Origin: Methylacidiphilum infernorum V4
GTDB taxonomy: Bacteria; Verrucomicrobiota; Verrucomicrobiia; Methylacidiphilales; Methylacidiphilaceae
Assembly: GCF_000019665.1 (NCBI RefSeq)
Contig: NC_010794.1
Span: 558,001-622,000, forward strand
DNA: 64,000 bases
Direction: 5' to 3'
The notes beneath the pieces were generated by a model. The model saw only the letters and a program-made list of their open reading frames with translations. It did no database searches and was not told where the DNA came from. Within the stretch, counting starts at the first letter, position 1, and the number at the start of each line of letters is the position of its first letter. Shown one piece after another: positions 1 to 64,000 of the stretch. A program made the translations under genes and the position numbers.

Positions 1-29
1 ATAGAGGCCTGTCATTATAGTACTTTAGA

Positions 30-1070
30 CTAGGGAAGGAACGGGGTGACGGGCTTTACAGGAGGTCCGGGATGGGAGGTAAAGGCTCCGCTAATACCCG
101 CCGCCGTAAATCCCACTACTCCAGCCGCCAAGGTTCCAAGGATAATCGCTGCAGCCCTTCTTCTTTTTTTCTTCTTGTCTGCCTCATTGTCATCGGGAGG
201 ATCATCGTAAACGAAAAGCCCTCCCTTTGCATAACCCATGTACTTCCCATGCTTGTCAAAAAAGGGCTTGGCACCTGCAGGCAATTTGGGGACTTTGCTT
301 AAGGAAGCTTGGCTTACGGGATGGGATAGCGGAGAAACAATGCCGGGGGAAGAAACAAATCCTCCACTTTTTGTCAAATACCCTACAGAATGCCCATCGG
401 CTCCAAAAAGAGGAGTGGCTCCCGAAGGGAGTCCAGAGCTTCCTTCAGGAACGACTTCATCGGGCGTTGCACTTAAAAGCTCGAAAGAACCCGCTCCAAG
501 GACAACCGGATGGGTTGTCGTGGCAAAAAGTTCTTTCTTGTTGGCCAGGTCTTCTACCTTGTACTCCCCTTTTTTCATCGTTATTGAGGTAATGTCAGAA
601 GAACTTACCAGTAAAGAGCCCTCCTTGGGGTCAACCGTCGAAGAAAAGATAATGGCAGAAGGGGATTCAAAACTAACCAGGTCGCCCTGGCTTAAGTGAA
701 ACTTCACTTCTCCTCCCTCTATTTTAATACGATAGCCTTTTTCAGTTTTCGCTACCCTCATGGCTCCATAAGGCCCAAGCTGAACCCAGTTTTTCCCTGA
801 AAAAAGGACTCGAATGCTTCCCCCTTCGGTTGCAATTCTCGCGCAATCGGAAAGGGGGAATTTTCCCCCAGAAAGGGGTATATCCAACTGGTTTTGACTG
901 ATTGTCCCCGTCCCCACAGCCATTCCAATAGATTTGGAACTGAGGGTCTCGGCCCATGCTCTTGGTCCTTGAAAAGGACTCATGACGGGAGTCATAAAGG
1001 GCATCCCGGTCAATACCCCGCTGACAAATAACCCATACAATGATCTATATATTTTCTTTTTTATTTTCAT
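30..1070 (-). CDS. FecR-like secreted/membrane protein
   Basis: 346 aa. The N-terminus is a basic, hydrophobic signal sequence with a likely cleavage site after PRAWA (about residue 41). The middle (about residues 60-140) has the short beta-strand pattern of FecR-type domains (GGSIRVLFSGKNWVQLGPYG, then GGEVKFHLSQGDLVSFESP), a fold that senses or binds at the envelope. A KKKKRRR stretch near residue 300 is followed by one Gly/Ala-rich membrane helix and a Pro-rich tail, so the protein is probably anchored by its C-terminus. The ATG is preceded by a good ribosome site (GAGGAAGGA). It has no cotranscribed partner in the window. The FecR relation is my reading of weak patterns; the function is unknown. 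Confidence 0.55.
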   Translation of the reverse strand: MKIKKKIYRSLYGLFVSGVLTGMPFMTPVMSPFQGPRAWAETLSSKSIGMAVGTGTISQNQLDIPLSGGKFPLSDCARIATEGGSIRVLFSGKNWVQLGPYGAMRVAKTEKGYRIKIEGGEVKFHLSQGDLVSFESPSAIIFSSTVDPKEGSLLVSSSDITSITMKKGEYKVEDLANKKELFATTTHPVVLGAGSFELLSATPDEVVPEGSSGLPSGATPLFGADGHSVGYLTKSGGFVSSPGIVSPLSHPVSQASLSKVPKLPAGAKPFFDKHGKYMGYAKGGLFVYDDPPDDNEADKKKKRRRAAAIILGTLAAGVVGFTAAGISGAFTSHPGPPVKPVTPFLP

Positions 1071-1210
1071 CGGGTATCCTTCCTCTGGTTTTATTTTTTT
1101 ACATTTTTTCTAGCCAACACTCAAATACAAAATGACTTTTACCATGTAGAAAAATTCTTTTTCTATGGCAAGAAAAATATTAAGAATAATTAATATTAAT
1201 TTAATGTACT

Positions 1211-2647
1211 TTATCTTCCCTCTCCGCGAAGCACAGCCGGAATAGTTTTAAGAAGGATTTTGAAATCGAGCCAAGGTGTCCATTCCTCGATATACTTGCA
1301 GTCGAGTTCAATCGCTCTCCGGAAGTCAGGGTCGTTGCGCGCTTCTACCGCCCAGAGGCTGGTTATCCCCGGTTTGACTTCAAGTCTGCGGTAATAACTC
1401 AGCGAATAGGTTTCGTACTTTTCGACTTCGTCTGGCGTAGGAGGCCTGGGACCGACAAGGCTCATCTGTCCCCAAAGCACGTTGAAAAGCTGGGGAAGCT
1501 CATCCAGGCTATATTTTCTTAAAAACTTACCCAGGGGAGTGATCCGGGGATCGTTGGTGATCTTGAACATGGGGCCTATTCTTTCGTTGAGAGGGGCTAG
1601 CTCTTCTTTTTTCTTGTCCGCATCTACCGACATCGTCCTAAATTTAAGGCAAGGAAATCTTCTTCCCTTTCTGCCTATTCGAGTCGAACGGTAAAAAATG
1701 GGTCCTCCGTCTTGTAGCTTGATCATTATACCCAGCAGAAGAAACAGGGGACTTAAAGCGATAAGACCAAAAAAGGAAACCAAAAGGTCGATAAGCCTTT
1801 TTACAAGGAGATGAAAAAGAGGAATCGATTTGTCGCAGAGAGGGACCAGGGGAAAGCCATCGCAAAACTCCATGTTTTCCCAGTGAGGATGGAGATTTTC
1901 AGAGAGGGAAGGAAAGGCCAGTTTAACCCTTTTTTTCCTCTTGACCGCCTCAAGAACAATCGACTCGGTTAGGTTCAAAGGAAGGGGACAGCAGATAACG
2001 ATCTCATCTATCCAGTACCGATCGAGAACTTGGGGAAGATCTTCGATTCTATGTCCCGGTTCTTGGGCGGTTGGTGAAATCACTCCCCAAGAAGAGATGC
2101 CTAGAAATGGATGGCTTTCATAATATTTTTCTATTTTTTTTACGATTTCTCCCTCGCCCACGATAACGGTTCTTATCCAGGGATTACCTTCCTTGAGATC
2201 CCCTGAATAGAATTTTTTAAGGAGATACCGCCATCCCGGGAGGATCACCAAGCTGACGAGCCAAAGGACAAGAAGGAGCTTTCGGGATATGTAGATTTGG
2301 CCCGCAAAAAGAATGACGACTAGCAATGCCGCCGCCTGGGTGAGTCCCCAAAAAATCTTTTTTGTTTCTTCCAGGGTATTTAAGGAATTTCTCGGATCGT
2401 AGATCCCTTTTTGATGCAGGATGAGAAGGGAGATGAAACCGTAGAGGATAAACAGGGCGGTATGCCTGTGGGAGAGGAGGGGAAGGAGATTTTTAGGCCA
2501 GTAAATCGTGCTGTATCTCATCCAATAAACGAAGGCTGAAGCTCCAAGCAAAAAAAGAAAATCAAAGACAATGGCCCATTTCCCTTTCCAGGGCCAAAGG
2601 GATCTGTTTGGGTTAATATTCAGTCTTTTTATATTGAGACCAACCAT
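1211..2647 (-). CDS. Undecaprenyl-phosphate sugar-1-phosphate transferase (WcaJ/WbaP type)
   Basis: 478 aa, the usual size for the polyisoprenyl-phosphate hexose-1-phosphate transferase family that starts exopolysaccharide or O-antigen units at the inner membrane. About four N-terminal membrane helices (residues 25-150) are followed by a Rossmann-like domain (about 155-270), then a fifth hydrophobic segment and the catalytic sugar-transferase domain. Diagnostic motifs are KRLIDLLVSFFGLI, PCLKFRTM, the DE pair in SLDELPQLFNVLWGQMSLVG followed by PRPP, and KPGITSLWAV. The acceptor sugar cannot be read from sequence. It stands alone here; the FkbM methyltransferase gene across the 0.66 kb divergent gap may serve the same polysaccharide. 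Confidence 0.9.
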   Translation of the reverse strand: MVGLNIKRLNINPNRSLWPWKGKWAIVFDFLFLLGASAFVYWMRYSTIYWPKNLLPLLSHRHTALFILYGFISLLILHQKGIYDPRNSLNTLEETKKIFWGLTQAAALLVVILFAGQIYISRKLLLVLWLVSLVILPGWRYLLKKFYSGDLKEGNPWIRTVIVGEGEIVKKIEKYYESHPFLGISSWGVISPTAQEPGHRIEDLPQVLDRYWIDEIVICCPLPLNLTESIVLEAVKRKKRVKLAFPSLSENLHPHWENMEFCDGFPLVPLCDKSIPLFHLLVKRLIDLLVSFFGLIALSPLFLLLGIMIKLQDGGPIFYRSTRIGRKGRRFPCLKFRTMSVDADKKKEELAPLNERIGPMFKITNDPRITPLGKFLRKYSLDELPQLFNVLWGQMSLVGPRPPTPDEVEKYETYSLSYYRRLEVKPGITSLWAVEARNDPDFRRAIELDCKYIEEWTPWLDFKILLKTIPAVLRGEGR

Positions 2648-3309
2648 AAGAAAGACTTTCTTTTTTTGAGCTTAGAAATTTTTAAGATTGGTAAACTTAA
2701 GTGATGTTTTCTTCTTGATTTAATCGATCCTCTCATGGGGCTATTGACTTGGACTTGTGCAATCCTTTCTGTTTTGAAAAATCGTCAATGGAAGCAGGCC
2801 AAATTGTACTCAATGGGACTTAAGGAAACAGGGATATTCCGATGAGCGGAGAAAATGGGTCCAAGAAATTCTTGGGACTACTTTACAGCCTCTTTCAGGA
2901 ATAATAGCAGATATAATACATGAGAGGCTACTTCAATTCTTTGAAAGGAAATCTCGCTTAGTATTATGAGAAAAAGCTTCCGCCGTTACCTTGCAGAAGA
3001 TTCCATGCAAGGTTCACATTTCAACCCAAAAAGGATGTTCTTTTCCCAGGAAAATGTCCCCAAATGACGATGCTTACATTGGAACATTCTGTTGGAAAAA
3101 TCAAGAATATTTTTTAATAATTGAGTTTTATCTAGATAGAAACTGGGTTTATTAGAATGGTTTATTCTTATATTCTTTGATCAATCTTAAGGAAAAAAAA
3201 GAGATATATCAGCAAAATGCATGATCAATCCGAAGGTTATTTTCTTCTTTTCTGAAGGGAAAAGAAAAAAACTCCTTGTCATGGGTTAAACTGTTAAGGA
3301 GAAAAAAAG
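2648..3309. other. Long divergent intergenic region
   Basis: AT-rich, 662 bp, between the divergent sugar transferase and FkbM methyltransferase genes; presumably holds both promoters. It contains a near-perfect palindrome (CCAAGAA-A-TTCTTGG, 2861-2875). A 33-codon open frame near 2967 lacks a ribosome site and I do not call it. No RNA gene or transposase remnant is evident. Confidence 0.5.
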
Positions 3310-4032
3310 ATGGCTATAAACCAAATCCCGTTTCGTCCCCTCTCTTGGATTAAAAGGGGGATAATTGCTCCAGGTAGATCAAAGCGTCGAGTGATTGCCG
3401 GCCTTTTTAAGGGACTTGACTTGGAGCTCGACTTAAGTTGCCAGATGCAAGTCTTGCTTGGATTATGGGAAACCGAAACGTATGGATTTATACGGAAGTG
3501 CGCTCAAAGAAGTAGGTGGATGGTTGACGTCGGAGCGGGAACGGGAGAGTTGGTCAGTTATTTCTTAAAGCAAAAGCTGTGTAAGAAAGTTTATGCTATT
3601 GAGCCGCAAAAGGACAGCGTGGACATTTTGCGGCGTAACGCAAACAATAATCTTTCCGGCAAAGAAATAGAGGGTCGTTTATTTGTTATCACCCAGTTTT
3701 TGGGGTGCAACGTGTTGAGAGGAGAGCTTCCCCTCGATAGCTTGAGTTTGGATAGGACCGAAAGGGGATTTCTTAAAATCGACGTGGATGGAGCAGAGCT
3801 GGGTGTATTAAAAAGCGGCGAAAACCTTCTTGCTACAGGTCGTGTCGATCTCCTTGTTGAAACCCATTCCAGCCAACTGGAAATATCCTGCTTTGAGTTT
3901 CTTACCGGGCTTGGTTACAGGCCTTCGGTGATAAAAAATGCGTGGTGGCGGCTGTTTGTTCCCGAGCAGCGCCCTACCGAGCATAACCGGTGGTTGTGTG
4001 CCGAAGCAAAAAATGATCCGGATAATTCTTAA
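3310..4032 (+). CDS. FkbM-family SAM-dependent methyltransferase
   Basis: 240 aa. The SAM-binding core is visible at about residues 72-110: MVDVGAGTGELVSYFL (motif I), then the acidic end of strand 2 in YAIEPQKDSVDILRRNANNN. The FkbM signature FLKIDVDGAELGVLKSGENL follows at about residue 155, then a strand with VDLLVETHSSQ. FkbM-like enzymes methylate hydroxyls on sugars or polyketides; the substrate here is unknown. The start ATG has AAGGAG 8 bases upstream. It is divergent from the sugar transferase, which makes a role in surface-polysaccharide decoration plausible but unproven. Confidence 0.8.
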   Translation: MAINQIPFRPLSWIKRGIIAPGRSKRRVIAGLFKGLDLELDLSCQMQVLLGLWETETYGFIRKCAQRSRWMVDVGAGTGELVSYFLKQKLCKKVYAIEPQKDSVDILRRNANNNLSGKEIEGRLFVITQFLGCNVLRGELPLDSLSLDRTERGFLKIDVDGAELGVLKSGENLLATGRVDLLVETHSSQLEISCFEFLTGLGYRPSVIKNAWWRLFVPEQRPTEHNRWLCAEAKNDPDNS

Positions 4033-4299
4033 GGAAAGAACTCCTTTTAATAAGAAAAGGGGACGGCAAAGAGTTTTTTTGATTGAAGAGAGAGAAAAGG
4101 AGGAGTTTCTCTAAGAAAGTTTGAAGAGGTGGGGATTGACAACCTTTTCTTTGGTCATTTAAAAGTCCTTTTTCCCATGGTTTTTCAATCATGCCGATTC
4201 TTTTTTCCGTGCCAGGAGAAAAAAAGAGAAAAAGAATGGGTTTCCAAGAGAAACTCCTGGGGTTTTCTTGAGTTAGTTCAAAGTAGGCAACCGAGGCGA

Positions 4300-4704
4300 A
4301 TGAAGAAAACGCTAAGAACGATGCTCTTTTGGCTTGCGGTAGCCTCTTTGTTTAATTTTCTGAACTCGTTTGTCATCGGCCAGACGATCGGAGAAAACGT
4401 TTACCAGTTTTTGATTTCCCATTACGAGAGCCTGGATGTTACCCCGATTCGACCCCAAGCCGGGGATAAAGGACTTAAGCACGATCTTTTAATCAAGGAT
4501 AAGGAAGGAACTTTTTACTTGTTTAGCGAACAAAATAATCGGTTTTCATTGAAAGCGGTGCTTAAAGATTATGCCTTCTTGGCAGCACACAAAGTATTCA
4601 GAGAGCTTACAGACATTCCTAGCCGAGAAGACTACGCTAAAAAAGCTTCGCGGTTCCTGGGAGTTGACGAAAACATCTTTGTTCTTGACGATAGGGTAGA
4701 GTAA
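4300..4704 (+). CDS. Small exported protein, unknown function
   Basis: 134 aa from the ATG at 4300, chosen because it begins a normal signal peptide (MKKTLRTMLFWLAVASLFNF). An upstream in-frame ATG at 4129 would add 57 mostly basic residues that hide the signal. A GAGG lies just upstream of 4300. The mature part (about 105 aa) is hydrophilic with no family I recognise. It lies between the FkbM gene and a convergent gamma-glutamylcyclotransferase-like gene, with only 15 bp to the latter. Confidence 0.55.
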   Translation: MKKTLRTMLFWLAVASLFNFLNSFVIGQTIGENVYQFLISHYESLDVTPIRPQAGDKGLKHDLLIKDKEGTFYLFSEQNNRFSLKAVLKDYAFLAAHKVFRELTDIPSREDYAKKASRFLGVDENIFVLDDRVE

Positions 4705-4719
4705 GCAAGGGAGTCGTCT

Positions 4720-5211
4720 TTATCCTTTTTGTTCCCGCGATGGAGGCGGGCATTGGGGAAGAAGTCTATTGAGACTTGCTATGTAGTTTTTGGGGAGATG
4801 CCAGTAGTGGGCCCCGGAAATGACTTTATTGATGTACTCGATGCTTAGAGGAGGGGGATTGGGGGAAACCTCGGGGAAGTAAGAAAAAACGGTCAGCGGG
4901 TAATTATTGTCCCCTTCCTTGTAGACAAGGCATTCTTTGCGTTGGCAACTGGGAGTTGGGTTTAAAGGATCGTATTCTTCTGAAACATCCAACTTCCCCA
5001 GCTCAAAGGGGGATATTTCATAGATCACTCCCCAGACTTGGCTTTTTTCTTCAGGGATAACCCCAAAAACACCGCATTTCCATAGGCTGGATTGCCGGGC
5101 GACGACAAGTTTGTAACGGTCGAGGAGGGCGCGGCAGAAAAACCTGGTCGAGGGACATTTCCTCCTCATCAGGTTCCAATCCATATTCGATCCGTAAGCG
5201 AAATAGAGCAT
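4720..5211 (-). CDS. Gamma-glutamylcyclotransferase-like (GGCT/AIG2 fold) protein
   Basis: 163 aa. The N-terminal LYFAYGSNMD is the substrate-binding loop of the GGCT fold. The acidic residue expected for catalysis lies in KLDVSEEYDP at about residue 78. Members release 5-oxoproline from gamma-glutamyl amines or act on related peptides; the substrate here is not predictable. Since HyuA/HyuB at 12-17 kb belong to the 5-oxoprolinase superfamily, a link through oxoproline is possible but is speculation. The ORF is complete and convergent with the exported-protein gene. Confidence 0.8.
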   Translation of the reverse strand: MLYFAYGSNMDWNLMRRKCPSTRFFCRALLDRYKLVVARQSSLWKCGVFGVIPEEKSQVWGVIYEISPFELGKLDVSEEYDPLNPTPSCQRKECLVYKEGDNNYPLTVFSYFPEVSPNPPPLSIEYINKVISGAHYWHLPKNYIASLNRLLPQCPPPSREQKG

Positions 5212-5348
5212 GGCCTTTTTCTCTACTTAAAGAAGTCTTTTCAATTAATAAAAAGAATCAATACAATTACAAGAATTATATCAATAAGAATATAAAAAGA
5301 GCCGTTTCTTCCTTAAAAGGCTGAAAAGGCTGAAGAGAAAAAAAAGAT

Positions 5349-6125
5349 TTACAAGGATAACAGCCTTCTATGAAAAGCCGTCGCCACCGCCTGGCAGCGG
5401 TTCTGGACGTCTAGTTTTAAAAAAATGTTTTTAAGGTGAAACTTTACGGTGGCTTCGCTGATCTTGAGGATGCAGGAAATCTCCCAATTGGTCTTTCCAT
5501 CCATGATCCATTTTAAAATTTCCAGTTCTCTTGCCGTAAGGGCCTGGGGACTTTCTTTGGCCGGTTTTTCAACTTCTTGAGGGTGAGAGCAGTTGAGGAG
5601 GGCAAGGTGGAGGGGATACTTTAGGCCATTAAGGATTGTTTCATGTCGAGGGGATTTTTCGATTTCCTTGTCACAAAAGGAAAAGAGGCTTGCCCGGTAG
5701 GTTTTTTCCTCCACGATGCCGAAACTCAGCCCCGTATGGAGGCTGATGTCGGAGGCATCTTTTAGGTATTGGCTGCGAAAGTTATCCTGGAAATACCTGA
5801 AAATCTCGGTTCTGCGAACGATATTTCCCCTGAGTCTTAAGGCTGTTTTAACCACCGGATCGGCTTTTTGATACTTTTGCTGCAAGTAAAAGGCGATCAG
5901 GTCGCTGGGGAAGCTATGGTTGATGATTTTCAACATCTTCTTGACCTCGTTCAAGGAATTGATTTTTACCAGTCCACAGGCGATCAGTGAGGAGGGAATG
6001 AGCTCCTGGATTTTTTTCAGAACGGTTTTGAACTCCTTTTGGTCCCTGACTTGTAAGCTCAGATCGTAGATTTCTAAAAGCTTGACCAGGTCTGTCTTAC
6101 TCAAGGATGAAAAAGGCTCGGCCAT
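5349..6125 (-). CDS. LuxR-family transcriptional regulator with autoinducer-binding-like domain
   Basis: 258 aa. The C-terminal 65 residues form a GerE/LuxR helix-turn-helix (TARELEILKWIMDGKTNWEI, then SEATVKFHLKNIFLKL). The N-terminal 170 residues resemble the acyl-homoserine-lactone domain: KADPVVKTA matches the conserved Asp-Pro of TraR/LuxR, and GLSFGI the conserved Gly region. I cannot confirm all ligand-contact residues. No LuxI-type synthase gene lies in the window, so this is a LuxR solo as far as can be seen. A good ribosome site (GGAG, 7 bases) precedes the ATG. It is divergent from a small coiled-coil gene; a palindrome between them may be its operator. Confidence 0.85.
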   Translation of the reverse strand: MAEPFSSLSKTDLVKLLEIYDLSLQVRDQKEFKTVLKKIQELIPSSLIACGLVKINSLNEVKKMLKIINHSFPSDLIAFYLQQKYQKADPVVKTALRLRGNIVRRTEIFRYFQDNFRSQYLKDASDISLHTGLSFGIVEEKTYRASLFSFCDKEIEKSPRHETILNGLKYPLHLALLNCSHPQEVEKPAKESPQALTARELEILKWIMDGKTNWEISCILKISEATVKFHLKNIFLKLDVQNRCQAVATAFHRRLLSL

Positions 6126-6219
6126 TCCTTTTCTCCGGGATAAAATCCAACTTAAATATTTTATTAAGTGTTCTGAATATATACATATACTATTATTAAG
6201 AAATATTAAGAAATAATCC

Positions 6220-6235
6220 CTATCCTCATGGATAG
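6220..6235. promoter_or_regulatory. 16-bp palindrome in the luxR divergent region
   Basis: CTATCC-TCAT-GGATAG is a perfect 6-bp inverted repeat with a 4-base centre, about 95 bp upstream of the luxR start and 65 bp upstream of the small gene at 6301. Position and symmetry suit a dimeric regulator, but it does not match the classical lux box. Confidence 0.3.
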
Positions 6236-6252
6236 TTGCTAAAAGATGGACA

Positions 6253-6281
6253 TTTTTTAACCTTGGGTTGCTTTTTTAACC
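6253..6281. repeat. Direct repeat TTTTTTAACC x2
   Basis: Two exact copies (6253-6262 and 6272-6281) have starts 19 bp apart, about two helical turns, just before the small gene at 6301. They could be tandem regulator sites or simple AT-rich repetition. Confidence 0.3.
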
Positions 6282-6300
6282 CTCTTTTTAAGCAATAAAA

Positions 6301-6492
6301 ATGAATTACTTGAAATGGAATGGACGAAGGGATCTGCGTACTCTCTACAATTTATTAAATAAGTTGATCTATGCTAGGGATGAGCAAAGGTTATGGACCG
6401 GATTACAAGAACTGGCCTGCTCCATCGATCAGCTTTCTCAAAGGTTAACTCAATTGGAAAGCCGGATGGCGGAGATGGAAAAAAGGAGATGA
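6301..6492 (+). CDS. Small coiled-coil protein, unknown function
   Basis: 63 aa. The last 35 residues have heptad-like spacing (SIDQLSQRLTQLESRMAEME), predicting a short coiled coil. The start is basic and Tyr/Leu-rich. There is no signal peptide and no strong ribosome site. It lies between a divergent luxR gene and a convergent response-regulator gene, so it may be regulated with either. No family is recognised; it could be spurious, but its amino-acid pattern looks genuine. Confidence 0.5.
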   Translation: MNYLKWNGRRDLRTLYNLLNKLIYARDEQRLWTGLQELACSIDQLSQRLTQLESRMAEMEKRR

Positions 6493-6516
6493 CATAAGGA
6501 AAGATTTGAGAAATAT

Positions 6517-7212
6517 TTAGCTTGCCTTTTTTTGATCCAGAATGATCCAGCCTTTTCCGCGAACGGTTGTAATAAGGTTTTTCAAGCTATTTTCTTCCAA
6601 TTTTTTCCTTAGCCCGCTCATGTGGACTTGAATCACGTTGTTAATGGAACTGACCTTCGAGTAATCTCCCCAGAGCTGGTTAAAGATTTCTTCAGCCGAA
6701 AGAATGTTGTTCTTTCTGGTGGCCAATAGCATCAGCAAGGAAAATTCTTTTTGGGTAAGCTTGATTTCTTTATTTCCTTTCCAGACCCTGAAATTTTTGA
6801 TATCGATGGTGAGACTGCCTATTTTTAATATATGGAGCTCTTCGATCACATTTTTTTTCCTTACCAGGGATAAGGCATGTTCGGCCAGCTCTTCAGGAAT
6901 GAAATTTTGGGGAAGGAAAAGATCGATGCCCTTGCGCAGGGAAAGAATTCTTTGTTGGGCATTCAATTCGTGATCGATAAGAAAAAGAGGCAGTTGGATA
7001 CCCTCCTTTCTTAACCTTTCTATTATTTCCAAGTAAGGAAAACTGCTTGGAGTCTTTGGATCCACAATCCCCAGGTCATAGTTTTTAAAAAAGAGCTGGG
7101 TGAAAAATTCACTGAGATGCCCCACCGTGACCAGTTGGCCCTTCAAAATAGTTGAAGCTTCTTCGGTCCTCTGAATAAAAAGGTCATTGGTAGTTGCCAG
7201 GATAAAGTTCAT
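6517..7212 (-). CDS. OmpR/PhoB-family regulator with degenerate receiver
   Basis: 231 aa. The C-terminal winged helix is typical (about 130-228: LTQKEFSLLMLLATRKNNIL, VIQVHMSGLRKKL, TTVRGKGWIL-like end). The N-terminal receiver is unusual. The candidate phosphoacceptor Asp in LGIVDPKTP is kept, but the paired acidic residues after strand 1 are replaced (ATTNDLF), and the conserved Lys before Pro near strand 5 is absent (FLPQNF). It may act without phosphorylation. No histidine kinase gene is adjacent. Confidence 0.85.
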   Translation of the reverse strand: MNFILATTNDLFIQRTEEASTILKGQLVTVGHLSEFFTQLFFKNYDLGIVDPKTPSSFPYLEIIERLRKEGIQLPLFLIDHELNAQQRILSLRKGIDLFLPQNFIPEELAEHALSLVRKKNVIEELHILKIGSLTIDIKNFRVWKGNKEIKLTQKEFSLLMLLATRKNNILSAEEIFNQLWGDYSKVSSINNVIQVHMSGLRKKLEENSLKNLITTVRGKGWIILDQKKAS

Positions 7213-7631
7213 AGCTTTTTATGGGGAAAACATCGGGTTTATAAATCAAAACAGGGTTGCGGATAGTTGGATCATCAGGTTCTTACACAATCCATTCCTC
7301 GGGTAAAAGCTCTAGACTATAAATGTAATTTTTAATTCTATTAAAATATTTATTTTTTCAAAACAAAATGATAGAGAAAATCTTAAAAAAAAATCTTGAT
7401 CATTCCTTAAGCAAAACGAGTTATATTGTCCATGGAGTTTTTTTGCCTTTACTTTTAAAAAATAAGGATCTTAAGGCAATAAAACTCTTTGGTCAATCGT
7501 TTCGAGCCGGCCTGGACAACACAACAAGATAAAGGAACAAAAAAAAGATCAAGGCAAGACCGGGAAAAAGAGGGAAAAGAAAGGCTATTTTGTGATTGCG
7601 GTGAATAAGTTTTAACCCGAATTAGCTTTTT
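7213..7631. other. Intergenic region without detectable gene
   Basis: AT-rich 419 bp upstream of the response regulator and downstream of the tonB-like gene, both on the minus strand. No convincing reading frame, tRNA or strong terminator is seen. Confidence 0.5.
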
Positions 7632-8360
7632 TTAGTTCATCGCCAGGGATGTTGCTTGGGCATCTTCCAGTTCAAAGGTGATTTTTTCGAGGATCACTTG
7701 CGTAAAGGAAGAAGGGAAATGCCAGTGGGTTTCCGCCCATGATTTTGAGAGGCAATCCAGGAGTTTGTAGCCGGAGGAGCGGACGATTTCAGAAAAAACG
7801 ATTCTTCCCTTGAGCACATGAAGCCTGAGTATGACCGATCCTTCCATCCGCAGAAGCCTGGCTTCATAGGGATAGGGGGGTGGAGGCAGGCTGGCAAAAG
7901 GGCGGGAGTAAGTGACCTGTTGTTGAGCTTCCTTTTTTGAGGATAGCCGGTTTTGCACTCCGGCAGAAGAAGAAAAGGCTTTTGGGCAATGTGCCCCTTG
8001 TCCTTTCCTTGGGGAGGAGCCCTTGGCGGAGTCATCCCGGGAAAGCGGGAGAGAAGAAAAAGGGGTGTTGGCCGTGGTCATTGGGAAAGAGCGGGGCGGG
8101 GAGTCAAAAGAGCCTTTTTTGGGCGGTTCTTGGGGAAAAGAAGGAAGGTTTTGCTCAGCAGGAGCTAACGTGAGCCAAAATTCGGTCGAGCCCGTTTTCG
8201 AAGAAAGGCTATATTGCTTGGAGTTCTGCCCATTGGATAAGAAAAAGATGATCCAAAGGTGAACAAGAAAAGCTAGAGCCAAAGAGCTTGCAAATCTTTT
8301 TTTGTCTTGGAGAGATGGCTTTATTTTTGTTTTTCCCCACTTTTCCAGCAGCCTTTTCAT
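7632..8360 (-). CDS. TonB-like energy-transducing protein
   Basis: 242 aa with classic TonB architecture: a short cytoplasmic start, one membrane anchor (FASSLALAFLVHLWIIFFLS, about 23-42), a Pro/Ser-rich periplasmic spacer (about 75-150) and a C-terminal TonB domain (RMEGSVILRLHVLKGRIVFS, then VRSSGYKLLDC). TonB couples the proton gradient to outer-membrane receptors, but no ExbB/ExbD or TonB-dependent receptor gene lies nearby. The spacer is Ser-rich rather than the usual Pro-Lys/Pro-Glu repeats. Orphan placement leaves its partner unknown. Confidence 0.8.
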   Translation of the reverse strand: MKRLLEKWGKTKIKPSLQDKKRFASSLALAFLVHLWIIFFLSNGQNSKQYSLSSKTGSTEFWLTLAPAEQNLPSFPQEPPKKGSFDSPPRSFPMTTANTPFSSLPLSRDDSAKGSSPRKGQGAHCPKAFSSSAGVQNRLSSKKEAQQQVTYSRPFASLPPPPYPYEARLLRMEGSVILRLHVLKGRIVFSEIVRSSGYKLLDCLSKSWAETHWHFPSSFTQVILEKITFELEDAQATSLAMN

Positions 8361-8619
8361 AAGAATAAGATTCAGCGCCCGAGAAGGTTATCGAAACTTA
8401 AAAGGAGGCTTAAAATCCTCAAAAGAAAGTCAATGTCTTCAAAAGGCAAAAAAGGTCCTTCCTTGTTGTGTGCCGGGCTTGGGTTTAAAAAGGGATAAAA
8501 AACTTATAAAAAAGAAATGGATTGTTGGCTTTTCAACCGGCTAAAAAAAGCTTAGTATTTATCCGGTTCTTTGAATAAAGGCAAAGCCGTTTTAAGTTTT
8601 TTGATGGAGTAGATTAACC

Positions 8620-9138
8620 ATGACCCTGAGGAAATTCATCATCGCTTTCGGTCTTCTTTCTTTTTGTATAAGCGGCTTTTATCTTCATGATCTTTTTGCT
8701 TTAAGGGCGGCCAAGACTCCCCTGGCTGTCCCGCGACTTTTGGATTGGCTTAAGACTTTGCCGGAAGGAGAACAGCTTTACGTGCGGAGTTACCTCGCCT
8801 TTGATTGCACCCATGACTACCTAGGTGAAGTTAGCAGGGGAGGAGAGGAATTTTATTTCATTTCCGAGGATGGGAACGAAAGGAAAGGGGTCCTCCTTTT
8901 TTCGAGAAAAGACGGAAAGATAAGGTTTTTGCACTACTGCTCTTTTTGTTACTTCTACCGGGACCTGCCAAAGCTCGGGTTAAGCCCCAAGCTGGCAAGC
9001 TGTTTAGCCAGTTTTTGGGCAAAAAAAGAACTAGCCGATAAAGGGGAAGAACAGTTGAAAGAAGAAGCCCTGTCTTCAAAAAACAAGATCTATCCTTTAC
9101 AAAAAGAAGCTTACGAAGAGCTGGGTATTTTACCCTAA
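8620..9138 (+). CDS. Exported protein with Cys-containing core, unknown function
   Basis: 172 aa. There is an N-terminal signal or anchor (about 1-27). The mature part contains FDCTHDYLGEV and HYCSFCYFYRDL; the CxxC-like CSFC pair and two other Cys could form disulfides or bind metal or haem. A GGAG lies 12 bases before the ATG. It is alone on its strand between minus-strand genes. I do not recognise the family. Confidence 0.6.
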   Translation: MTLRKFIIAFGLLSFCISGFYLHDLFALRAAKTPLAVPRLLDWLKTLPEGEQLYVRSYLAFDCTHDYLGEVSRGGEEFYFISEDGNERKGVLLFSRKDGKIRFLHYCSFCYFYRDLPKLGLSPKLASCLASFWAKKELADKGEEQLKEEALSSKNKIYPLQKEAYEELGILP

Positions 9139-9271
9139 AATTTTTTTCGTTTTCAAGCAAGCTTCAAGGGATCTTTTCATGGACCCGGGGCAGGGGTTGT
9201 CTCTTTTCCCTAGCAGCCCAAGCCGACCCTGGGTGAAAACAAGAGAAAATCCTTGTGAGGGGGACTTTCCT

Positions 9272-10249
9272 TTAAAACAGGAGGTGAAACTTCATGATGA
9301 AGGCATTGGAATATTTTTTTTCTATTGTCGGACTGTTAAGACCAACCTGGTAGCCAAAGCCGTAGTAGACTTTCCAGTCATCCTTGAAAGCAAAGCGGCC
9401 CACGAGCACCTCGGGAATGACATAGAGGCCTGGGGCATTAATGAAGTAAAGCTGGTCAAAAGTGGATTGGGAAGTTACCTCTACAGCCGGAGTTACATAG
9501 CCGATACGGTATTCGAAGGCCACGTTGTAGAAATAGGGCAGGGCCGAAGTGCCGTTGTTGCCATCTGTCCAACGGCTACCCAGATTGAGTTGAATGGTGA
9601 AATTCCCCCAGCCTTTCCCAAAGAGAATTGTTGGAGCCCAAGTCCAGTGATTGAGCAGGCTGGGCGCGGTATTGCCGTAAGGGGAATAGGGGGAGACGGC
9701 CTGGAGTTGCACTGAAAAACAGTAATTTTTTTGCCCTTCCGGGGAAGCCATGATCCGGTTTCTTACGATGAAAGTTTCTCCGCCAAAGCCGTCCATTCTT
9801 CCCTGCCCGGGATAAAAAAGATACTCGGGCAGCGAAAAGGTAAATTGCAAGGTAGGACCGACAATAAGCGAAACTCCTTTACCTGATCCGAAATCCCAAG
9901 CTTTTTGGCCCGTGGGCAGGGTTTCATAATAGACGTCGTAGCGAATCCTCTGTTCCAAGCGTGCCGTTGAAGTGACAAGAGGGGTAAGCCACTTGGGTTG
10001 CCGGTCGCGGGTTTCGGCGGTCATTCTCCGCCATTTACCCAGCCAGCCTTTGCCCGGGTCCTGCCCGTTCATCGTTTCGATAAGGTCCTGTGCGGCGACT
10101 TCTTCTCCAGGCCAGAATACCGTGTCGGCCTTGGCTAAAAAAGGAAGGAAAACAACCGAGGTCAAGCTGGCAAAAAAAAGGAGAAAAGGAAGGGAAAAGG
10201 GCCTCTTGTTGGGAATCAAAAATAAAAAAAGAAAGGATTTGGCTTTCAT
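9272..10249 (-). CDS. Predicted outer-membrane beta-barrel protein
   Basis: 325 aa. A long signal peptide ends near FLAKADTVFW (about residue 42). The rest is Gly/aromatic-rich with alternating strands (for example WGNFTIQLNLGSRW, YNVAFEYRIGYVTPAVEV), and the protein ends in HLLF, the terminal Phe typical of Omp85-inserted barrels. It may belong to the broad phenol-pathway MetA-like or transporter-like barrel families; I cannot choose. An antisense open frame at 9179-9715 is only a shadow. Confidence 0.65.
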   Translation of the reverse strand: MKAKSFLFLFLIPNKRPFSLPFLLFFASLTSVVFLPFLAKADTVFWPGEEVAAQDLIETMNGQDPGKGWLGKWRRMTAETRDRQPKWLTPLVTSTARLEQRIRYDVYYETLPTGQKAWDFGSGKGVSLIVGPTLQFTFSLPEYLFYPGQGRMDGFGGETFIVRNRIMASPEGQKNYCFSVQLQAVSPYSPYGNTAPSLLNHWTWAPTILFGKGWGNFTIQLNLGSRWTDGNNGTSALPYFYNVAFEYRIGYVTPAVEVTSQSTFDQLYFINAPGLYVIPEVLVGRFAFKDDWKVYYGFGYQVGLNSPTIEKKYSNAFIMKFHLLF

Positions 10250-10655
10250 TGGGAATCGATCGATCTTTTTCTCCCTGTTTCTTATCTCCTTTTTAGAGAG
10301 TAACTTTTATCCTCATCCTCGATGAAATCCCTTAAAGGGGGGACCATGTCTTTTGTTTTGTGCCTGGGAAAAGATTGGTTCTTTGCCCCGAAGGCTAAGA
10401 GTTGTCAACACGGGAGAAAAAGCAAGCAGTAAAGCGAAAAACATCTGGGTTTTCATTATTAAAGTTGAGATGAAAAGAAAAGTTGTGTTTTTTGGAAAAG
10501 CAGAAAATATACCCGGTTTTTTAGACTTTTTTTCTTTAAGTTATAGGATAGATTTTTCTTTGCAAAACAGCTTGGCTTTTTCCCTCTTTAGTTTGGGCTT
10601 GTTGAAAACTAGAAGACTCAAGCTCGCTTAATCTTTAAACAGGCTTAAAAAATCC
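10250..10655. other. Intergenic region without supported gene
   Basis: 406 bp between two minus-strand genes. A 92-codon plus-strand frame (10353-10631) has no ribosome site, unusual composition and no recognisable family, so it is not called. Confidence 0.45.
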
Positions 10656-12293
10656 TCAGCCGAGCTGTTTCTCGGATTTGCAAAGAAGTTCGAGATGCCG
10701 GTCACAGAGTTGAAAGAAAAGGTTTTTCAAGGCGGTCTCGAAGGGTTCTGTTGAGGAAAACTTGATTATGTTTTCTTGGGGGAGTTCCAGGGGTTCTTCA
10801 TACAGCTTATCCAAGAGGGGAAGATCTTCCAAGCGGGCATCCGAAAGGGAAGGGGAGTGTTCTCGTTTTTCCAACCTTTTTTCTCTTGTCTGCCTGTCCG
10901 CTTCAAGTTCGACGAAAAGACAGCCGTAAGCTTGCTCCTTTAATTTTTCCCTCAAGAAATTTCTTTGCTCTTTTTGACCAAAGGTGCCGTCGAGGATAAC
11001 CCCCCGCTGATCGCCGAGCTCGTTTAGTCCCCTTGTGACCATCTCTTGGTAAGTCTTGAGGCTCATTGCTTTTGAATAGATTTTTTGGCGCTCTTCGGGC
11101 CCCGTTCTCTGGTAAGGATCGATGCCCGCGAACTCCTTGCGAATCCTGTCGGAGGAGAAAACTTTCCATCCCAGCTTGGCCCCAAGATGTTCGGCTAGGT
11201 AGCTTTTACCGGTGGCCACTCTTCCCATCACCACTATCATGGTGGGCTGGGAGCCTATCGTTGCGTACTGCAAGGAAAGCTGAAAATACCTCTTGGCCCT
11301 TTCAATGTGATCCTTTTTTTTGGCTTCCCCTACGAGCGGATCCTTGGCGGTCATTCCTTCGACTTTTCCCCGGACATAGGCCCGGTAAGACTTGTAAAAA
11401 TCCAGAAGCTTGTAAAAACTGAAATCGTTGAGGGCTTCGGCCATCCGGCGGCAGAAAAAAGAAGAGAGATCCTGCCTTTGGTTGTAATCAAGATCCATGG
11501 CTAAAAAAGCGATGTCGCAGGCCACGTCTATAAACCGGAATCTTTCGTTGAACTCGATCCGGTCAAAAATGCAGATTTTAGCCGGTTCTAAATAAATGTG
11601 CTCAAGGTGGAGATCCCCATGGCCATTTTTTATCCAACCTTGGCGGACCCTCTCCAGGAAAAGCGGGGCGAAAAGCTCGTAAAAACGGTCGGTAAAATAA
11701 CGGATCGTCTCAAAGCTGGTCTCATCTAAAGTCAAGCCGATGTCGGAGCGCGTTTGCTCGAAATTTTCATCGGTGTTCATTTTAATCTTTTCGATTGACC
11801 CCCAAGCGGAAATTTCCTCCCCGCTTTCCGTCTGCTTGTAGAACTGGCAAAGCTTCAAGACGAGACGGTCGACGGCTGAAAAATCCACCCGGTTTCTTTG
11901 AAGCAGTCTTTTGAAAAAAAACCGCCGTGAAAGCATCCGCATCTTTACCGCGTATTCGACGACGTCGGCCGTTGCATCAAAGGAAAGCAACCCTGAATCC
12001 TTCCTTGTAATCGGAACAACCCCCAGGTAGATTTCAGGGCAGAGAAGGCGGTTGAGCTCAACTTCCCGCTGGCAATAAAACTTTCTTTTTTCAAGGGTGG
12101 AGAAATCAAGAAAACCAAAATTCACCGGTTTTTTTATTTTGTAAACAAAAGGAGGGACAATAAATACATAAGAAGCATGAGTTTGGATAAAGCGGATGTG
12201 CCGGGGATGGTGAGGATAGGAGGACTTTTGGGATAAAAAACCGAGGAGTTCCTCAGGGGGAGCCTGGCCGTTTGTTTTTTTTTGGTTATTCAT
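10656..12293 (-). CDS. Fusion of aminoglycoside-phosphotransferase-like kinase and P-loop NTPase
   Basis: 545 aa. The N-terminal half (about 1-340) resembles the aminoglycoside phosphotransferase fold: the catalytic loop NGHGDLHLEHIYL and the metal-binding FDRIEFNERF are visible. The C-terminal half (about 355-530) is a zeta-toxin/gluconokinase-like NTPase with Walker A GRVATGKS and the pair SSDRIRKEFAG. This two-domain arrangement is a known family of unknown substrate in many bacteria, not a resistance gene. The flanking genes do not suggest a pathway. Confidence 0.85.
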   Translation of the reverse strand: MNNQKKTNGQAPPEELLGFLSQKSSYPHHPRHIRFIQTHASYVFIVPPFVYKIKKPVNFGFLDFSTLEKRKFYCQREVELNRLLCPEIYLGVVPITRKDSGLLSFDATADVVEYAVKMRMLSRRFFFKRLLQRNRVDFSAVDRLVLKLCQFYKQTESGEEISAWGSIEKIKMNTDENFEQTRSDIGLTLDETSFETIRYFTDRFYELFAPLFLERVRQGWIKNGHGDLHLEHIYLEPAKICIFDRIEFNERFRFIDVACDIAFLAMDLDYNQRQDLSSFFCRRMAEALNDFSFYKLLDFYKSYRAYVRGKVEGMTAKDPLVGEAKKKDHIERAKRYFQLSLQYATIGSQPTMIVVMGRVATGKSYLAEHLGAKLGWKVFSSDRIRKEFAGIDPYQRTGPEERQKIYSKAMSLKTYQEMVTRGLNELGDQRGVILDGTFGQKEQRNFLREKLKEQAYGCLFVELEADRQTREKRLEKREHSPSLSDARLEDLPLLDKLYEEPLELPQENIIKFSSTEPFETALKNLFFQLCDRHLELLCKSEKQLG

Positions 12294-12420
12294 ATGTGTT
12301 TTTTTTACATTTTCGCTATATATCTTTTTGATTCATCACCACTTGAGAGGTTGTTTTCTCCATAAGGCTATGGAAAAGGATATATAAGGAAAATGAAAAG
12401 GAAAAATAAAAATTCAGGGA

Positions 12421-12472
12421 GGCTGCGACCGACTAGAGAAAACAGCCAGGGAGCAAACAGAAGGAAAGCCTG
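12421..12472 (+). other. Possible structured leader of hyuA
   Basis: Two adjacent inverted repeats in the 5' region of hyuA: GGCTG (12421-12425) with CAGCC (12443-12447), and CAGG (12447-12450) with CCTG (12469-12472). They share one base, so they may be alternatives. The purine-rich loop text resembles no riboswitch I can name with confidence. Confidence 0.2.
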
Positions 12473-12498
12473 TTATAGAGACTGAGGATAAACCGGTT

Positions 12499-14577
12499 AT
12501 GCATGTGCGCATTGGCGTCGATATAGGAGGAACTTTTACCGATTTCGTCATCTTTGATGGAAGGACTATTCACCGCCTCAAACGGAGGTCAACGAGCGAT
12601 CGGCCGGAAGAAGGATTGGTAGAAGGGATAAAAACTGCCCTGGGAATGTTCGAACGGATCAGCGGTTTTGAAATCGTCCACGGAACGACCGTGGGAACCA
12701 ATGCCATCCTTGAAGGGAAGGGAGCTAAAACGGCTCTTTTCACTACAAAAGGATTTGAAGATATCCTGGAAATCGGCAGGCAGAACCGCCGCTGCCTCTA
12801 CAAGCTTGGGCCTTCGAAGCCTCCTTCCCTTGTTCCCCGTTTTCTGCGCTTTGGTGTCCCTGAAAGAATAACAAAGGATGGAGAAATTCTCCAAAGGGTC
12901 GATCTCTCCGCCGTGGAAGCTGCCCTTGAAAAACTCAAAGAGCACAAGGTTGAAAGCATCGCCGTCTGTTTTCTTTTTTCTTTTGTCAACCCCGACCATG
13001 AAAAGGAAGTGGGTTACTTTTTGAGGCGGCTGGGCTATGAGGTGAGCTTGTCCTCCGAAATTCTCTCTGAATACAGGGAGTATGAAAGGACGTCCACGAC
13101 AGTGCTCAATGCGAAGATCGGCCCGGTGGTAACGAATTATGTCGAGAAGTCCCTAAAATTGCTCACGGACTGGTCGGTTCACCGGTTTGGAGAACGCTTT
13201 GCCCGTCAACTCCAAAAGAACTCTTTTTTTAGAATCATGCAGTCTAATGGAGGAGTGGTTTCGACAAGGGGAATCAGAAAAAACCCGCTTTTGACGGTTT
13301 TATCCGGGCCGGCCGGCGGGGTATGTGCAGGGGCCGCTTTGGCGGAGTGTTGTGGACTCAAAAGAGTGATTACCGTGGACATGGGGGGGACATCCACCGA
13401 TGTGAGTTTTTTTATCGAGGGACAGATCGAAAGGACAACGGAAGGGGAGATCGGAGGCTATCCTTTTGGAACGCCGATCGTCTCGATCAAATCGATAGCG
13501 GCGGGAGGAGGTTCGATTGTCCGCGTAGATGCGGGGGGTGCTTTGCGGGTAGGCCCGCTGAGTGCGGGTTCCGACCCGGGACCGATTTGTTACGGCAGGG
13601 GAGAAAGTATTACCGTGACGGATGCCCATCTTATCCTGGGAAGACTCTTGGACACGGTTTTCATGGGAGGGCAATTGAGACTGGATAGGCAGAGGACGAG
13701 GATGGTTTTTGAGCAATTTTGCCGAGAAAGGCTACCCGGTTTTGTGGAGAAGGAGGGCGGGATTGAAAAAGCCGTCGTCGGCCTTGCCCAGGGGATACTC
13801 GATATAACCAATCTCCAGATGGCGAAAGCCATCGAGCTCATGACCGTCTCCAAGGGACAAGATCCAAGGGAATTTACGCTGATGGTTTTTGGAGGGGCAG
13901 GGGGGCTGCACGGTTGCGACCTGGCCGATGCCCTGGGAATTCCGCTTGTCGTCGTTCCAAGGGACCCAGGACTTTTTTGTTCCTTGGGAGTGCTGTTGTC
14001 GGATGTCGTCAAGGATTATTCCCTGAGTTGTATTCGGCCCCTGGATACTTTTGAGAGTGCGGAAATCGATCTTCTTTTTGGAAAGCTGGAAAGAGTGGCC
14101 CAAAAGGAGCTCGAAGAAGAGGGAATTCCTTCCCCAAGACGCTTTTTCAGCCGCTACGTTGATCTCCGCTACAAGGGACAGTCTTTTGAGATTAGCCTTC
14201 CTTACAGTGCGGAATTAACCCGGGAATTTCATTGTAAACACGAGGAAAGATACGGCTACAGCGATTGGTCGAGGATCGTAGAAACGGTCACTTTCAGGCT
14301 GAAAGCTGTTGGCATGCTAGACAAGATCTCCTTTCCAAGGACGGCTCATAGGGGTGAAGAAACCCCGGTTCCGGAGGCTCTCCTGGATAGAAGAAAAGTT
14401 TTTTTCCAAAAGAAAGAGTGGCTTACCCCTTTTTATCTCCGGGAGAAATTGCAAGGAGGCAATAAATTGAAAGGTCCTGCCGTTATCGTTGAATATAGTG
14501 CGACGACGGTCGTCAACCCGGGTTACGAGGCCAGCGTGGATAGTTTTGGTAATCTTTTGCTCTCTAAAAATGATTGA
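12499..14577 (+). CDS. hyuA: Hydantoinase/oxoprolinase subunit A (HyuA family)
   Basis: 692 aa, the usual length for the ATP-binding subunit of N-methylhydantoinases, acetone/acetophenone carboxylases and 5-oxoprolinases. The N-terminal ASKHA-type phosphate loop VDIGGTFTDFVIFDG, EIVHGTTVGTNAILEGKG, the second loop LSGPAGGVCAGA and VDMGGTSTDVSF are all intact. With HyuB it would hydrolyse a cyclic amide using ATP, or carboxylate a ketone; specificity cannot be read. A GAGGA site lies upstream of the ATG. The partner subunit follows on the same strand but after a 520-bp gap. Confidence 0.93.
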   Translation: MHVRIGVDIGGTFTDFVIFDGRTIHRLKRRSTSDRPEEGLVEGIKTALGMFERISGFEIVHGTTVGTNAILEGKGAKTALFTTKGFEDILEIGRQNRRCLYKLGPSKPPSLVPRFLRFGVPERITKDGEILQRVDLSAVEAALEKLKEHKVESIAVCFLFSFVNPDHEKEVGYFLRRLGYEVSLSSEILSEYREYERTSTTVLNAKIGPVVTNYVEKSLKLLTDWSVHRFGERFARQLQKNSFFRIMQSNGGVVSTRGIRKNPLLTVLSGPAGGVCAGAALAECCGLKRVITVDMGGTSTDVSFFIEGQIERTTEGEIGGYPFGTPIVSIKSIAAGGGSIVRVDAGGALRVGPLSAGSDPGPICYGRGESITVTDAHLILGRLLDTVFMGGQLRLDRQRTRMVFEQFCRERLPGFVEKEGGIEKAVVGLAQGILDITNLQMAKAIELMTVSKGQDPREFTLMVFGGAGGLHGCDLADALGIPLVVVPRDPGLFCSLGVLLSDVVKDYSLSCIRPLDTFESAEIDLLFGKLERVAQKELEEEGIPSPRRFFSRYVDLRYKGQSFEISLPYSAELTREFHCKHEERYGYSDWSRIVETVTFRLKAVGMLDKISFPRTAHRGEETPVPEALLDRRKVFFQKKEWLTPFYLREKLQGGNKLKGPAVIVEYSATTVVNPGYEASVDSFGNLLLSKND

Positions 14578-15097
14578 AAGAATAACCGGCCGTCTTTTCT
14601 TCAAGAGGCCGATCGAACCTCCCTTTTTTAAACCGGGATTTTCACCTGGCAAAAAAAAGCCCTTTTTTTTTCATCGGCCATGAAAGCTTTTTTTCTACGG
14701 CTCTCTTTTTGGGGAGGGCTCATGGAGGGATAGGGAATGTTGCACAGGTTGGCCGGTTTCCTTTGAGTTGGCTTCTGCTTGGCTTTTCTTTAGGGTTATC
14801 CTTATTCTTGGACAGCCCGTTTTCTTTTGGCTTAGGCCGTTTCGGCTTTGGGTCAACCTCGAATAATTTTCTTCGGGATTGAAGGAAGAAGCTTGTTTTA
14901 TCCGGTGGGAAGCGGAGGAAGGAGCCGGGTTTTTGGAAGAAGAGAAGATCAAAGAAAAAAGATGGGTGCCCGAGGATAAGGACAAGCATGCTTCCGGGCG
15001 GAAATTAAGCTGGAAGCGAACATTATGGCTACGGATGATCTTTTCTCTTCGGGGAGGCTTGAACTCTTCCCTGGAATCTTTTTTAATGGGTAAGGTC
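14578..15097. other. Unusual spacer between hyuA and hyuB
   Basis: 520 bp separates two subunit genes that are usually adjacent or overlapping. The sequence has oligo-T and oligo-A runs and no supported gene. An open frame in the hyuB frame from 14879 adds non-conserved residues, so I treat it as non-coding. It may be a decayed insertion or hold a second promoter. Confidence 0.4.
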
Positions 15098-16687
15098 ATG
15101 GATCCGATTGAGCTGGAAATATTCAAATCTCTTTTTGTTTATGTCGCTGAAGAAATGGGCATAGCCTTGCGAAGGACGGCCTTTTCCCCAAACATCAAGG
15201 AAAGGAAAGATTACTCTTGTGCCCTTTACAATAGCGAAGGGCTTCTTGTCGCCCAAGGGGATCACATGCCCGTCCATCTCGGTTCCATGCCCATGGCGGT
15301 CAGGAGGGTGGTTCGATCCATTCCCATGAAAAGGGGAGACATAGTCATCCTCAATGATCCTTTTGAAGGAGGAACTCATTTGCCGGACATTACGATGATT
15401 TCAGGAGTATTTGTTGAAAATGCCGATGAATCCCCCTTTTTCTACGTGGCTTCACGCGCCCATCATTCGGACGTCGGAGGGATCGCCCCCGGTTCGATGA
15501 CCTTGACCAGAGAAATTTATCAAGAAGGGTTGCGGATTCCGGCCGTTAAACTCGTCGAAGAAGGAAAATGGAACAAGGATCTTTTAAGTCTTATTCTTGC
15601 CAACGTGCGAACCCCTTCAGAAAGGGAAGGGGATTTGACGGCGCAATTGGCGGCAAATCGAGTGGGAGAAAAAAGGCTTCTTGAAATGGTCGCCAAGTAT
15701 GGGAAAGAAAAGATAACCTTGGCCATGAGAGAGCTGATCGGGTATACGGCCAGGATCGTTGAAAAACGAATTGAACAGATTCCCGAAGGGACCTACAAGG
15801 CTATCGATTATCTGGACGACGATGGCATTTCGACCGATCCCATTCCCATCCAAGTCGCCATTCAAAAAAAAGGAAGTAGCCTTTTAATCGACTTTAGCGG
15901 GTCATCTCCCCAGGTTGAAGGCAACGTCAATGCTGTTTTTTCTATTACCTTGTCCGCCGTGGCTTACGTGCTCCGTGCCCTTTTGCCTGAAGAGGTGCCC
16001 GCAAACGCAGGAATTTTATCTGCTGTACAGGTTATCGCCCCTTCGGGATCCGTGGTTAATGCCGTTTATCCCGCTTCTGTTGCCGGAGGAAACGTTGAAA
16101 CTTCCCAGAGAGTCGTTGACGTTCTCCTCAAGGCTTTACATCAAGCCATCCCTGATGCCATTCCCGCGGCAAGCAGTGGAACCATGAACAACTTAAGTTT
16201 TGGCGGCATAAACCTTGAAACGGGAGAGCCCTTCAGCTATTACGAAACCATCGGGGGAGGGATGGGAGGTGGACCCCTTGGCGAGGGCGACAGTGCCGTG
16301 CATACCCATATGACCAACTCTTTAAATACCCCCATTGAAGCGATGGAATATAACTTGCCTATTCGGGTCAGGAGATACGCGGTTAGGGAAGGTTCCGGGG
16401 GAAAGGGAGAAAAAAGGGGGGGAGATGGGATTATCCGTGAAATCGAATTTTTGCAGCCCATGACCGTTTCCCTGCTTTCCGATAGGAGGAAATTCCCTCC
16501 TTACGGTCTTCTGGAAGGGGAAGAAGGTAAAAGAGGAGAAAACATCCTTATTGGAAAGGAGGGTGAAGTTGCCCTTCCTTCAAAAAAAATGTTCACGGTC
16601 CAGAAAGGGGATATATTAAGGATTTCGACCCCGGGAGGAGGAGGTTGGGGAAAAGCGAAGCAGGACCCTTGTTGCCGACCGGTTTAA
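15098..16687 (+). CDS. hyuB: Hydantoinase/oxoprolinase subunit B (HyuB family)
   Basis: 529 aa from the ATG at 15098, which begins at MDPIELEIFKSLFVYVAEEM, the conserved start of the family; an alternative ATG is at 15086 and the open frame extends further upstream. Family landmarks include MGIALRRTAFSPNIKERKDY, LVAQGDHMPVHLGSMP, DIVILNDPFEGGTHLPDI and RAHHSDVGGIAPGSM, which carries metal-ligand His and Asp residues. The Gly-rich ETIGGGMGGGPLGEGDS and the end STPGGGGWG are typical. It forms the heteromeric enzyme with HyuA. No dedicated transporter is nearby. Confidence 0.93.
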   Translation: MDPIELEIFKSLFVYVAEEMGIALRRTAFSPNIKERKDYSCALYNSEGLLVAQGDHMPVHLGSMPMAVRRVVRSIPMKRGDIVILNDPFEGGTHLPDITMISGVFVENADESPFFYVASRAHHSDVGGIAPGSMTLTREIYQEGLRIPAVKLVEEGKWNKDLLSLILANVRTPSEREGDLTAQLAANRVGEKRLLEMVAKYGKEKITLAMRELIGYTARIVEKRIEQIPEGTYKAIDYLDDDGISTDPIPIQVAIQKKGSSLLIDFSGSSPQVEGNVNAVFSITLSAVAYVLRALLPEEVPANAGILSAVQVIAPSGSVVNAVYPASVAGGNVETSQRVVDVLLKALHQAIPDAIPAASSGTMNNLSFGGINLETGEPFSYYETIGGGMGGGPLGEGDSAVHTHMTNSLNTPIEAMEYNLPIRVRRYAVREGSGGKGEKRGGDGIIREIEFLQPMTVSLLSDRRKFPPYGLLEGEEGKRGENILIGKEGEVALPSKKMFTVQKGDILRISTPGGGGWGKAKQDPCCRPV

Positions 16688-17094
16688 AAAAAGCGGGGGT
16701 AAAACCGGGACATAACCGCCGCAAGAATAGCAAGTTTTCATCCCAAAAAGGTTCAAGCTTGATCAAGGGCAAAGAGAGATCTTCCAAGTAAGAAAATTTT
16801 AGATTTCCAATCTTTCCCTCTACCCGTTTCAATTTTGCTTCAAAGAGGACTGGCCTTTCCCTTCCTTGCAAGGAAGGGTTAAAGTATGGACCTGTAAGGA
16901 GCCAAGGAAAGCTTTATTCCATAAATATTTTATAAATCCACAAGAGGTTCATTTTGCCTTCGATCCTGGGCTTGCCTTTATGGGTTTTCATGGAGAAGAT
17001 GTTGCCTTTACAAGATACTCAAAAATACCTAGAAAATTCTTATTTTGAAGCATCGGGAGGTTGGTGGGTTCCTTGGCTTTTTAGCAAAAAAAGC
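16688..17094. other. Intergenic region after hyuB
   Basis: 407 bp between hyuB and the 3' end of the split L,D-transpeptidase gene. A CCGGTTT...AAACCGG inverted repeat (16679-16708) begins at the hyuB stop, but no T-run follows it. No gene is supported. Confidence 0.4.
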
Positions 17095-17292
17095 TTACTC
17101 GAGAATGAGGACCCGGGTATGGAGCGGGGTAATAGAAAAGAGCTTAGCGGCAAAGTCAGGGGGCAGGCGGATGCATCCGTGGGAGAGAGGCCGACCCGTG
17201 GTCGTTCCCCCGTGTAAGCCGATGCCGGTTTGGGTAAGACGGAGCTAAACTTTAGTATTGCAAATAGTGCGTAATGGTGTATTGTGTAGGGA

Positions 17293-17802
17293 ATGGAAAG
17301 CACTATGAGCACGGGCCGGGCGGCCAAGCTGCTGGGGGTCTCGGTCAAGACCATGCAGCGATGGGAGCGTGAAGGCCGACTAATTCCTGCGGCGCGGACC
17401 GACAGCAACCGAAGGCTTTACACCGAATCACAGCTTCGTGATTTTCTCGGCCTGCGCCATGCGGTGTCCGAGCCGACGCGGCTCATCATCGCCGATCGCT
17501 GGTATCCGAGCAGTCGCCTGTGTTCGGTTTGCGGGTGGAAGAACGAGGCGCTGACGCTCAAGGATCGGAGCTGGACGTGTCCCGAGTGCGGCACGCACCA
17601 CGACCGCGACTTCAACGCGGCGCTCAACCTCAAACGGCTGGCAACCGCAACTGCCCTACCCGTGGCGAGTCCGTCTGGTAACAGCGGCACTGCGGCAGAG
17701 ATGGTCTCTGCCGTAGTCGGGAAAGTTACGCCTGTCAGAGACGATTCCGTTGAGGAATCGGGGCAGGAAGAGAACAGTGCGCACCTTTGTGCACGTTTTT
17801 GA
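17293..17802 (+). CDS. Chimeric TnpA-HTH / TnpB-zinc-ribbon protein of the IS607 derivative
   Basis: 169 aa. Residues 5-52 ([20 protein letters not shown], then [15 protein letters not shown]) are the MerR-like DNA-binding domain of IS607 TnpA. Around residues 58-64 it passes directly into TnpB sequence: [35 protein letters not shown], i.e. the four-Cys zinc ribbon and final RuvC Asp. The serine-recombinase catalytic domain and most of TnpB (wedge, REC, RuvC-I/II) are missing. It cannot catalyse transposition or cutting; it could bind element ends as a regulator, or be a non-functional by-product of deletion. Three of the four differences from copy 2 inside the frame change amino acids, which argues against strong protein-level selection. 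Confidence 0.85.
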
Positions 17803-17807
17803 TAGCA
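17640..17807 (+). ncRNA. Candidate orphan TnpB guide RNA (omega-RNA), copy 1
   Basis: TnpB guide RNAs overlap the tnpB 3' end and run through the right element end into flanking DNA. This tail is retained and holds two hairpins: CGATTCC-GTTGA-GGAATCG (17742-17760, perfect) and GTGCGC-ACCTTT-GTGCAC (17777-17794, one G-U pair). The putative guide would start near 17808 in the host ldt gene. The 5' limit is arbitrary. Assignment is inference. Confidence 0.3.
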
Positions 17808-18246
17808 GGAAATAGGGCATGGCTGCCCCTTTGAAACGGTACTTGCGGGAGATTTTTTCCTTGGAAGTGGCCGGCCGAACGACATTGTTTTTTTTATCGA
17901 CTAAATAGCCGTAAAGATTTGAATAATGGAATCTTTCCTTTTCTATGACCATGTATTCACCGGCTGGCGTAGCGTATTTTTCCCTGCCGGAAGAGATGAT
18001 CGAGGAGGCGATGAGCCTTCCGTTAGTCCCATAGACATAAATTTTTTGTTCAGAGAGGCTGATGAGGATTTCGGAAGCCGCAATGGGCTCCTTGGCAGGG
18101 TTAAGTCCCTTGCCGTTTCTTTCTTCAGTTGAAATAGCCAAGGGTTTGCCTTGGAAAAAAAGGAAAAAAAATAGGCCAAAAAGCAAAGACAATCCTTTTT
18201 TCAAGCCGGTCAACGGGACGGCCTTTTTTATATTTACCAAAATCTA

Positions 18247-21200
18247 TTACTTTCTTTCCAAAAACTCCTGTTCTTTCCATGCCGGCAAAGTTTCCTTTTT
18301 CTCTTTCTTCCCCTGTTCCATATAGAAATAAAGGAGGGGAAGAAGAAGCAAGGTCAGGAATGTCGAAGTTCCAATCCCCCCGATAACGACGATGGCCAAG
18401 GGTTTTTGGACTTCGGCGCCGGCTCCCCTGGACAAAGCCATCGGAATAAAGCCAAGGCTGGCAACGGTTGCCGTCGTGATTATGGGCCTAAATCTTAAGT
18501 CACACCCCCTTTCGATAGCTTCCCTAAGGCTGTAACCTTCTTCCCTTAGATGGTTAATAAAACTGACAAGGATAAGAGAGGCAAGAACCGATATCCCCGA
18601 CAGAGCGATCATGCCGATCGCTGCCGATATGCTAAAAGGCATCTTTAGGAAATAAAGAGACAATATTCCCCCGGTGGCGGCAAAAGGAACGCTGCTGATG
18701 ACTAAAAGGCTTTGTTTCAAGTTCTTCAGAGCCATGAGCGTCAAGAGGAAGATTAAGGAAAGGCAACTGGGAACGATGAAGAGAAGCCGGCTTCTAGCTT
18801 TAATCAAGTTTTGGTACTGGCCCGCATATTCGACAAAGTATCCTCGAGGGGGATGAACATGCTTTTCGATGGTTTTTCGGATTTCCTCTACGTAGCCTTC
18901 GATGTCTTTCTTGGCGAAACTCACCATCACGGCTCGGTACCGAATGCCGTTTTCCCTGAAAATGGCCCGAGGCCGGTTATAAATATGATACCGGCAAATC
19001 GAGGAAAGCGGCATTATCCCCCCCGTCATCGATCTTATGGGCAAGTTCATGATCTCGCCTGGGTTTTCCCGGAGGTGCTCGGGTAGCCTAACGGTAATCG
19101 GGTAACGTTTTTCTCCGTCGATCATCAACCCCACGGGATTACCCGCCATGGCTGAATAAATGGCGGAGTTGAGTTCGCTGGCTTCTATATCGAACTTGAT
19201 CATTTTCTGGCGGTCGGGAACAAATTCCAACGAGGGGGCATTCCCTTCGGCTTGGATTTGGGTTTCGAGAGTTCCGGGTATGTTTTTAACGAGGCCCTCG
19301 GTCTGTTTTGCCAGCTCAGTCAGGATGTCGTAGTCTTCTCCAAACCACTTGATCGAAAGGTCCGTTCGAACCCCTTCGAGCATCTCGTTAAAGCGCGTTT
19401 CGATCGGCTGCGAAAACAGGGCTTTTTGTCCGGGCACCCTATAGGCGATTTCCTCGGAAATAAGCTCCACCAGCCTTTCCTTGGAGATCGGCTTTCCCTG
19501 CTGTTTCCTCCACTGCTCTTTGGGCTTGAGCATCAAGTAGATGTCGTTTTCGTTTGGGGGCATGGGATCGGTAGCGATTTCAGAGGTGCCGATGCGGGAA
19601 AAAACACACCGGATTTCGGGAAATTTTTCCAAGAGCATTTTTTCCGTTTTTATTTCCATGGCTACCGAAGAAGGAAGGTCACTGGACCATGCCCTGTAGA
19701 TCATGGCGGCAAGGGAGCCCTCGTCCAGCCGGGGGATAAATTCCGAGCCTAATCGGCTAAAGGCCCAAAAGGAACAGCCGATAAGGATCAAGGCAGCGGG
19801 TAGAATGATCCACCGGCCATAACCCAGTGTCCAGTTGAGAACCGAAAGATAGCCCTTCTTCAGAAAGCGGATTACAAAAGATTCCTTGAGTTCTCTTGGG
19901 GCTTTCAACACGTTTACGGCGGCAGCAGGAACGTAGGTAAGGCTGAGGAGTAAAGAACCCGAAAGCACGAGCATAACGGTTATGGCCATCGGGCTGAACG
20001 TCTTGCCTTCGATTCCCGAAAGGGTAAGGACCGGGATATAGACAACGGTAATAATCAGGATACCAAAGAAGACCGAGTTGACGACTTGTAAGGTCGAATC
20101 ATAGAGCTCCTTCTTTTTTTCTTCGAGGCTGATCGGCCTTGAAAGGAGGGCCTCTTTGAGAGAGAGCCTGCGTAGGGCATTTTCTGTGATGACCACGGCT
20201 CCATCTACGATCAATCCAAAATCTATTGCACCCAAGCTCATCAGGTTTCCGGAAAGGCCAAGCCAGTACATGATCGTGACGGCAAAGAGGAAAGACAAGG
20301 GAATGGCCGAGGCGATGAGCAGAGAACTTCTCCAGTTTCCCAGCAACACGAAAATAATGGCCGTGACAAGCAGGGCTCCTTCCGCCAGGTTGTGCGTTAC
20401 CGTCTTGATCGTGGCATTCACCACATCCGCGCGATTATAGACAGGGATAATTTCAAAGCAGGAAGGAATTCTTTGTTGGATGAGTTCAAGTTGTTTGGCC
20501 ACGCGCTGGGATACAGCCCTGCTGTTTTCTCCGACAAGCATCATTACGGTGCCCAGGACGGTTTCCGATCCGTTGTAAGTGGCCGCTCCTACGCGGATGT
20601 TCCCTCCCACTTCTACCTGGGCGACATCCTTAACCAAGACAGGCTGGGTCCCCGCGGCGTATTTAATCGGAATGAGGGCGATTTCTTCAAGGGTATTGAC
20701 CCTTCCGAGGGATCTTACCGTAAGCTGTTCGCCCGCTTTGTCGATCACTCCTCCTCCGGCAATTTCGGTGTTTTGACCGACGAGGTGGCCCAGTTCTCCT
20801 ATCGTTATACCGATGTTGGTCAGGCGGTTGGGATCGGGTTCCACGAGGATCAGTTTTTGATAGCCTCCGCTGGTATTCACATCGGCTACGCCGGGAACTC
20901 TCCTGAGCATGGGCCTTACCGTGTATTCCTGCAGGAGGCGAAGCTCGATGAGCCGGAGCAGTTCAGAAGAAGGCTTGTCCTGGGCCCCATCTTTATATTT
21001 TAGGATGTAGTGGAAAATTTCCCCAAGCCCCGTGGTTATCGGAGCCATGGTCGGGGTGATGTTAGGGGGAAGCTTTGCCGTAGCTGTAAGCAGCCTTTCT
21101 CCCACCAGTTGCCGGCTCCGGTAAAGGTCCGTTCCATCCTTGAAGATCAAGGTAACCTGGGAAAGCCCAAATTTGCTCAAGGAACGGATGGTTTCCAGCC

Positions 21201-21429
21201 CGGGTATGCCTCCCATTTCGATTTCTATGGGAAAGGTGATGAGCTTTTCCACCTCTTCGGGAGCATAAGCGGGAACGTAGGTATTGATTTGGACTTGAAC
21301 GTTTGAAAGATCGGGAACGGCATCCACGGGCAGATGGAAAAAAGACCAAAGACCCATGACGAACAAGCCTATCGCAAGGCCCAAAACCACCTCTTTTCTT
21401 TCAATCGAGAAAAAAATAATCTTGTTCAT
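18247..21429 (-). CDS. CzcA-type heavy-metal RND efflux pump
   Basis: 1060 aa from the ATG at 21429 (MNKIIFFSIERKEVVLG), 7 bp after the adaptor gene; the longer frame would overlap that gene. Twelve membrane helices and two large periplasmic loops are laid out as in RND pumps. The helix-4 motif DFGLIVDGAVVITEN keeps the Asp/Asp/Glu pattern of CzcA/CnrA-type divalent-cation pumps rather than the CusA (Cu/Ag) pattern, so Zn, Co, Ni or Cd is the likelier cargo. Other family marks: VPDLSNVQVQINTYVPAYAP, GLETIRSLSKFGLSQVTLIF, EFIPRLDEGSL. It is last in an operon before the split L,D-transpeptidase gene. A two-component system 4 kb away may control it. Confidence 0.93.
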   Translation of the reverse strand: MNKIIFFSIERKEVVLGLAIGLFVMGLWSFFHLPVDAVPDLSNVQVQINTYVPAYAPEEVEKLITFPIEIEMGGIPGLETIRSLSKFGLSQVTLIFKDGTDLYRSRQLVGERLLTATAKLPPNITPTMAPITTGLGEIFHYILKYKDGAQDKPSSELLRLIELRLLQEYTVRPMLRRVPGVADVNTSGGYQKLILVEPDPNRLTNIGITIGELGHLVGQNTEIAGGGVIDKAGEQLTVRSLGRVNTLEEIALIPIKYAAGTQPVLVKDVAQVEVGGNIRVGAATYNGSETVLGTVMMLVGENSRAVSQRVAKQLELIQQRIPSCFEIIPVYNRADVVNATIKTVTHNLAEGALLVTAIIFVLLGNWRSSLLIASAIPLSFLFAVTIMYWLGLSGNLMSLGAIDFGLIVDGAVVITENALRRLSLKEALLSRPISLEEKKKELYDSTLQVVNSVFFGILIITVVYIPVLTLSGIEGKTFSPMAITVMLVLSGSLLLSLTYVPAAAVNVLKAPRELKESFVIRFLKKGYLSVLNWTLGYGRWIILPAALILIGCSFWAFSRLGSEFIPRLDEGSLAAMIYRAWSSDLPSSVAMEIKTEKMLLEKFPEIRCVFSRIGTSEIATDPMPPNENDIYLMLKPKEQWRKQQGKPISKERLVELISEEIAYRVPGQKALFSQPIETRFNEMLEGVRTDLSIKWFGEDYDILTELAKQTEGLVKNIPGTLETQIQAEGNAPSLEFVPDRQKMIKFDIEASELNSAIYSAMAGNPVGLMIDGEKRYPITVRLPEHLRENPGEIMNLPIRSMTGGIMPLSSICRYHIYNRPRAIFRENGIRYRAVMVSFAKKDIEGYVEEIRKTIEKHVHPPRGYFVEYAGQYQNLIKARSRLLFIVPSCLSLIFLLTLMALKNLKQSLLVISSVPFAATGGILSLYFLKMPFSISAAIGMIALSGISVLASLILVSFINHLREEGYSLREAIERGCDLRFRPIITTATVASLGFIPMALSRGAGAEVQKPLAIVVIGGIGTSTFLTLLLLPLLYFYMEQGKKEKKETLPAWKEQEFLERK

Positions 21430-21436
21430 CCTCGTC

Positions 21437-22294
21437 TTAATAGGTTGAAGGACCCCCCGATTGAGAAAGGGAAAGTTCAAGAAGCCAAAGTTGCTTTGCT
21501 CCCTGGATGACTACCTCTTCTCCTTTTTCAAGCCCCTTTTTCAGGGCTCCCACTCCTTGGCTGACGAAGGCGACCTCGATCGGTTTTCTCTGGTAATGGC
21601 CCTTTCCTAAGAAAACATAGCAGAAACAGCCGCTGGCCGTATCGAGAATCGCCGTTTCAGGTATGGTGATCCAGGTGGCGGCCAATCCCAACGTTGTTTC
21701 AAAATTGACCCAATCCCCAACCTGTAGGGTGCGGCCGGGATCGAAAATCTGCAAAATGACCTCGGCTTTACCGATAATCGCAATGAGTTCTTTATCAATA
21801 GAAAAGATTTTTCCTTCGTAGGACTGGGCTTCGGGGCCGGACCGCTTGGCTTTAAGCTGCACCCGCTGGCCGATATTGAGCTTTTCGCTGTCTTTGCCGT
21901 CGATGAACGAAGTGGAATAGGCAAAACCTTGTTGTTGACCGCTAAAGGAAGAGGTTTTTTCCCAGGATGATCTGTAGACTTGACTTTCGCCTAAATAGAG
22001 GGGAGCGATCTCTTTTTCAACCGCGGCTGCGGTTTGAATCCCCATTTCTTTTTCCGTGATCGCTCCTAGATAAAGACCTTTACCGGGGATGAATCGCGGA
22101 GGAGAAGAAGGATCAAGCCCCGCCAGTGGTTCCTCGAAAACGACCCCGGGGTTCGCCTTCTCCATGGATTGTCCAAAAAGAGACAAGGAGTTTAAGGAGG
22201 CAAGACTGGCAAAAAGAAAGATCAAAAAGGGGAAAAGGGCTAAGCTATCTTGAAATTTCAAAGAGAAAGAGCTCAACAAGAAAAAGAAAAACAT
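21437..22294 (-). CDS. RND efflux periplasmic adaptor, unusually short
   Basis: 285 aa against about 380-500 for typical CusB/CzcB adaptors. A hydrophobic N-terminus (1-40) is followed by beta-rich segments: QRVQLKAKRSGPEAQSYEG, GDWVNFETTLGL, TIPETAILDTASGCFCYV, and the C-terminal GLEKGEEVVIQGAKQLW typical of adaptor membrane-proximal domains. I see no alpha-helical hairpin and no clear lipoyl half-motif pair. This suggests a trimmed adaptor that keeps the beta-barrel and membrane-proximal parts. Operon position between TolC-like and CzcA-like genes supports the assignment. Confidence 0.8.
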   Translation of the reverse strand: MFFFFLLSSFSLKFQDSLALFPFLIFLFASLASLNSLSLFGQSMEKANPGVVFEEPLAGLDPSSPPRFIPGKGLYLGAITEKEMGIQTAAAVEKEIAPLYLGESQVYRSSWEKTSSFSGQQQGFAYSTSFIDGKDSEKLNIGQRVQLKAKRSGPEAQSYEGKIFSIDKELIAIIGKAEVILQIFDPGRTLQVGDWVNFETTLGLAATWITIPETAILDTASGCFCYVFLGKGHYQRKPIEVAFVSQGVGALKKGLEKGEEVVIQGAKQLWLLELSLSQSGGPSTY

Positions 22295-22317
22295 GGCTCA
22301 ACGTCCTGCTTCTTGTT

Positions 22318-23628
22318 TTACCAACCTCCACCGGTCAGGGTTTGCAGGTCATAGAAAGCCGTTGCCGCATCAATCTGGGCCGTTCTTAAAATCATCGCGC
22401 TTGAAATGTACTGCCGTTGCATTTCAAGGAAGGTTTGAACGGGAATGGCTCCCAGCCGGTATTGCCTTTCGGCCAGGTATGCCGCGGAACGCAGTCGGTC
22501 CAGGAAGGAGGAGGGTTCTTGGGATAAAAGAGCGGTGGCTTGCTTGTAAACCTCGAGCCGGGAATTTATGGCGCTTTGAATTGACCTCCAAGTAGAAGCA
22601 AGCAGGGAGATCGCCTGCTCTTTCCTTGCTTCAGAACTGATGATGTTTCCCCGGTTCTGGTTCCATAAAGGAAGGCCGCTTGTGAATATCACCCCAGGAC
22701 CTATGTTGTTGTTAGTTCCCTTTTCCTGGATGAAATAGGGACCCAATCCGAAGTCCGGAATGTTTACAAATTTTGCTGCATCAATGGCTTTTCCCGCCTT
22801 TTCTATTTCCACGGCACGCATTCGGACGACATTGTTTTTTCGGCTGGCCGCCTCCAAAAGCATCTTGAGATTGGGCGGAGCAGGCCACTCTACCGGGGGA
22901 GTGATGTTGAGGGGCAGAGGATGATCCGGAGGGTATCCAAGGATGGCGTTAAGCTGGGAGATGACCGTTTTCTTGAGTTGTTCTTGTTCCCTATTCATCC
23001 TTTGAAAGTCAACAAGACTTCCCTGGATGATTCTCAGGTCGAGAAGGCCTTGAATGCCGATTTTGGGCCTTTTTTCCAAGAATTCTATGAGCTCTTTGCT
23101 CTGGTTGACCACTTCCTGTGTAGCCTTGACGTTGATTTCCGCAGCACCGAGCTGGTAAGCCAGGGAGGCCACCTGGGCTCTCAAGCTTAACTTGAATTGG
23201 TCCAACCAGAGTTTTGCCAGTTCTACATCTTTGTCTGAAATGGCTTTTAGAATATCCATTTTGCCGGGGAAGAAAAAAGGTTGAACGATTTCATATTCCT
23301 GGTAAAAGCCTGTAGCTCCCCCTCCGTTTTCCTGTCCCGGACTGCTGAACCAGGGTCCCGCATAACCTACGATTTCAGGGTAAGGAAGGATTTTGGCCTG
23401 TATGGATTGACCTTTAGCCGCTTCTATGGCCGCCTCATAGTAGAGGATTTCGGGATTCCTGTGGTAGGCTTCTTCAACCAAGCCCTGGATGGCCAGGGGA
23501 AAGCGGATATTTTCAGATTGGCCTCTCAAGAAAGCCAGGTTCAAAAAGAAGGAAAAGAAAAGAACAGCTTTCGAGCTAAAAAGCCATTTCAAGGAACTGA
23601 TAAAGAGTTTTTTCATAACCATTTTCAT
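22318..23628 (-). CDS. TolC-family outer-membrane efflux protein (copy B)
   Basis: 436 aa with a signal peptide and long helical segments. The typical first helix region reads VEEAYHRNPEILYYEAAIEA, KGQSIQAKILPYPEIVGYAG follows, and the second repeat ends AERQYRLGAIPVQTFLEMQR. It forms the outer-membrane duct for the RND pump. Its start overlaps the end of the preceding TolC paralogue by 4 bp (ATGA), indicating translational coupling. The two paralogues share the KGQ-IQA and ERQYRLGAI blocks. Confidence 0.92.
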   Translation of the reverse strand: MKMVMKKLFISSLKWLFSSKAVLFFSFFLNLAFLRGQSENIRFPLAIQGLVEEAYHRNPEILYYEAAIEAAKGQSIQAKILPYPEIVGYAGPWFSSPGQENGGGATGFYQEYEIVQPFFFPGKMDILKAISDKDVELAKLWLDQFKLSLRAQVASLAYQLGAAEINVKATQEVVNQSKELIEFLEKRPKIGIQGLLDLRIIQGSLVDFQRMNREQEQLKKTVISQLNAILGYPPDHPLPLNITPPVEWPAPPNLKMLLEAASRKNNVVRMRAVEIEKAGKAIDAAKFVNIPDFGLGPYFIQEKGTNNNIGPGVIFTSGLPLWNQNRGNIISSEARKEQAISLLASTWRSIQSAINSRLEVYKQATALLSQEPSSFLDRLRSAAYLAERQYRLGAIPVQTFLEMQRQYISSAMILRTAQIDAATAFYDLQTLTGGGW

Positions 23629-24944
23629 AACGCCGTTTGGCTGGGATCTATCCCGGCAATATTTTGAAGTTCATAAAGGGAGCTGATCGCATCCATTTGA
23701 GCTCCCCGGGTTGCAAAAGTTACAGCCAAGTATTGTCTTTGAACGGCCAGAAATCGGTTAACATCGATTGCACCCAACCGGTACTGCCTTTCGGCCATGG
23801 CTGCAGCCTTGCTTAACTGCCCGAGAATGTTTTCTGTAGGAAGATCAAGAAGCTGTTCCCTGGCTTTTTCGTACACGGCAAACCTGGAGCCGAGCAAGCC
23901 ATAGATTAACTGCACGGTGGCTTTGTAAAGGGAACGGCTTTGGTCGAGTTTTGCTTGGGCGCTGATGATGTTCCCCTTGTTTGTCGTCCAGGCAAAACCC
24001 GCTTGTCCCGGAACGTTTGAGCCGCTGAAAGGGATACCTACCGTAAAAGTCACCCCTCCGCCCTGATCGGTATTGATCCCCTTGTTGTATTCCCAGAAGG
24101 GCCCGACGGTAAAATCCGGGTAGGCGTTGAGCTTGGTTAACGCCAGTTCTTTTTCTGCCCGCCGGATTAACCGTTCGTTTATAAGAAGGGTGGGGTTGTG
24201 CTCCAGGGAAAACAGCTTCAACTCCTCGAAGTTGAGCTTGGGCAAAGGTTGGTCTGGGAGAATGTCCAAAGAGAGGGGATTGGAGGGGGAGAAGTTGAGA
24301 AAGGCATTCAGTTGGGATTTTAGAGAAACGAGATTTTGCTCCAGCTCCCTTTTGTTTTGGAGAAAACCGATTAACCCCCCTTCGAGGATTCTCATTTCGA
24401 TAAGGGCTTGGATGCCGATCTTGGGTCTTCGGGATAAAAAGTCGATCAAGGCGGATATCCTTTCTATGATTTCTTGGGTTACCCTCAGGTTTTCCCCGGT
24501 AAGGCCGATGCTGTAGGCAAGGGAATAGATCTTGAAAGCCAAGAAAAGCTTGTATCGCTTGTAGATCAGTTCGGCTATCTCCCGGTCGAGGGCAGCGATT
24601 TCTTTTCGGGATTTAAGTTTGCCGGGAAAGGGAAGAGGTTGATAAAGTTGATAAAGTTGGTAGCCGTAAGGGGAGAATGCCGAGGGGGTGCTCGCAGATC
24701 CTCCACTGCTCCAGGGGCCGATGTAACCGATGAACTGGGGAAAAGGGAAAAGCCTGGCTTGGATCTGTTGGCCTTTAGCCGCTTCGATTTCCATGAAAAA
24801 GTAGCGGACGGAGGGGTCGGCGGACAAGCCCCGGTCGAGGAGGTTTTTTAACAACCCTTGCTTGTTTTGAGCACCCTCCATTCGATGCAAGCCCCATCCC
24901 AAGAACAACCAAAAGAAGAGCTGGAGAAATAGCCACCTTTTCAT
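23625..24944 (-). CDS. TolC-family outer-membrane efflux protein (copy A)
   Basis: 439 aa from the ATG at 24944 (MKRWLFLQLFFWLFLGWGLH), chosen as the start of a proper signal peptide; a longer frame adds 20 residues. The duct pattern is the same as copy B (EAAKGQQIQARLFPFPQFIG; AERQYRLGAIDVNRFLAVQR). A small in-frame repeat YQLYQLYQP lies near residue 95. It is first in the operon copy A, copy B, adaptor, pump, divergent from gpmA. Tandem TolC paralogues in one RND operon are uncommon; they might form a mixed trimer or serve different pumps. Confidence 0.9.
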   Translation of the reverse strand: MKRWLFLQLFFWLFLGWGLHRMEGAQNKQGLLKNLLDRGLSADPSVRYFFMEIEAAKGQQIQARLFPFPQFIGYIGPWSSGGSASTPSAFSPYGYQLYQLYQPLPFPGKLKSRKEIAALDREIAELIYKRYKLFLAFKIYSLAYSIGLTGENLRVTQEIIERISALIDFLSRRPKIGIQALIEMRILEGGLIGFLQNKRELEQNLVSLKSQLNAFLNFSPSNPLSLDILPDQPLPKLNFEELKLFSLEHNPTLLINERLIRRAEKELALTKLNAYPDFTVGPFWEYNKGINTDQGGGVTFTVGIPFSGSNVPGQAGFAWTTNKGNIISAQAKLDQSRSLYKATVQLIYGLLGSRFAVYEKAREQLLDLPTENILGQLSKAAAMAERQYRLGAIDVNRFLAVQRQYLAVTFATRGAQMDAISSLYELQNIAGIDPSQTAL

Positions 24945-25081
24945 AGCCAAGGGGAAAACAACAATACTTTTTATTTCTTTTAGAAGAAAAACATGAACCG
25001 GCAACTTAAAGAAAGAAGAATAGTTAAGATGAAAAAAAATTCATTTTTCTTTTTTGCCTGTTCAAGAACATAGTAAAACTC

Positions 25082-25828
25082 ATGAAAGTCGTATTCCTCC
25101 GTCATGGTGAAAGTATATGGAATAGAGAGAATCGGTTTACCGGGTGGACCGATGTAGACCTGTCCAGCCGCGGCATCGAAGAGGCTGAAAACGCGGCTAG
25201 GCTTCTCAAGGAAGAAGGTTTTGAATTTGACGTCGCTTTCTGTTCCGTGTTGAAGCGGGCGATCCGCACCTTGTGGATCGTTCTGGACAAGATGGATCGG
25301 ATGTGGATTCCCGTTGAAAAAAGTTGGCGGCTTAATGAAAGGCATTACGGTGCCCTCCAGGGGTTGAATAAATCGGAAATGGCCAAAAAGTATGGAGAAG
25401 AACAGGTTCTTTTGTGGCGGAGAAGCTACGATATTGTTCCTCCAAGACTAGAGAACGATGATCCCAGGCATCCCCGGTTTGATCCTCGCTACCGGTCCTT
25501 GCCAGCCGACGAGCTTCCCGCAGCGGAAAGTTTGAAGGATACCCTTGAGAGGACCGTTCCATACTGGAAAGAAAGGATTTTCCCTGCGATCCTCTCAGGC
25601 CAAAAGGTGCTGGTATCCGCCCATGGGAACAGCATCCGGGCCCTTATCAAGTACATAGAGAACATGAGCGAAAAGGAGATCGTCGGGCTGAATATCCCTA
25701 CCGGCTTCCCCCTGGTTTACGATTTGGATGAGCAGGGCAACAAGCTTGCTTGCTACTACCTTGGAGATTTGGAAGAGATAGAAAAAGCCCAGCACAGAGT
25801 GGCTGCCCAGGGCAAGGCCTCCAGTTGA
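25082..25828 (+). CDS. gpmA: 2,3-bisphosphoglycerate-dependent phosphoglycerate mutase
   Basis: 248 aa, the normal size. Active-site motifs are complete: [20 protein letters not shown] (phospho-His), [28 protein letters not shown], and the second His in [15 protein letters not shown]. It interconverts 3- and 2-phosphoglycerate in glycolysis, gluconeogenesis and serine-linked C1 metabolism. The gene lies between the efflux operon and its probable regulators, on the opposite strand, and its 3' end is 6 bp from the convergent kinase gene. Confidence 0.95.
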
Positions 25829-25834
25829 ATTCCG

Positions 25835-27220
25835 CTACGGCTTTTTTGGCCGAGGAGGGTTGGGGCTTAGGGGTAGCAGAAGGGTAATTTGGTTTAAGCC
25901 CCTTTCATCGACATCGTACCGGATTTCTCCTTTATGAGCGCTAACGATTTCCCTGCATAGGTTTAAGCCTAGTCCATGGCCGGCGATACCGTTGCCGATC
26001 GCGTTTTGTCCCCGGTAAAATCTTTCAAAAATATTCTTTCTTTCTTCTGCGGGGACAACAGGACCACTGTTGGATACTTGGATAAGGCAGTGGCCGGTAG
26101 GGGTGAGCCTTAATTTTACCTCTATGAACCCCTTGGAAGTGTTGTATTGGATGGCATTATCAAAAATGTTCCAGAGTAGCCTCCGGATAAGATCCTCGTC
26201 GGCGTAGAGGGAGCCGACATCGGCTAGGTCCTTTTCGATTGTAATTTCTTTTTCGGCGGCGAGAATGGCCGCGTCTTCAAGAATCTCGATTAGAACTTGA
26301 CCGATGGACAGTTGTGTCGGTTTGAGTAAAGAACTATCCCGATCCAGGTTGGAAAGGAAAAGAAGGGTTTGGGTGAGCGAACTGAGCGTTTGAACCTGTT
26401 CGTAAAGGTTGAGGAATGTTTTTTCTGTTTGAAGGTCTACATCCGAGCGTTGAAGGGCGGATTCGAGTTCGTTTTTGAGAATGGTCAGCGGGGTTTTAAG
26501 CTCGTGGGATGCATCGGCCGTCAACCGGATTTCTCTTTGGAAAGCTTCTTCGAGCCTTGCGAGCATTTCATTGAGAATGTTCAGTAGCCTTTTGAGGTCT
26601 GGATCTTGAGTGGGTATCGAAATTCTCTGGTGTAAAGCGGAAGCCCTGAGCTGTTCGAGTATCGAAGCAAGATGGCGAATGGGCAGAAGGGCTTTTCTGG
26701 ATATCCACCATCCTCCCAGGGTGGCAAGAAGGAGGGCGAAGGGGGCGGAAAGAAAGTAGGCATGGGAAGCTTCAAGGAGGATTTCGTAAAGGGAAGCCAT
26801 GTTTTTCCCCAGGGCGAGCCGATACCCGTTTTTTTGGGTGTAAAAGATCCGGTAGAGGCTACGATTAAGCTTTTCGTAGAAGAAACTTTCAAGGGGATGG
26901 CCGACGAAAAGGTCTTTGTCTTTCAAAAGAAGAGATTTGTAAAGAGGGGCTTTCTCTGCCGGGGCAAACTCCAAGATCGAGCTTTCTTCGAAGTTTCCAA
27001 AGTTTTGTGAAAGGCCTTGTTGGGCTGTTAAAGAAAGGTTTTGGTTTTCCGCCAAGAGGTTGAAAAACTCAAGAGAGTCCGATTTAAGTTCCCGGTCCGT
27101 ATTTTCAATAAGCTCCCTATAGAGCACGAGCCCTGTGACCAACCCGGAAGAGAGCAAGGCCAAGGCAACAAGAAAGGCCGTCCACAAGGCTATTCTCCAA
27201 CGTAAAGGGAGGCTTTTCAT
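25835..27220 (-). CDS. Sensor histidine kinase, heavy-metal-sensor-like
   Basis: 461 aa. Two membrane helices (about 12-34 and 160-182) enclose a periplasmic sensor of about 125 aa, followed by HAMP, the phospho-His box LTADASHELKTPLTILKNEL, the N box WNIFDNAIQYN and the G2 box AGHGLGLNLCREIV. The gene follows its response regulator by 30 bp. The general layout matches CusS/CzcS kinases, and the efflux operon is nearby, so metal sensing is a reasonable inference. I see no His/Met/Cys cluster in the sensor that would name the metal. Confidence 0.9.
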   Translation of the reverse strand: MKSLPLRWRIALWTAFLVALALLSSGLVTGLVLYRELIENTDRELKSDSLEFFNLLAENQNLSLTAQQGLSQNFGNFEESSILEFAPAEKAPLYKSLLLKDKDLFVGHPLESFFYEKLNRSLYRIFYTQKNGYRLALGKNMASLYEILLEASHAYFLSAPFALLLATLGGWWISRKALLPIRHLASILEQLRASALHQRISIPTQDPDLKRLLNILNEMLARLEEAFQREIRLTADASHELKTPLTILKNELESALQRSDVDLQTEKTFLNLYEQVQTLSSLTQTLLFLSNLDRDSSLLKPTQLSIGQVLIEILEDAAILAAEKEITIEKDLADVGSLYADEDLIRRLLWNIFDNAIQYNTSKGFIEVKLRLTPTGHCLIQVSNSGPVVPAEERKNIFERFYRGQNAIGNGIAGHGLGLNLCREIVSAHKGEIRYDVDERGLNQITLLLPLSPNPPRPKKP

Positions 27221-27250
27221 TTAAAAAAGGCCGCCTAAAAAGACTTTGTT

Positions 27251-27922
27251 TCAAAGAGCTTCAATCTTGTATCCTACCCCTCTAACGGTTTGAATCAATT
27301 TTTGTTCTTCTCCTTCATCGATCTTTTTGCGTAGTTTTTGGATGTAGACGTCGACAAGGTTGGTCCCGGGGTCAAAATGGTAGTTCCAGACGCGTTCACA
27401 TACTTGGGTTCGGGTAAAAACCCTTCCCGGCGTCCTCATGAGCAACTCGAGGATGGAAAATTCTTTGGCCGTCAGTTCTATTTTCTTTTGGCCACGAAAA
27501 ACCTCCCGGGTGAGCAGATTGAGGGTTAAATTGCCTACCTTGTAAACCGAAAGTCCTATCCCTGCCGTTCTCCGGATGAGCGCCCTAAGCCTGGCTACCA
27601 GTTCATCCATAGAAAAGGGCTTGGGAAGGTAGTCATCCGCCCCGCTATTCAACCCCTCGATTTTATCGCGGGTTTCGCTCCTTGCACTCAATAGGAGGAT
27701 GGGAAGAGAGATCCCACGCTCCCTCAAGGACCGGAGAACGCTTATGCCGTCGGGACCGGGAAGCATGATATCCAGGACCGCTGCATCATAGGGAGTAGCA
27801 AGCATCATGAGCAAGGCTTCGTCTCCACGACTGCAACAATCGACCGTAAACCCCTCTTCTTCCAGGGCCCTTGAAATGAACCGAGCGATCTTTAATTCGT
27901 CTTCAACAACTAAAACCCGCAT
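27251..27922 (-). CDS. OmpR-family response regulator (CzcR/CusR-like)
   Basis: 223 aa from the ATG at 27922 (MRVLVVEDELKIARFISRAL), the standard family start; the frame extends 45 codons upstream without conserved sequence. The receiver is complete: Glu-Asp pair, phosphoacceptor in VLDIMLPGPDG, and the Lys in YLPKPFSMDEL. The winged helix includes ELTAKEFSILELLMRTPGRV and IQTVRGVGYKIE. It precedes and is cotranscribed with the kinase. The likely target is the efflux operon promoter near 24.95-25.08 kb. Confidence 0.93.
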   Translation of the reverse strand: MRVLVVEDELKIARFISRALEEEGFTVDCCSRGDEALLMMLATPYDAAVLDIMLPGPDGISVLRSLRERGISLPILLLSARSETRDKIEGLNSGADDYLPKPFSMDELVARLRALIRRTAGIGLSVYKVGNLTLNLLTREVFRGQKKIELTAKEFSILELLMRTPGRVFTRTQVCERVWNYHFDPGTNLVDVYIQKLRKKIDEGEEQKLIQTVRGVGYKIEAL

Positions 27923-28058
27923 GCCTAAGGCTTTTCCAAAGATAAAATGAAAAGGCCTTCTTGGAAAGTCCCCAACGTACTCACAAGTGCAATACCGGCT
28001 CGAGGTATCGCTGGCTAAGGATGTTCCCCCTTGGAAGTGATCCTTCCCCGGTCTCAAG

Positions 28059-29147
28059 CTAGGATTTCTGGATTTCTTCTAAGCATTCATCGATATTCTC
28101 CAATAACCTGCCGATCGTTTCAGGGGTTTCATCCCCCATGTGAGAAATCCTGAAAGTTTTCCCCTTGATGCTTCCATATCCTCCATCAATCGTCACCGAA
28201 AAGCGGTTTTTAAGGAGCTGGATCAAGCGGGGTATATCGATCTGAAGGTTGTTTTTCACGCAGCTTAGGGAAATCGATTCAAATCCCTTTTTGGGAAAGA
28301 GCTCAAAGCCTCTTTTCTGTGCCCACTCCCGGGTCATCTGGGCCATGGTGAGATGCCTCTGGTAGCGGTTTTCCACCCCCTCGTTCAATATTTCAGCAAG
28401 CTTGCTTTTGAGGGCATAGAAAAGACTGATGGAAGGGGTGCTGGGAGTCATCGCCTTTTCATGATTTTTTTGAAATTCAAGAAAATCGAAGTAATAGCCT
28501 CTAGCCGGGGTTTTTTCGGCCTTGGCCATCGCCCTCTGGGAGACGGCAAAGAGAGCTCCTCCAGGGGGTAAAGCCAGGGCTTTTTGAGTTCCGGTAAGCA
28601 TCACGTCGATCCCGAGTTCATCAAAGGGTATTTTGAGAACGCTGAACGAAGAGACGCAATCAACGATAAAGGAGACTTCCGGGAACTCTCTCATGACTTC
28701 GGCAATTTCAAATATCGGGTTCATCATCCCCGTGGAGGTCTCGTTGTGAATGACGGTCAGGGCGTCAAAATCCCCGCTTTTGAGTCGATTTTTCAACTCC
28801 GTCGGATCAACGGGTGTTCCCCATGGATACTGGAGCTTTTCGGCTTCTTTCCCGGAGCGCACGGCAACATCAAACCATTTGTCGGAAAAAGCGCCGTTCA
28901 TGCAACAAAGCACCTTTTTCTGAGCAAGGTTTCTTAGAGCCCCTTCCATGACTCCCCAAGCCGAGCTGGTACTAAAAAACACCGGTCTTTGGGTGTAAAA
29001 AAGCTGTTGGAGAGCGGGCTGGACTTCAAGGTAAAGAGCTTGGAACTCTTTGCTTCTGTGCCCGATCATTGGACTTGCAAAAGCTTCTAAAGTTTTTTTA
29101 GATACTTCTGTAGGACCTGGAATAAAAAGTTTTATGTGCTTCGACAT
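28059..29147 (-). CDS. Class V aminotransferase (alanine/serine-glyoxylate type)
   Basis: 362 aa from the ATG at 29147 (MSKHIKLFIPGPTEVSKKTL). It has the fold-type I class V pattern: PGPTEVS, GHRSKEFQALY, HNETSTGMMNP, FIVDCVSSFS with the cofactor Asp, and the PLP Lys in TGTQKALALPPGGALFAVS. Relatives move amino groups between Ser or Ala and glyoxylate, or act on phosphonoalanine-type substrates. In a methylotroph, serine-glyoxylate transamination would fit, but the substrate is unproven. The start region overlaps the divergent gene at 29134. Confidence 0.85.
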   Translation of the reverse strand: MSKHIKLFIPGPTEVSKKTLEAFASPMIGHRSKEFQALYLEVQPALQQLFYTQRPVFFSTSSAWGVMEGALRNLAQKKVLCCMNGAFSDKWFDVAVRSGKEAEKLQYPWGTPVDPTELKNRLKSGDFDALTVIHNETSTGMMNPIFEIAEVMREFPEVSFIVDCVSSFSVLKIPFDELGIDVMLTGTQKALALPPGGALFAVSQRAMAKAEKTPARGYYFDFLEFQKNHEKAMTPSTPSISLFYALKSKLAEILNEGVENRYQRHLTMAQMTREWAQKRGFELFPKKGFESISLSCVKNNLQIDIPRLIQLLKNRFSVTIDGGYGSIKGKTFRISHMGDETPETIGRLLENIDECLEEIQKS

Positions 29148-29973
29148 TTCCCCAGCATATCTGAGTTGCAAAAAAAAGCAACTCTTCGTTTCCCTTGGCT
29201 TGCTGTTGCTTCTTTTTGTTTTTTTCAGCCCGCCTTCGGCCTATTCCTCCTCTTCCTCCATGGAATTGGGGGAGAACAACTCCCCTCGATTTTTATCCGA
29301 AATCCTGAAGCGAGCCGTCTATCAAAACGAACTGATGACCAAGGCGATGCTGGGAATGCAGTACCAAGAGAAGATAGAGGTCCAGAAACTGGATTATTCG
29401 GGCAATCCCTTGAAGACCGACAGGCTGGAGTTTCTCGTGAGACCTGGGGAGGGTTTTCTTTTGTCGGCCGATCCTCGGAGCGGGACCTTGGCCATGCGTA
29501 AGCTCAGTACCCAGGAAATTCAAAAAGCACAAGCGGCCAACATGGTTTCCGACTATCTTTCGCTCAAGAACCTTCTTCCCCGGTTTGCCTTGAGTTACGA
29601 GGGAATGGGTAACTGGCATGGTCTTTCTTCCTACGTTATTCGCTTCGAGCCCAAGCCTAACCAACCTTATCAATCGAAGATAGAAAAATTAATCAATTCT
29701 ATCCAGGGCAAATTGTGGATCAGCAACGAGGATTATTCTGTGCTCTACGTGGAAGGCCGCTTGCCCAAGCCCGTGGACATGGCTTGGTTCATCGCCGTCG
29801 TGGATAAGCTCGATGTCCATTATCATGCCAGGAAGGAAAAGGGCATTTGCGGACACCTGCCTTCTTTTTTCGATCTTGAATACCGGCTAAAGTATCTCCT
29901 TGGACAAACCCATGTCCGCCAAGTCATTTCGATGAAGGATTTTCAGCTCCCCCTGCCTATTGGAGGAGACTAA
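29134..29973 (+). CDS. Exported protein, possible LolA/RseB-like fold
   Basis: 279 aa from the ATG at 29134, which begins a plausible signal peptide (KKKQLFVSLGLLLLLFVFF). This start overlaps the first 14 bp of the divergent aminotransferase gene, so a CTG at 29161 or other start is possible. The mature part has beta-strand repeats (EFLVRPGEGFLLSADP, SYVIRFEPKPNQPYQSKIE, GKLWISNEDYSVLYVEGR), as in LolA/RseB-like lipid- or lipoprotein-binding proteins. That assignment is tentative. It lies 39 bp before the OYE-type gene and may be cotranscribed. Confidence 0.6.
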   Translation: MCFDISPAYLSCKKKQLFVSLGLLLLLFVFFSPPSAYSSSSSMELGENNSPRFLSEILKRAVYQNELMTKAMLGMQYQEKIEVQKLDYSGNPLKTDRLEFLVRPGEGFLLSADPRSGTLAMRKLSTQEIQKAQAANMVSDYLSLKNLLPRFALSYEGMGNWHGLSSYVIRFEPKPNQPYQSKIEKLINSIQGKLWISNEDYSVLYVEGRLPKPVDMAWFIAVVDKLDVHYHARKEKGICGHLPSFFDLEYRLKYLLGQTHVRQVISMKDFQLPLPIGGD

Positions 29974-30012
29974 GGGGGGGTTAACTTGGATAATCATAAA
30001 AAGAAAGGCCCA

Positions 30013-31080
30013 ATGATGAGCAAACTTTTTGAACCTTTTACCCTCCGCTCCGTGCGATTTAAACACCGGATTTTCCTCTCCCCGATGTGCATGTATTCAG
30101 CAGAGAATGGTTTTGTCAACGATTGGCACCTAGTCCACCTGGGAGCCCGTGCCGTCGGGGGAGTAGCCTTGGTTATGGTTGAAGCTACCGCCGTGAGTCC
30201 CGAGGGGAGAATTACCCCCTATGACTCGGGCATATGGTCGGATGAACATATCGCAGCCTTTGAGCCGATCGTCCGTTTTGTAACAAGCTGGGGTGCTGTG
30301 GCGGGTATTCAACTGGCGCATGCGGGAAGGAAAGCTTCCACAGACAAGCCGTGGCTAGGTGGAGCTCCCTTGGCTCCCGGAAAAAAAGGGTGGATTCCCC
30401 TGGCTCCAAGTCCTATTCCTTTTGACGGTCTTTCCCCTGAACCCGTGGAGATGAGTCGTAAAGAGCTCCATAAAGTAGAAGAAGATTTTGTTCGGGCAGC
30501 CCATAGAGCCTTAAAAGCGGGTTTCCAGGTTTTAGAAATCCACATGGCTCACGGCTACCTGCTCCATGAGTTCCTTTCTCCTTTGTCGAATAAGCGCAGC
30601 GATGAATTCGGGGGTAGCCTGGAAAATAGGATGAGATTTCCCCTGATTATAGCCAAAGCCCTACGATCCCAATGGCCGGAAGAACTTCCCTTGTTAGTCC
30701 GCATTTCGGCAACGGACTGGGTCAAGGGAGGATGGGACCTGGAACAGTCGATCGTTTTTTGTCGCCGCCTTAAAGAAATCGGGGTGGATCTCATCGATTG
30801 TTCAAGCGGAGGATTGGTTGCTGCCCCGATAGCCGCTATCCCCGGCTATCAAGTTCCCTTTGCCGAAGCCATTCGAAAGCAGGCGGCTATAAAGACAGCC
30901 GCTGTAGGAATGATTACCGATCCATGGCAGGCCGAAGCGATCGTTTCCCAAGAGAAAGCGGATTGTGTTTTTTTAGCCCGCGAGCTTCTTCGGGAGCCCT
31001 ACTGGGTGTTGAAAGCGGCAAGGGTTCTCGGGGTGAAGACTCCATGCCCATCCCCGTATTTGAGGGCATGGACTTCATAA
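30013..31080 (+). CDS. Old-yellow-enzyme family NADH:flavin oxidoreductase (YqjM class)
   Basis: 355 aa from tandem ATGs at 30013/30016 with AAAGG just upstream; a TTG at 29986 is the alternative. FMN beta/alpha barrel motifs: FLSPMCMYSAENGFVNDWH (the Cys and Tyr typical of the YqjM class), QLAHAGRKAS, and the His-His substrate site in HMAHGYLLHEFLSPLSNKRS. Thermophilic-like OYEs reduce activated alkenes such as enones or maleimides with NAD(P)H. The physiological substrate is unknown. It is followed by rpe after 62 bp. Confidence 0.92.
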   Translation: MMSKLFEPFTLRSVRFKHRIFLSPMCMYSAENGFVNDWHLVHLGARAVGGVALVMVEATAVSPEGRITPYDSGIWSDEHIAAFEPIVRFVTSWGAVAGIQLAHAGRKASTDKPWLGGAPLAPGKKGWIPLAPSPIPFDGLSPEPVEMSRKELHKVEEDFVRAAHRALKAGFQVLEIHMAHGYLLHEFLSPLSNKRSDEFGGSLENRMRFPLIIAKALRSQWPEELPLLVRISATDWVKGGWDLEQSIVFCRRLKEIGVDLIDCSSGGLVAAPIAAIPGYQVPFAEAIRKQAAIKTAAVGMITDPWQAEAIVSQEKADCVFLARELLREPYWVLKAARVLGVKTPCPSPYLRAWTS

Positions 31081-31142
31081 ACGAGACAAAAGAATAAATT
31101 TTGGTTGGTAGATCAACCAGAGAACAAAGATAATAGGAAGAG

Positions 31143-31850
31143 ATGAAAAGTATGCGAAAAGAAATTAAAATTGCCCCTTCGATTTTATCTGCTGATTTTG
31201 CCAGGCTCGAAGCTCATGCCAAGGAGGCATTGGAGGCGGGAGCGGATTGGTTGCATATCGATGTTATGGATGGCCATTTTGTCCCTAACATCACGATAGG
31301 ACCCCTGATCGTTGAAGCCTTGAATCCCTTGAAGAGAGTTACCGGGACAACCCTAGATGTGCATTTAATGATTGAAAATCCCGATCGTTATATCCCCGAT
31401 TTTGCAAGGGCCGGGGCAGATATTATCACGGTTCATGTCGAAACCTGCCCTCATCTGCACCGAACGGTCCAGCTGATCCATGATTTGGGGGTTAAAGCAG
31501 GGGTCACGTTGAACCCGGCAACGCCCCTGGTGACCCTTGAGGAAATACTCCCCTATGCCGATCTTTTCTTGGTCATGTCCGTTAATCCCGGCTTTGGAGG
31601 ACAAGAGTATATTCCCACAAGCACAAACAAGGTGGCCAGGCTCAGGGAGATGCTCGACCGGGTAGATTCCCGGGCATGGCTTGAAATCGACGGGGGTGTA
31701 AAACCCTCTAATGCCGCCGAGATTGTGCTGGCCGGAGCGGATGTGCTGGTGGCGGGTTCAGCCGTCTTTAAAGGACAAGTCAAGGAAAATATTCTCAAGC
31801 TTAGGGAAAGCATCGAAGTAGCATTCCACGAGGATAAAGGGCGAGATTAA
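31143..31850 (+). CDS. rpe: Ribulose-phosphate 3-epimerase
   Basis: 235 aa. Complete family motifs: IAPSILSADFARLE, LHIDVMDGHFVPNITIGP (metal ligands), DVHLMIENPDRY, SVNPGFGGQEY and EIDGGVKPSNA. It interconverts ribulose-5-phosphate and xylulose-5-phosphate in the cytosol for the Calvin and pentose phosphate cycles. GGAAG precedes the ATG. It is followed by an MmgE/PrpD gene 48 bp downstream on the same strand. Confidence 0.96.
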   Translation: MKSMRKEIKIAPSILSADFARLEAHAKEALEAGADWLHIDVMDGHFVPNITIGPLIVEALNPLKRVTGTTLDVHLMIENPDRYIPDFARAGADIITVHVETCPHLHRTVQLIHDLGVKAGVTLNPATPLVTLEEILPYADLFLVMSVNPGFGGQEYIPTSTNKVARLREMLDRVDSRAWLEIDGGVKPSNAAEIVLAGADVLVAGSAVFKGQVKENILKLRESIEVAFHEDKGRD

Positions 31851-31898
31851 AAAAAAATAGTTTTCAACAACAAGTTTAAAGATAGGCTATAAATAAGT

Positions 31899-33314
31899 AT
31901 GGAGAGGGAAGGGGAAGAGGTTCTCAGTGAAATATGCAGCTATGTACTCCGCAACAGGGAATTTAGCCTCAATGCCATTGATAATGCTTATCTTTGCTTT
32001 TGGGATTCTCTAGCCTGCCTTTTTCTTGGAGTGAAATCCGCAGAGTGCCGGCTTCGCATGGAACCTTTATTCGATGAGCCTTCGGACAGTTTTAGCTGTC
32101 TTATCCCTGGCAGCACTTTGCGGGCTAATCCGCTGGATGCCGCTTTTGCGATAAGTTGCGGACTGCGCTGGCTCGATTACAATGATGCTTGGCTTGCCCA
32201 GGAATGGGGGCATCCCTCCGATAACCTGGGCGCTATTCTTGCCTGTGCCCAGTATAGGGAAAAGAAGGAAGGGGAGAAGGTAAGCGGGCTCAACATTCTT
32301 CAGTGGATGGTTAAAGCCCACGAGATCCAGGGGGTGCTTTCTTTAAAGAACTCCCTCAATCGGTTTGGACTCGATCACGTTGTTTTTGTACGGGTGGCGT
32401 CGGCAGCCGTAGCCTCGGCGATTCTTGGAGGAGGAGAAAAAGAGGTGATGAGCGCCCTGACGAACAGTTTTGTCGATGGCGCTCCATTAAGGATATACCG
32501 GCATGCCCCGGTGACGGGTTGGAGGAAGTCTTGGGCAGCGGCCGACGCCGTGCGCAGAGCGGTATGGCTTGCTTTTATCGCCAAAAGGGGGGAAATGGCT
32601 TATCCCAACGTGCTGTCGCAGCCCCAATGGGGTTTCCCCGATGCCTTTTTGAGAGGGACCCAAGTTGTTCTCGACAGGCCCCTTTCTGATTATGTCATGG
32701 AAAATGTGCTCTTTAAAGCTTATCCGGCGGAGTATCATGCTCAAAGCGCCATAGAGGCTGCTTTAGCGCTTCGAGAGGAAGTGCTCCCCAAGCTTGAAAA
32801 GATACAGCGCATAGAAATTCATACCCAGTTGCCGGCTATCCGGATTATTCATAAGCAGGGTCCTTTGCATAATCCCGCTGATCGGGATCATTGCCTTGAA
32901 TATATCGTTGCCCTAGCCCTTCTGTTTGGAAAAGTTACCCAAGAACTTTACGAAAACGATGTAGCCGCCGATCCCCGTGTTGATTACCTGAGGAAAAAAA
33001 TGGTTACGGTGGAGGATAAGACTTACACTGCGGCTTATTATGACCCGGAAAAGATGGCCGTCGCCAATGCCGTACAGGTCTTTTTCGATGACGGTTCTTC
33101 AACCGATAAAAAAGAGGTCCTTTTTCCCTTGGGACATCCTCGAAGAAGGGCGGAATTTCAAAAGGTTTTACCCCTGAAGATCGAACATGCCTTAAACGGG
33201 CTTTTTTCCGAAGAAAGGAAAAAAGAGCTCCTTGATCTTTATTCAAAAAAGGAGAAGTTTTTTACCCAAAGTTCCTTGGAGCTGTGTTCTCTTTTTGTAC
33301 CCGACCTCCTGTAG
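31899..33314 (+). CDS. MmgE/PrpD family protein (2-methylcitrate dehydratase-like)
   Basis: 471 aa, the normal length for this family. Recognisable blocks include SCGLRWLDYNDAWLAQEWGH with the DxNDxW and GHPSDN signatures, ILQWMVKAHEIQG, FKAYPAEYHAQSAIEAAL and DHCLEYIVALALLFG. PrpD dehydrates 2-methylcitrate in propionate use; other members include cis-aconitate decarboxylase and iminodisuccinate epimerase. No prpB or prpC gene is near, so the exact reaction is uncertain. Confidence 0.88.
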   Translation: MEREGEEVLSEICSYVLRNREFSLNAIDNAYLCFWDSLACLFLGVKSAECRLRMEPLFDEPSDSFSCLIPGSTLRANPLDAAFAISCGLRWLDYNDAWLAQEWGHPSDNLGAILACAQYREKKEGEKVSGLNILQWMVKAHEIQGVLSLKNSLNRFGLDHVVFVRVASAAVASAILGGGEKEVMSALTNSFVDGAPLRIYRHAPVTGWRKSWAAADAVRRAVWLAFIAKRGEMAYPNVLSQPQWGFPDAFLRGTQVVLDRPLSDYVMENVLFKAYPAEYHAQSAIEAALALREEVLPKLEKIQRIEIHTQLPAIRIIHKQGPLHNPADRDHCLEYIVALALLFGKVTQELYENDVAADPRVDYLRKKMVTVEDKTYTAAYYDPEKMAVANAVQVFFDDGSSTDKKEVLFPLGHPRRRAEFQKVLPLKIEHALNGLFSEERKKELLDLYSKKEKFFTQSSLELCSLFVPDLL

Positions 33315-33808
33315 TTTCAAAAGCGGGGTGGTTGGCGGCCCCCCCTGGCTAAAGATTTTCCGTGGGCATATTAAAAGCTGGTCCGTGCTCTCTTTACGGA
33401 CGGACATGCCTAATCAACAAAAAGAAAAGAGAGTGGATCCCCGTTTTAAAAGGGGAGTGCAAGAAGCTGATTGATCGATTCATCGGTGGATGATCGTCAC
33501 CTAGGGATAGGGACTATCCGAGGATCTCGAAAATCCCACCTGAAGGGCAAGAATAAAACTTTCTTCTCACCTAAAAAAAAGCTTCTCCATTCCTACCTTC
33601 AAGTTTTTTTTCGTTTCAAAACTCCTTCATCCAGGCTAAAGGTCTTGTCGATTCCTTCAACCTTTTAAGCCACCTTCAGTTTGTCCATAAACTTGAGCAA
33701 GCTCATATAAAAAGGAGAAAAGAGAATAACTTGTTCTGTTTTTATTTATCGGGGAATATATTTAGCTATAATTGCTCATATAAAGTTAAATAAAAAAGAA
33801 AATATCCT
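33315..33808. other. Region upstream of methanethiol oxidase with a hairpin cluster
   Basis: 494 bp with no supported gene. At 33485-33540 an outer pairing GGTGG/CCACC (33485-33489 with 33536-33540) encloses GGATAG-GGA-CTATCC (33505-33519) and GGAT/ATCC (33522-33525 with 33533-33536). The innermost pairing shares one base with the outer one. It lies about 270 bp before mtoX. It could be an RNA three-way junction or a coincidence. Confidence 0.3.
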
Positions 33809-35218
33809 ATGAAATGGACTATTGATCCTACTTTTTATCCCTCGGCACGGATTGCCATGGAATCTCCCCCCGAAAAGCTTGCTTATGTCGTGGCCTTGAA
33901 TCCTTTAGCCCTATCTGGACAAGAAAATGGTCGAGCTCGAGGAGATGTTCTTGCGGTAATCGATCTTGATCCCGAATCAAAAACTTATGGCCAGGTTGTC
34001 AACCGGCTGGAAATGCCTCATCCGGGAGATGAACTGCATCATTTTGGATGGAATGCTTGCAGTAGTTCCCTTTGTCCCCAATCACCCCATCCCCACCTGG
34101 AAAGGAGATACCTTGTCGTTCCCGGATTGAGATCTTCCCGGATCTACATCATCGACACCAAGCCCGATCCCTTCTCCCCGAAGATTGTAAAAATTATTGA
34201 ACCGGAGGTGTTGAAAAAACGCACCGGCTATTCCCGGCCTCATACCGTTCACTGCGGCCCCGAGGGGATCTATGTGAGTGCTTTGGGCAGCGATCAAGGT
34301 GAAGGTCCGGGAGGAATATTCCTTTTGGATCATTTTTCTTTTGATCCCTTGGGTATGTGGGAAATAGATCGAGGTTCGCAGTACTATGCTTATGACTTCT
34401 GGTGGCACATCAACCAAGATATACTCCTTAGCAGTGAATGGGGAACGCCTCCCATGGTGGAAAACGGAGTCGTCGGTTCGCTTTTGATGGAGGGCAAGTA
34501 TGGACACAGGCTCCATTTATGGGATCTGAAAAAACGCCGACACTTGCAGGAGCTTGACCTGGGTGAGGATTACCAAATGGCTCTCGAGGTCAGACCTGCG
34601 CATGACCCCAGGAAATCTTATGGATTTTTAGGAGTCGTCGTATCCCGCAAAGACCTTTCTTCCTCCGTCTGGTTGTGGTTCAAGGATAAGCAAGGTTGGC
34701 AAATCAAAAAAGTCATAGAAATTCCCGCCTTGGATGCAAGCAAGGAACTGCTCCCTCCACTCTTGCAACCATTCGGCAAGGTGCCTCCCTTGGTCACCGA
34801 CATCGACCTTTCGTTGGACGATCGCTACCTTTATGTGTCTTGTTGGGGAACGGGAGAACTACGAAAATACCTGGTAGACGATCCTGGGAATCCCAAGCTT
34901 GTGGGTTGCCTTAAGATCGGAGGCATTGTCTCTGGGTTCCCTCATCCCAAAAACCCGCGGAAAGCCTTAAGCGGAGGCCCTCAAATGGTGGAAGTCAGCC
35001 GCGATGGCAAGAGAATTTATCTGACCAATTCCCTCTACTGGGCATGGGATGAACAATTTTATCCCGGCGGCATCGAGGGCTGGATGGTGAAAATCCATTC
35101 GACTCCAACAAGTTTTGAATTTGAAAAGGATTTCTTTGTCGAGTTTCCCGGACTCAGGGCCCATCAAGTCCGCCTCCAAGGAGGAGATTCCTCCACCGAT
35201 TCTTTCTGTTTCCCATGA
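33809..35218 (+). CDS. mtoX: Methanethiol oxidase (SBP56, selenium-binding-protein family)
   Basis: 469 aa, typical for SBP56. Family landmarks: the start FYPSARIAMESPPEKLAYVV, HPGDELHHFGWNACSSSLC with the conserved Cys pair, PHTVHCGPEGIYVSALG, EWGTPPMVENG, and the late metal-site region ending RAHQVRLQGGDSSTDS. Bacterial members oxidise methanethiol to formaldehyde, hydrogen sulfide and hydrogen peroxide with copper. I see no obvious signal peptide, unlike the periplasmic Hyphomicrobium enzyme. The stop overlaps the next gene start by 4 bp, so the two are translationally coupled. Confidence 0.92.
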   Translation: MKWTIDPTFYPSARIAMESPPEKLAYVVALNPLALSGQENGRARGDVLAVIDLDPESKTYGQVVNRLEMPHPGDELHHFGWNACSSSLCPQSPHPHLERRYLVVPGLRSSRIYIIDTKPDPFSPKIVKIIEPEVLKKRTGYSRPHTVHCGPEGIYVSALGSDQGEGPGGIFLLDHFSFDPLGMWEIDRGSQYYAYDFWWHINQDILLSSEWGTPPMVENGVVGSLLMEGKYGHRLHLWDLKKRRHLQELDLGEDYQMALEVRPAHDPRKSYGFLGVVVSRKDLSSSVWLWFKDKQGWQIKKVIEIPALDASKELLPPLLQPFGKVPPLVTDIDLSLDDRYLYVSCWGTGELRKYLVDDPGNPKLVGCLKIGGIVSGFPHPKNPRKALSGGPQMVEVSRDGKRIYLTNSLYWAWDEQFYPGGIEGWMVKIHSTPTSFEFEKDFFVEFPGLRAHQVRLQGGDSSTDSFCFP

Positions 35219-35832
35219 GTATCGAAGCTTTGAGTTATTACTTGGGATTAGGTTTTTTTCACGGGCTGAACCCTGCCATGGGTTGGCTTTTTGCGGTTGC
35301 CTTGGCTTTGCAACACAATAGCCTGCGTTGGATCGGCAGGGCGGTGATCGCCCTGGGTGTAGGCCATTTTTTGTCCGTCTTTTGTCTTTGCGCCGTCTTC
35401 ATCCTGTTGGGAAGGACACTACCCCAGCTTTGGGTCAAAGGACTCTGTGTATCCGCCCTTTTTGGCTTTGGCGGTTATTGGCTTTTTCGGGCAAGGCATC
35501 CCCGTTGGGTAGGGATGAACGTCGGCCTAGCTGAGCTGGTTGGCTGGTCTTTCCTTATGGCTTCCGCTCATGGAGCAGGGCTGATGCTGGTGGCAGGATC
35601 GTCTCTCTGCGGAAAATCTTTTCTTCCCCTGCCTGTGCAATGGGATTCGTTAAAGCTGTTTTTCTATCCCTCGGTGATCCATTCAATAGGGTATTTTTTT
35701 ACGGTATCCATCCTTGCCACCCTGGTCTTTCGGGCCGATCTTTTAGGCCTATTGTATAGAAAATGGATCAATTTTGATATCCTCTGGGCCATTTCTCTTT
35801 TTTTAGCGGGAATAGGGACGATTTTAGCTTAA
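35215..35832 (+). CDS. Multi-pass membrane protein coupled to mtoX
   Basis: 205 aa with about six membrane helices. Two His-containing motifs stand out: LGFFHGLNPAMGWLFAVALA near the start and SAHGAGLMLVAG in the middle, reminiscent of NicO/HupE-type metal permeases. It overlaps mtoX by 4 bp (ATGA), so a joint role such as metal supply to MtoX or export of a product is likely. The family is not one I can name. The 3' end overlaps the convergent aquaporin gene by 4 bp. Confidence 0.8.
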   Translation: MSIEALSYYLGLGFFHGLNPAMGWLFAVALALQHNSLRWIGRAVIALGVGHFLSVFCLCAVFILLGRTLPQLWVKGLCVSALFGFGGYWLFRARHPRWVGMNVGLAELVGWSFLMASAHGAGLMLVAGSSLCGKSFLPLPVQWDSLKLFFYPSVIHSIGYFFTVSILATLVFRADLLGLLYRKWINFDILWAISLFLAGIGTILA

Positions 35833-36446
35833 TGATCGGACCGATCCAGGATTTTAAAAACCCAAGCGGCGATGGCCCCACCAAGGAAGTCGGCTACTAA
35901 ATATAATCCGATGTTTTTAAAAGCGCTGATACCCAAAAGAGAAATCCCCAGGGCGACGGCGGGGTTAAATACGGCCCCGGAAATATCTCCCACGGCGAAA
36001 GCTCCCACCATTACGGTCATACCGATCGCAAGCCCGTAGAAGGAATTCCCTGCCGTCCCCTTGGCCGTGGCCACGTTGAGGACTACAAACACCAGGGCAA
36101 AGCTAAAAAGAAGCTCGGCCATGAATGCCGGCAGGTAATCTATTGAGAGGGGAGAGAGCGGTGGTTTCCTGAAAAGCTTGACAAGCTCTGCCCCGCAAAG
36201 AGCCCCGGTAGATTGAGAAATGAAGTAAGGTAAAACATCTTGGGTTGGACAACGGCCACGGATCCAGACCCCCAGTGTAACGGCCGGATTGAAATGACCT
36301 CCCGATATGTGTCCCCCGGCAAAGATCATCACCATGAGGACTGAACCGATGGCTAATGGAGGTAGACCCCCGTTGCCCAGCACCGTGCAGCCGATGGTTA
36401 AAACGAGAAACAAAGTCCCGATGAATTCCGTAAGATATTTATTCAT
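35829..36446 (-). CDS. Aquaporin / MIP-family channel
   Basis: 205 aa from ATG 36446 (MNKYLTEFIGTLFLVLTIG); a TTG at 36458 is an alternative. Both half-helix NPA motifs are present: SGGHFNPAVTLGVWIRG and ISGAVFNPAVALGISLLG. The second loop has VFNPAVAL where AqpZ has a selectivity-filter Arg directly after NPA; here NPA is followed by Val in both loops. This loss of the Arg suggests a widened pore (neutral solutes, gases) rather than a strict water channel. Six membrane helices fit. Confidence 0.88.
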   Translation of the reverse strand: MNKYLTEFIGTLFLVLTIGCTVLGNGGLPPLAIGSVLMVMIFAGGHISGGHFNPAVTLGVWIRGRCPTQDVLPYFISQSTGALCGAELVKLFRKPPLSPLSIDYLPAFMAELLFSFALVFVVLNVATAKGTAGNSFYGLAIGMTVMVGAFAVGDISGAVFNPAVALGISLLGISAFKNIGLYLVADFLGGAIAAWVFKILDRSDH

Positions 36447-36540
36447 AGGAATGAGCAAAATAAAAAAGGACCAAGATTTTTACAAACAAAAGCTTATCAT
36501 AACCTCTTTTTTTTTATCCCATCGAAACATTCTTGGGTCC

Positions 36541-37956
36541 TTACAGGGAACGAGGGATATGAATCTTCTTGAGAAGGACCCTTTGGGCTTCTCTGCTTAA
36601 GACGGTAGTCATTCCATAAAAGAAAATATCCATGCCTTCTGGACCGATATCCAGTAAGACATAGCCGCGGTGATCGGTATCGGTGAAAAGGACATGGGGA
36701 TTTTGCTTGAGCAGTTCCTCTTTGCCTTCGATCTTTCCTGCAGGAGAAGAAATACCGGCGGTGCCGATTTCTAGAGCGAGCGGTTCTCCTTCGAGCAGAA
36801 CCTTCCCAAAGCTGAAAATGTGGCTGTCACCACTCAAAACGATAACGTTTTTAACTTTGTTTTCCCGGATGGACCTAAGAATTTCCTTTCTTTCCCAGTC
36901 AAATCCATCCCATTGATCCAAGTTCAAGGGTTTGCCCTCCCGTTTAATTTCCATCATCATATCCCCACTGGCGATAAATTTCCAAGGGGCGTTGCTTGAT
37001 TTCAATGAATCGATCAGCCATTTCCTTTGCTCGGTGCCGAGCATGGATCGGCCCAAGGCCGTTGCTTGGAGAAGGGCTTCTAAAGAAGGATGGATAGCAG
37101 GATGCCAAATGTCTTCATCCCTGTATTGCCTTCCGTCGGTCAGGAAGAGTTCGAAAAGATTGCCCACTTTTAAAGAACGGTAAAGCTTCCATTCTTTTTG
37201 TTCTCTAACGGGCAGGTATTCAAAATAGGCGGTGTAGGCTGCTTTCATCCGATCAGGATTGTAGAAGGATAGGGCCTTGCCCGCATAATCGTTTTGTACC
37301 TCGTGATCGTCCCATAGGGCAACAAGGGGAATGTTTTTGAGGGCTTCCTGGAGATCGGGATCTGTCCGGTAAAGCCTGTGTTTTGCCCGGTAAGAGTCCA
37401 GGTCAACGGCCGTTCCCACGGGGTCGGGTCTTGCACAGAAAGTGCCGTAGACGGGAAATTCATAAATCCAGTCGCCAACGTGGAGGATGCAGTCGGGATT
37501 ATCTTGCGCTATAAATCGGTAAGCATTATAGAATCCAGCCCCATAGTGTTGACAACTGGCCAGGGCAATTCGAAAATTTTTAGCCTGCAGGGGTAAAGTT
37601 CTCGTTCTGCCCGTGGGACTGGCATGCCCATTCCATGACCAACGGTAATAATAGGTGGTGGCGGGTTCAAGGCCTTGAACATCCGTTTTTAAAGTGTAGT
37701 CAGTTGCCGGGGAGGTTTTAAGGCTGCCCTTTTTGACTATTTTTTTGAATTCCGGATCAAGGGCGACTTCGTAATCGACTTCCACAGAAGGAAGGGAACT
37801 TTCTATTCGGCTCCAAATAATAACGCTACCGGCCGTAGGATCTCCGCTCGATAACCCATAAGGGAAATAGTTGCCTTCGGTCTTTTCTCCAAGGAGGGAG
37901 AAAGAAAGAGTAAAAATAAAAAAAACGAAAGATCCCAGTCTTATAAAAGAGTTCAT
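36541..37956 (-). CDS. phoD: PhoD-family alkaline phosphatase
   Basis: 471 aa. A short Sec-like signal (1-24) is followed by a fibronectin-like PhoD N-domain (FPYGLSSGDPTAGSVIIWSR; ATTYYYRWSWNGHASPTGRT). The metallophosphatase core then has ILHVGDWIYEF, ALWDDHEVQNDYAG, IASGDMMM and VLSGDSHIFSF, supplying the Ca/Fe ligands. The enzyme releases phosphate from mono- and diesters outside the cytoplasm. PhoD is usually Tat-exported; the twin-Arg motif is not seen here, which is atypical. Confidence 0.88.
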   Translation of the reverse strand: MNSFIRLGSFVFFIFTLSFSLLGEKTEGNYFPYGLSSGDPTAGSVIIWSRIESSLPSVEVDYEVALDPEFKKIVKKGSLKTSPATDYTLKTDVQGLEPATTYYYRWSWNGHASPTGRTRTLPLQAKNFRIALASCQHYGAGFYNAYRFIAQDNPDCILHVGDWIYEFPVYGTFCARPDPVGTAVDLDSYRAKHRLYRTDPDLQEALKNIPLVALWDDHEVQNDYAGKALSFYNPDRMKAAYTAYFEYLPVREQKEWKLYRSLKVGNLFELFLTDGRQYRDEDIWHPAIHPSLEALLQATALGRSMLGTEQRKWLIDSLKSSNAPWKFIASGDMMMEIKREGKPLNLDQWDGFDWERKEILRSIRENKVKNVIVLSGDSHIFSFGKVLLEGEPLALEIGTAGISSPAGKIEGKEELLKQNPHVLFTDTDHRGYVLLDIGPEGMDIFFYGMTTVLSREAQRVLLKKIHIPRSL

Positions 37957-38026
37957 CTCTTGGAAAAACTTAAAAAAAGGGCGGGGATGGAAACGATTTT
38001 ATTTGGATTATAGAGCAAATAAAGGG

Positions 38027-38371
38027 TTATTTGATCGTTCTTTTGCCCGTCAATCCCTTTTCCATTTCTCCTCCAACGTCTTTAAAAGACTTTTCTACTT
38101 CACGGCCGAACTTTTTTTTCTCCTTTTTTGCGGTTTTCTTTGTTTTTTTTGTTTCTCGTGCGGCGGTTGCTTTTGACCTATTTATCTTCGTTTTGGCTGT
38201 TTTTGTCGTGTCTTTTTTAGTTTGCTCGGTGCTAGAGATAGCCCCTTGAGTCTGATTTTGAGGGGATTGGGTTTGAGTAGAGGGTTGTGCTGTTTGGGCT
38301 TTTGCAGCCGTGCAAAAAGCGCAAACCCAAGCACCGGTGGCTATGAGAAGGGCTTTTTTCCATTTTTTCAT
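38027..38371 (-). CDS. Small exported Lys/Thr-rich protein
   Basis: 114 aa. A good signal peptide ends near TAAKA-QTAQ (about residue 25). The mature part is Gln/Thr-rich, then strongly basic (KKTKKTAKKEKKKFGREVEK), ending with a short amphipathic segment. It is low complexity with no recognised domain. It could bind nucleic acid, polyphosphate or acidic polymers at the envelope; this is inference from charge only. Confidence 0.6.
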   Translation of the reverse strand: MKKWKKALLIATGAWVCAFCTAAKAQTAQPSTQTQSPQNQTQGAISSTEQTKKDTTKTAKTKINRSKATAARETKKTKKTAKKEKKKFGREVEKSFKDVGGEMEKGLTGKRTIK

Positions 38372-38684
38372 AATGACCTCGAGGTTAGATTGTTGTGTAA
38401 AAATACCATAGAAGTTAACGAAGGTAAATAAGCCGTTGGAATGGGACTTTTCTTTCCCTTGGAGTTTTTAACCTGGTGGAAAGACCGGATAAAAGGTTCC
38501 TTTGATCAAATGCATTGCAAAAAAAGGCTAGGAAGCCCTTGAGGATGAAGCATGGTCTTGGGCTATACGGGGCTTAAAATTGCAAAAATTTTGTAAGCGG
38601 CAACCTTGAACGGGGACTAGGGGCTTATCGCCTTTATTTTAGGATTTGACAAACCGCTTAAAGAAGAGGATACGTTCAAGGGCT
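38372..38684. other. Intergenic region, nothing evident
   Basis: 313 bp between the dinB 3' end and the start of the small basic protein gene, both on the minus strand. No tRNA, strong terminator or repeat is recognised. Confidence 0.45.
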
Positions 38685-39782
38685 TTAACCTGTCTTGGCT
38701 GTGAGGTTGCGGAGCCCCAAGCCGATGAGCCTCAAAGCTTTTTCTTTTTTTATGTTTCTTTTGAGCAAGAGAAGCCCACAGGTGGCGATCTCTGTCGGAT
38801 CATCCGTAGGGGAGGACAATGAAAATTGCCTTAAATTCGTAGAAAAATCCGAGTATCTTAGTTTTAAAAACACCGTTTTTGCAACAAGCTTTTCTTTCCT
38901 GAGGGAATCGGCAAGATCCCGGCTCAAGCTGACCAGCACTCTTTGAAGGATGGAGAAGTTTTTTATGTCCCTATCGAAAGTGATTTCTCGGCTCAGAGAA
39001 CGCGGTGTTCTTTCCAACTGTAAAGGACTTTTGTCTATGCCCTGCGCGGCGTTGTAAAAGTAAGCGCCCCGTTTGCCGAATTTTTCTCTCAGGGTTTGTT
39101 CGTCGACCTTGGATAGATCGTCTATGGTAACTATGCCCATGGCATGGAATATCTTGAGTGTAGCGGGACCAACGCCGGGGATTTTTTCTACAGGCAGAGG
39201 GGCTAGGAAAGCCTTTTCATAACCAGGGGGAATAACCCGGATGCCTTGGGGTTTAGCCAGGTCACAGGCCATTTTGGCAATCAGTTTATTGCTGCCTACC
39301 CCGATGGAACTGGGTAGGCCGATCTTTGCCCCGATGGCCGCTTGGATGGCTGTGGCCGTTGTCTCCGGATCGATCGATGAGGGCACCACCAGGCAGTTTT
39401 CATCGATGGAGACTCTTTCTATCCTTTCTGAAAACCTTTTTAAAAGAGAGTACACGCTATTGGAGTACTCTTCGTAGAGGGAGGGATGGGCGGCAACGAG
39501 CATGATTCCAGGACAATGGTAAAGCGCTTGCCTTATGGGCATCCCGCTCTTCACTCCGTATTTCCTTGCCTCGTAAGAGGCGGTCATGATGACCCCTCTG
39601 CCATTTAGGCTTCCGGTGTAAACTGCCATGGGCATTTCCCTGTATTCGGGATGCCTGAGCCGTTCTACGGATACATAAAAGGCATCGAGATCCACGAAAA
39701 AAAACAAGCCATTTTTATCCCGGATTTCCGCTTGGGGAAGATCGATCCGATCGTTGATAACAACCACAATTGAAGATAGCAC
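38685..39782 (-). CDS. dinB: DNA polymerase IV (Y-family, DinB)
   Basis: 365 aa. Y-family motifs are intact: FFVDLDAFYVSVERL (first catalytic Asp), MTASYEARKYGVKSGMP, VSIDEN (the Asp-Glu pair), GVGSNKLIAKMACDLAKPQG, and the helix-hairpin KIPGVGPATLKIFHAMGI. The little-finger domain ends near LRLIGLGLRNL. It copies damaged templates with low fidelity. The GTG at 39782 gives about 25 residues before the usual start, so the true start may be internal. No LexA box was identified. Confidence 0.93.
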   Translation of the reverse strand: MLSSIVVVINDRIDLPQAEIRDKNGLFFFVDLDAFYVSVERLRHPEYREMPMAVYTGSLNGRGVIMTASYEARKYGVKSGMPIRQALYHCPGIMLVAAHPSLYEEYSNSVYSLLKRFSERIERVSIDENCLVVPSSIDPETTATAIQAAIGAKIGLPSSIGVGSNKLIAKMACDLAKPQGIRVIPPGYEKAFLAPLPVEKIPGVGPATLKIFHAMGIVTIDDLSKVDEQTLREKFGKRGAYFYNAAQGIDKSPLQLERTPRSLSREITFDRDIKNFSILQRVLVSLSRDLADSLRKEKLVAKTVFLKLRYSDFSTNLRQFSLSSPTDDPTEIATCGLLLLKRNIKKEKALRLIGLGLRNLTAKTG

Positions 39783-39819
39783 AAAAAGGGGCTTTCTTCC
39801 CCCCCCTGTTTTTTCCCCT

Positions 39820-40566
39820 TTAGCGGAGAGATCTTATGAAGAGCACCGAACCGATGAAAATGAGCCAGAAGAGAAGAAAAATACGGGCGGGTTTCTTTGG
39901 AAACACCATGCAGGCATAAGCCCCGCTTACCGCCCCAAACACTCCCCCGGCAACCATTTTGAAAATAATATTGGTATCGCTTAACCCTTGGAAAAGATGA
40001 ATGCCTCCACCGATAATCGACAAAATGAGTCCAAAGGCGATATCCGTTCCCACCACGTCACTTGGACTTAGGGTCGTTAAGCTCAAGAGGAGCAGGGTGC
40101 CCAGGGCGCCTGCTCCGGAAGAAAAAGTCCCGACTTCAAAGCCGATTAAAAAAGCAAATAGGGGTAATAAAAGGGCGTACTTATTGGTTGTGGGTCGATA
40201 ATCCTTTAGAGTGTACCAGAGATTGATCAAGGAGGAGACGACTATGGTCAGGCCAATCATTAGAAGGATGACAGAACGAAGATGATTGTGGCGATAGATG
40301 TTACCGAGAAGCAGGGAGCCTAAAACAACTCCTGGAATTCCTCCAATAGAAAGGTAGAATAAGGTTTTTTTTTCGATGTGCCCTTTAAAAAAATAGACTA
40401 TGGAGCTGGGGATCTTGATCAGGGCCGAAAATCCTAGGGAAATCCCTACCGCTATTGACGGTTCAATACCCAGGATGATGAGCAGGGGAACGGTTATAGT
40501 CCCCCCTCCCACTCCCGTCAGTCCAATCAAAAAAGCTATAACAAAACCGATGAGGTAAAATTTCAT
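39820..40566 (-). CDS. TauE/SafE-family sulfite/organic-acid exporter
   Basis: 248 aa from the ATG at 40566 (MKFYLIGFVIAFLIGLTGVG). About seven to eight membrane helices with the inverted-repeat signature: LTGVGGGTITVPLLIILGI in the first half and EVGTFSSGAGALGTLLLL in the second. Members move sulfite, sulfoacetate or similar anions. Sulfide from methanethiol oxidation 5 kb upstream could make sulfite relevant, but this link is speculative. Confidence 0.88.
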   Translation of the reverse strand: MKFYLIGFVIAFLIGLTGVGGGTITVPLLIILGIEPSIAVGISLGFSALIKIPSSIVYFFKGHIEKKTLFYLSIGGIPGVVLGSLLLGNIYRHNHLRSVILLMIGLTIVVSSLINLWYTLKDYRPTTNKYALLLPLFAFLIGFEVGTFSSGAGALGTLLLLSLTTLSPSDVVGTDIAFGLILSIIGGGIHLFQGLSDTNIIFKMVAGGVFGAVSGAYACMVFPKKPARIFLLFWLIFIGSVLFIRSLR

Positions 40567-40908
40567 TAATTCTCTACTATATCTATAGCGTATATTGATT
40601 ATTAATTTTCCCCTGCATAGCAATTCTTTTCGGCGGGTCTAGTGATTAAGCTACTCGCTTACAGCGGTTTTTAAGTTAGATGGGTAAGAAAAGGTTCTGT
40701 TCAAAATGGCTGAAAGAAAATGAGAGATTTTAATCCACCTCTTTGGGCCATCACCGGATGGGTGAAACAAAGTTGGGCTTGGGAATTTAGACATGGTCTT
40801 CTGTAATGGGATCATTTCGTTTTTTTTTTAGGTTCTAAAAATATATCGAAAAAAAAGAAAGCTTCCTAGATCTGATATGGTAAAGCTCTTATATTTTGAA
40901 GGGTGCCG
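40567..40908. other. Divergent intergenic region, nothing evident
   Basis: 342 bp between the divergent TauE/SafE and CapA-like genes; it presumably contains both promoters. No tRNA or clear operator is seen. Confidence 0.45.
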
Positions 40909-41886
40909 ATGAGGATTATTCTGGTGGGGGATGTAATGCTGGGAAGAAAAGTTGATGAATGGTTAGAAAAGGCGGACTTTTCTTATCCATGGGGTGATCT
41001 TCTGCCTCTTTTTCGATGTGCGGATTGGAAAGGGTGTAATTTGGAGTGTGTCATGACGGATCTTGACCAACCCGAAGATCTTCCTCCCAAGATTTTTCGT
41101 TTCAGCTCAAAGCTGAAAAATATTGAAGTGCTTAAAGAGGCGGGCATAAGGGCGGTTTCGCTTGCCAACAATCATGTCCTTGACTGGGGAACAGAGGCTT
41201 TAGCGGAGATGCTGGATGGTCTTGATGCTCTAGGGATCCTGCACAGCGGGGCGGGAATGAATCGAGAGGAATGTAGGCGGCCTGCCGTTGATCATATCCA
41301 TGGTTTTAAGATCGGTTTTCTTGCTTTTAGCGATAATGAACCTTCCTGGGAAGCTTCGGAAAGCAAGCCGGGTATCCACTACGTTCCCATAGAACCGAAT
41401 GATCCGAGGGCAAAGTTTCTTTTTAAACTAGTCCAAAAGACGAAATCCCAGGTGGATTTCCTCATCGTTTCCGCTCATTGGGGCCCCAATTGGGGTTTTG
41501 AAGTGCCCTCCGAACACCTGGATTTCGCCCACAGGTTGATTGAAAACGGCGCGGATCTAGTCTATGGGCATTCCCCCCATGTTTTTCGGGCTGTAGAAGT
41601 TTTCCATGGGAAGGTAGTTCTCTATTCCTGTGGCGATTTCATCGATGATTACAGTGTTGATCCTTATTTTCGAAACGATTGGAGTTTTGTTTTCCTGCTG
41701 GGAATAGAGAAAGCAAAGATCGTATCTGTTCGGCTTTTCCCCGTTGTGATCAGCAATTTTCGGGCGCAAAAGGCCAAGGGCAGGGAAGCCCGGGAAATCC
41801 TAGAGAAAATGGTTTCTTTGTGTCGAGCCTTGGGGACGACGGTTCACTGGGAAAAAGAAAAGGCCTATGGCTTGATCAAGGTATAG
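40909..41886 (+). CDS. CapA-family (poly-gamma-glutamate synthesis-like) metallophosphatase
   Basis: 325 aa; GAAGGG lies just upstream of the ATG (a GTG at 40903 is possible). CapA-family motifs: ILVGDVMLGRKVDEWL, GCNLECVMTD, VSLANNHVLDWG, VSAHWGPNWGFE, YGHSPHVFRAVEVF and LYSCGDFIDDY, which form the calcineurin-like metal site. Despite the family name, solitary members without capB/capC are common and of uncertain role. No signal peptide is visible, so it is probably cytosolic. Confidence 0.85.
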   Translation: MRIILVGDVMLGRKVDEWLEKADFSYPWGDLLPLFRCADWKGCNLECVMTDLDQPEDLPPKIFRFSSKLKNIEVLKEAGIRAVSLANNHVLDWGTEALAEMLDGLDALGILHSGAGMNREECRRPAVDHIHGFKIGFLAFSDNEPSWEASESKPGIHYVPIEPNDPRAKFLFKLVQKTKSQVDFLIVSAHWGPNWGFEVPSEHLDFAHRLIENGADLVYGHSPHVFRAVEVFHGKVVLYSCGDFIDDYSVDPYFRNDWSFVFLLGIEKAKIVSVRLFPVVISNFRAQKAKGREAREILEKMVSLCRALGTTVHWEKEKAYGLIKV

Positions 41887-41926
41887 GGCTTGGTTCAGCC
41901 GATTCTTTTCCACCCCGAGTCCATTT

Positions 41927-43845
41927 TTAAAGGCGTTTATCCAGGGAGGAAGGTCCTGATTTTTTAGATAAATAGCGGTTGAAAAAACTATCTACCCCTT
42001 CGAAGAATCGAATCCTATTTTCAGGGTTCAGGAAATCGTGTCCTTGATCGGCAAAAAGGAGGTATTCTACGGGTTGTCCTTTTTCCCTTAAGGCTTCAAC
42101 GATTTGATCGCTTTCTTTTTTTGTCAGGCGGATGTCGTTTTCACCTTGTCCAATGAGCAAGGGTTCTCTTGTGTTTTCGGCTGAAAAAAGGGGGGAGATG
42201 CTTTTAAAGTATTCCCGGTAGATTTGCGGGTCCCCAAGCCTCTTTTTCAAAAGGATTTTTAGCGGTTCCCAGTAGGGAGGAAAAGAATTATAGAGCGTAA
42301 AAAGATTGGAAAGGACAATCGCAGTCATGTCACAAACAAATTCCTCCGGGGCAAAAGCTAGGGCTACTAAAGTAGCATACCCTCCATAGCTAAAACCCAT
42401 GATCGCTACTCTTCCTGGATCGGCATATTTTTGATCGACCAACCCTTTTTTGGCATCAAGAATATCGTCAAGCATCTTTTTACCCCACTGCTTGTTGCCC
42501 TTGTTAAGGAAATCCTTGCCATATCCGGTTGATCCTCTAAAATTAACCTGCATTACCCCATAGCCTCGATTGGCAAGCATTGGGACGGCGGGGTTGAACT
42601 CCCAGTAGTCCCTAGCCCAAGGACCTCCGTGAATAAAGAAGATAAAAGGAATGTTTTTTGGAGTTTCTTGGGGCAAAGTCAAGTATCCCTCGATAGTCAA
42701 CCCATCTTGGGCTTTAAAGGATATCGGTGTTAGAGGACAGGGGCTATAGGCTGCAAACCTGGAGTTGGAATAAAAGAGGAACTGGGCCTTGTTCTCCGCT
42801 GGATAATAGATGTAATAACTTCCCGGATCCCTGACCGAAGAGTATCGGACAGTCCATGTCTTGTCTTGATGGTCTCTACTCACCAACGGTACCCGGGTGG
42901 ATCTTTTCAAGGAATTAAAAGCGCCCTTTTGTTTGAGGATCGAAAAATGTCAGGTAAGTCTTATCCTTGATGATCGAAGCGGCTTCAAGGGCGTAGGTTT
43001 TGGGGTTGGATAAAATCCCCGAAACATCGTAACGGGGCTCTTCACAAAGGACTTTCTTCCGGGCTGACTGGAGATCCATGGATAGCAGCCTCGTTGTATT
43101 GGATCCGATGCTCGAAAGAAGCCACAGCGATCCGCCGTCAGGACTGAAGTCTACGATGCTGACTTCGTCTTCATCGAGGTTCCAGCTTACAAGAGATTGC
43201 CAGGGTGAAGAGCTGTTTGCTCTCACCCTGATCTCCCCTTTCCCATTGGGGAGAAGAGCCTGGGCGGCACGGATTTCAAAGTCGCGGTCGGCTGCCCAAG
43301 CTATAATGTTTCCGGGATTTTCTTGAGGGAGTTCTCATTGTGCCGAAGAGAAGGAAAGCTTGTAGACGTCGAAGAACTTAGGATTGCGTTTGTTCATCCC
43401 CAAAAGCATAAACTCCTTGTTTGCCGGATCGACGGCGACGATGCGGACTTTAGTGTTGTTAAAAGGGGTCAGGTCGGTAACGTTTCGGGTTTTAACATCG
43501 GCTTGGAAAAGATGAAAGTTTTCATTTCCTCCTTGATCTTCGAGAAAGAAAATGGCCTCGCTGTTGGGATGCCAGAAAAACTGTCTGATGCCTCTTTTTC
43601 TTAAATGGGTAAGGATAAGTTCGCTGTTATCGGCTAAATTTTTAACCTTGATATTGCGAACTCCTTCTTCGGGACAAGAAAGGCGAGTTTCCGGCCATCG
43701 GGACTGATTTTGGGCTTTGGGCCGTCGTGTTCGCTTCAAAAAGAATGTCCAGCGGAATGAGAGATGAAGAGGGCAGGGCAAAAAGCCTAGGGGATGAAGA
43801 AAAAGAAGCGGCCATGAGAATAAGAACAAAAAAGAAGGTTTTCAT
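41927..43845 (-). pseudogene. Decayed S9-family (prolyl oligopeptidase-like) peptidase gene
   Basis: Minus-strand pieces read as one peptidase in order. Signal peptide from 43845 (MKTFFFVLILMAASF) to AQSPK; a frame change into ISPDGRKLAFLVP; another into EEGVRNIKVKNLAD (about 43665-43710); an in-frame TGA at 43335-43337 after FSSAQ, beyond which the same frame continues NPGNIIAWAADRDFEIRAAQ; then a single-base shift near 42923-42930 (TKGRF-stop against KGAFNSLKRS). The C-terminal hydrolase (41927-42910) is intact, with GGPWARDYW, the Ser in GFSYGG, and DIRLTKKESD and DQGHDFLNPE for Asp and His. Four lesions make full-length product very unlikely, although the 327-codon catalytic part could still be translated from TTG. 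Confidence 0.85.
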
Positions 43846-43889
43846 GGAGGAGAAAAAAATTTTCTCTATAGAATGGAAGCCTGGGAAAG

Positions 43890-44621
43890 ATGAACAACCT
43901 ATTGATCTTGAAAATAAAAAGGAAAAACCCTATCTTGTTTTTTCACATCCTTAAAACTTTTTTTCAAGCCCGATTGGAAACGAAACATTGCCTCCAAGTC
44001 CTATTGCTTTGTTTTCTTTTCTCCTTTGGCTTGTCCTATTTACCGGCCATGGCTGGCATTCCAAGGGAGAAAGGATCAAAACGGGAAAATCCGGCTGCTC
44101 CCGGAAACTACCGATCGACAACTCATAGGAAAAGAGAACATCGCAAGGTATATATCCTGGTTGAAATTTATCCTGACGGCAGGGTAAAATCGGCCACTCT
44201 TTACAAGTCTTCGGGATACCCCGAGCTGGATGAAACCGCTTTGTTCTCGGCAAAACAATGGAAGTTTTCTCCCCGGAGGGATAACGATAAAACTATAAGA
44301 AAGAAAATCCTCTGTGTTAGGTTTTCTCCTTCGCTCAACCCAAGATCACGGGCTAACCCTCATTCTCCCTCTTCAAAATCCTTGGTATCCTTTGTCTTAG
44401 CCCATGTTTCGCCCACGGGGCATGTCATAAACGTCCGACTTTACAAATCTTCCGGGGATCCGGAACTTGACCACATGGCTTTAAATGCCGTCAAAAGATG
44501 GAGACTCCATCCGGCAAGACAGGGGAATACCCCCGTCGAATCCCAAGTCATCATTCCGGTCCGATTTCACCTCAGGCATTACCAGCAAAAACAGCCTTCA
44601 ATTTCTGCCCAAAATCAATAA
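43890..44621 (+). CDS. Protein with two tandem TonB C-terminal domains
   Basis: 243 aa. An N-terminal hydrophobic segment (about 36-58, LQVLLLCFLFSFGLSYLPAM) acts as signal or anchor. Two homologous TonB-type domains follow: ILVEIYPDGRVKSATLYKSS with ELDETALFSAKQWKF (about 85-145), and VLAHVSPTGHVINVRLYKSS with ELDHMALNAVKRWRL (about 165-225). Ordinary TonB carries one such domain and a long Pro-rich spacer, which is missing here. It may bridge two receptors or act at the periplasm without energising. No ExbBD genes are present. Confidence 0.85.
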   Translation: MNNLLILKIKRKNPILFFHILKTFFQARLETKHCLQVLLLCFLFSFGLSYLPAMAGIPREKGSKRENPAAPGNYRSTTHRKREHRKVYILVEIYPDGRVKSATLYKSSGYPELDETALFSAKQWKFSPRRDNDKTIRKKILCVRFSPSLNPRSRANPHSPSSKSLVSFVLAHVSPTGHVINVRLYKSSGDPELDHMALNAVKRWRLHPARQGNTPVESQVIIPVRFHLRHYQQKQPSISAQNQ

Positions 44622-44667
44622 CAAGATAACGGTTTTTGCCCAGGGGGGGAAAGACTTTGCCGTTTGC

Positions 44668-45906
44668 TTACCGGTTGTTGCGAAGAATCCAATCGATCGT
44701 TTTTTTCACCCATTTTTCAAGGGCGATAACGGCTAATTCCAGGTGTTCTATGGAAGAGTCTTCTTTAGGGCTGTGAGATATTCCTCCCTTGCTCTGGACG
44801 AACATCATGGCCGAGGGTATTCCGGCTTTGGCTATTTCAGTCCCATCATGAAGCGGACCTGACCCCATGGTGTGGACGGCCGGAAAGACTTCGAGTATAG
44901 ATTCTTTACAGAGTTCTACAAGTTGGGGATGAAAAGAAACAGGATCAACCTGGAGGAGGGTTTCACAGCCGAGTGCCAATCCTTCTTCCCGGGCGATCAG
45001 TTGCGCCTTGCGAAGTGTTTCTCTCCACATCTTTTGAAGGTTCGTTTTGTCGAGGTGGCGTAGATCCACGGTCAGCCTGCAGCTACCGGGAATGGCCGTG
45101 GGCAGTCCAGGTTCAACCTCGCAACATCCCGCCGTGGCCACCCCATTATGGCTTTTGGCTACTTCGCGTAGAAAAAGGACGAGTCGCGAAGCACCTACAA
45201 GGGCATCTTTCCTGAAGGCCATGGGGGTAGAGCCGCTATGGTTAGCCATCCCGGTAAAAACCAGCCGGTGCCTTTCGACACCCGCCGTTCCTATCACCGC
45301 TCCCAGGGGAAGAGAGAGGTTTTCAAGCACGGCTCCCTGCTCTATGTGCACTTCCAAGTAGGCAGCGGCATGAGTCTTTCGCTTGGAGGCATCGAGAACT
45401 TTTTCCGGATCGAGCCCGTAATCCTTGAGAACGTCGCTAAGCAAAATCCCCGATCTATCTCTTAAAGAAAAGATCTCTTCTTCTTGTAAACTTCCCGATA
45501 CGGCACTGGATCCAAATAAGCTTCTCCCGAATCGAGTTCCTTCTTCATCGGCCCAGTCCACTAAGCAGAGGGTCAGAGGAGGAGAAGAAGCAGAACAATA
45601 ATTTCTTAGGACTTCTAAACCGGCGAGCAGGTCGAAAGCCCCATCTAGCCAACCTCCGCCGGGAACTGAATCGAGATGTCCCCCGATCCAGAGTTCCTTT
45701 TGGCTTTGGCCTTTGAATGTAATCCATAGGTTTGCCGCTTCGTCCATTTGAACCAGGCAGGGAAGATCTCGAAGCTGGTTTAAAAACCAGTTTCTTGCTT
45801 TAATCCAAGGCGGGCTAAAAGCGACCCTCTGGGCTCCTTTCTCATCCTCGGTAAGAGCCTGCAGTTCCCGAAGCGCGGCGATGGTCCTTTTAGGGTTTAG
45901 GTTCAT
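44668..45906 (-). CDS. M20-family N-carbamoyl amino acid amidohydrolase (beta-ureidopropionase-like)
   Basis: 412 aa, the hydantoinase/carbamoylase M20 subfamily. Metal ligands are visible in WIGGHLDSVPGGGWLDGAFD (His, Asp), WADEEGTRFGRSLFGSS (Glu-Glu), the third ligand in LEVHIEQGAVLE and the final His in GGISHSPKED. The dimer and substrate region has GMANHSGSTPMAFRKDAL. In this operon it would split N-carbamoyl-beta-alanine to beta-alanine, ammonia and CO2. N-carbamoyl-L-amino acid or allantoate hydrolysis is the alternative. It begins 3 bp after the dihydropyrimidinase stop and is last in the operon. Confidence 0.9.
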   Translation of the reverse strand: MNLNPKRTIAALRELQALTEDEKGAQRVAFSPPWIKARNWFLNQLRDLPCLVQMDEAANLWITFKGQSQKELWIGGHLDSVPGGGWLDGAFDLLAGLEVLRNYCSASSPPLTLCLVDWADEEGTRFGRSLFGSSAVSGSLQEEEIFSLRDRSGILLSDVLKDYGLDPEKVLDASKRKTHAAAYLEVHIEQGAVLENLSLPLGAVIGTAGVERHRLVFTGMANHSGSTPMAFRKDALVGASRLVLFLREVAKSHNGVATAGCCEVEPGLPTAIPGSCRLTVDLRHLDKTNLQKMWRETLRKAQLIAREEGLALGCETLLQVDPVSFHPQLVELCKESILEVFPAVHTMGSGPLHDGTEIAKAGIPSAMMFVQSKGGISHSPKEDSSIEHLELAVIALEKWVKKTIDWILRNNR

Positions 45907-45909
45907 GGG

Positions 45910-47304
45910 TTAAAGGGGATCTAGGGGATGGCGGAAAAGAAATTGACCGCTTCCCGGTTGAACAAGAAATCGGCCTTGAGCATAGAGGATTTGACCGCGG
46001 AGCATCACCATCTCCGGCCCTCCCTCGACGTAAAAGCCTTCGTAGAGATTGTAGTCCAAGCGAATGTGATGGGAGCGGACAGAAAAGGTTTTCTTCAGTT
46101 GGGGATTCCATAAGAGGATGTCGGCATCATAACCTACGGCCAGTTTCCCTTTTCTTCCCTCGAGGCCGAAAAGCCTTGCGGGAAACTCGCAATTCAAAGT
46201 CACAAAACGTTCTAAAGGAAGCTTCCTTTTTATACATCCGTAATAAAAAAGTAAAGGGAGCCGTTCCTCGATTCCGGGAACACCATTGGGAATTTTGGAA
46301 AAATCTCCCCATCCTCTTGTTTTTTGGCCTTGGAAATGAAAAGAACAATGGTCGGTGGAAACGACATCGATTGTTCCAGAAATAAGACCATCCCAGAGAG
46401 CTTCCCTATCCTCTTCTTTCCTTAAAGGGGGAGAACAGATCCATTTCGCCCCTTCAAAATCTTCAAGCCCGGGACTTTGGCCCTTTCTTTGGAGATCTTC
46501 CTCGGTAAAGAAGAGGTACTGCGGGCAGGTTTCTGTCCATAGGGGAATGCCCGCATTCTTTGCCCGCAGGATTTCTTCAAGGCCTTTTTTTGAGCTGAGA
46601 TGAACGATGTAAAGAGGAGCTCTTAGAACCGATGCCACGGAGGCGGCAAAATGAATGGACTGGGCTTCAAATTCCGGTGGCCGAGTTCGGGCATGAAATA
46701 TCGGCAAAAGCTCTTTACGGCCCAGGGCCTGTCTTACCCGGTAATCAATCAGGGTGCCGTTTTCAGCGTGCACCATTGTCAGAATCCCTAACTCCCTTGC
46801 TTTTTCCACCGTTTTATAAAAAAGTTCTTCATCGATTTGCAGCTTATCCTTGTAGGCAAGAAAACATTTTATACTGCTTACTCCCTTTTCGATAAGCCCG
46901 GAGAGTTCTTTTAAATGGTTTGCTTCCCGAATAACCATGTGGAAGCCATAGTCGATCAAGGCCCCTGGAAGGACTTTATTTTTCCAGTAAGCTAAGCTCT
47001 CCATCAAGCTTTGACCGGGGGCGGGAAAGCAGAAGTTAAGGTGGGAGGTTGTTCCTCCGGCAATGGCTCCGAGCTGCCCGCTAGTAAAATCGTCAGCCGT
47101 GTGCATCTCTCCAAAAGAAGTGTCAAGATGGGTATGGACATCGATTCCTCCAGGCATAAGGTATTTGCCTTGAGCATCGATTATTTTTTGGCCCGCAAGA
47201 TTTTTCCCTAGAGCTGCGATTTTGCCGTTTTCAATTCCCAGATCCATTCCTTCGAAAATCCCTTCCCCGGTAACGATTGAGCCGTTTTTGAAAACAACAT
47301 CCAT
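45910..47304 (-). CDS. Dihydropyrimidinase / hydantoinase
   Basis: 464 aa, standard size. Binuclear amidohydrolase motifs: the metal pair in MPGGIDVHTHLDTSFGEMHT, the carboxylated Lys in SSIKCFLAYK, the third ligand in TMVHAENG, HLSSKKGLEEI, and the catalytic Asp in VVSTDHCSFHF. It opens dihydrouracil or dihydrothymine to the N-carbamoyl acid. It follows preA by 6 bp and precedes the carbamoylase by 3 bp, which strongly supports pyrimidine use rather than general hydantoin breakdown. Confidence 0.94.
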   Translation of the reverse strand: MDVVFKNGSIVTGEGIFEGMDLGIENGKIAALGKNLAGQKIIDAQGKYLMPGGIDVHTHLDTSFGEMHTADDFTSGQLGAIAGGTTSHLNFCFPAPGQSLMESLAYWKNKVLPGALIDYGFHMVIREANHLKELSGLIEKGVSSIKCFLAYKDKLQIDEELFYKTVEKARELGILTMVHAENGTLIDYRVRQALGRKELLPIFHARTRPPEFEAQSIHFAASVASVLRAPLYIVHLSSKKGLEEILRAKNAGIPLWTETCPQYLFFTEEDLQRKGQSPGLEDFEGAKWICSPPLRKEEDREALWDGLISGTIDVVSTDHCSFHFQGQKTRGWGDFSKIPNGVPGIEERLPLLFYYGCIKRKLPLERFVTLNCEFPARLFGLEGRKGKLAVGYDADILLWNPQLKKTFSVRSHHIRLDYNLYEGFYVEGGPEMVMLRGQILYAQGRFLVQPGSGQFLFRHPLDPL

Positions 47305-47310
47305 AACCGT

Positions 47311-48624
47311 TTATCTCCTCCCCTCTTTTCCCATTCCTAACCCTTCTCCGGCCAATTCTTCTTTTGTAGGGATTTTTTCCCCGGCGGGCCTGTTTTCTTC
47401 GGCTTGAGCTGGGATCATTTCTATGCAGGAATCGACCGGGCAAAGATGACGGCAAAGAGAGCAGCCCACGCAGTCAGCTTCCCTCACATGAGGATAATTT
47501 ACAGGGTTAGAAAAGAGATCCAACTTATTATCCACCTCAATGCATTGGTAGGCGCTATCTCGGCAGCCGACATAACAGAGAAGGCAGCGGATACACTTTT
47601 GGGGGTTGATCTTGGCGACTTCTTTAAAAAGAGGATCAAGCTTTGAAAAGGGGACTAGGTGCGAGAGAGATTTGCCTCTAAATTCCGCAATGGATCTGAA
47701 GCCTTTCGATCTCATCCAGTTTTTGAGCCCCGAAAGCAAATCTTCGGCAATCCTGAATCCCTTGAGCATGACCGACGTGCAGAGTTGTAGGGAAGTGGCC
47801 CCAAGGAGCAAGAATTCCACTCCATCTCTCCAGCTCGATATTCCTCCCATCGCGGAAATAGCCAACCCTTTTTTTTGCACCTCTTCCATTGAAGCGACTT
47901 TTGCGGTCAAATTAAGGGCGATAGGCTTGATCGCTTCTCCTGAATAACCGCTGTGGCTGCTTTTGCCCGCTATACTGGGGAGGACTTCGAAGGTATCAAT
48001 ATCCACTCCGAGGATGGATTCTAGGGTGTTGATCAAGCTTAGAGCCGATGCCCCGCCTGCAATGGCGGCCCTTGCTATGCAGCTAATATCGGTGACGTTG
48101 GGGGTCAGTTTAACGATAAGGGGCAAAGAGGTGACCCTTCTTACCCAGGAAGTGACTTCGGCACAACGGGCAGGATCCTGGCCGATTTTGCTTCCCGTTC
48201 CCCTTTCGGGCATCCCGTGGGGACATCCAAAGTTCAGTTCGATGCCGTCGGCCCCGCTGCCTTCAATTTTTTGGGCCAATTCTTCCCATTTCTTGCGGTC
48301 ATATTCTTCCATCATGGACACGATGAGGGCGCGGTTGGGCCACAGCCTTTTGACTTCTTGGATTTCCTTGAGATTGACCGATAGGGGACGATCGGAAATC
48401 AGTTCCAGATTGTTCATGCCCAAGATCCTGTCCCCTTTTTTATAGACCGCATACCGGTTCGATACATTGAGCACTTTTGCCCCGATCGTTTTCCATACAG
48501 CCCCCCCAAAGCCCGCTTCAAAAGCTTCGTTGATTTGCCTTGCACTGTTAGTCGGGGGCCCCGAAGCCAACCAGAAAGGATTAGGGCTATGGATTCCTGC
48601 AAATTCAATGGAAAGATCAATCAT
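47311..48624 (-). CDS. preA: NAD-dependent dihydropyrimidine dehydrogenase, subunit PreA
   Basis: 437 aa. The FMN barrel begins MIDLSIEFAGIHSPNPFWLA; the active-site loop NFGCPHGMPERGTGSKIGQD carries the catalytic Cys, as in mammalian dihydropyrimidine dehydrogenase. The C-terminus has two 4Fe-4S sets, CIRCLLCYVGC and CVGCSLCRHLCPVD. With PreT it reduces uracil and thymine using NADH. It overlaps preT by 8 bp. A short Glu/Lys-rich tail follows the ferredoxin-like part. Confidence 0.95.
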   Translation of the reverse strand: MIDLSIEFAGIHSPNPFWLASGPPTNSARQINEAFEAGFGGAVWKTIGAKVLNVSNRYAVYKKGDRILGMNNLELISDRPLSVNLKEIQEVKRLWPNRALIVSMMEEYDRKKWEELAQKIEGSGADGIELNFGCPHGMPERGTGSKIGQDPARCAEVTSWVRRVTSLPLIVKLTPNVTDISCIARAAIAGGASALSLINTLESILGVDIDTFEVLPSIAGKSSHSGYSGEAIKPIALNLTAKVASMEEVQKKGLAISAMGGISSWRDGVEFLLLGATSLQLCTSVMLKGFRIAEDLLSGLKNWMRSKGFRSIAEFRGKSLSHLVPFSKLDPLFKEVAKINPQKCIRCLLCYVGCRDSAYQCIEVDNKLDLFSNPVNYPHVREADCVGCSLCRHLCPVDSCIEMIPAQAEENRPAGEKIPTKEELAGEGLGMGKEGRR

Positions 48625-49963
48625 AGTTCCTCAAAACCCTTTTTTGGAGTAGAAATCGGGCGATAAAAAAGGCTGCCCTCTTGCCGTCTTCCACGGCATG
48701 CACGGTGGAAAACATTCCGTTTTTGCGGATACAGTCTCCACCGGCAAATACTCCTGGAAGTGAAGTTTCGTACTTGTCGTCGACCTTGATGAATCCTTTT
48801 TCATCCAGCCGGATATTCAGTTTCTTTAACCAGAGCGGCTTTTGCTGGCCGGTGGCGCGAACGACCAGATCGGCGGGTAGGAAAAAGGGCTCCTTTTTGT
48901 CCTGCTCTCTCCCTAGTCCTTCCCGTTCCCCGGCTGTGGGCAGGGGTCGGCAGTGAAGGCCGATCAGCCGGTTTGCTTCGACAACCGCCGCATCAACAAC
49001 CGTTTGGGTTTGGATAGAGATCTTTTCTTTGATTAACTTTTCTTTTTCCTTGGGATAAGCGGGCGACTCTTCAAGCCTTTTTCTATAAATGAGGCAAACT
49101 TCGGCGTTGACTATTTTTTTGGCTACAAGGGCACAGTCTATAGCGGTGTTTCCCAGTCCGATAACCGCGATATTCTTGAAAGGGGAAATAGAAGAAGGCT
49201 TGAGCTTGGCGAGGGAGAGAAACTCTAGGGCATCTAAAAAATATTCTTCATTCTCAACCCCCAGCCGTGGACTACCGCTTAACCCTAGGGCAAGAAATAC
49301 GGCCCCGAACTCCTTCCTCAAGTCTTCCAGGAAAATATCTTTGCCCAGTTCCTGTTTTGTGTGAACGACAACGCCTAGATTCTTTATTTCTTCTACCTCC
49401 CGCAAGGCTACTTCAAGGGGTTCGCGAAAGGAGGGGATGCAGTAAGTAGAGAGACCTCCGGGGAGTTCTTTTTTTTCATAAACGATTGTTTCAAATCCTT
49501 TCTGGGCTAAGGTAGCTGCACAGCTGAGGCCCGCTGGTCCTGAGCCGATAACGGCAACCCTTTGCTTGGGAGAAGGGGGGCCTTTTGGCTTAAGATGATG
49601 ATGGATCCATACTTGATCGACGGCGAAGCGTTGCAGTTTGCCGATCGAAACGGGGCTTTTCCCTAAGCCGTGGAGAACACAGCTTCCCTCGCAAAGTTCT
49701 TCTACCGGGCAAACCCTTCCGCAAGTTCCCCCCAGGATGTTTGCTTTCAATATCACTTCGGCTGCCCCCCTGATATCTTCGGTTTCAATCCGCTTGATAA
49801 ACTTGGGGATATCGATACCCGTCGGGCAACTTGAAACGCAGGGAGGATTCCAGCAATAAAGACAACGGCTGGCTTCTGATACTGCTTCAGCAAGGCAAAG
49901 GGGAGAAACCGTTTCTTTTATGTTTTCCATTTCCGCACTAGAAGTTAATAAAGCCGGCTGCAT
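48617..49963 (-). CDS. preT: NAD-dependent dihydropyrimidine dehydrogenase, subunit PreT
   Basis: 448 aa (an internal ATG at 49930 is an alternative start). N-terminal Fe-S helical domain: CLYCWNPPCVSSCPTGIDIP and GGTCGRVCPVEELCEGSCV. FAD site VAVIGSGPAGLSCAATLAQK, NAD site IAVIGLGNTAIDCALVAKK, and the late FAD loop PGVFAGGDCIRKNGM. It passes electrons from NADH to PreA. Second in the operon, 36 bp after the nucleoside hydrolase gene. Confidence 0.95.
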   Translation of the reverse strand: MQPALLTSSAEMENIKETVSPLCLAEAVSEASRCLYCWNPPCVSSCPTGIDIPKFIKRIETEDIRGAAEVILKANILGGTCGRVCPVEELCEGSCVLHGLGKSPVSIGKLQRFAVDQVWIHHHLKPKGPPSPKQRVAVIGSGPAGLSCAATLAQKGFETIVYEKKELPGGLSTYCIPSFREPLEVALREVEEIKNLGVVVHTKQELGKDIFLEDLRKEFGAVFLALGLSGSPRLGVENEEYFLDALEFLSLAKLKPSSISPFKNIAVIGLGNTAIDCALVAKKIVNAEVCLIYRKRLEESPAYPKEKEKLIKEKISIQTQTVVDAAVVEANRLIGLHCRPLPTAGEREGLGREQDKKEPFFLPADLVVRATGQQKPLWLKKLNIRLDEKGFIKVDDKYETSLPGVFAGGDCIRKNGMFSTVHAVEDGKRAAFFIARFLLQKRVLRNYD

Positions 49964-49999
49964 AAGTCATGCCCTTTTCATGCCCAAAACGGGGGCTAT

Positions 50000-51148
50000 T
50001 CATTTTTGTGGACTTTGAGATTGTAACGTTTCGATAAAATAGCGATAAAACCGAGCCGAATCGATCTTTTTTACGATTGCCGCTCTTTTTGCCGCTCCTG
50101 TAGGTTCAAATCCCGGCTGCCAGCTTAACGTGTTTCCGTAGCTTGCTCCATGCGCTATGTCCACGTCGATGAAAAGATCGGTTCTTTTAACGATTAAAGA
50201 GGGGTTTGCCCAGCAGGCCACGGCGATTTCATCCCACAGGGGTTGATTTTTCCAGGCGTATTTTACTAGGTATTGGCTGATGGCATCTTTTCCTTTTTCG
50301 AAGGCCTTGATAAGCTCATCGTTCATCACGGTGTCCAGCCCGGCATCGGTGGGATAGCCTTCGAGGTCATTCCAGGGACTTGTCAAGACAATGTGGGCTG
50401 CTTCGGGATCCCAGAAAAAGTTAAATTCAAACCGGGGATTCCCCGCCCATTCGGGATCGTTGGTCGCAGGGTTCAAGCTCCCGCCCATAAAGACAAGTTT
50501 TTTAATAAGCTTGGGGAACTCCGGGTGAAGCTTGCAAGCCAAGGCTATATCGGTCATCGGGCCTAGGCTAATAAGGGTGATTTCATGGGGATGGTTCCTT
50601 GCTGCGTCGATAAGAAAATCCACGGCGGCTGCTTCCGTTTTTTGTACTGAAGGCATTCCTTCAATGGGAACGGGGGGATGAAAAGGATCTTCGTAGTAAA
50701 AGAGGGGGGGATGGCTATACCGCCCGTTGTATTGGGCGTTCCAAGCTCCCTTGTAGAAGAGTTTGCCAAAGAGTTTTTCCCTTATTTCCGTTTCCCTGCG
50801 TGAGTTGACAAGGGGATAAACCGATCCGGGTATGACCGGGACGGCCGGTTTTTCGGCAATCTCCAGGAGCCTTAGGGCATGTAAAATTCCTTCATCTCGC
50901 CAACAATCCCCACTTGTAATAATGATGCCCATAATGTCGATATGGGGTAATTTGAGGGCCAACAGCAAAGATTGCATATCGGTGCCGCCGGGACCGGCTC
51001 CATCTTGATCGATGATCACAAGCTCCTTGCCTTTCAATCCACCTAGAAAAAAAATCATTATCCACAAGGCAAAAAGGAAAGTCTTTGATCTTTTTTGGGC
51101 AAGCGGGCATAAAATCAAGTTGCCGGGCATAGCGTTATAGGAAAGCAT
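50000..51148 (-). CDS. Exported nucleoside hydrolase-like protein
   Basis: 382 aa. A hydrophobic segment (about 24-40, TFLFALWIMIFFLGGL) looks like a signal peptide, so the enzyme probably acts in the periplasm. The inosine-uridine hydrolase fold is recognisable from IGIIITSGD-like text (MGIIITSGDCWRDEGILHAL), TLISLGPMTDIALACKL and KKLVFMGGSLNP. The first Ca-binding motif is non-canonical: DQDGAGPGGTDMQSLL instead of DTDPGxDDxxAL, which marks a distinct subfamily. It heads the pyrimidine operon, suggesting it frees uracil from ribonucleosides outside the cytoplasm. Confidence 0.85.
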   Translation of the reverse strand: MLSYNAMPGNLILCPLAQKRSKTFLFALWIMIFFLGGLKGKELVIIDQDGAGPGGTDMQSLLLALKLPHIDIMGIIITSGDCWRDEGILHALRLLEIAEKPAVPVIPGSVYPLVNSRRETEIREKLFGKLFYKGAWNAQYNGRYSHPPLFYYEDPFHPPVPIEGMPSVQKTEAAAVDFLIDAARNHPHEITLISLGPMTDIALACKLHPEFPKLIKKLVFMGGSLNPATNDPEWAGNPRFEFNFFWDPEAAHIVLTSPWNDLEGYPTDAGLDTVMNDELIKAFEKGKDAISQYLVKYAWKNQPLWDEIAVACWANPSLIVKRTDLFIDVDIAHGASYGNTLSWQPGFEPTGAAKRAAIVKKIDSARFYRYFIETLQSQSPQK

Positions 51149-51177
51149 TGAGCAAAAATTTGTTTATTATTGGTAAA

Positions 51178-51702
51178 ATGATAATCAAAACGATCGGTCA
51201 TGGAACAAAAACCATTGAGGAATTTGTCGGGGAATTAAAAGCGGCCGGGGTGGATTTCTTGTTTGACGTGAGGTCCGTTCCCCGGAGTCGGCATAACCCG
51301 CAGTTCAACAAGGAAAACCTGAAAGCGGCCCTTGAAAAAGAATCCCTCTGTTATAGGCATTTAGCCGAGGCGGGAGGGTTTAGACATCCTCGGAAAGATT
51401 CATTGAATTGGGGGTGGGAGAATGAAAGTTTTAGGGGATTTGCCGATTACATGGCAACCGAAAAGTTTTCCGGAGCCTTGAATCAGATCGTTGAAACGGC
51501 AAGAAATAAAAACGTAGCCCTTATGTGTGCTGAAACCCTGCCCTGGCGCTGCCACCGTTTTCTCATAGCCGATGCCCTGGTACTCCAAGGTATTGAAGTC
51601 GTCCACCTCTTTCCCAAGGGAAAAGAAAAAAAACATGAACGGACTCCCTGGTCGAAGCTTTATAATGGAATGCTTATCTATCCCAGGCAAGAAAAGAATT
51701 AA
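51178..51702 (+). CDS. DUF488-family protein
   Basis: 174 aa from the ATG at 51178 (MIIKTIGHGTKTIEEFVGEL). A TTG at 51148 would overlap the divergent nucleoside hydrolase start. Family signatures: FLFDVRSVPRSRHNPQFNKE, YRHLAEAGGFRHPRKDS, and VALMCAETLPWRCHRFLIAD with the conserved Cys. The biochemical role of DUF488 is not established; a link to small-ligand or nucleic-acid chemistry has been suggested. No clear operon partner. Confidence 0.85.
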   Translation: MIIKTIGHGTKTIEEFVGELKAAGVDFLFDVRSVPRSRHNPQFNKENLKAALEKESLCYRHLAEAGGFRHPRKDSLNWGWENESFRGFADYMATEKFSGALNQIVETARNKNVALMCAETLPWRCHRFLIADALVLQGIEVVHLFPKGKEKKHERTPWSKLYNGMLIYPRQEKN

Positions 51703-51809
51703 AGCTTGGGATAGCCGTTTAATTTGCAGTTCTTACTCAATTGGGGGGGAATGAGAGCCGTAGCGAGCTTTTGCTCGATTTTCGTAAAAAAGTATGTATT
51801 TTACTTGCA

Positions 51810-52088
51810 ATGCACTTTAAGCCAATACTTGGGGTGGTTTGCCTCCTGTTTTTCTTGTTCCCTGGGCTTTCGTTTTCAACCCTGGTTAAAACCCCGAAAG
51901 GATATCGGCTGACGATACTCCCGGTCCAGGGTGGACAGGAACTGATCGAAAAACAATATGTCCCTCAAGGCAAGGTGACTGTAGGGGAATTAAAAGAAGT
52001 GGTCTATGGACCGGCTAAAAAAAGAAAAAAATCCCTGAAATCAAAAACGCTTTCCCCAAAATCCCATTCCCCGGCATCAAAAAGGTAA
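51810..52088 (+). CDS. Small exported basic protein, unknown function
   Basis: 92 aa from the ATG at 51810, chosen because it starts a signal peptide (MHFKPILGVVCLLFFLFPGL); longer frames add unlikely sequence. The mature part has a short beta-like stretch (KGYRLTILPVQGGQELIE) and a Lys/Ser/Pro-rich tail. It lies 4 bp from the convergent TPR gene. No family is recognised. Confidence 0.5.
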   Translation: MHFKPILGVVCLLFFLFPGLSFSTLVKTPKGYRLTILPVQGGQELIEKQYVPQGKVTVGELKEVVYGPAKKRKKSLKSKTLSPKSHSPASKR

Positions 52089-52092
52089 TCTT

Positions 52093-52977
52093 TTATTCCC
52101 CAGGGTGGTTCAGCTTTTCTTTTGGGAAGGTGGCCCTCAAGCGTAAGCGTTTTGCGATTATTTCTTGAATTTTGCCTTCGGCTTCGGTTTTTTTCTCGAG
52201 GTTATGCAGGAGTCCATAAAGCCTGGATAAATTATACCAGGCTTCGAGGTAATCGGCCTTGATTTTGGTCGCCCTTTGTAGAGAATCTATAGCCTTTTTG
52301 TATTCTTTTATTTCCCCGTAGGCGCTACCCAGGTTGCACCATGCTTCCGGTAGATCAGGCCTCAGGCTGATGGCTTTTTCCAGGGCATTGATAGCCGATC
52401 TATAGTCTCCGAGTTCAATATAACAGCCGCCCAAGTTTGACCATGCCCTGGCAAAAGAAGGATATTCTTCTATAGCTCTTTTGAAAGCCTCGATAGCTTT
52501 TGAATAGCGCTTGAGATAAACATAACAGCTGCCCAGGTTACACCAAGCCTTGGGGAAATCTTCTTTGAGCCTTAAGGCTTTCTTGTATTCCCCGGTGGCT
52601 TTGCGATAACGGCCAAGGCTTTCGTAAGCCAAGCCAAGGAAAAAATGGGGAGCCGCTTCTTGGGGAAATTCCCGGCTCCAATTTTTTGAAAGCCCGATCA
52701 GCCCTTTCCAATCCTTATTCTTTTCCAGGCGTAGGGCTTGATCAAAAAAACTTCTTTCTTGTTCTTCGATTGGAGCGGCGATTAAAGACAGCTCAGATTT
52801 TCTCAGCGGGCTTGGGCTTACCGAGGCAGGCAAGGATAACCTTTCTTTTTCGGTGGTTTTGAAAGGCAGCTTTCCCTGGCTCCCATTTTGGCTGGCGGCT
52901 TTTATGAATCCGTTGGGAAGGATGAAAAATAAAATCAACTTTACAATAATAGCAAGCGCAGAAGCTGATCTTTTCAC
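52093..52977 (-). CDS. Exported TPR-repeat protein
   Basis: 294 aa. Signal or anchor segment at 1-28. About five TPRs from residue 105 to 270, with consensus helices such as AWCNLGSCYVYLKRYSKAIE, AWSNLGGCYIELGDYRSAIN and AWCNLGSAYGEIKEYKKAID. TPRs mediate protein-protein contact; the partner is probably the adjacent DUF799-like protein, whose gene ends 51 bp upstream on the same strand. No enzymatic domain is seen. Confidence 0.85.
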   Translation of the reverse strand: MKRSASALAIIVKLILFFILPNGFIKAASQNGSQGKLPFKTTEKERLSLPASVSPSPLRKSELSLIAAPIEEQERSFFDQALRLEKNKDWKGLIGLSKNWSREFPQEAAPHFFLGLAYESLGRYRKATGEYKKALRLKEDFPKAWCNLGSCYVYLKRYSKAIEAFKRAIEEYPSFARAWSNLGGCYIELGDYRSAINALEKAISLRPDLPEAWCNLGSAYGEIKEYKKAIDSLQRATKIKADYLEAWYNLSRLYGLLHNLEKKTEAEGKIQEIIAKRLRLRATFPKEKLNHPGE

Positions 52978-53028
52978 GACTTCCCGTTATTCTTCTGTAA
53001 TGCCCGGAAAGGTAAAGAAAAAAAAACT

Positions 53029-54777
53029 TTAGTCGGTCTCCGTTGTTTCCTTGTAGGTTGAGGGGATGCGTGCGGCGATTTCTCGACAAACTTCGTCTTC
53101 CGCCCTTCTAAAGGTGACATCCCGGATCAAAAGGGCGGTTGTAACAGAGGAAACGGCTATATCCAAGGGATCAAATGCGGGGGCAAAGGAGGACTCGGTC
53201 CGACTTCCGGAAATTTCTACGAGGTTCTTTGAGGATTTTGTCGAAACAAGCTTTACGGAAATACCGACCCTGCAAGCGGAATACATCAAGGCGTAGATCG
53301 ACATAAGCGATGAAACCCTCCCGTAGACGACGCAATCGACCCCAAGCCAATCCCCCAGGGTGGCCGGATCGGTTTTCTGTATATCCGACGCTTTCTTCCA
53401 TCCATGGGCTTTTAAAATGTTATCCGTGATATCTAGACTTTGAATGTCCCAATCTCTTTGAGCAAGGTAACAGGCTATGCCCCGGCGTAATCGATTGGCT
53501 ATAGTCCACCGGAGTTGGGCTCTTCTTTCTTTCGATCTCAAGGAGAGGGGAACGCCGTTAATAACGAAATGGCCTTGGGTTGCGTCATCAACGAAGGGGA
53601 GGATGGCGAATTTCTTGGGCCGTTCGATCGCAAGGAAAGCCGAAGTGGTGCACTTGAAATGCGAGGGATCCATGTCCAGGATGTAATCGAGCGTCTTTTT
53701 CTTGCCATGGGCAACGAAAGGTTTTTCGGGTAGAAAAAATCTCTGGGGTTCGGGTTTTTTTTCCTTTGCCGGCCAAGCCCTTGGAGGGGAGGTGAAATCA
53801 TTTTCAGGGGGGAAGTCTTCAAGGCGATCGTCCCCGGTATCGGCCGCAGGGTTTGCTAGCAAGGGTAAAGCCTTGGGGGAAATCTCTTCTTTGTCAGACT
53901 GGACCGGGTAAGCTTTCCTGGGTGAGAGGGGAATCCTTAGAGCGAGTTCCCGGCAGGCTTCATCTTCAGCCCTTCTCAAGTTGATGTCCCTTAAGGTCGA
54001 GAGGGTAAGCACCGAAGAGATGGCGATGTCGACAGGATCAAACCTGGGATTGACATCCATGTAGTTTCGGTTGACAGTTCCAGTGAACAGCACTTTGCCG
54101 GTCTTCGAGGAGAGGATTTTGACCGAAAGGTTGACTCGAATACCACTGCCCATAACAAGGTAAAACCTCTGGTAGGGATAGACTTCCCCATAGACTAGGC
54201 CGTCGGCTCCAAGCCATTTTCCAAGGATTTCAGGCTTCAGGGCCTTTAGAGAAGATTCAGTCCCGATGTTTTTTTCTAAAAGAATGCGGTCTATCGTGGA
54301 CAGGGCAACGGTTTCGAATTCTCTTGCGGATAGAAAACCATGGAAGACCCTCCTAGCCCTTTGGGCAAGGGTCCATCTCCAACTCTCGAGATCGTCTTTG
54401 CCCGGGCTTTCTACCTTGAGTCCATTGATCGAGAATTGAGAGTTTCCCTTGACTGTAAAGGGTAAGACCGCGATCTTTTGGGGAACATTTTGTTCGTAAT
54501 CCTCGGCAATTTTGACTTTGCACGAACCCGGATCGGCCTCGATCAGGTAGTCGTACCAATGTTTTTTCCCATGCGTAGAAGACCCAATTTCCTCTAGAAA
54601 AAGAGGCTGGTCGTCTTCGCCAGTCGGCTTGGAAGCAACATTCTGAATCGTAGCGGAACTCCCAGATTGAGAGAAAGGAAGGCTACCTGCTTTAAGGGGG
54701 AGCAGAGAGATATTTAAAGAGAAGAACAATAAAAAGCGGGGAAGCGGTGGCTTAAAAGCAAACCTTAAAGAGGACAT
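53029..54777 (-). CDS. Tandem-duplicated DUF799/GNA1162-like exported protein
   Basis: 582 aa with signal peptide (about 1-30). Two homologous halves: first (about 95-290) KIAVLPFTVKGNSQFSINGL, WTLAQRARRVFHGFLSAREF, LGKWLGADGLVYGEV, DPVDIAISSVLTLSTLRDIN, RRAEDEACRELALRIP; second (about 375-575) KFAILPFVDDATQGHFVING, WTIANRLRRGIACYLAQRDW, LGDWLGVDCVVYGRV, DPLDIAVSSVTTALLIRDVT, RRAEDEVCREIAARIP. Single-domain relatives such as neisserial GNA1162 are outer-membrane lipoproteins linked to envelope assembly. This one lacks a visible lipobox Cys. A two-domain version paired with a TPR gene is unusual. Confidence 0.75.
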   Translation of the reverse strand: MSSLRFAFKPPLPRFLLFFSLNISLLPLKAGSLPFSQSGSSATIQNVASKPTGEDDQPLFLEEIGSSTHGKKHWYDYLIEADPGSCKVKIAEDYEQNVPQKIAVLPFTVKGNSQFSINGLKVESPGKDDLESWRWTLAQRARRVFHGFLSAREFETVALSTIDRILLEKNIGTESSLKALKPEILGKWLGADGLVYGEVYPYQRFYLVMGSGIRVNLSVKILSSKTGKVLFTGTVNRNYMDVNPRFDPVDIAISSVLTLSTLRDINLRRAEDEACRELALRIPLSPRKAYPVQSDKEEISPKALPLLANPAADTGDDRLEDFPPENDFTSPPRAWPAKEKKPEPQRFFLPEKPFVAHGKKKTLDYILDMDPSHFKCTTSAFLAIERPKKFAILPFVDDATQGHFVINGVPLSLRSKERRAQLRWTIANRLRRGIACYLAQRDWDIQSLDITDNILKAHGWKKASDIQKTDPATLGDWLGVDCVVYGRVSSLMSIYALMYSACRVGISVKLVSTKSSKNLVEISGSRTESSFAPAFDPLDIAVSSVTTALLIRDVTFRRAEDEVCREIAARIPSTYKETTETD

Positions 54778-54988
54778 TGTTTATTATTATGCTTTTTTGT
54801 ACAAAAAAAAGAACAACAAAAGCCCGGGGGAAGCTTTATCTTCTAGAGCAGGACTAAAGTGTTGCCCCCTCTTTTAGAGCCTTTCCTTGGGGACTTGCCT
54901 GCCCATCCTTGAGTGCTGTAATCCATTTTCGGGACAGAAAAAGGCAAGTAAAGAAAAATTTTTTCTTTCCTTATGAATATGGAGATCT

Positions 54989-55978
54989 TTGCGATTATCT
55001 TTTCTCATGTTTCCTTCCTTTTTACTTTTGTTTTTTTCTCTTGGTCTTATCGGGCTTTCAGCTCTTCCCTTGGAAGATTTGAAAAAGGATGTTTTTACCG
55101 AGGATCGCAGGGCTATCCTTTCCATGGTAGGAAACTGGAAAGTGAGTTACCGTTTTAACGAGATTTTTTCTTTACACCCTTCCTACATCCTGCATCCTTC
55201 TTACCGGATTAAAGGATACGAAAAAGTCCTTCTCCTCGAAGACAAAGACCGACACATCAGCCTGCAGCACTTGCTGGTTGATCCCAACGGAACGGTGATC
55301 AAGCATTGGAGAGAGGATTGGGATTATGAAAAATTGAATTCTTGGAGTTACGAGGGAAACAACCGCTGGGAATCGGTTGTTTTGGATCCCGCTTTGGTGA
55401 AGGGTTGTTGGGTCCAGATGGTTTGGAACGTGGATGATGCGCCTCGTTATGCAGGCTATGGACGGTGGATACACCTAAAGGATTATTCAGAATGGACATC
55501 GAGTAGGCTGGGAAGACCTCTTCCCCGCAGGGAACAGTCTAGACGTTCAGATTATAATCTCATGGAATCGATCATGCACCAACTGGTTTGGCAGCAAGGA
55601 TGGATTATCCAGGAGGAAAACGATAAATGGGTTTACAACCCTTCAGAGCGATTTGCCTTGGCCAGAGAGATAGGAGTCATTATCTATGAGAAAGAACAGA
55701 AACTGGATTTTACTCCCGCCGACCGGTACATGCAAAAAACGGCCGACTTTTGGCAGGCCGTGCGTTCGGTATGGAAAAGCATCTTTGACGAATACCGGCA
55801 AGTCCAATATAAAGGGAAGGAATCGGGAAGAAAACTGGCTGAAAAATTGACCGGGGAGGCCCAAAGATACGATTCTAAAGCCGTATCCGGGGAAAATCTC
55901 CAGGCTTTAATCTTCTCCTGGATTAAAGAACACTACCTTTTAATTCCCGGAAAGGCCAAAAGTGAGCCTTCTCTGTAG
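54989..55978 (+). CDS. DUF6607-like exported protein
   Basis: 329 aa from a TTG at 54989 with GGAG 4 bases upstream; an ATG at 55007 has no ribosome site. A signal peptide (about 1-26) precedes a beta-rich domain: AILSMVGNWKVSYRFNEIFS, DRHISLQHLLVDPNGTVIKH, WREDWDYEKLNSWSYEGNNR, RYAGYGRWIHLKD, PLPRREQSRRSDYNLME. These match my memory of the DUF6607 family, whose function is unknown. The IS607 derivative lies 85 bp downstream. Confidence 0.7.
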   Translation: MRLSFLMFPSFLLLFFSLGLIGLSALPLEDLKKDVFTEDRRAILSMVGNWKVSYRFNEIFSLHPSYILHPSYRIKGYEKVLLLEDKDRHISLQHLLVDPNGTVIKHWREDWDYEKLNSWSYEGNNRWESVVLDPALVKGCWVQMVWNVDDAPRYAGYGRWIHLKDYSEWTSSRLGRPLPRREQSRRSDYNLMESIMHQLVWQQGWIIQEENDKWVYNPSERFALAREIGVIIYEKEQKLDFTPADRYMQKTADFWQAVRSVWKSIFDEYRQVQYKGKESGRKLAEKLTGEAQRYDSKAVSGENLQALIFSWIKEHYLLIPGKAKSEPSL

Positions 55979-56115
55979 TCCTCCATCTCTTGCCGCGGCC
56001 ATGGGCCCTTGGAAAAGAGGGATGGGGATGAACTTAAGCTCAAGCCCGGAAATCCAATAACAAGGAGCTAAACTCTAGTATTGCAAATAGTGCGTAATGG
56101 TATATTATGTAGGGC

Positions 56116-56625
56116 ATGGAAAGCACTATGAGCACGGGCCGGGTGGCCAAGCTGCTGGGGGTCTTGGTCAAGACCATGCAGCGATGGGAGCGTGAAGGCC
56201 GACTAATTCCTGCGGCGCGGACCGACAGCAACCGAAGGCTTTACACCGAATCACAGCTTCGTGATTTTCTCGGCCTGCGCCATGCGGTGTCCGAGCCGAC
56301 GCGGCTCATCATCGCCGATCGCTGGTATCCGAGCAGTCGCCTGTGTTTGGTTTGCGGGTGGAAGAACGAGGCGCTGACGCTCAAGGATCGGAGCTGGACG
56401 TGTCCCGAGTGCGGCACGCACCACGACCGCGACTTCAACGCGGCGCTCAACCTCAAACGGCTGGCAACCGCAACTGCCCTACCCGTGGCGAGTCCGTCTG
56501 GTAACAGCGGCACTGCGGCAGAGATGGTCTCTGCCGTAGTCGGGAAAGTTACGCCTGTCAGAGACGATTCCGTTGAGGAATCGGGGCAGGAAGAGAACAG
56601 TGCGCACCTTTGCGCACGTTTTTGA
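56116..56625 (+). CDS. Chimeric TnpA-HTH / TnpB-zinc-ribbon protein, copy 2
   Basis: 169 aa, same fusion as copy 1, with Ala to Val in the first HTH helix ([14 protein letters not shown]), Ser to Leu four residues on, and Ser to Leu inside the first zinc knuckle (CLVCG for CSVCG). All four zinc-binding Cys and the terminal [11 protein letters not shown] remain. The HTH changes are hydrophobic and may weaken DNA binding. The catalytic domains of both parents are absent, as in copy 1. Confidence 0.85.
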
Positions 56626-56630
56626 TAGCA
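56463..56630 (+). ncRNA. Candidate orphan TnpB guide RNA (omega-RNA), copy 2
   Basis: Same tail as copy 1. Hairpins CGATTCC/GGAATCG (56565-56583) and GTGCGC-ACCTTT-GCGCAC (56600-56617, fully paired here, where copy 1 has G-U). The guide would begin near 56631 and cover the cynS start codon. Boundaries and function are inferred. Confidence 0.3.
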
Positions 56631-56636
56631 GCCAAA

Positions 56637-57077
56637 ATGAACCGTCATTTCATTAAAGAAAAGATAGAGAATGCAAAGGAAAAGAAAAAGCTTTCATGGG
56701 AAGAAATTGCCCGTCTGACGGGTATTTCTCCCGTCTTTTTAATTGCCGTCTGCCAGGGAAAGGCAACGGCGGACAAAAATCAAGCCGAGCGGTTGTGTGC
56801 CCTTCTTGAACTGGGACCGGAGATCGCCGATCAATTGCAAAAATGCGTGGATAGGAGTTGGGATAAACAAGTGCCAACCGATCCCGTTCTTTACAGGTTT
56901 TACGAGGCCTTTGGAGTTTACGGCGAGGCCCTTCGAGAACTCATCTGGGAGAAGTTTGGGGACGGAATTATGAGTGCCGTGGATATGGCTATATCTCTTG
57001 AAAGGGTAGATACGGCCATGGGACCAAGGGTAAAAATCACCTTGGATGGAAAGTTTCTTCCTTACAGGAAGGGATAA
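56637..57077 (+). CDS. cynS: Cyanase (cyanate hydratase)
   Basis: 146 aa from ATG 56637 (MNRHFIKEKIENAKEKKKLS). An N-terminal HTH-like domain (LSWEEIARLTGISPVFLIAV) is followed by the catalytic domain: VPTDPVLYRFYEAFGVYGEA and EKFGDGIMSAVDMAISLERV supply the Arg, Glu and Ser triad, then RVKITLDGKFLPYRKG. It converts cyanate and bicarbonate to ammonia and CO2 as a decamer. The start codon lies 6 bp from the IS607 derivative and has no clear ribosome site, so expression may depend on sequences in the element. A TTG within the element (56610) is in frame and could add nine residues. Confidence 0.94.
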   Translation: MNRHFIKEKIENAKEKKKLSWEEIARLTGISPVFLIAVCQGKATADKNQAERLCALLELGPEIADQLQKCVDRSWDKQVPTDPVLYRFYEAFGVYGEALRELIWEKFGDGIMSAVDMAISLERVDTAMGPRVKITLDGKFLPYRKG

Positions 57078-57167
57078 GGGGTTAATTTTTTTACTGGCCC
57101 CGGGTGCTTTTTTACCCTTTAGCGGTTATTGTTTAAAATACTCTTTTTTCAATAATCAGGCCGAAAT

Positions 57168-58589
57168 CTAGGCAACAGGAGGCCACTTGTCTTTCCAAGG
57201 AGAAACAAGTTCAAAAGCATAAGAGGCTCTAAGGGTCGTCAAGTCGTCCAAGTGCCTGCCCACGATTTGAAGACCCACCGGCAGGTTCGTCGATGTCCAT
57301 CCTGCGGGGACGGCCGCTGCGGGTTGGCCCGTCATGTTCATGATATAGGTAAAGGGGATCCAGGAAATGTGAGGGTTGGCCGGCTTTCCTTCGATGCAAT
57401 CCGGTCCCTGGAAAAAGAGAGAGAAAGGAGGAACGGCGGTAACGGGGCTTAGAAAAAGCTCATAGTTTTCCATGAGCTTGCTCATCTTGTAAACGAGCTC
57501 TCTCCTCAGTTTTAAAGCTTGGGAAAAATCTTCGGGAGTAAAATTTCTTTTGAGAAAATCGACGATATGGTGGCTGATTTTTTTTCGGTTTTCCTCGGCA
57601 GCCTTGCGAAGGGCAACGAGATCCGATCCAAAATAAACCAAGGTCAAATAAGCTTCGGAGGGATCGGGCCAGCCCGGATCGATTTCTTCAATTGTACAGC
57701 CGAGGTCTGTTTCGAAGAGTTCTACGGCTTTGGAAACGATTTGCTTGAGCTCGGAATCTACCCGGGCATAGCCGAGATCCAGACTGAAGGCGATTTTTAG
57801 TCCTTTTATATCCGCTTTCAAGCAATCTTCCCATGCGAATTCCGGCGGGGGAAGAGAATAGGGATCCGAAGAATCCGGGCCAGACAAGACCGATAACAAC
57901 AAAACCGCATCTTCCACGGTTCGACAAAGGGGACCGGCATGAGCAAAAAGTTCCCAGCTTTCAAAATCTCTTCCTCTCCCGATAGGCCAGGGGATCCTTC
58001 CCCGGGAAGGCTTGTATCCAAAAACTCCACAAAAAGAGGCCGGGATTCGAATCGAGCCTCCTCCATCGCTCCCCAGGGATAAAGGGCAAAGGCCGGCGGC
58101 AACCGCTGCAGCCGAACCTGAGCTTGAGCCGCCAGCCGTTAAATCCAACTTCCAAGGATTTCTTGTCGCCGGGAAAATGGGGTTGTGGCTGACCGCACTA
58201 AAGCCGAACTCGGGCATGTTAGTTTTACCGAGGATGATGGCCTTGGCTTCTTTGAGCCTTTTGACAAGAAGATGGTCTTCCTTGGCAACGTAATCCTTGA
58301 AGAGTAGAGAGCCACAAGTTGAAGGAAGAGAAACGATATCGAAATGGTCTTTAACGGTGATGGGAATGCCACATAAAGGAGAAAGGATGTTTCCGGAGAC
58401 AATCTCTTTTTCCAGCGCTTTAGCCTTTTCTTTTGCCGATTCAAGAGAAAGAACGGTAAAGGCATGGATAAGAGGGTCGATCTTTTCTATTCTTGTGGCG
58501 TATAGATCGACCAACTCGACCGGGGAAATCTCTTTTTTCTTAATGAGCTGACCCAGCTCGGAAGCGGTTTTTCTCCAAAGTTCTTTCAA
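57168..58589 (-). CDS. Amidase-signature family hydrolase
   Basis: 473 aa. The Ser-cisSer-Lys triad is visible: Lys in GIPITVKDHFD, cis-Ser in TAGGSSSGSAAAVAAGLCPL and the nucleophile in SLGSDGGGSIRIPASFCGVF. C-terminal blocks include AAVPAGWTSTNLPVGLQIVG. Members hydrolyse a wide range of amides; GatA is a paralogue, but this one has no gatB/gatC neighbour and is more likely catabolic. It is convergent with cynS. Confidence 0.9.
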   Translation of the reverse strand: MKELWRKTASELGQLIKKKEISPVELVDLYATRIEKIDPLIHAFTVLSLESAKEKAKALEKEIVSGNILSPLCGIPITVKDHFDIVSLPSTCGSLLFKDYVAKEDHLLVKRLKEAKAIILGKTNMPEFGFSAVSHNPIFPATRNPWKLDLTAGGSSSGSAAAVAAGLCPLSLGSDGGGSIRIPASFCGVFGYKPSRGRIPWPIGRGRDFESWELFAHAGPLCRTVEDAVLLLSVLSGPDSSDPYSLPPPEFAWEDCLKADIKGLKIAFSLDLGYARVDSELKQIVSKAVELFETDLGCTIEEIDPGWPDPSEAYLTLVYFGSDLVALRKAAEENRKKISHHIVDFLKRNFTPEDFSQALKLRRELVYKMSKLMENYELFLSPVTAVPPFSLFFQGPDCIEGKPANPHISWIPFTYIMNMTGQPAAAVPAGWTSTNLPVGLQIVGRHLDDLTTLRASYAFELVSPWKDKWPPVA

Positions 58590-59268
58590 GGGTTTTTAAG
58601 GACAATTTATCGCGGAAGCTAAAAAGAGTAAATACCGGTTATTGACTTCCATGGGCAAATTATAGGCAAAGTGAGGATCTACCGGCCTCGGCAGGAGCTT
58701 CCCGCCCTGCAGAAGCTCAACCCGACGGATCACCTGCCAGGGTTTTCCGCGGTGTAGCTATCTCCATCCAAGGAACCGCTACGGGAACCGCTTGGCATGC
58801 CTGCACCGCGGCCGCGGCGGCCATGCCGACCGGGTTGGCCCATGCAACCACAAGGTAAGGACCTGGGATTCGCAGGGACCCCCGTAAACACCGCGGAGCC
58901 GGCTGCCTGCGGTCCTTCTTGAGAGGTTTTCCTGTGGGAGCGGGAAGTCGGCCGATTGGAATTGATCTGGTGATGGGAGACGGCCGGCGACGCAGGGGAG
59001 CTGTTCGGGGAGGGGAGGCTCAAGGCAAGGGTCTTCTTCGGCGGCTGTCCGCCCAGCCGGAACGGCAAGCTACGTGTTCAATCGTGAGCGTCGGCCTGTA
59101 AATCCGATGTCGGCGTTTCAAAACCGACCGGTCAACCGGCAAGCCAGTCAGCCATGGCGATCCCGGTTAATCCGTTCAAAAAGCTTGAGCAGAAAGGAGG
59201 GACCCACTCAGCCGTAGGCAAGGTTGAGCACATTTTTAGCAACCGAGAGCTTCCATGAAGCTTGCCGG
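58590..59268. other. GC-rich relic region without intact gene
   Basis: 679 bp, of which about 58680-59170 is visibly richer in G+C than the surrounding genes. Frames on both strands are short and broken. One plus-strand reading near 58890 (TAEPAACGPS then stop) faintly resembles a TnpB tail, but I cannot support it. Palindromic bits such as GACCGGTC and CCGGTCAACCGG occur near 59125. It is probably a decayed foreign insertion. Confidence 0.4.
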
Positions 59269-60135
59269 TCATAAAAGGGTGACTACAGCAGAAATTAAAA
59301 AGCAGAGGGCCGCTACCAGCCTTTTAAAAAAAACGGCCGTTTGGCGAGAACCCTCTTCGGTTTTGATAAGAAAACCTAAAGCCCAAACGATAAATACCGA
59401 CCATATTCCCCTCAGGTTGTAAAGGATGTTGGTTTGAGTGGCATTCGCGCTGAAAAGGATGCCCAAGGCTACGCCAAGACCCTGGAGTCCCTGTATGAAG
59501 CTTCCAGAAAAAAGAGAAAAGGAGAAAAAAGGAGATTCTTTCCCCAGGAGGGGGACGAAGGTTAAAAAAGGCAGGGAAACGATGCCGCAAAAAAGATACA
59601 TGGCTAAGAGGAAAGTCGAAAGCGGTTCGTGGGAGGCTTGTTGAATGACCAGGTCGGAGCCGGCGAAAAGCAAAGAACAACCTACGGCAAAAACCAGCTC
59701 TTTACTCTTTTTGGACGACTTTACAACCGCTTCTTTCGGGGAAGGTTTGACCAAAAGGAAGAAACCGAGCAAAGAGAAAAGTATCGCCACGGCCAGCTTA
59801 GGTTCAAACTGATGACCTAGGAAAATCCAATCCATGAGAGCGATGAATAGGACTTTGCTCCCCATGATGGGGGTTATGACCGACACTTCGCAGTTGATAA
59901 CCGACAGGAAAAGAAGAACCTGTCCTAGGGCGCTCAGAACGGCCGCAACCAAGGGAAGGCCCCAATTGGACTTTGGGGTAAAAAAAAGGAAAGGCAAGGA
60001 CAATAAAGCGAAAAAGATATTGGTGATCAAGGCGGCTTGAAAAGCTTCCAAGGGTTTGTTGGTTCCTTTTTTTATAAGGAGGAAACCCACGGGTTGGATC
60101 ATGCTTGCAAGAAGAGGAAGAAGTATGGCGGCCAT
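59269..60135 (-). CDS. DMT-superfamily (EamA-like) transporter
   Basis: 288 aa from ATG 60135 (MAAILLPLLASMIQPVGFLL). About ten membrane helices in two EamA-like halves: VLSALGQVLLFLSVINCEVS and VITPIMGSKVLFIALMDWIF in the first, GLGVALGILFSANATQTNIL and YNLRGIWSVFIVWALGFLIK in the second. Substrate unknown; relatives move metabolites such as amino acids or nucleotides. Monocistronic. Confidence 0.8.
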   Translation of the reverse strand: MAAILLPLLASMIQPVGFLLIKKGTNKPLEAFQAALITNIFFALLSLPFLFFTPKSNWGLPLVAAVLSALGQVLLFLSVINCEVSVITPIMGSKVLFIALMDWIFLGHQFEPKLAVAILFSLLGFFLLVKPSPKEAVVKSSKKSKELVFAVGCSLLFAGSDLVIQQASHEPLSTFLLAMYLFCGIVSLPFLTFVPLLGKESPFFSFSLFSGSFIQGLQGLGVALGILFSANATQTNILYNLRGIWSVFIVWALGFLIKTEEGSRQTAVFFKRLVAALCFLISAVVTLL

Positions 60136-60276
60136 GGGTAGTGAACTCTCGCTAAACAATTAATCTTTATTAAAAGCGAGGAAAAAAAGGCTTTTTCAGC
60201 AGCTTGAAGCTTTAGGCTTGCTGCACGGGGAGCCCATCGGGTTCATTTCAAGGAGTTTTTAAAATATAAGAGAAGA

Positions 60277-60720
60277 TCAACCCCAGTTTTCAAGCTTATT
60301 TTTAAGAGCTTGGTTCATCAGTTCAAATCCCTCCTGAACCCTTGGCTTTATTGCCATCCAAAGGAAGGAGGGGAGAATCCCCTCGAACCGTTCCGTATGA
60401 AAAAAGCGGGTGGAAGTGGGAGTAGCTTCTAAAAGTTCAAGCTTGTGCATTCCCCTCAGCAGGAAGGGATGGATAAGATCACATTGCCAAAGGATCAGAG
60501 AGAGTGGATCTATCCGGAGCATCTTTCCTCTCATTAACACTGGAAATGAAGAGGGAGCATGGACTAAAAGCCAAAAGGGTTCACCGGGGAGAAGGTTTTT
60601 TATCCAAATTTTTCTTAAGAAAGGGTTCCACGCGGGAAAGGATTTAAAATCGGTGAGAGATTCCCAGATCTCTTCTTTTTTGGCTTTGATTTCGATCGAG
60701 GTGGATATTTCGTAGATCAT
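60277..60720 (-). CDS. SRPBCC/polyketide-cyclase-like ligand-binding protein
   Basis: 147 aa. START-like pattern: ISTSIEIKAKKEEIWESLTD, FKSFPAWNPFLRKI, FFHTERFEGILPSFLWMA and a long C-terminal helix (VQEGFELMNQALKNKLEN). Such small proteins bind hydrophobic ligands in an open cavity. It begins 15 bp after nrdG and is probably the last gene of the DUF302-nrdD-nrdG operon; no link to nucleotide reduction is known. Confidence 0.85.
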   Translation of the reverse strand: MIYEISTSIEIKAKKEEIWESLTDFKSFPAWNPFLRKIWIKNLLPGEPFWLLVHAPSSFPVLMRGKMLRIDPLSLILWQCDLIHPFLLRGMHKLELLEATPTSTRFFHTERFEGILPSFLWMAIKPRVQEGFELMNQALKNKLENWG

Positions 60721-60735
60721 GACTGGGAATGGGAC

Positions 60736-61434
60736 TCAATAATTTCTCAAGATGACCTTTTTGATCTGGAGGAGCGCATAATTTTTCCACCTTTGCGCTT
60801 CTTCCAACTCCAAAGGATGTTTCCTTTGATATGAAGAATCAACGAGGGGACCCAAGGGGAGAAATTTTTGCAAGACATACTTTTGAGCCCCGCCGATCTG
60901 CGCAACCATGACTTTAAACTCATCGAAGCTCAGATCTTCTTTTACTACCGTCGTTCGAAATTCATACTCGATTTTTCCCTGGAGGAGCAAGTCCAGGCTT
61001 TGGGCGATAGCTGAAGGATCGATTGAAGAGCTCGTTGCTTGTGGATACTTTTCCAGGGGAGCTTTAAAATCCATGGCTACGAAGTCGATCAATCGCTTTT
61101 GGATTAACCTTTCGAGGATTTCAGGGTGGCTTCCATTCGTATCGAGCTTAACCAAAAATCCCCTCTTTTTAACGAGGATAATGAAATCCTGGAGATCTTC
61201 CTGCAGGGTTGGCTCTCCACCCGTTATAACCACTCCCTCTATCTTTTCTTTACGGGAATCCAAAAATTCCAGGACCCCGGCTAGGGGCAATAATGGACCA
61301 TAATTTTCGGGAACTACCAGTTGCGGCACATAACAATAGGGGCAACGAAAGTTACATCCCTGGGTAAAAATAACGGCGGCTGTTTTTTCAGGGAAATCGA
61401 TCAAACTGAAAGGTTCAATGCCCCCTATTTTCAT
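60736..61434 (-). CDS. nrdG: Anaerobic ribonucleotide reductase activase (radical SAM)
   Basis: 232 aa. The radical-SAM cluster motif is in TQGCNFRCPYCYVPQL, followed by VITGGEPTLQEDLQDF. It installs the glycyl radical on NrdD using SAM and reduced flavodoxin or ferredoxin. Its start overlaps the nrdD stop by 20 bp, so the pair is translationally coupled. Some family members act on pyruvate formate-lyase instead, but the adjacent NrdD settles the partner. Confidence 0.92.
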   Translation of the reverse strand: MKIGGIEPFSLIDFPEKTAAVIFTQGCNFRCPYCYVPQLVVPENYGPLLPLAGVLEFLDSRKEKIEGVVITGGEPTLQEDLQDFIILVKKRGFLVKLDTNGSHPEILERLIQKRLIDFVAMDFKAPLEKYPQATSSSIDPSAIAQSLDLLLQGKIEYEFRTTVVKEDLSFDEFKVMVAQIGGAQKYVLQKFLPLGPLVDSSYQRKHPLELEEAQRWKNYALLQIKKVILRNY

Positions 61435-63250
61435 TGAATTGAAAGGTCTTTCTCAGCTTAAATTCCTCCTGTTTTCCCGGGTTCCATTGATCCAGGGGCC
61501 GTAAGTAGCCGACAACCCGGGAGTATACTTCGCAAGGTTTTCCGCACCGTGGACAGCGGCTCTGTTCTCCGGAAAGATAACCATGTTCTGGACAGATCGA
61601 AAAGGTAGGGGTCAAAGTAAAATAGGGAATTTTGTATTTGGAACAGACAGCTTGGACAAAAGGAGGGATCGATTGGGGTTCATCGATTTTTTGTCCGAGA
61701 AAAAAGTGGAGGACCGTCCCTCCTGTATAACGAGATTGAAGTTCTTCTTGATGTTCCAAGGCTACAAAGGGATCTGTCGTAAAATGAACGGGTAGTTGGG
61801 TTGAATTCGTATAGAAAGGCGCTGCTCCTTTTTTTACAGCTTCTTCGTTGGCTACACGGATAGCGGGAAACATCGCCTTGTCGATTCGTGCAAGCCGGTA
61901 GCTTGTGGCTTCGGCGGGAGTAGCTTCAAGATTATAATTATTTTGTGTTTCTTTTTGAAATGCGAGCAGAGTCCCTCTCAAGGTATCGAGCACCTTGATG
62001 GCGAAGGCCTTCCCTTCGGGATCGGCTATGCTTTTGCCCATGAAATTTAAACAGGCCTCGTTCATACCTATGATTCCAATCGTTGAGAAGTGGTTTGCCC
62101 AGTAGGCCCCAAATCTCTGGTAGACGCCCTTGAGATAAAACTTGCTGTAAGGATAGAGGCCTTTTGCAATCCACCCTTCCAGGGCTTTTCTTTTCGCTTC
62201 GAGCGCTTTTTTAGCCAGCTCCATCAGCTCTTGAAGCCTCTCAAGAAATTCAGCTTCGCTCTTGGACAGAAAGCCTATTCGGGGCAGGTTGATCGTGACT
62301 ACACCGATTGAACCGGTCAAGGGGTTTGAGCCGAAAAGCCCCCCTCCTCTGCGTAATAGTTGTGTCAAATCGAGCCTGAGCCGACAACACATGCTGCGGA
62401 CATCGTCGACTTTCAAGTCTGAATTGATGAAGTTGGCAAAATAAGGGATCCCGTACTTTGCAGTCATTTTCCAGAGGGCATCGGCAGCGGGTCCTTTCCA
62501 GGGAAACTGGGAGGTAATGTTGTAGGTGGGAATAGGAAAAGTAAAAACCCTGCCCCGAGCGTCGCCTTCCAAAAAAACCTCGCAAAATAGCCGGTTTAAA
62601 ATATCTATTTCTGGTTGAAACTCTCCATAAGTTTCTTTCTTAATTTTACCCCCGATCAAGACAGCTTCGTTTTGTAAAAAATGGGGAGGGTTCAAGTCTA
62701 GGGTCAGGTTGGTGAACGGAGCTTGAAATCCCACCCGTGTGGGAACGTTTAAATTAAACAAAAATTGTTGGAGCAGTTGGCGGATCTCTTTTTCCTTTAG
62801 GTTGTCATAACGGATGAAAGGAGCCAGCAAAGTATCAAAATTGGAAAAAGCTTGGGCGCCCGCTGCCTCTCCCTGGAGCGTGTAAAAAAAGTTGACTACT
62901 TGGTTGAGAGCGGTGCTGAAATGCAAGGGAGGACCGCTTTCCATCCTCCCTTCCACGCCCATGAATCCCTTTGCAAGGAAATCGGCTAGGTCCCATCCCA
63001 TACAATAGACTCCCAATACCTGGAGATTATGGATATGGAAATCTCCTCTTTCGAAAGCTTCCTTGACTTCTGGAGGATAGATTTTCTGTAGCCAGTAACT
63101 TTTTGAAATTTTCGAGGAAAGGTAGAAATTCAGTCCCTGCAGGGAATAGGACATGTTGCTGTTTTCTTTGATTTCCCAGCAAGACCGGGAAAGATAGTCA
63201 TCTACAAGCTTTGATGGTTCAAGGCTTTCATCCAATGGGGAATCTTGCAT
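61415..63250 (-). CDS. nrdD: Anaerobic (class III) ribonucleoside-triphosphate reductase
   Basis: 611 aa. Oxygen-sensitive glycyl-radical RNR: the zinc site CPEHGYLSGEQSRCPRCGKP, and the radical Gly in SRVVGYLRPLDQWNPGKQEE. Active-site regions include VPTRVGFQAPFTNLTLDL and CCRLRLDLTQLLRRGGGLFG. The N-terminal ATP-cone seen in many NrdD is absent or very short, as in thermophilic subgroups, so overall dATP control may be lost. It makes dNTPs when oxygen is low. Confidence 0.94.
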   Translation of the reverse strand: MQDSPLDESLEPSKLVDDYLSRSCWEIKENSNMSYSLQGLNFYLSSKISKSYWLQKIYPPEVKEAFERGDFHIHNLQVLGVYCMGWDLADFLAKGFMGVEGRMESGPPLHFSTALNQVVNFFYTLQGEAAGAQAFSNFDTLLAPFIRYDNLKEKEIRQLLQQFLFNLNVPTRVGFQAPFTNLTLDLNPPHFLQNEAVLIGGKIKKETYGEFQPEIDILNRLFCEVFLEGDARGRVFTFPIPTYNITSQFPWKGPAADALWKMTAKYGIPYFANFINSDLKVDDVRSMCCRLRLDLTQLLRRGGGLFGSNPLTGSIGVVTINLPRIGFLSKSEAEFLERLQELMELAKKALEAKRKALEGWIAKGLYPYSKFYLKGVYQRFGAYWANHFSTIGIIGMNEACLNFMGKSIADPEGKAFAIKVLDTLRGTLLAFQKETQNNYNLEATPAEATSYRLARIDKAMFPAIRVANEEAVKKGAAPFYTNSTQLPVHFTTDPFVALEHQEELQSRYTGGTVLHFFLGQKIDEPQSIPPFVQAVCSKYKIPYFTLTPTFSICPEHGYLSGEQSRCPRCGKPCEVYSRVVGYLRPLDQWNPGKQEEFKLRKTFQFNENRGH

Positions 63251-63265
63251 AAAAGGATAAACTCC

Positions 63266-63646
63266 TTAAACCGATTTTTGCATGATCTCCTTGAGGATGT
63301 TTTCCACCTCTTCAGCGACTTTATGGAGTCCCGGGGCCTTGAATAACTCGATCGTTTTTCGTGGAGAGAGGGTTGCGACTATCCTATGGGACTTGTATTC
63401 GTAGAGAGCAATTCGGCAAGGAAGAGCGGTTGAAACTTCAGGATTCTGCTCAAGGACCTGTTGGGCAAACCTTGGAGAACAAATTTCGAGGATCAGGCAA
63501 GGGTAATGGAGGGCAAAGCCTTTATTTTCCAAAGTCTTGGAAATGTCGTGGACCGCCATTACTCCGAAGTTTTTCTCTATCGCGTTGGCTTCCAAGGCTT
63601 TTCTTAATTCTTCGATACTTTTTTTGCTTTCGTAAGCGATGAGCAT
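63266..63646 (-). CDS. DUF302-family protein
   Basis: 126 aa from the ATG at 63646 (MLIAYESKKSIEELRKALEA), which has a strong AGGAG ribosome site 7 bases upstream; the longer frame adds 41 unlikely residues. DUF302 pattern: KNFGVMAVHDISKTLENKGF, YPCLILEICSPRFAQQVLEQ, TALPCRIALYEYKSHRIVAT. The function of the family is unsettled; the fold may bind small ligands or haem. It lies 15 bp before nrdD and is probably cotranscribed. Confidence 0.88.
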   Translation of the reverse strand: MLIAYESKKSIEELRKALEANAIEKNFGVMAVHDISKTLENKGFALHYPCLILEICSPRFAQQVLEQNPEVSTALPCRIALYEYKSHRIVATLSPRKTIELFKAPGLHKVAEEVENILKEIMQKSV

Positions 63647-63897
63647 GATCGACTCCTTTTTTTCTTTAATTATAATCCAACAGCATCGCTTTTTCCAGTC
63701 AGGAAAGGGAAAGAAGGATATTGCCAAAAGGCCGAAATCCGCCTTTGCAAGGGACAAATAGGATTGCAAAAATTTTTATAAATTTATAAAAAACTTTTTT
63801 TCATCTCATTAAAAGCGATAAATTTAATTGCAAGTTGTTGGGCTTTTTGAGCTAATAGCTCGTGGCTAATCAGCAGAGATAGAAAGGAGTCTTTTCT

Positions 63898-64000
63898 TTG
63901 AGAATAGCTCAGGTGGCTTCTCTTTACGAACCGGTTCCTCCTCCCCGTTACGGAGGGACAGAACGGATTATTTCTTACTTGACAGAAGAGCTTGTAAGAG
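63898..64000 (+). CDS. Glycosyltransferase family 4, N-terminal fragment cut by window end
   Basis: A TTG at 63898 with AAAGGAG eight bases upstream opens a frame that runs off the window: MRIAQVASLYEPVPPPRYGG followed by TERIISYLTEELVR. This is the characteristic N-terminus of GT4 enzymes (the PPxxYGGTE loop contacts the nucleotide sugar). The rest, including the EX7E motif, lies beyond position 64000. Product class is confident, sugar unknown. Confidence 0.8.
   Translation, partial: MRIAQVASLYEPVPPPRYGGTERIISYLTEELVR

Follow-up and report, generated by a model that had tools for sequence, protein, structure and literature searches.

A six-helix membrane protein encoded beside one clade of SBP56-family proteins: a candidate for copper delivery to a cytoplasmic thiol oxidase

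One clade of the SBP56 family, made up of putative cytoplasmic methanethiol/thiol oxidases, is encoded directly beside a six-helix membrane protein in many bacterial phyla. We call this membrane protein the partner, and we describe the pair from a window of 64,000 nucleotides of Methylacidiphilum infernorum V4 DNA, the whole stretch that was analysed. Our preferred reading, to which we give a probability of about 40%, is that the partner is a copper (metal) importer or loader for the cytoplasmic thiol oxidase, taking the role that SCO1 has for the periplasmic enzyme. Published papers are cited throughout from excerpts.

Results

The SBP56-family gene (PF05694) occupies positions 33809–35218 on the forward strand of the window and encodes a protein of 469 amino acids, which belongs to what we term the ‘DPTFYPS’ clade. 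The gene for the SBP56-associated partner, which has no family model, occupies 35215–35832 on the same strand and encodes 205 amino acids. The layout given in a preliminary description of this DNA was confirmed: both reading frames were found at these coordinates, and they meet in an ATGA (35215–35218, forward strand) that holds the TGA stop of the SBP56 gene and the ATG start of the partner, an overlap that likely reflects translational coupling of the two. The aquaporin-like reading frame next to the partner (PF00230, E = 1.2e-32) lies on the minus strand and ends at 35829, giving the convergent 4-bp overlap (35829–35832) that had also been described. A gene of the MmgE/PrpD family is found on the same strand as the pair (31899–33314), ~500 bp upstream of the SBP56 gene. 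SCO1/SenC and MauG were absent among the direct neighbours of the SBP56 gene, which are the MmgE/PrpD protein, the partner and the aquaporin. The promoter scan gave one promoter-like site, on the opposite strand, versus 3.8 expected, and the terminator scan gave 11 terminator-like sites, mostly within genes, versus 4.9 expected.

Residues 5–467 of the SBP56 protein matched PF05694 strongly (E = 1.7e-181, 604 bits; curated cut-off 34). Against the NCBIfam equivalog model for MtoX methanethiol oxidase (NF052453) the protein scored 108 bits, below the cut-off of 650. The preliminary description had named the gene mtoX; membership of the SBP56 family stands, but the protein is not close to characterised MtoX and falls in a separate clade. 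All six copper-site residues of human SELENBP1 (H73, H74, H137, H140, D189 and E252; PMC10362175) have counterparts here, the equivalence being drawn from motif and spacing with the human sequence itself outside the alignment. H77-H78 (34037–34042, forward strand, as are all features below) match H73-H74; 136 of the 138 clade rows have both, and the remaining two have gaps there; H145-x-x-H148 (34241–34252) match the HXXH motif formed by H137 and H140 (138/138 each). D196 (34394–34396) and E260 (34586–34588), likewise in 138/138 rows, were matched to D189 and E252 by position only. Every clade row with a letter at these places kept all six residues, and L216, a SELENBP1-like row, had the same spacing (H74-H75, H137/H140, D189, E253). 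We regard the protein as a putative copper-dependent thiol oxidase, which would bind copper at this site.

Three cysteines are given for ‘cluster 1’ methanethiol oxidases (MTOs), in the motifs GWNAC, HTVHC and GGDC (excerpt of PMC10936201). Those of GWNAC (C84) and HTVHC (C149) are present in the SBP56 protein of this locus, and GGDS replaces GGDC. The longer motif GWNACS is common to this protein and to the cluster 1 MTOs as the excerpt presents them (PMC10936201).

Export signals were judged by a crude hydropathy test of the N-terminus in place of a signal-peptide predictor. When the matched N-terminus was used, a hydrophobic stretch was found in 0 of 138 rows of this locus's clade versus 5 of 7 periplasmic-type rows. 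Because trimming to the matched part could hide a signal, the test was redone with up to 40 extra upstream residues; no hydrophobic N-terminus appeared in 139 clade rows, and only 2 of the 7 periplasmic-type rows were now positive, as the tested stretch shifts. For the verrucomicrobial strain SolV, in which methanethiol activity was reported in cells and extract, SignalP predicted the SBP56 enzyme to be cytoplasmic (excerpt of PMC9003020). Thus, the clade of this locus is putatively cytoplasmic, with no visible export signal.

The partner had been described as a six-helix protein with two HG-rich motifs, FFHGLNPAMGW and SAHGAGLML. Both motifs were found in its sequence, and an AlphaFold2 model (pLDDT 85.9, pTM 0.82) had six membrane helices; helices 1 and 4 are interrupted, in each case at one of the two motifs. 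The model of a second homologue, L069 (pLDDT 85.5), agreed in both the number of helices and the interruptions. Conservation was scored in 140 distinct partners outside the DUF899-linked branch described below, with matches under 150 residues left out; three of the 140 (L054, L071, L182) have no intact SBP56 gene upstream. In the helix-1 break motif H16-G-L-N-P-A-M22-G-W24 (35260–35286), residues H16, G17, P20, M22, G23 and W24 were present in 140/140 sequences, as was H51 in helix 2 (35365–35367). The helix-4 break motif H119-G-A-G-L-M124 (35569–35586) had H119 in 140/140 and M124 in 139/140, and H156 in helix 5 (35680–35682) was kept in 139/140, the remaining row having a gap. This gives a set of four His and two Met that are invariant or nearly so and lie in membrane helices or at their breaks. 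Further residues at 140/140 were G50, W111, G120 and A121, and no Cys occurred among the residues conserved in at least 93% of the 140 sequences.

The loop between helices 3 and 4, predicted to be cytoplasmic, holds H95 (136/140) and M101 (98% of 81 rows), the stretch from one to the other being encoded at 35497–35517. Mean numbers of K+R were 2.1, 4.1 and 2.7 in loops 1-2, 3-4 and 5-6, and 0.4 and 0.3 in loops 2-3 and 4-5; loop 3-4 averaged 4.06 K+R and 0.01 D+E. By the positive-inside rule, loops 1-2, 3-4 and 5-6 should be cytoplasmic and the N-terminus outside. An HG...M motif breaks one helix in each half of the partner, and the two halves are predicted to lie in opposite orientations. An internal 3+3 sequence repeat was rejected, hhalign of the two halves being not significant (probability 0.3).

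No Pfam or NCBIfam family matched the partner at E up to 1. When 38 homologues were compared with Pfam at E up to 1, a scan in which HMMER filters remove most matches above 0.1, the matches were weak and scattered, with none common to more than four members; the best was DUF308, a short repeat of unknown function (E = 0.00065, one member). CcdA/DsbD, RnfA/NqrE, Nramp/LeuT and NicO-like families were not among these matches. We rejected a phage gene, as the partner had no match in phage records and a single PHROGs match at E = 0.39. SCO1/SenC, a copper chaperone, is a thioredoxin-fold domain with a CxxxC motif. The partner, with its six membrane helices and no conserved Cys, has neither feature, which upholds the earlier view that it is not SCO1/SenC or MauG.

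The partner's profile found nothing among PDB sequences at E up to 10, and in Foldseek neither the partner model nor the L069 model had a match at E 0.001 or better, the best values being 0.26 and 0.20, respectively. The Foldseek lead for the partner model was CcdA (5vkv, E 0.26, probability 0.63), and the VIA-align lead was RnfA (8ahx_A, Z 7.4, 138 aligned, rmsd 4.5). For the L069 model, VIA-align placed 9a52_A (titled YCSG-FABL) first (Z 7.7, 193 aligned, rmsd 5.4), followed by CodB (Z 7.4, 178 aligned, rmsd 5.7); DMT1 (Z 6.4, 189 aligned, rmsd 5.7) was another of its matches. Because the Z values fall in VIA-align's common range, we claim no fold for the partner; the leading families also differ between the two models.

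We surveyed the linkage from the partner's side with a profile search over one genome per species, which gave at least 513 encoded relatives, and we kept the best 80. An SBP56 gene lay directly upstream on the same strand in 78 of these best 80 homologues. An exact 4-nt overlap is possible in 40 of the 78 pairs, taking the possible partner start nearest the SBP56 stop where several exist; 58 pairs overlap or lie no more than 30 nt apart, and 20 are spaced more widely, up to 286 nt. On these counts chance overlap was rejected. The same order, strand and close spacing occurred in records labelled Verrucomicrobia, Poribacteria, Acidobacteria, Proteobacteria, Chloroflexi, Actinomycetes, Deinococcus, Gemmatimonadota, Armatimonadetes and Nannocystis, and the occurrence across many phyla likewise dismisses a quirk of methanotrophs. 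An all-against-all comparison of neighbours over the best 80 partner loci revealed no third conserved gene. No outer neighbour was present in more than 14 of these loci, and the recurring ones came from Poribacteria or soil Verrucomicrobia, plus one Thermoflexus.

Plasmid records gave 58 partner matches, and in 16 of the 18 plasmid regions inspected SBP56 was directly upstream. Agrobacterium plasmid L182 has SBP56 residues 370–469 only, behind an insertion sequence (an ISL3 element), and the remaining inspected region, from Variovorax, has DUF899 instead of SBP56. At L054 a 69-residue SBP56 end lies directly upstream of the partner, beside a transposon-type reading frame (named by eye). The genome of L071 has no SBP56 by family search and a transposon-type reading frame upstream of the partner; further upstream, a stretch of 23 residues resembles the start of SBP56 (E = 8e-4) and may be a trace of it. 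At these three loci, where SBP56 is shortened or missing near transposon-type frames or ISL3, the partner frame stays open. On plasmid pMaD9 of Marinovum algicola (L186, 1–3624), a DMSP demethylase gene, an alcohol dehydrogenase, SBP56 and the partner are consecutive.

Genome samples gave the same picture from the enzyme's side. Among 13 Methylacidiphilaceae genomes the partner was found in 11 and SBP56 in 13; in the two without a partner, the sole SBP56 was divergent and of the periplasmic type (E about 1e-43). The partner (strong matches) and SBP56 occurred in the same 6 of 194 Verrucomicrobiota genomes. In 349 Pseudomonadota genomes clade SBP56 was present in 25, with the partner adjoining in 25/25, and 2 further genomes had the partner beside DUF899. 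Both genes were present and adjacent in 7 of 199 Acidobacteriota genomes; 14 of the 21 with any SBP56 match had divergent forms and were left out of the clade count. Among 198 Actinomycetota genomes, 7 had the adjacent pair, G880 had remnants of both genes, and 4 had clade SBP56 without a partner (intact in G971, with an internal stop in G824, in pieces in G795 and G810), so that the partner adjoined clade SBP56 in only 7 of 11. Over the 940 genomes of the four phyla the partner was found in 48 (45 beside clade SBP56, 1 with remnants of both genes, 2 beside DUF899) and clade SBP56 in 49, with the partner adjacent in 45 and the four exceptions all Actinomycetota; four sample-centre genomes (G000, G229, G230, G231) had been picked for having the pair, and their relatives are not independent. 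We discarded five weak partner matches, each from a different genome of a single genus (E about 3e-4, covering half the profile), one of which lies in a long membrane protein of another kind and the others in frames of similar length, and a weak match with internal stops in G022 (E 0.0035). A stretch of about 7 kb in one genome (G555:C7:42487-48935) holds both the SBP56-partner pair and a SELENBP1-like SBP56.

A quick tree of 55 SBP56 rows separated the periplasmic MtoX-like proteins, the SELENBP1-like proteins and the group of this locus, the place of three long outlier rows being unsure. Partners were confined to the group of this locus (44 rows, 39 with and 5 without), and the partner label required 5 changes on the tree versus 14.1 in shuffles, with 0 of 500 shuffles as low. 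The rows without a partner were L023, L228, L232, L199 and L200. Row L023 is at a contig end and its partner sits on another contig; L199 and L200, two of the divergent Acidobacteriota forms left out of the clade count, are placed on long branches inside the clade. The full set, obtained with five SBP56 queries after removal of 8 rows on length or score and merging of identical cores, comprised 160 rows: 138 of this locus's group, 12 SELENBP1-like, 7 periplasmic-type and 3 outliers set aside. The partner was absent from the about 1.3–1.5 kb downstream of all 12 SELENBP1-like and all 7 periplasmic-type rows. The idea that the partner belongs to mtoX loci in general was therefore rejected, as it accompanied a single SBP56 clade. 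The preliminary description had held that absence of the partner from other mtoX loci would count against its proposal, and such absence applies to these other SBP56 types and not to the clade of this locus, in which the partner is the rule. In two SELENBP1-like loci of Pseudomonadota (L123, L126) the SBP56 gene is followed by a ferredoxin-like and a CoA-binding-like reading frame (named by eye), possibly a different accessory set.

Lastly, five partner relatives (L177, L178, L189, L242, L243; two genomes and three Variovorax plasmids, two of these plasmid records having been found using a DUF899-linked relative as query) sit directly downstream of a DUF899 gene with a GCPSC motif and not of SBP56. 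The DUF899 neighbour had a weak, peroxiredoxin-like match to AhpC-TSA (E 0.037 and 0.068, below cut-off). All five relatives have T, S or N at the position of M22, and H95 is missing in the three that were aligned. On this basis we conclude that M22 and H95 go with SBP56.

Discussion

A soluble SBP56 protein with a full copper site, nearly always linked to a partner whose invariant metal-binding side chains within the membrane are His and Met, points to metal handling. Since periplasmic MtoX has SCO1 in the same place, we favour copper import or loading. In the proposed mechanism, the first gene would supply a soluble, cytoplasmic, copper-dependent SBP56 thiol oxidase (putative methanethiol oxidase), and the second an inner-membrane protein of six helices that carries copper, most likely as Cu(I). 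The copper path would be lined by His16, Met22, His51, His119, Met124 and His156, at or near the two broken helices, and the conserved cytoplasmic face of the partner (His95, Met101 and a WxNxD loop) would hand copper to SBP56. We infer copper as the ligand, the direction of transport and this hand-over. Both the invariant set of His and Met and the copper-site residues of the cytoplasmic protein are consistent with copper delivery. Some broken-helix membrane proteins bind a metal or redox centre at the breaks, which for the partner is only an analogy. That copper supply can limit a cytosolic SBP56 protein is suggested by human SELENBP1 made in E. coli, which was treated with copper during purification, and by the worm MTO, which lost about 90% of its activity with a copper chelator (excerpt of PMC10362175).

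Several observations speak against copper delivery. We found no homology to a known copper transporter and no convincing fold match. SELENBP1-like bacterial SBP56 proteins have the same copper residues and no visible export signal, and do without the partner. The four actinobacterial genomes also have clade SBP56 without it, the gene being intact in G971, and so do L199 and L200, which lie inside the clade in the quick tree. Relatives of the partner adjoin DUF899, for which we know of no copper link. Finally, two cluster 1 MTOs of Rhodobacteraceae, which may belong to the clade considered here, showed activity when expressed on their own in E. coli (excerpt of PMC10936201).

The preliminary description had also suggested that the partner could move a reaction product. 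We judge this unlikely, together with the wider reading to which it belongs, in which the partner transports sulfur compounds, either exporting the SBP56 product (sulfane sulfur, persulfide or sulfide) or importing a non-volatile thiol, with the break motifs as the substrate site. Methanethiol and H2S pass membranes unaided; in our judgement, intramembrane His and Met without conserved Cys would be unusual for a sulfur carrier, and none of the 38 homologues matched a Pfam sulfur transporter family at E up to 1. Nevertheless, the Rhodobacteraceae MTOs were reported to yield sulfane sulfur, which may need removal (excerpt of PMC10936201), the Marinovum algicola pair comes after a DMSP demethylase gene, and DUF899, the other neighbour, has its sub-threshold peroxiredoxin-like match. 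An equally low probability goes to a membrane redox component, with a metal or heme between the broken helices, which would couple the oxidation of thiols by SBP56 to the quinone pool or the periplasm. Proteins of the CcdA and RnfA types are parts of membrane electron-transfer systems and carry electrons. They were the first structure matches of the partner model, and both of the partner's neighbours, SBP56 and DUF899, are plausibly tied to thiol chemistry; but these matches fall in the tool's common range and neither heads the lists for the L069 model, and the partner has no conserved Cys. Furthermore, characterised MTO enzymes use O2 themselves (excerpt of PMC10936201), and all of SolV's ability to degrade methanethiol was found in the soluble fraction (excerpt of PMC9003020).

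The soluble activity of SolV (PMC9003020, in the part cited) bears equally on an improbable third reading, in which the partner transports nothing and, as an anchor or assembly factor, keeps SBP56 at the inner face of the membrane. The strong linkage and the overlap would suit such a protein, as would conserved, positively charged cytoplasmic loops, but an anchor does not need invariant His and Met at broken membrane helices. The pair could in principle be linked without a joint function, as two genes co-carried by horizontal transfer, and the many plasmid records together with the lack of widely recurring outer neighbours would agree with this. We consider it highly improbable, as order, strand and close spacing are kept across many phyla and no third gene travels with the pair.

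Copper delivery remains our preferred reading, and the small invariant set of His and Met makes the copper question testable. Bacteria are believed to exclude copper from their cytoplasm; if correct, copper delivery by the partner would amount to a private copper supply line for one cytoplasmic enzyme, and the DUF899-linked branch, in which one of the two Met is lost, would serve another metal or cargo. A rather doubtful extension is that the partner would establish a new family of copper importers or insertases in bacteria, every member of which is dedicated and translationally coupled to one cytoplasmic copper enzyme. Whatever its function, the partner represents a widespread membrane family that has neither a Pfam nor an NCBIfam model, and, as a marker in the gene context, it distinguishes this SBP56 clade from its SELENBP1-like and periplasmic counterparts, all within one Pfam family. 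Methanethiol oxidation joins the carbon and sulfur cycles, and the gene order on the Marinovum plasmid ties the clade to DMSP-derived methanethiol. In titles and abstracts of the open literature (subscription papers and preprints being outside this scope) we found no description of the partner or of its pairing with SBP56, and the open literature gave nothing on copper acquisition by cytoplasmic forms of bacterial methanethiol oxidase.

Among known systems, CcdA/DsbD, RnfA/NqrE and Nramp-type proteins have functional residues at membrane helix breaks. The partner is like them in having helices interrupted in the membrane; its structure matches to such proteins are weak, no sequence relation was detected, and it has no conserved Cys. 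On the enzyme's side, the only clear relative with a solved structure is SBP56 of Sulfolobus tokodaii (PDB 2ECE; 637 bits over residues 5–469, nearly the whole length), which has been termed a non-matured protein without copper (excerpt of PMC5739008). Human SELENBP1 and C. elegans SEMO-1 (excerpt of PMC10362175) resemble the enzyme of this locus in having no bacterial export signal and the same four copper-site His, with the Asp and Glu matched by position; the 12 SELENBP1-like bacterial rows differ from this locus in having no such partner beside them. The closest parallel in gene order is the mtoX-SCO1/senC-mauG operon of Hyphomicrobium sp. VS and Ruegeria pomeroyi, whose enzyme has a signal peptide (excerpt of PMC5739008). 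In that operon, as here, the gene of an SBP56 copper thiol oxidase precedes one with a probable role in maturing the enzyme; there an exported enzyme is accompanied by SCO1/SenC and MauG, whereas here an enzyme with no signal is accompanied by a six-helix membrane protein.
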